Below are positions 1 to 8,114 of a stretch of 8,114 bases of DNA, one piece after another; position 1 is the first letter of the stretch; each line of letters begins with the position of its first letter. The position numbers were made by a program, and so were the translations under genes. Location of the stretch: the NCBI GenBank assembly GCA_030612485.1, contig JAUWNS010000104.1:1-8114 (forward strand). Reading direction: 5' to 3'. This DNA is from Candidatus Bipolaricaulota bacterium (lineage in GTDB: Bacteria > Bipolaricaulota > Bipolaricaulia > UBA7950 > UBA9294). The notes beneath the pieces were generated by a model, which did no database searches, was not told the DNA's origin, and saw only the letters and a program-made list of their open reading frames with translations.

Positions 1-1
1 C

Positions 2-1474
2 CAGGAGATAGGTTCGGATGAACTTAAGGAACGGATCGCTTCCGCCACTTTTCCTACGGCGGCCCAGGAAGCCCTCGCCGGTTTCCTCGCCGAGAAGGAA
101 CATCCGCTCGTGGTGCGCTCCTCCTCGGTGATGGAGGACGATCCTGAGCACTCCTTTGCCGGAATCTATCGTTCCGAGTTCTTGAGCAACGTGGGGAGCG
201 ATGAGGAGCGGTTGACAGCCCTTATAGCTGCGATCAAGCGCGTCTACGCCTCGACCTTCGGACAAAACGCCCGTGCTTACCGGAAGCGTCACGACCTCCC
301 CTGGCAGGAGGAGAAGATGGCGATTTTGATCCAGAACATGATCGGTTGCCACTACCCCCAGGATCTCTTCTATCCACTGATCGGCGGTGTTGGCTTCTCT
401 CACAACTTCTATCCGTGGACCGACCCCTTGCTCCCGGAGGATGGTGTGGTTCGCCTGGTTGTCGGTGTGGGAACACGCGCGGTCGGACGGGAATACGCCC
501 GTGTCTTCTCCCCGAAGCTCCCGGGGTTGCGGCCAGAGGGGTCGGATACGCGAGCAATCATACGTTGCTCGCAGGAGACGGTCGACGTCCTCGATATGAA
601 AACGGGAAAGCTCGATCAAACGCGCCTTCCAAAATTGGATAACCCCCTCTTGCGGGAGGTCTGTTCGGTGGTCGATGCCGAGGGGATGGTGAGCGAGCCA
701 GTCTCTGCGCTACCTCCTCGTGGCCGGTATATCGCCTCGTTCAACCGCTTCATTGAAAAGAACTCCACCATGCCGTTCACCCCCCTTTTGCGCGAGTTGC
801 TTGACGGATTACAGCGCCTGTTTGAGCGATCGGTCGATATCGAGTTTGCTGTGAATTTTCCTTCTGAGCGTGAGCCGTCTGGAGACCCTCTCTTCTACCT
901 GGTGCAAGCGCGCCCGCTTGGGGGACGACCCGAGCATCGTATCATTCGCCTCCCCTCCCCGCCTGAAGAACGAACACTCCTTACCTGCCATCGCGCGCTG
1001 GGGAATGGAAGGCGCAAGAAGATTCACCATCTAATCTTTGTCGATCCATCCACATATCGCTGGGAAGAGGCGTACACAATCGCTCGGCATGTGGGACAGA
1101 TCGACCAAGAACTGGACGGTGAGGCGTACATTCTGATGGGGCCCGGTCGATGGGGGACATCGAACCCGCAGCTGGGGGTGCCAGTGCAGTACGGTGAGAT
1201 AGCAGGGGCTTGTGTAATCGTGGAGATGGCGACCGAATCCTTCTCCCCGGAACTCTCCTACGGGACGCATTTCTATGCGGACATGGTGGCAAGCAGAGTG
1301 CTCTACCTCCCGTTTGATGCGGAGCAGGGAGATCATTTCAACCGCGCGCTCATCGAGCGTCAGGAGATCGTATCGGCGAGTGAGTTCGTCAAGCACGTTC
1401 GCTTCGAGAAGGGACTCGCTGTCTACGTTGATGGGAAGGGAAAGAAGAGCCTGATCTACATTCAGAAGCGCTGA
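2..1474 (+). CDS. PEP/pyruvate-binding (PPDK N-terminal domain) protein, 5' partial
   Basis: The frame is open from base 2 with no start in view, so 490 C-terminal residues are visible and the GTG at 110 is internal. Residues 38-46 (VRSSSVMED) carry the Arg and Ser run typical of the ATP-grasp-like PPDK_N domain of PEP synthase and pyruvate phosphate dikinase. IEFAV (280-284) and YLVQARP (299-305) are the acidic metal/ATP-site strands that close that domain. After them, PEP synthase would have a swivelling phosphohistidine domain (GG.TSH.A) and a TIM barrel. Neither motif is present; instead there is a tail of about 185 residues with GPGRWGTS (380-387). This matches large PEP/pyruvate-binding proteins of unknown substrate, often with extra N-terminal domains, which would lie left of the window. 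It is probably a cytoplasmic ATP-dependent phosphotransferase-like enzyme. Calling it PpsA would be an over-call. It ends in TGA, 144 bp before the ABC ATPase. Confidence 0.85.
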   Translation, partial: QEIGSDELKERIASATFPTAAQEALAGFLAEKEHPLVVRSSSVMEDDPEHSFAGIYRSEFLSNVGSDEERLTALIAAIKRVYASTFGQNARAYRKRHDLPWQEEKMAILIQNMIGCHYPQDLFYPLIGGVGFSHNFYPWTDPLLPEDGVVRLVVGVGTRAVGREYARVFSPKLPGLRPEGSDTRAIIRCSQETVDVLDMKTGKLDQTRLPKLDNPLLREVCSVVDAEGMVSEPVSALPPRGRYIASFNRFIEKNSTMPFTPLLRELLDGLQRLFERSVDIEFAVNFPSEREPSGDPLFYLVQARPLGGRPEHRIIRLPSPPEERTLLTCHRALGNGRRKKIHHLIFVDPSTYRWEEAYTIARHVGQIDQELDGEAYILMGPGRWGTSNPQLGVPVQYGEIAGACVIVEMATESFSPELSYGTHFYADMVASRVLYLPFDAEQGDHFNRALIERQEIVSASEFVKHVRFEKGLAVYVDGKGKKSLIYIQKR

Positions 1475-1520
1475 ACAAAAGCAAATGGTTGCACGAGAAC
1501 CGGCGAACCAGCACCATGAC

Positions 1521-1560
1521 GGGAAGAGAGCTTCCCTTCCCCGTGTTGAGGTAGTATACT
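1521..1560 (+). promoter_or_regulatory. hairpin and probable -10 box ahead of the ABC ATPase gene
   Basis: GGGAAG (1521-1526) and CTTCCC (1531-1536) form a perfect 6-bp stem with an AGAG loop. No T-run follows, so it is a poor intrinsic terminator. TATACT at 1555-1560 is a 5/6 match to the -10 consensus. The hexamer 17 bp upstream (TTCCCT, 1532-1537) is a weak -35 and overlaps the hairpin's right arm. Transcription of the ATPase gene probably starts near 1567, giving a leader of about 50 nt. Promoter function is inferred. Confidence 0.35.
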
Positions 1561-1618
1561 GGGAGATATTGGTGCGGGCCCTTAGGGAAGAGGAGTAAGA
1601 ACGCTTGCAGGAGGTGCA

Positions 1619-2695
1619 ATGTCAGAAGTAAATCTAACTGCGATCACAAAGAAGTTCGGCGATTTTGTGGCAGTGAACGAGATTGATCTTGAGGTGGATG
1701 ATGGGGCATTCACCGTGCTGGTCGGGCCGTCAGGGTGTGGAAAGACGACGACGCTACGGATGATCGCCGGGCTTGAGGAGGCGACTGCAGGGGAAATCCG
1801 CATCGGGGAGAGGGTGGTGAACCGAGTCCCGCCAAAGGACAGGGATATCGCGATGGTCTTCCAGAACTACGCCCTCTATCCGCACATGGACGTCTATAAC
1901 AACATGGCCTTCGGCCTAAAGCTGCGGAAGACCCCGAAGAAAGAGATCGAACAGCGGGTGCATGATGCGGCCGAACTACTCGGAATTGGGGAAAAGCTGA
2001 AGAGCAAGCCGCGGGAGCTCTCCGGTGGGCAACGTCAGCGGGTAGCAGTTGGGCGAGCGATCGTGCGCAAGCCGAAGGTCTTCCTGTTCGATGAGCCGCT
2101 CTCGCACCTCGACGCGAAGCTGCGAGTGCAGATGAGAACAGAGCTCGAACAGCTGCACCACAAGCTCAAGACGACGACGGTTTATGTGACGCACGACCAG
2201 GTGGAGGCGATGACGTTAGGTAGTAGGATTGCGGTTATGAAGGATGGGGTGATCCACCAGTACGCTTCGCCGCAGGAGACCTACGACCATCCGGCGAACC
2301 AATTCGTAGCGGGGTTCATCGGGAGTCCAGCGATGAACTTCCTCGCGGCGAAGGTGGAGAGCAAAGGAGAGACGATCGTTCTCGTCGGGACGGGATTCCA
2401 ACTCACTCTCCCTAAGGAGCTGGTGGATACACTTCCGAGCGAGGTATTCGTTGGCATCCGTCCGGAGGACTTATCCGGTCCGGTCACCGACGGGGAGTCG
2501 ATCATTGAGGTAACGGTGCTGGTGACAGAACCGTTAGGGAACGAGCTTCTTGTCTACACCGATTGTGGAGGGGAGCGAGTGGTGGCAAACCTCGACCCGC
2601 ACCAGCACGTGGAGATCGACTCCACGATCAAGCTGGCGGTCGATATGAATGGCCTTCACCTCTTTGACCACGAGAGCGAGCAGACCATCCTGTAA
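1619..2695 (+). CDS. ugpC: Sugar ABC transporter ATP-binding protein (UgpC/MsmK/MalK family)
   Basis: A complete 358-residue nucleotide-binding subunit that powers import of sugars or glycerol-3-phosphate at the inner face of the membrane. All motifs are intact: Walker A GPSGCGKTT (36-44), Q-loop Q82 in VFQNYALYPHM, signature LSGGQ (134-138), Walker B VFLFDEP (154-160), D-loop SHLD (162-165) and switch His192 (VTHDQVEAMT). SPAMNFL (236-242) and VGIRPEDL (278-285) mark the C-terminal TOBE-type regulatory domain of the MalK/UgpC group, and the length is usual for it. The ATG follows AGGAGG (1609-1614) with a 4-nt gap. No permease or binding-protein gene lies on either side and a terminator-like hairpin follows, so it is transcribed alone in this window. 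Such solo ATPases (MsmK is the known case) can serve several importers. The gene symbol denotes family, not substrate; malK or msmK would be equally defensible. Confidence 0.95.
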   Translation: MSEVNLTAITKKFGDFVAVNEIDLEVDDGAFTVLVGPSGCGKTTTLRMIAGLEEATAGEIRIGERVVNRVPPKDRDIAMVFQNYALYPHMDVYNNMAFGLKLRKTPKKEIEQRVHDAAELLGIGEKLKSKPRELSGGQRQRVAVGRAIVRKPKVFLFDEPLSHLDAKLRVQMRTELEQLHHKLKTTTVYVTHDQVEAMTLGSRIAVMKDGVIHQYASPQETYDHPANQFVAGFIGSPAMNFLAAKVESKGETIVLVGTGFQLTLPKELVDTLPSEVFVGIRPEDLSGPVTDGESIIEVTVLVTEPLGNELLVYTDCGGERVVANLDPHQHVEIDSTIKLAVDMNGLHLFDHESEQTIL

Positions 2696-2739
2696 GAAGC
2701 CTTTTACTGTGTTGTCCGTCTGCCAATAGACAGGCAAGA

Positions 2740-2787
2740 CCCGGCGCTGCAACAATTTTTGCAGCGTCGGGGGTTGCTGTGTAACCC
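2740..2787 (+). terminator. Strong hairpin after the ABC ATPase, followed by a second small hairpin
   Basis: CCCGGCGCTGCAA (2740-2752) pairs with TTGCAGCGTCGGG (2759-2771) over 13 bp, with one G-T pair and a 6-nt loop. Next to it, sharing one base, GGGTT (2771-2775) pairs with AACCC (2783-2787). The structures lie 44 bp beyond the stop codon. The following bases (TTAATTCTCATCATTTT) are T-rich but not a true U-tract. Position and strength favour termination; the stem would also fold on the opposite strand. Confidence 0.7.
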
Positions 2788-2820
2788 TTAATTCTCATCA
2801 TTTTACCGCAGAGGGAACTG

Positions 2821-2868
2821 AGGAATTGGGAGATCGGAAGATTGAATGATCGGGACATTGGGAGGTTC
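2821..2868. repeat. Degenerate 8-nt tandem array
   Basis: Six consecutive octamers are in register: AGGAATTG, GGAGATCG, GAAGATTG, AATGATCG, GGACATTG, GGAGGTTC. Positions 5-8 are nearly always ATTG or ATCG. The next bases (2869-2884) keep the 8-nt spacing but switch to CACTC/CGCTC text. The period is not a multiple of three, so this is not coding. It looks like a short-period simple repeat that has diverged. Confidence 0.6.
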
Positions 2869-2897
2869 AATCACTCACTCGCTCAATCCTGCTTTCC

Positions 2898-3000
2898 CTC
2901 TTTGTGCCTTTGCGAGATACAGTCTTTTTTCTCTTGCCCGTTCGCTACGTTCACTCAAGCCGCCAAGATCGCTAAGAAAGGCCCTAACTCTTGAGTTCCA
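2898..3000. repeat. Intergenic repeat, copy A
   Basis: This is the first of two diverged direct copies in the convergent gap. Its best-conserved part, 2931-2976, aligns without gaps to 3073-3118 with 7 mismatches in 46 bases, most of them transitions. It contains the runs TTTGCGAGA and CACTCAAGCCGC and ends in GAGTTCCA, which aligns to GAATTCCA of copy B. I see no credible gene or transposase in it. Text of this kind (TTTGCG / CGCCAAG) recurs between genes in many environmental bacteria as far as I recall; that is background knowledge I could not check here. Confidence 0.6.
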
Positions 3001-3030
3001 AACATCTTTCTCTTTGCCTATTTACGCTTT

Positions 3031-3140
3031 CCTTTGTGCTCTTCGCGTCTTTGCGAGAGGCACGAGCTTTTTCTCTCGCCCGTTCGTTGCACTCACTCAA
3101 GCCGCAAAGATCGCCAAGGGGAACAGCTCATCGAATTCCA
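3031..3140. repeat. Intergenic repeat, copy B
   Basis: The second copy of the repeat at 2898-3000, displaced by 142 bp in its core. It differs by a short insertion near its left end (CTTCGCGTC) and by scattered, mostly transitional changes. The left part contains near-periodic 8-9-nt text (CTTTGTG, CTCTTCGCG, TCTTTGCG), related in style to the array that follows at 3141. No gene is visible across it: the frame open through both copies is rich in Ser, Leu, Arg and Phe, has no ribosome-binding site and simply translates the repeat. Confidence 0.6.
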
Positions 3141-3167
3141 TTCTTCGTGTCCTTCGTGCTCTTCGTG
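3141..3167. repeat. 9-nt tandem array, three units
   Basis: TTCTTCGTG, TCCTTCGTG and CTCTTCGTG are three adjacent nonamers that differ only in their first three bases. The array is bracketed by GAATTC at 3133-3138 and 3170-3175. It adjoins repeat copy B and probably belongs to the same family of short-period intergenic elements. Confidence 0.6.
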
Positions 3168-3197
3168 GTGAATTCTCACTGGCATCCGTCCCGTGCG

Positions 3198-3270
3198 AAC
3201 CGAAATTAGAAGTCACTACCCACTCCTGCCTGCAGCAGGCAGGCGAAACGACAAGGAACCGATTTCGGTT
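3198..3270. repeat. Nested inverted repeat at the 3' end of the leftward operon
   Basis: The outer arms AACCGAAAT (3198-3206) and ATTTCGGTT (3262-3270) are perfect 9-bp complements. Between them CCTGCCTGC-A-GCAGGCAGG (3225-3243) is a perfect 19-nt palindrome. The right outer arm reaches the first base of the nucleotidyltransferase stop codon, so a leftward transcript would carry the whole structure directly after translation ends. A local alternative, AACCGA (3257-3262) with TCGGTT (3265-3270), competes with the outer stem. There is no U-tract beyond 3198. It may be a terminator, an mRNA-stabilising structure, or a small REP-like element. Confidence 0.55.
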
Positions 3271-4178
3271 TAGCTGCGCTTAATGACGGTTCCTGCTCCG
3301 ATCAGGCAGTTGCGTAAGGTTACCCCTTCAAGATAAGTTCCGCGATCGATCACGCACCCGGTGATCGAGGAGTCAACGATCCTGACCTCGTCGAAAAGGA
3401 CCGAATCTTTCACCGTCGAATTCTCGATGACGACATTCTCCCCTTTCCAAGTGTCCGCGTTCGCGTAGTGGCGGTTAGCCTCGATGTAGGAGGCGCGATC
3501 GCCGATATCGTACCACCCGGTATCAAAGGTGAACGCATCCATCGTTACGCCCTTCTCTTTAAGGAGCCAGGCGTTGAAGTACCCAGGGGCGTCTCTGCCG
3601 GACGTTGCCCCATTCAGGAACTCCTGGAAGTGAGGAAGAACCTCCTTGGGGTAGATGTAGCAGGCAGTGCTCGCCAGGGTCGATCTGGGATTCTGTGGCT
3701 TCTCCTGGAACTCGACGATCTGCCCGTTCTTGACGACCGCCACTCCGTACCGTCCTCGGACTCTTTCGATATCACCGATGTCGTAGAGCGCGATCAGCGG
3801 GTTGCCGCGGAAGGCCGTGAGGAACGTTGAAAGCTCGAACTCGAAGATGTTGTCCCCTCCGATCACCAGGATATCCTCCTCGATTTTCAGTTTCTGGATC
3901 AGGAAGTGAATTGCGCCGATCGTCCCCAACTTCTCCGCCTCTGCGGTCGTCTCCTCCACTACAATCTCTACGTTGCGGCCGGACTCTTCCTGCCAGGCAG
4001 CAAACTGCTCGGCGAATCGGCGGTTGGTAGAGACGATCGGTCGGTCCGACAGAGGGTAGGCGTCAAGGAGGTAGTCGATGATCGGCTTTCCCGCGACCGG
4101 TAGGAGGGGTTTAGCTCGCTTTGCAGTGATCGGGTGGAAGCGTGTGGCGTACCCACCGGCGAGGATGATCGTCTTCAT
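3270..4178 (-). CDS. Sugar-phosphate nucleotidyltransferase (NDP-sugar synthase, RmlA/ManC-like)
   Basis: A 302-residue cytoplasmic enzyme expected to join a sugar-1-phosphate to an NTP, giving an NDP-sugar and pyrophosphate. The N-terminus has the NTP_transferase signature: LAGGYATRF (6-14), then KPLLPVAGKPI (23-33), where Lys23 contacts the phosphates. GGDN (107-110) supplies the metal-binding Asp109, EFQEKP (156-161) the sugar-contacting Glu/Lys, and GWYDIGD (221-227) the second acidic site. From about 248 the sequence turns into left-handed beta-helix-like repeats (VIENSTVKDSV, VRIVDSSITGCVI, GVTLRNCLIGAGTVI), as in COG1208 proteins. Nucleotide and sugar cannot be told from sequence; the upstream phosphoglucose/phosphomannose isomerase makes glucose- or mannose-1-phosphate likely. 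The ATG overlaps the isomerase stop as ATGA (4175-4178), and no clear Shine-Dalgarno is present, so translation is probably coupled. Confidence 0.9.
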   Translation of the reverse strand: MKTIILAGGYATRFHPITAKRAKPLLPVAGKPIIDYLLDAYPLSDRPIVSTNRRFAEQFAAWQEESGRNVEIVVEETTAEAEKLGTIGAIHFLIQKLKIEEDILVIGGDNIFEFELSTFLTAFRGNPLIALYDIGDIERVRGRYGVAVVKNGQIVEFQEKPQNPRSTLASTACYIYPKEVLPHFQEFLNGATSGRDAPGYFNAWLLKEKGVTMDAFTFDTGWYDIGDRASYIEANRHYANADTWKGENVVIENSTVKDSVLFDEVRIVDSSITGCVIDRGTYLEGVTLRNCLIGAGTVIKRS

Positions 4179-5242
4179 GGCGTCTTTTTCGCGGAGGATT
4201 CTCGCTCGGCAAGAGCCTTCTTGAACTCTTCTATCAGGACGACCGGGCTGGGATCGACCTCGTTTAGGAGGGCGAGGTAGTAACTCACGTAGTCCCCGAG
4301 GTAGATCTGTGAGAGGATTTGCGAAAGCTCGCTCCCTCCCTCTGCCTTTACCACGGTGGACAGGACCTTGTTCCTCTCGAACAATGGCATCATGATCTCC
4401 ATGCGAGCGCGGTTCTCAGGGAGATCGTAGTCGTTTTCGAGGAGTAGTACGTGCTGGTTCGCCAGGAGGTCCGCCCTTGCCAGGGCAACGATCTCGTTGT
4501 GATTCAGTTCGGGGAAGACGTTCCAGAATGCCGGTTGCTTTGCGTTCTCGTTGATTTGGGTCTTCCATCGCATTGCTACAAGGTCGGTGTTATCGACCGT
4601 CCCGTAGATCAACGGGATCCGTCCGTGTAGAGTCTGAGCGAGCTGTTTGGCTGGATTTTCCGCGCTGGGAACGCTGCAAGCACAGCGGTCCTTGACCTGG
4701 TCGAGTCCCTGGAGGAGAGCCCCCCAAGGGCCAACCTCCGCAAGGAGGCCGAGCTTGGAGAGGACGACGAGGAGCGGAAGGGCGAGGTACCCCATCACCG
4801 CCCGCGGCTGGTATCCCCTTGGAATCTGCAAGAACGGAAAGCCTTGCGCTTCGCTGATCTGCGATAGCTTTCCCCCGCTTGAGATGGCGATCGTCATCGC
4901 GCCCCGTTCGAGTCCCTGAGAAAGGGAGGAGAGGGTCTCCGCCGTGTTCCCGGAGTAGCTGATCGCGGCAAGCAGGGTGTGCGAATCGGCGAACGCGGGC
5001 AGGGTGTAGCTTCGGTTGACGAATACCGGAACCTTTGCAAAGCGGCGCGCGATCTCTCCCGCCATCGCCGAACCGCCCATTCCGCAGACGATCACCTTGT
5101 CGATCGGTCCAAGTGAGGGGATCTCGAATCGTTCCCCTTGTTCGATTGCCTCAGCACACTGCATAGAGAACCGGTCGATGACCTGGATCATCCCTTGCCG
5201 ATCGTAGCGCGTACGTAAATTCTCATCGTCAAGTCTTTTCAT
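4175..5242 (-). CDS. Bifunctional phosphoglucose/phosphomannose isomerase
   Basis: Interconverts glucose-6-phosphate or mannose-6-phosphate with fructose-6-phosphate in the cytoplasm. The 355 residues form two SIS-type sugar-isomerase lobes. With ATG at 5242 as residue 1: GMGGSAMAG (54-62) and SYSGNTAET (95-103) are the phosphate-binding loops; PRAVMGY (146-152) follows; Glu232 and His248 (in NHNE) are 16 residues apart, the same spacing as the catalytic Glu and His of the Pyrobaculum enzyme as I recall it; EEFKKAL near 338-344 carries the C-terminal Lys. This is the PGI/PMI family of archaea and some bacteria, not classical Pgi. A TTG at 5266 is in frame, but the ATG at 5242 is preferred because the likely promoter's start point falls at the ATG and the family usually begins close to this point. 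No Shine-Dalgarno is seen. It is the first gene of the operon with the nucleotidyltransferase. Confidence 0.9.
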   Translation of the reverse strand: MKRLDDENLRTRYDRQGMIQVIDRFSMQCAEAIEQGERFEIPSLGPIDKVIVCGMGGSAMAGEIARRFAKVPVFVNRSYTLPAFADSHTLLAAISYSGNTAETLSSLSQGLERGAMTIAISSGGKLSQISEAQGFPFLQIPRGYQPRAVMGYLALPLLVVLSKLGLLAEVGPWGALLQGLDQVKDRCACSVPSAENPAKQLAQTLHGRIPLIYGTVDNTDLVAMRWKTQINENAKQPAFWNVFPELNHNEIVALARADLLANQHVLLLENDYDLPENRARMEIMMPLFERNKVLSTVVKAEGGSELSQILSQIYLGDYVSYYLALLNEVDPSPVVLIEEFKKALAERESSAKKTP

Positions 5243-5249
5243 GGTGGTA

Positions 5250-5278
5250 ATGATACCAAGGAGCAAGACTCGTGTCGA
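5250..5278 (-). promoter_or_regulatory. Sigma70-like promoter of the isomerase-nucleotidyltransferase operon, probably leaderless
   Basis: Read leftward, TCGACA (5278-5273) and TATCAT (5255-5250) each match the -35 and -10 consensus at 5 of 6 positions, with an ideal 17-bp spacer. The predicted transcription start is about 7 nt beyond the -10, at 5242-5244, which is the A of the isomerase ATG or within two bases of it. This agrees with the missing Shine-Dalgarno and rules against the TTG at 5266. The -35 lies inside the kinase remnant on the other strand. Confidence 0.6.
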
Positions 5279-5463
5279 AGGTAGCCGGCCCCGGATTGAA
5301 GGCCGGCCCCGAGGTCTGCCATATCATCTGCGCCAGTGCCAATCCCGTGCAGGGTCGAGGCATCCTCAGCGTGATCGACAGGTTCACCCCGAAAGGTGTG
5401 GAGACCGCGGCCAATATCGAGAAGCGCAAGGAGTTCATGCGCACGATCGGGTATAAGCTGTAG
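5254..5463 (+). pseudogene. Adenosine-specific kinase remnant (C-terminal fragment with internal deletion)
   Basis: The frame ends PEVCHIICASANPV then QGRGILSVIDRFTPKG and EKRKEFMRTIGYKL before a TAG. This is the characteristic C-terminus of the adenosine-specific kinase family (PF04008, proteins of roughly 160 residues in archaea and thermophilic bacteria), which I recognise from memory. Members read ANPVEVIVAETEQGRG, whereas here ANPV joins QGRG directly at 5349/5350. That is an in-frame loss of 8 residues from a conserved strand. About the first 100 residues are absent: an in-frame TGA lies at 5251-5253 and the isomerase operon begins immediately to the left. A 10-bp direct repeat (GCCGGCCCCG at 5284 and 5302, 18 bp apart) suggests further rearrangement. 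The GTG at 5272 has no ribosome-binding site. I read it as a dead fragment. Confidence 0.75.
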
Positions 5464-5466
5464 CAA

Positions 5467-5488
5467 TCCTGGCAGATCCTCGCCAGGA
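5467..5488 (+). other. Hairpin just after the kinase remnant
   Basis: TCCTGGC (5467-5473) and GCCAGGA (5482-5488) form a perfect 7-bp stem with an 8-nt loop, four bases past the remnant's TAG. No T-run follows. It could be the surviving terminator of the lost kinase gene. Confidence 0.4.
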
Positions 5489-5520
5489 AGGAGTCAATCA
5501 GCGGGATAACGTGCAAGAAA

Positions 5521-5553
5521 CAAGGTTTGACCCCGACGCTTAGCGACGCTTAG
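5521..5553. repeat. CAAGGTTTGACCCC followed by a tandem 10-mer
   Basis: CGACGCTTAG occurs twice head to tail at 5534-5543 and 5544-5553. It follows CAAGGTTTGACCCC (5521-5534, sharing one base). Text like GGGGTCAAACCTTG is often seen beside REP-associated or IS200-like transposase genes; this is from memory and no such gene is present here. The rest of 5489-5599 shows no gene. Confidence 0.4.
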
Positions 5554-5599
5554 AGAATTCCAGAAGTAAGACCTTTGTAACTCATAGCCCTCGGAAAAG

Positions 5600-5628
5600 T
5601 TGACATCATTGGTGGGGGTAGTTACCTT
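5600..5628 (+). promoter_or_regulatory. Possible promoter of the propeller gene
   Basis: TTGACA at 5600-5605 is a perfect -35. The hexamer 17 bp further on, TACCTT (5623-5628), matches the -10 at only three positions. The leader to the ATG at 5708 would be about 70 nt. The -35 is convincing; the -10 is weak. Confidence 0.4.
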
Positions 5629-5693
5629 GATTTTGGGAGCAAGAGGTATGGCGCGCAAAAGTGGCGTACCTTAAGTAGTTGGACGATGTAAAC

Positions 5694-5700
5694 AGGAGGG
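5694..5700 (+). promoter_or_regulatory. Ribosome-binding site that fixes the propeller start
   Basis: AGGAGGG lies 7 nt before the ATG at 5708, an ideal distance. The in-frame GTG at 5702 is only 1 nt from it, too close for initiation. Confidence 0.8.
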
Positions 5701-5707
5701 AGTGACA

Positions 5708-7555
5708 ATGAACCGGAGAACGATTGTGATCCTGGTAATGGTTGTGCTTCTCCTGGCTCTATTCCTGGGCTTGGGGACAGCGGCCGCCCTAGCACATAAC
5801 AATCTGACACTGGAACTGGTGAGCCAGCTCAGGGGATCAACCTACGCTGTCTACGTGGTGGGCGACTACGCTTACATCGGCGAGGGGCCCAGGCTGGTGA
5901 TTTTGGACATCTCCAACCCAACCAACCCCACAGAGGTGGGCCGCACCGACGTGCTCCCCGGCGTTGTGGAGGACGTTCACGTGGTGGGAGACTACGCCTA
6001 CGTCGCCGATGGGCAAGGTGGCCTTCGCGTCATCTCGGTTGTGGACGAGGCGAATCCCACCGAGGTCGGCTTCTTCGACACAGGCTATGCATATGGCATT
6101 CACGTCGTAGGAGACTACGCCTACGTCACCGATGGAAGTGAGGGTCTTGGTGTGATCTCGGTTGCGGACAAGGCGAACCCCACGGAGGTAAGCTACTTCG
6201 ACACGCCTGGCAGTGCAAGGGGTGTTCATGTCGTTGGCGACTACGCCTACATCGCCGATGAGGCCGAGGGCCTGCGGGTCATCTCCGTTGCAGACAAGGC
6301 GAACCCAACCGAGGTGGGCTTCTTCGACACGCCCGGCTATGCATACGGCGTTCACGTGGTGGGCGACTACGCCTACATCGCCGATGAGGCCGAGGGCCTG
6401 CGGGTCATCTCCGTTGCAGACAAGGCCAACCCCAGCGAGGTAGGTTTCCTTGAGACTGCTAGGGCATTTGGCGTTCACGTGGTGGGCGACTACGCTTACG
6501 TCGCCGATTCTGGTGAGGGCCTGCGGGTCATCTCGGTGGTCGACAAGGCGAACCCCACCGAGGTGGGGTTTCTGGACACGGCTGGCTATGCATATGGCGT
6601 TCACGTCATGGGGAACTACGCCTATGTCGCCAATGGGGGGAATGGCCTTCGTGTCATCTCGGTTTCGGACAAGGCGGACCCAACCAAGGTAGGCTACTTC
6701 GACACGGCTGGCTATGCATACCAGGTTCAGGTTGTAGGGGACCACGCATATGTGGCCGATTTCATGGAGGGCCTACGTGTCATCTCGGTTGCCGACAAGG
6801 CCAATCCCAGCGAGGTGGGCTACTTCGACACGCCTGGCTCGGCATATGGCGTTCACGTCATGGGGGACTACGCCTACGTCGCCGATGGGGGGAGTGGCCT
6901 TCGTGTCATCTCGGTGACGGACAAAGCCAATCCCAGCGAGGTGGGCTTCCTGGACACGCCAGGCTCGGCATTTGGCGTTCACGTGGTGGGTGATTACGCC
7001 TACGTCGCCGATTATAGAGAGGGCCTGCGTGTCATCTCGGTTGCGGACAAGGCTAACCCCACCGAGGTCGGTTTCCTCGATACGCCTGGCCAGGCAAGGG
7101 ACGTTCATGTTGTTGGGGACTATGCCTATGTCGCTGACTGGGAGAGTGGCCTACGTATCATCTCCGTTGCCGATAAAGCGGACCCCACCGAGATCGGGGT
7201 TTTCGAGATGGCTGGCCGTGCTCAACACGTTTACGTAGAAGAGGACTACGCCTACGTCTGCGATACGTCCAGCCTTCGGGTCGTCTCGGTGGTGGACAAG
7301 GCCAACCCCATCGAGGTCGGGCTCTTCCACACAGGCTTGCAATGTGACGTTCACGTCATGGGGGACTACGCCTACATCGCTAACGATTGGAAGGGCCTTG
7401 AGATTGTCTCAGTTTCCAATAAGGCGAATCCGACCGAAGTCGCCTTCTTCGATACGGCCGGCCGGGCAGAGGGCGTTCACGTGGTGGGGAACTACGCCTA
7501 CGTTGCCGATGGGGACGGTGGGCTGGTCATCCTGCGCATCTTTGGGCTTCGCTAA
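5708..7555 (+). CDS. Secreted 14-repeat LVIVD-type beta-propeller protein
   Basis: 615 residues. Residues 1-29 are a signal peptide: MNRR, a hydrophobic core of about 20 residues, and an ALA cleavage site before His30. The mature protein is almost entirely repeats: 13 complete units of 40-42 residues (48-589) and a 26-residue truncated one (590-615). The consensus runs VHVVGDYAYVAD, then GLRVISV, DKANPTEV, and a DT.G.A turn. LVILDI in unit 1 and LVILRI in the last unit tie it to the LVIVD repeat family (PF08309, COG5276). The N-terminal segment LELVSQLRGSTYA (35-47) resembles the part missing from unit 14, so it probably supplies the closing strand, giving 14 blades in total. There is no transmembrane anchor, sorting signal or enzymatic domain. 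Its role is unknown; adhesion, ligand binding or envelope scaffolding are possible. The only cysteines in the protein, 518 and 546, are both in divergent unit 12. Confidence 0.88.
   Translation: MNRRTIVILVMVVLLLALFLGLGTAAALAHNNLTLELVSQLRGSTYAVYVVGDYAYIGEGPRLVILDISNPTNPTEVGRTDVLPGVVEDVHVVGDYAYVADGQGGLRVISVVDEANPTEVGFFDTGYAYGIHVVGDYAYVTDGSEGLGVISVADKANPTEVSYFDTPGSARGVHVVGDYAYIADEAEGLRVISVADKANPTEVGFFDTPGYAYGVHVVGDYAYIADEAEGLRVISVADKANPSEVGFLETARAFGVHVVGDYAYVADSGEGLRVISVVDKANPTEVGFLDTAGYAYGVHVMGNYAYVANGGNGLRVISVSDKADPTKVGYFDTAGYAYQVQVVGDHAYVADFMEGLRVISVADKANPSEVGYFDTPGSAYGVHVMGDYAYVADGGSGLRVISVTDKANPSEVGFLDTPGSAFGVHVVGDYAYVADYREGLRVISVADKANPTEVGFLDTPGQARDVHVVGDYAYVADWESGLRIISVADKADPTEIGVFEMAGRAQHVYVEEDYAYVCDTSSLRVVSVVDKANPIEVGLFHTGLQCDVHVMGDYAYIANDWKGLEIVSVSNKANPTEVAFFDTAGRAEGVHVVGNYAYVADGDGGLVILRIFGLR
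5849..7552 (+). repeat. In-gene tandem repeat of about 126 bp, 14 units
   Basis: Units start at residues 48, 90, 131, 173, 215, 256, 298, 340, 382, 424, 466, 508, 548 and 590. Most are 42 codons; units 2 and 5 are 41, unit 12 is 40 and unit 14 is cut at 26. Units 4 and 5 share 65 identical bases (6236-6300 and 6362-6426, exactly 126 bp apart), including synonymous positions. This implies recent duplication or gene conversion. Outer units 1, 12 and 14 are the most diverged. Confidence 0.9.
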
Positions 7556-7563
7556 GGCGTTGG

Positions 7564-7641
7564 TGCCTGGTCTTTATTCTTGGTATTTCGCTTCTCCCTT
7601 GCCAGGCAAATACCGGCTGAAAAGAGATCTTTCCCAAAGAT
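7564..7641 (+). other. Structured 3' flank of the propeller gene (possible terminator or pseudoknot)
   Basis: TGCCTGG (7564-7570) complements CCAGGCA (7602-7608), and GGTATTT (7582-7588) complements AAATACC (7608-7614). Arms in this order could form an H-type pseudoknot or two alternative stems. A third hairpin, ATCTTT-CCC-AAAGAT, follows at 7627-7641. No U-tract is present. From 7642 to 7751 I see no gene or other structure. Confidence 0.35.
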
Positions 7642-7751
7642 GCAACATAGCTGGATGAAATAGAAGACGGAACGGCAATGCAGAGCGAGCAGTCCCTCAT
7701 TACAAACCTGCGGACCCCACGAGCCACACCCCCGTCAAGGAGACACTCTAC

Positions 7752-7787
7752 TTGACAACGGCATGCCCGTCACCTGTAAAATACAAT
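7752..7787 (+). promoter_or_regulatory. Promoter of the avidin-family gene
   Basis: TTGACA (7752-7757) is a perfect -35. The -10 region at 7775-7787 is ambiguous: TGTAAA at 17 bp spacing, TAAAAT (7777-7782) at 19 bp, or TACAAT (7782-7787) at 24 bp. Transcription would start around 7788, leaving a leader of about 50 nt with a GC-rich stretch (7790-7812). The avidin gene therefore has its own transcription unit. Confidence 0.6.
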
Positions 7788-7838
7788 GGCCGACCCCGGG
7801 CTTGGGCTGCCTTACCTGACTAAGCTGGAGGAGATACG

Positions 7839-8114
7839 ATGCAACTTGCAGGAGTTTGGGAGAACGAGCACGGCTCGATCATGGAGATCACCGTAGAAGA
7901 TGGCCGAATCGAGGGGCTGTACAGCTCACACACCGGCGAGACCGGAACGTACCGTGTCGTCGGATTGGCGGACCCCGAGCCGGGCGGCGGGAGTCAGACG
8001 TTTGCGTTTGTGATCTGCTGGCGCCCTCTGGGCAGTCAAGCCGTCGAATCCGAGGGGCACTGGGTGTCCGCGTTCGTCGGACAGCTTCAGATGATCGACA
8101 GGGAGGAAACGCTG
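7839..8114 (+). CDS. Avidin/streptavidin-family biotin-binding protein, 3' partial
   Basis: The first 92 codons are visible and the frame runs off the window. The ATG follows GGAGG (7827-7831) by 7 nt. The protein begins directly with the first avidin strand, MQLAGVWENEHGS, with no signal peptide, so it is probably cytoplasmic, unlike secreted avidin and streptavidin. Aligned by eye to streptavidin: Asn9 and Ser13 correspond to Asn23 and Ser27 (ureido ring contacts), Tyr28 and Ser30 (GLYSSHTG) to Tyr43 and Ser45, Trp61 (VICWRPL) to Trp79, and Trp75 (GHWVSAFVGQL) to Trp92. Ser71 fits Ser88, while Thr90 appears replaced by Gly73. The counterparts of Trp108 and Asp128 lie beyond the window. High-affinity biotin binding is likely but unproven. 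The family is PF01382, usually 120-180 residues, so about 30-40 residues are probably missing. No biotin gene is in view. Confidence 0.92.
   Translation, partial: MQLAGVWENEHGSIMEITVEDGRIEGLYSSHTGETGTYRVVGLADPEPGGGSQTFAFVICWRPLGSQAVESEGHWVSAFVGQLQMIDREETL

Follow-up and report, generated by a model that had tools for sequence, protein, structure and literature searches.

Streptavidin binds biotin with femtomolar affinity, and tamavidin is a cytoplasmic fungal protein for which a role in defence has been proposed. In full-length streptavidin, streptavidin C1, bradavidin, and hoefavidin, the C-terminal tail occupies the biotin pocket (excerpts of PMC5398887, PMC7924230, PMC3344845). In bradavidin, the tail lowers the affinity from <1e-9 M to ~3e-7 M (excerpt of PMC3344845), so that a cell can tolerate an avidin plugged in this way. 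A 2021 survey detected a signal peptide in only ~50% of the avidins of bacteria (PMC8033661). It is puzzling that a bacterium should keep an avidin in a cytoplasm that depends on biotin, and the clade described here offers a testable answer.

The gene analyzed here lies at the 3′ end of the window, i.e., the whole stretch of 8,114 nucleotides under study, and is cut by it (Table 1). Its assignment to the avidin family in the preliminary description was borne out by a profile search: the ORF scores 42.8 bits on PF01382 (Avidin; curated cut-off 24 bits, E 7.7e-11), and its residues 3–90 align to positions 2–86 of the 116 in the profile. The eight-stranded barrel of the avidin fold is present, and the structure model of the closest full-length relative, P0001, made without ligand, has a pLDDT of 77, a moderate confidence. 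Purifying selection is indicated by dN/dS values of 0.065–0.107 for three pairs of gene copies by NG86 and of 0.12–0.13 for two pairs by YN00, with dS above 1, i.e., near saturation. The window protein is a genuine avidin under selection.

Table 1. Positions of the avidin gene, its start region, and the pocket residues within the window (equivalents in streptavidin numbering).
Feature	Position	Strand	Basis
In-frame TAA, rules out an upstream start with signal peptide	7821..7823	+	upstream frame reading
GGAGGAG, likely ribosome-binding site, 5 bases 5′ of the ATG	7827..7833	+	read from sequence
Avidin-family ORF, first 92 codons, 3′ end open at the window's end	7839..8114	+	95% identical to full-length P0001
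N9 = Asn23, kept	7863..7865	+	alignment
H11 = Leu25 equivalent, changed; His in 20/20 close relatives	7869..7871	+	alignment
S13 = Ser27, kept	7875..7877	+	alignment
Y28 = Tyr43, kept	7920..7922	+	alignment
S30 = Ser45, kept	7926..7928	+	alignment
T32 = Val47 equivalent, changed; Thr in 27/27 of the clade	7932..7934	+	alignment
W61 = Trp79, kept	8019..8021	+	alignment
W75, read as Trp92 in the preliminary description; most likely at the Ser88 position	8061..8063	+	pairings and profile alignment
F79 = Trp92 equivalent, changed	8073..8075	+	pairings and profile alignment

The frame before the ATG reads TAA-GCT-GGA-GGA-GAT-ACG, with the stop six codons upstream. Because of this in-frame TAA and an ATG placed at strand 1, an upstream start that would add a signal peptide is ruled out, and the protein differs in this respect from the secreted avidins. 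The lack of an export signal noted earlier is thereby upheld, and the proposed intracellular location is supported: judged by the missing signal, the protein seems to be intracellular. A promoter consensus scan of the gene's strand upstream of avidin found none in the window, L001, or L002, the latter two being Candidatus Bipolaricaulota contigs that each carry a related avidin gene. By eye, a TTGACA hexamer is seen at 7752–7757, ~80 bases before the ATG, where the scan gave no promoter.

A direct search found 22 proteins among 23 candidates, at least two of them fragments. The best full-length one is P0001 (126 aa), and the 20 close relatives, P0001–P0020, are 73–95% identical to the window protein over the shared part, are 120–127 residues long, and have no fused domains. 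The wider set consists of 118 full-length proteins, 91 with Asp or Asn at position 128 and 27 without. At most eight residues precede the strand-1 Trp in 113 of the 118; the other five have 14–100 residues there, each with a Met 6–8 residues before the Trp, and may therefore have been annotated from a start too far upstream. Most of the 91 Asp/Asn128 proteins (e.g., P0026, P0027, P0040) likewise start at strand 1. A missing signal peptide, highlighted in the preliminary description, was therefore rejected as a special feature, in line with the survey cited above. The absent signal is common; the rebuilt pocket and the lost tail are the notable part. Among the signal-less avidins, P0062, P0072, P0076, and their kin have one Cys at position 49 and another at position 86, which may form a loop disulfide, a feature known from dimeric avidins (excerpt of PMC5398887).

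Within the window, the ureido-oxygen contacts Asn23, Ser27, and Tyr43 plus Ser45 are all present, and Trp79 is kept, as had been claimed; the earlier readings of Trp92 and Ser88 were not confirmed, the latter with less certainty. A direct pairwise alignment to streptavidin puts Ser88 on S71 and Trp92 on W75, via a five-residue gap. In pairings with the 91 relatives keeping Asp/Asn128, Trp92 falls on F79 in all 91 cases, and Ser88 falls on W75 in 61, on S71 in 18, and on another residue or none in 12. A profile-profile alignment also gives F79 for Trp92 and W75 for Ser88. Furthermore, the intermediate relatives P0026 and P0027 share with P0001 an ungapped hairpin running from Gly94-Gln95 to Trp108, which anchors strand 6; the P0001 hairpin, QxQxIDGEExLTxxW, is nearly identical in P0026. 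In the alignment anchored at this hairpin, Trp92 corresponds to Phe79, Thr90 to Ser77, and Ser88 most likely to W75. On the 91 of 91 pairings and the profile-profile alignment, W75 was rejected as Trp92; on 61 of 91 pairings and the same alignment, S71 is less likely than W75 to be the Ser88 equivalent.

The window ends before positions 108–128, which were read from the close relatives only. In all 20, Trp108 and Trp120 are kept and Asp128 is replaced by Ser, so the check proposed earlier for these three residues came out positive for the two tryptophans and negative for the aspartate; Gly126 is Asp in the full-length ones. His25, Phe92, Trp108, and Ser128 are common to the 20 closest sequences, which also keep Asn23, Ser27, Ser45, Trp79, Trp108, and Trp120 (Tyr43 in 19). 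An intact streptavidin-type pocket is thus not supported, Trp92 being changed in the window protein and Asp128 in its relatives, and binding of biotin or of a biotinylated protein is less certain than the preliminary description stated. The fold, strand order, ureido-oxygen site, and Trp79 are shared with streptavidin and other biotin-binding avidins, as are Trp108 and Trp120 in the close relatives. Unlike streptavidin, the window protein has no signal peptide, and its clade has no tail; Trp92, Val47, and Leu25 are changed, Ser88 most likely so, and in the relatives Asp128 is changed too and an Asp stands at 126.

The clade was drawn by the lack of Asp/Asn128 and comprises 27 of the 118 full-length proteins. 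Thr47, Ser90, and Asp126 occur in 27 of 27 with Phe or Met at 92, and Asn23, Ser27, Ser45, Trp79, and Trp120 are likewise found in every member (Tyr43 in 26). Only 2–11 residues follow Phe130 in all 27, i.e., these proteins lack a C-terminal tail (the window ends before this point). In a tree of 120 rows and 105 columns, from which eight of the pocket columns and the tail were left out, the 27 and the window protein form one side of a branch (SH-aLRT 97). Of the 117 inner branches of this tree, 55 are unresolved; the branch leading to streptavidin is long. The altered pocket and the missing tail each require a single change on the tree, which makes their joint occurrence one case only. As the alphaproteobacterium Govanella unica falls within the clade, the rebuilt pocket extends beyond a single phylum. 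Its avidin/streptavidin family protein, P0025, is likewise signal-less and tailless and has Thr47, Ser90, and Asp126 without Asp128; it differs in Met at 92, His at 108, and Tyr at 25, and is 52% identical to P0001.

In most of the clade, the residue at position 88 is bulky or aromatic, and 7 of the 27 have His or Tyr in place of Trp108. Both features would suit a barrel that has given up binding a small ligand and acts as a structural or oligomerising module. The fibropellins are a precedent, with an avidin-like domain that binds no biotin (cited in PMC8033661, excerpt). This explanation is nevertheless doubtful, for Asn23, Ser27, Tyr43, Ser45, Trp79, and Trp120 are almost invariant among the 27, although an empty barrel would give no obvious cause for keeping them, and nothing is fused to the 120–127 residues of the 20 close relatives.

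In the 91 relatives with Asp or Asn at 128, Trp79, Trp92, Trp108, and Trp120 are found in all, and 80 also have Asn23, Ser27, Tyr43, and Ser88. They carry a C-terminal tail of 19–31 residues, with HP in 71 and without it in 20. Residues 1–139 of the P0040 model align to residues 15–156 of full-length streptavidin (2bc3), the part beyond residue 120 being spanned by few alignment rows. Probably, the tail of tail-bearing relatives such as P0040 fills the pocket as in full-length streptavidin. The fold alone is common, and what sets the clade of the window apart from self-plugged avidins is the absence of a pocket-filling tail. The HP of these natural tails (P0033–P0122) belongs to a recurring C-terminal (S/A/P)HP motif in 71 of 91, and 11 of 91 have WSHP, with which the laboratory Strep-tag II begins. 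SHP-like tails need four changes on the tree; the motif comes and goes. Searches of the open-access literature turned up neither a description of the SHP tail or the clade nor a paper linking an avidin with Bipolaricaulota.

Biotin carboxylase and biotin ligase are present in both avidin-carrying genomes, G001 and G002, a finding that agrees with the earlier suggestion that a cytoplasmic biotin sink would compete with the carboxylases. No bioB over the cut-off was found in any of the seven genomes examined (weaker matches in six; 7 of 14 controls), nor was BioY (9 of 14 controls), so these bacteria may depend on outside biotin. An unplugged femtomolar binder in such a biotin-dependent cytoplasm would be harmful. 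We consider it somewhat probable that the window gene encodes a cytoplasmic avidin-fold protein from a clade with a rebuilt pocket, which most likely holds a small molecule reversibly, either biotin more weakly or a related ligand. The pocket retains Ser45 and the site that contacts the ureido oxygen in streptavidin (Asn23, Ser27, Tyr43), and its aromatic walls still include Trp79 and Trp120, with Trp108 in the 20 closest sequences; it differs at Asp128, Trp92, Val47, Leu25, and most likely Ser88, with a new Asp at 126 that may replace Asp128 in part. The tail, the probable plug of the other signal-less avidins, is missing in the clade, and the changed pocket could replace it in keeping the avidin tolerable, or could serve a new ligand. 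The ligand might be biotin at an affinity far below that of streptavidin, with the protein as a buffer or carrier in a biotin-using cell; alternatively, it might be a related molecule with a carbonyl group. Location, weaker biotin binding, ligand, and role are inferred.

Loss of Asp128 by itself does not show weak binding. In streptavidin it costs 4.4 kcal/mol (excerpt of PMC4888747), and, with nothing else changed, a femtomolar affinity reduced by this amount would still be very tight. The protein could thus bind biotin with the usual high affinity, remain in the cell, and act against predators or competitors once lysis or grazing sets it free. The streptavidin contacts kept in the 20 close relatives fit this, and cytoplasmic fungal proteins acting in defence against nematodes have been published (excerpt of PMC6238071). 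We regard such a defence as unlikely, if less so than the empty barrel, because several contacts are changed together, because the fixation of Thr47, Ser90, and Asp126 in all 27 is unexpected if affinity for biotin were selected, and because a free, unplugged sink would starve the host's own carboxylase.

Reversible binding in a rebuilt pocket leads to a broader and more tentative proposal: a large bacterial stock of intracellular avidins may be kept harmless to the hosts in two ways, mostly by a plug peptide, often with an SHP or WSHP core, and in one clade, that of Bipolaricaulota, Govanella, and kin, without a plug, by a pocket rebuilt either to bind reversibly or to accept a ligand different from biotin. 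A natural pocket moved off biotin by fixed substitutions would guide the design of avidin-type binders.

The host is most likely a member of Bipolaricaulota. An isomerase encoded at 4175–5266 of the window is 73% identical to that of G100 within a phylum set of 100 genomes that includes the two Bipolaricaulota contigs, which is in line with the description of the genome as apparently non-actinobacterial. This isomerase matches 73 of the 100 genomes, some only by short and weak matches (E ~1e-7 to 7e-4), and is 62–73% identical to the eight best matches in the set, including G001 and G002. Among the close relatives of the avidin, P0012 comes from Bipolaricaulota and P0019 is the sequence encoded by L002; the remaining ones are presumably also from this phylum. 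The patchy spread expected earlier was seen, as avidin occurs in 2 of the 100 genomes, whose completeness is not given.

The flanks of the avidin gene differ between the window, L001, and L002. G087 is close to the carriers, with 95% identity in BipA and 85% in argH. Its block aligning to L001 extends as far as the stop codon of BipA, which lies 115 bases before avidin. The block aligning to L002 breaks off within argH, 14 bases from its 3′ end; argH itself ends 4 bases from the avidin end. No avidin ORF is found in the 9.0 and 8.0 kb of G087 around these sites, and no PF01382 match in its genome. Since the blocks stop beside the avidin sites and no avidin is there, the gene lies at different places in near relatives. 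Such differing positions fit the origin by transfer suggested before, and relocation and loss fit them as well. An ORF of G087 at L010:2251–2682, ~0.7 kb past BipA and near the site of avidin in G001, is, judged by its sequence, a putative IS200/IS605-type transposase-like gene.

The occurrence in only 2 of 100 genomes and the differing flanks at the three loci could also mean that avidin entered the Bipolaricaulota bins through contamination and belongs to another organism. BipA of L001 is 93–95% identical in G002 and G087 and at best 46% in any genome beyond G001, G002, and G087, which is unusual for the phylum, so that the L001 block may be a contaminant or may have been imported. As an account of the avidin gene, however, contamination is very improbable. 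The blocks are shared by three separate genomes, G001, G002, and G087. For the argH gene next to avidin in L002, identities reach 85% in G087, 70% in G091, and 64% in G082, and the isomerase of the window resembles that of its eight best matches to the degree given above. In addition, an intergenic repeat at 2898–3165 of the window, with two units ~142 bases apart, has 1–18 copies per genome in all seven Bipolaricaulota-set genomes searched, and one copy lies at 6620–6772 of L001, 233 bases past avidin. Rfam at gathering thresholds gave no match in the window.

Phages searched for avidin relatives gave no match, and a search of viral contigs, made for close relatives only, gave one pattern match, which encoded no relative. 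One avidin, 35% identical, was found on a Novosphingobium plasmid. From these phage, viral-contig, and plasmid matches, no carrier element can be named. The avidin-family gene on the Novosphingobium plasmid, pABRDHK22, is located at L007:5001–5792, and its annotated CDS runs ~135 residues past the matched part. Directly upstream of the avidin gene in the window, 5702–7555 encodes a 617-residue protein with 14 LVIVD repeats and a hydrophobic N-terminus that, by eye, is like an export signal; a weak terminator-like hairpin (7555–7568) lies between the two genes.
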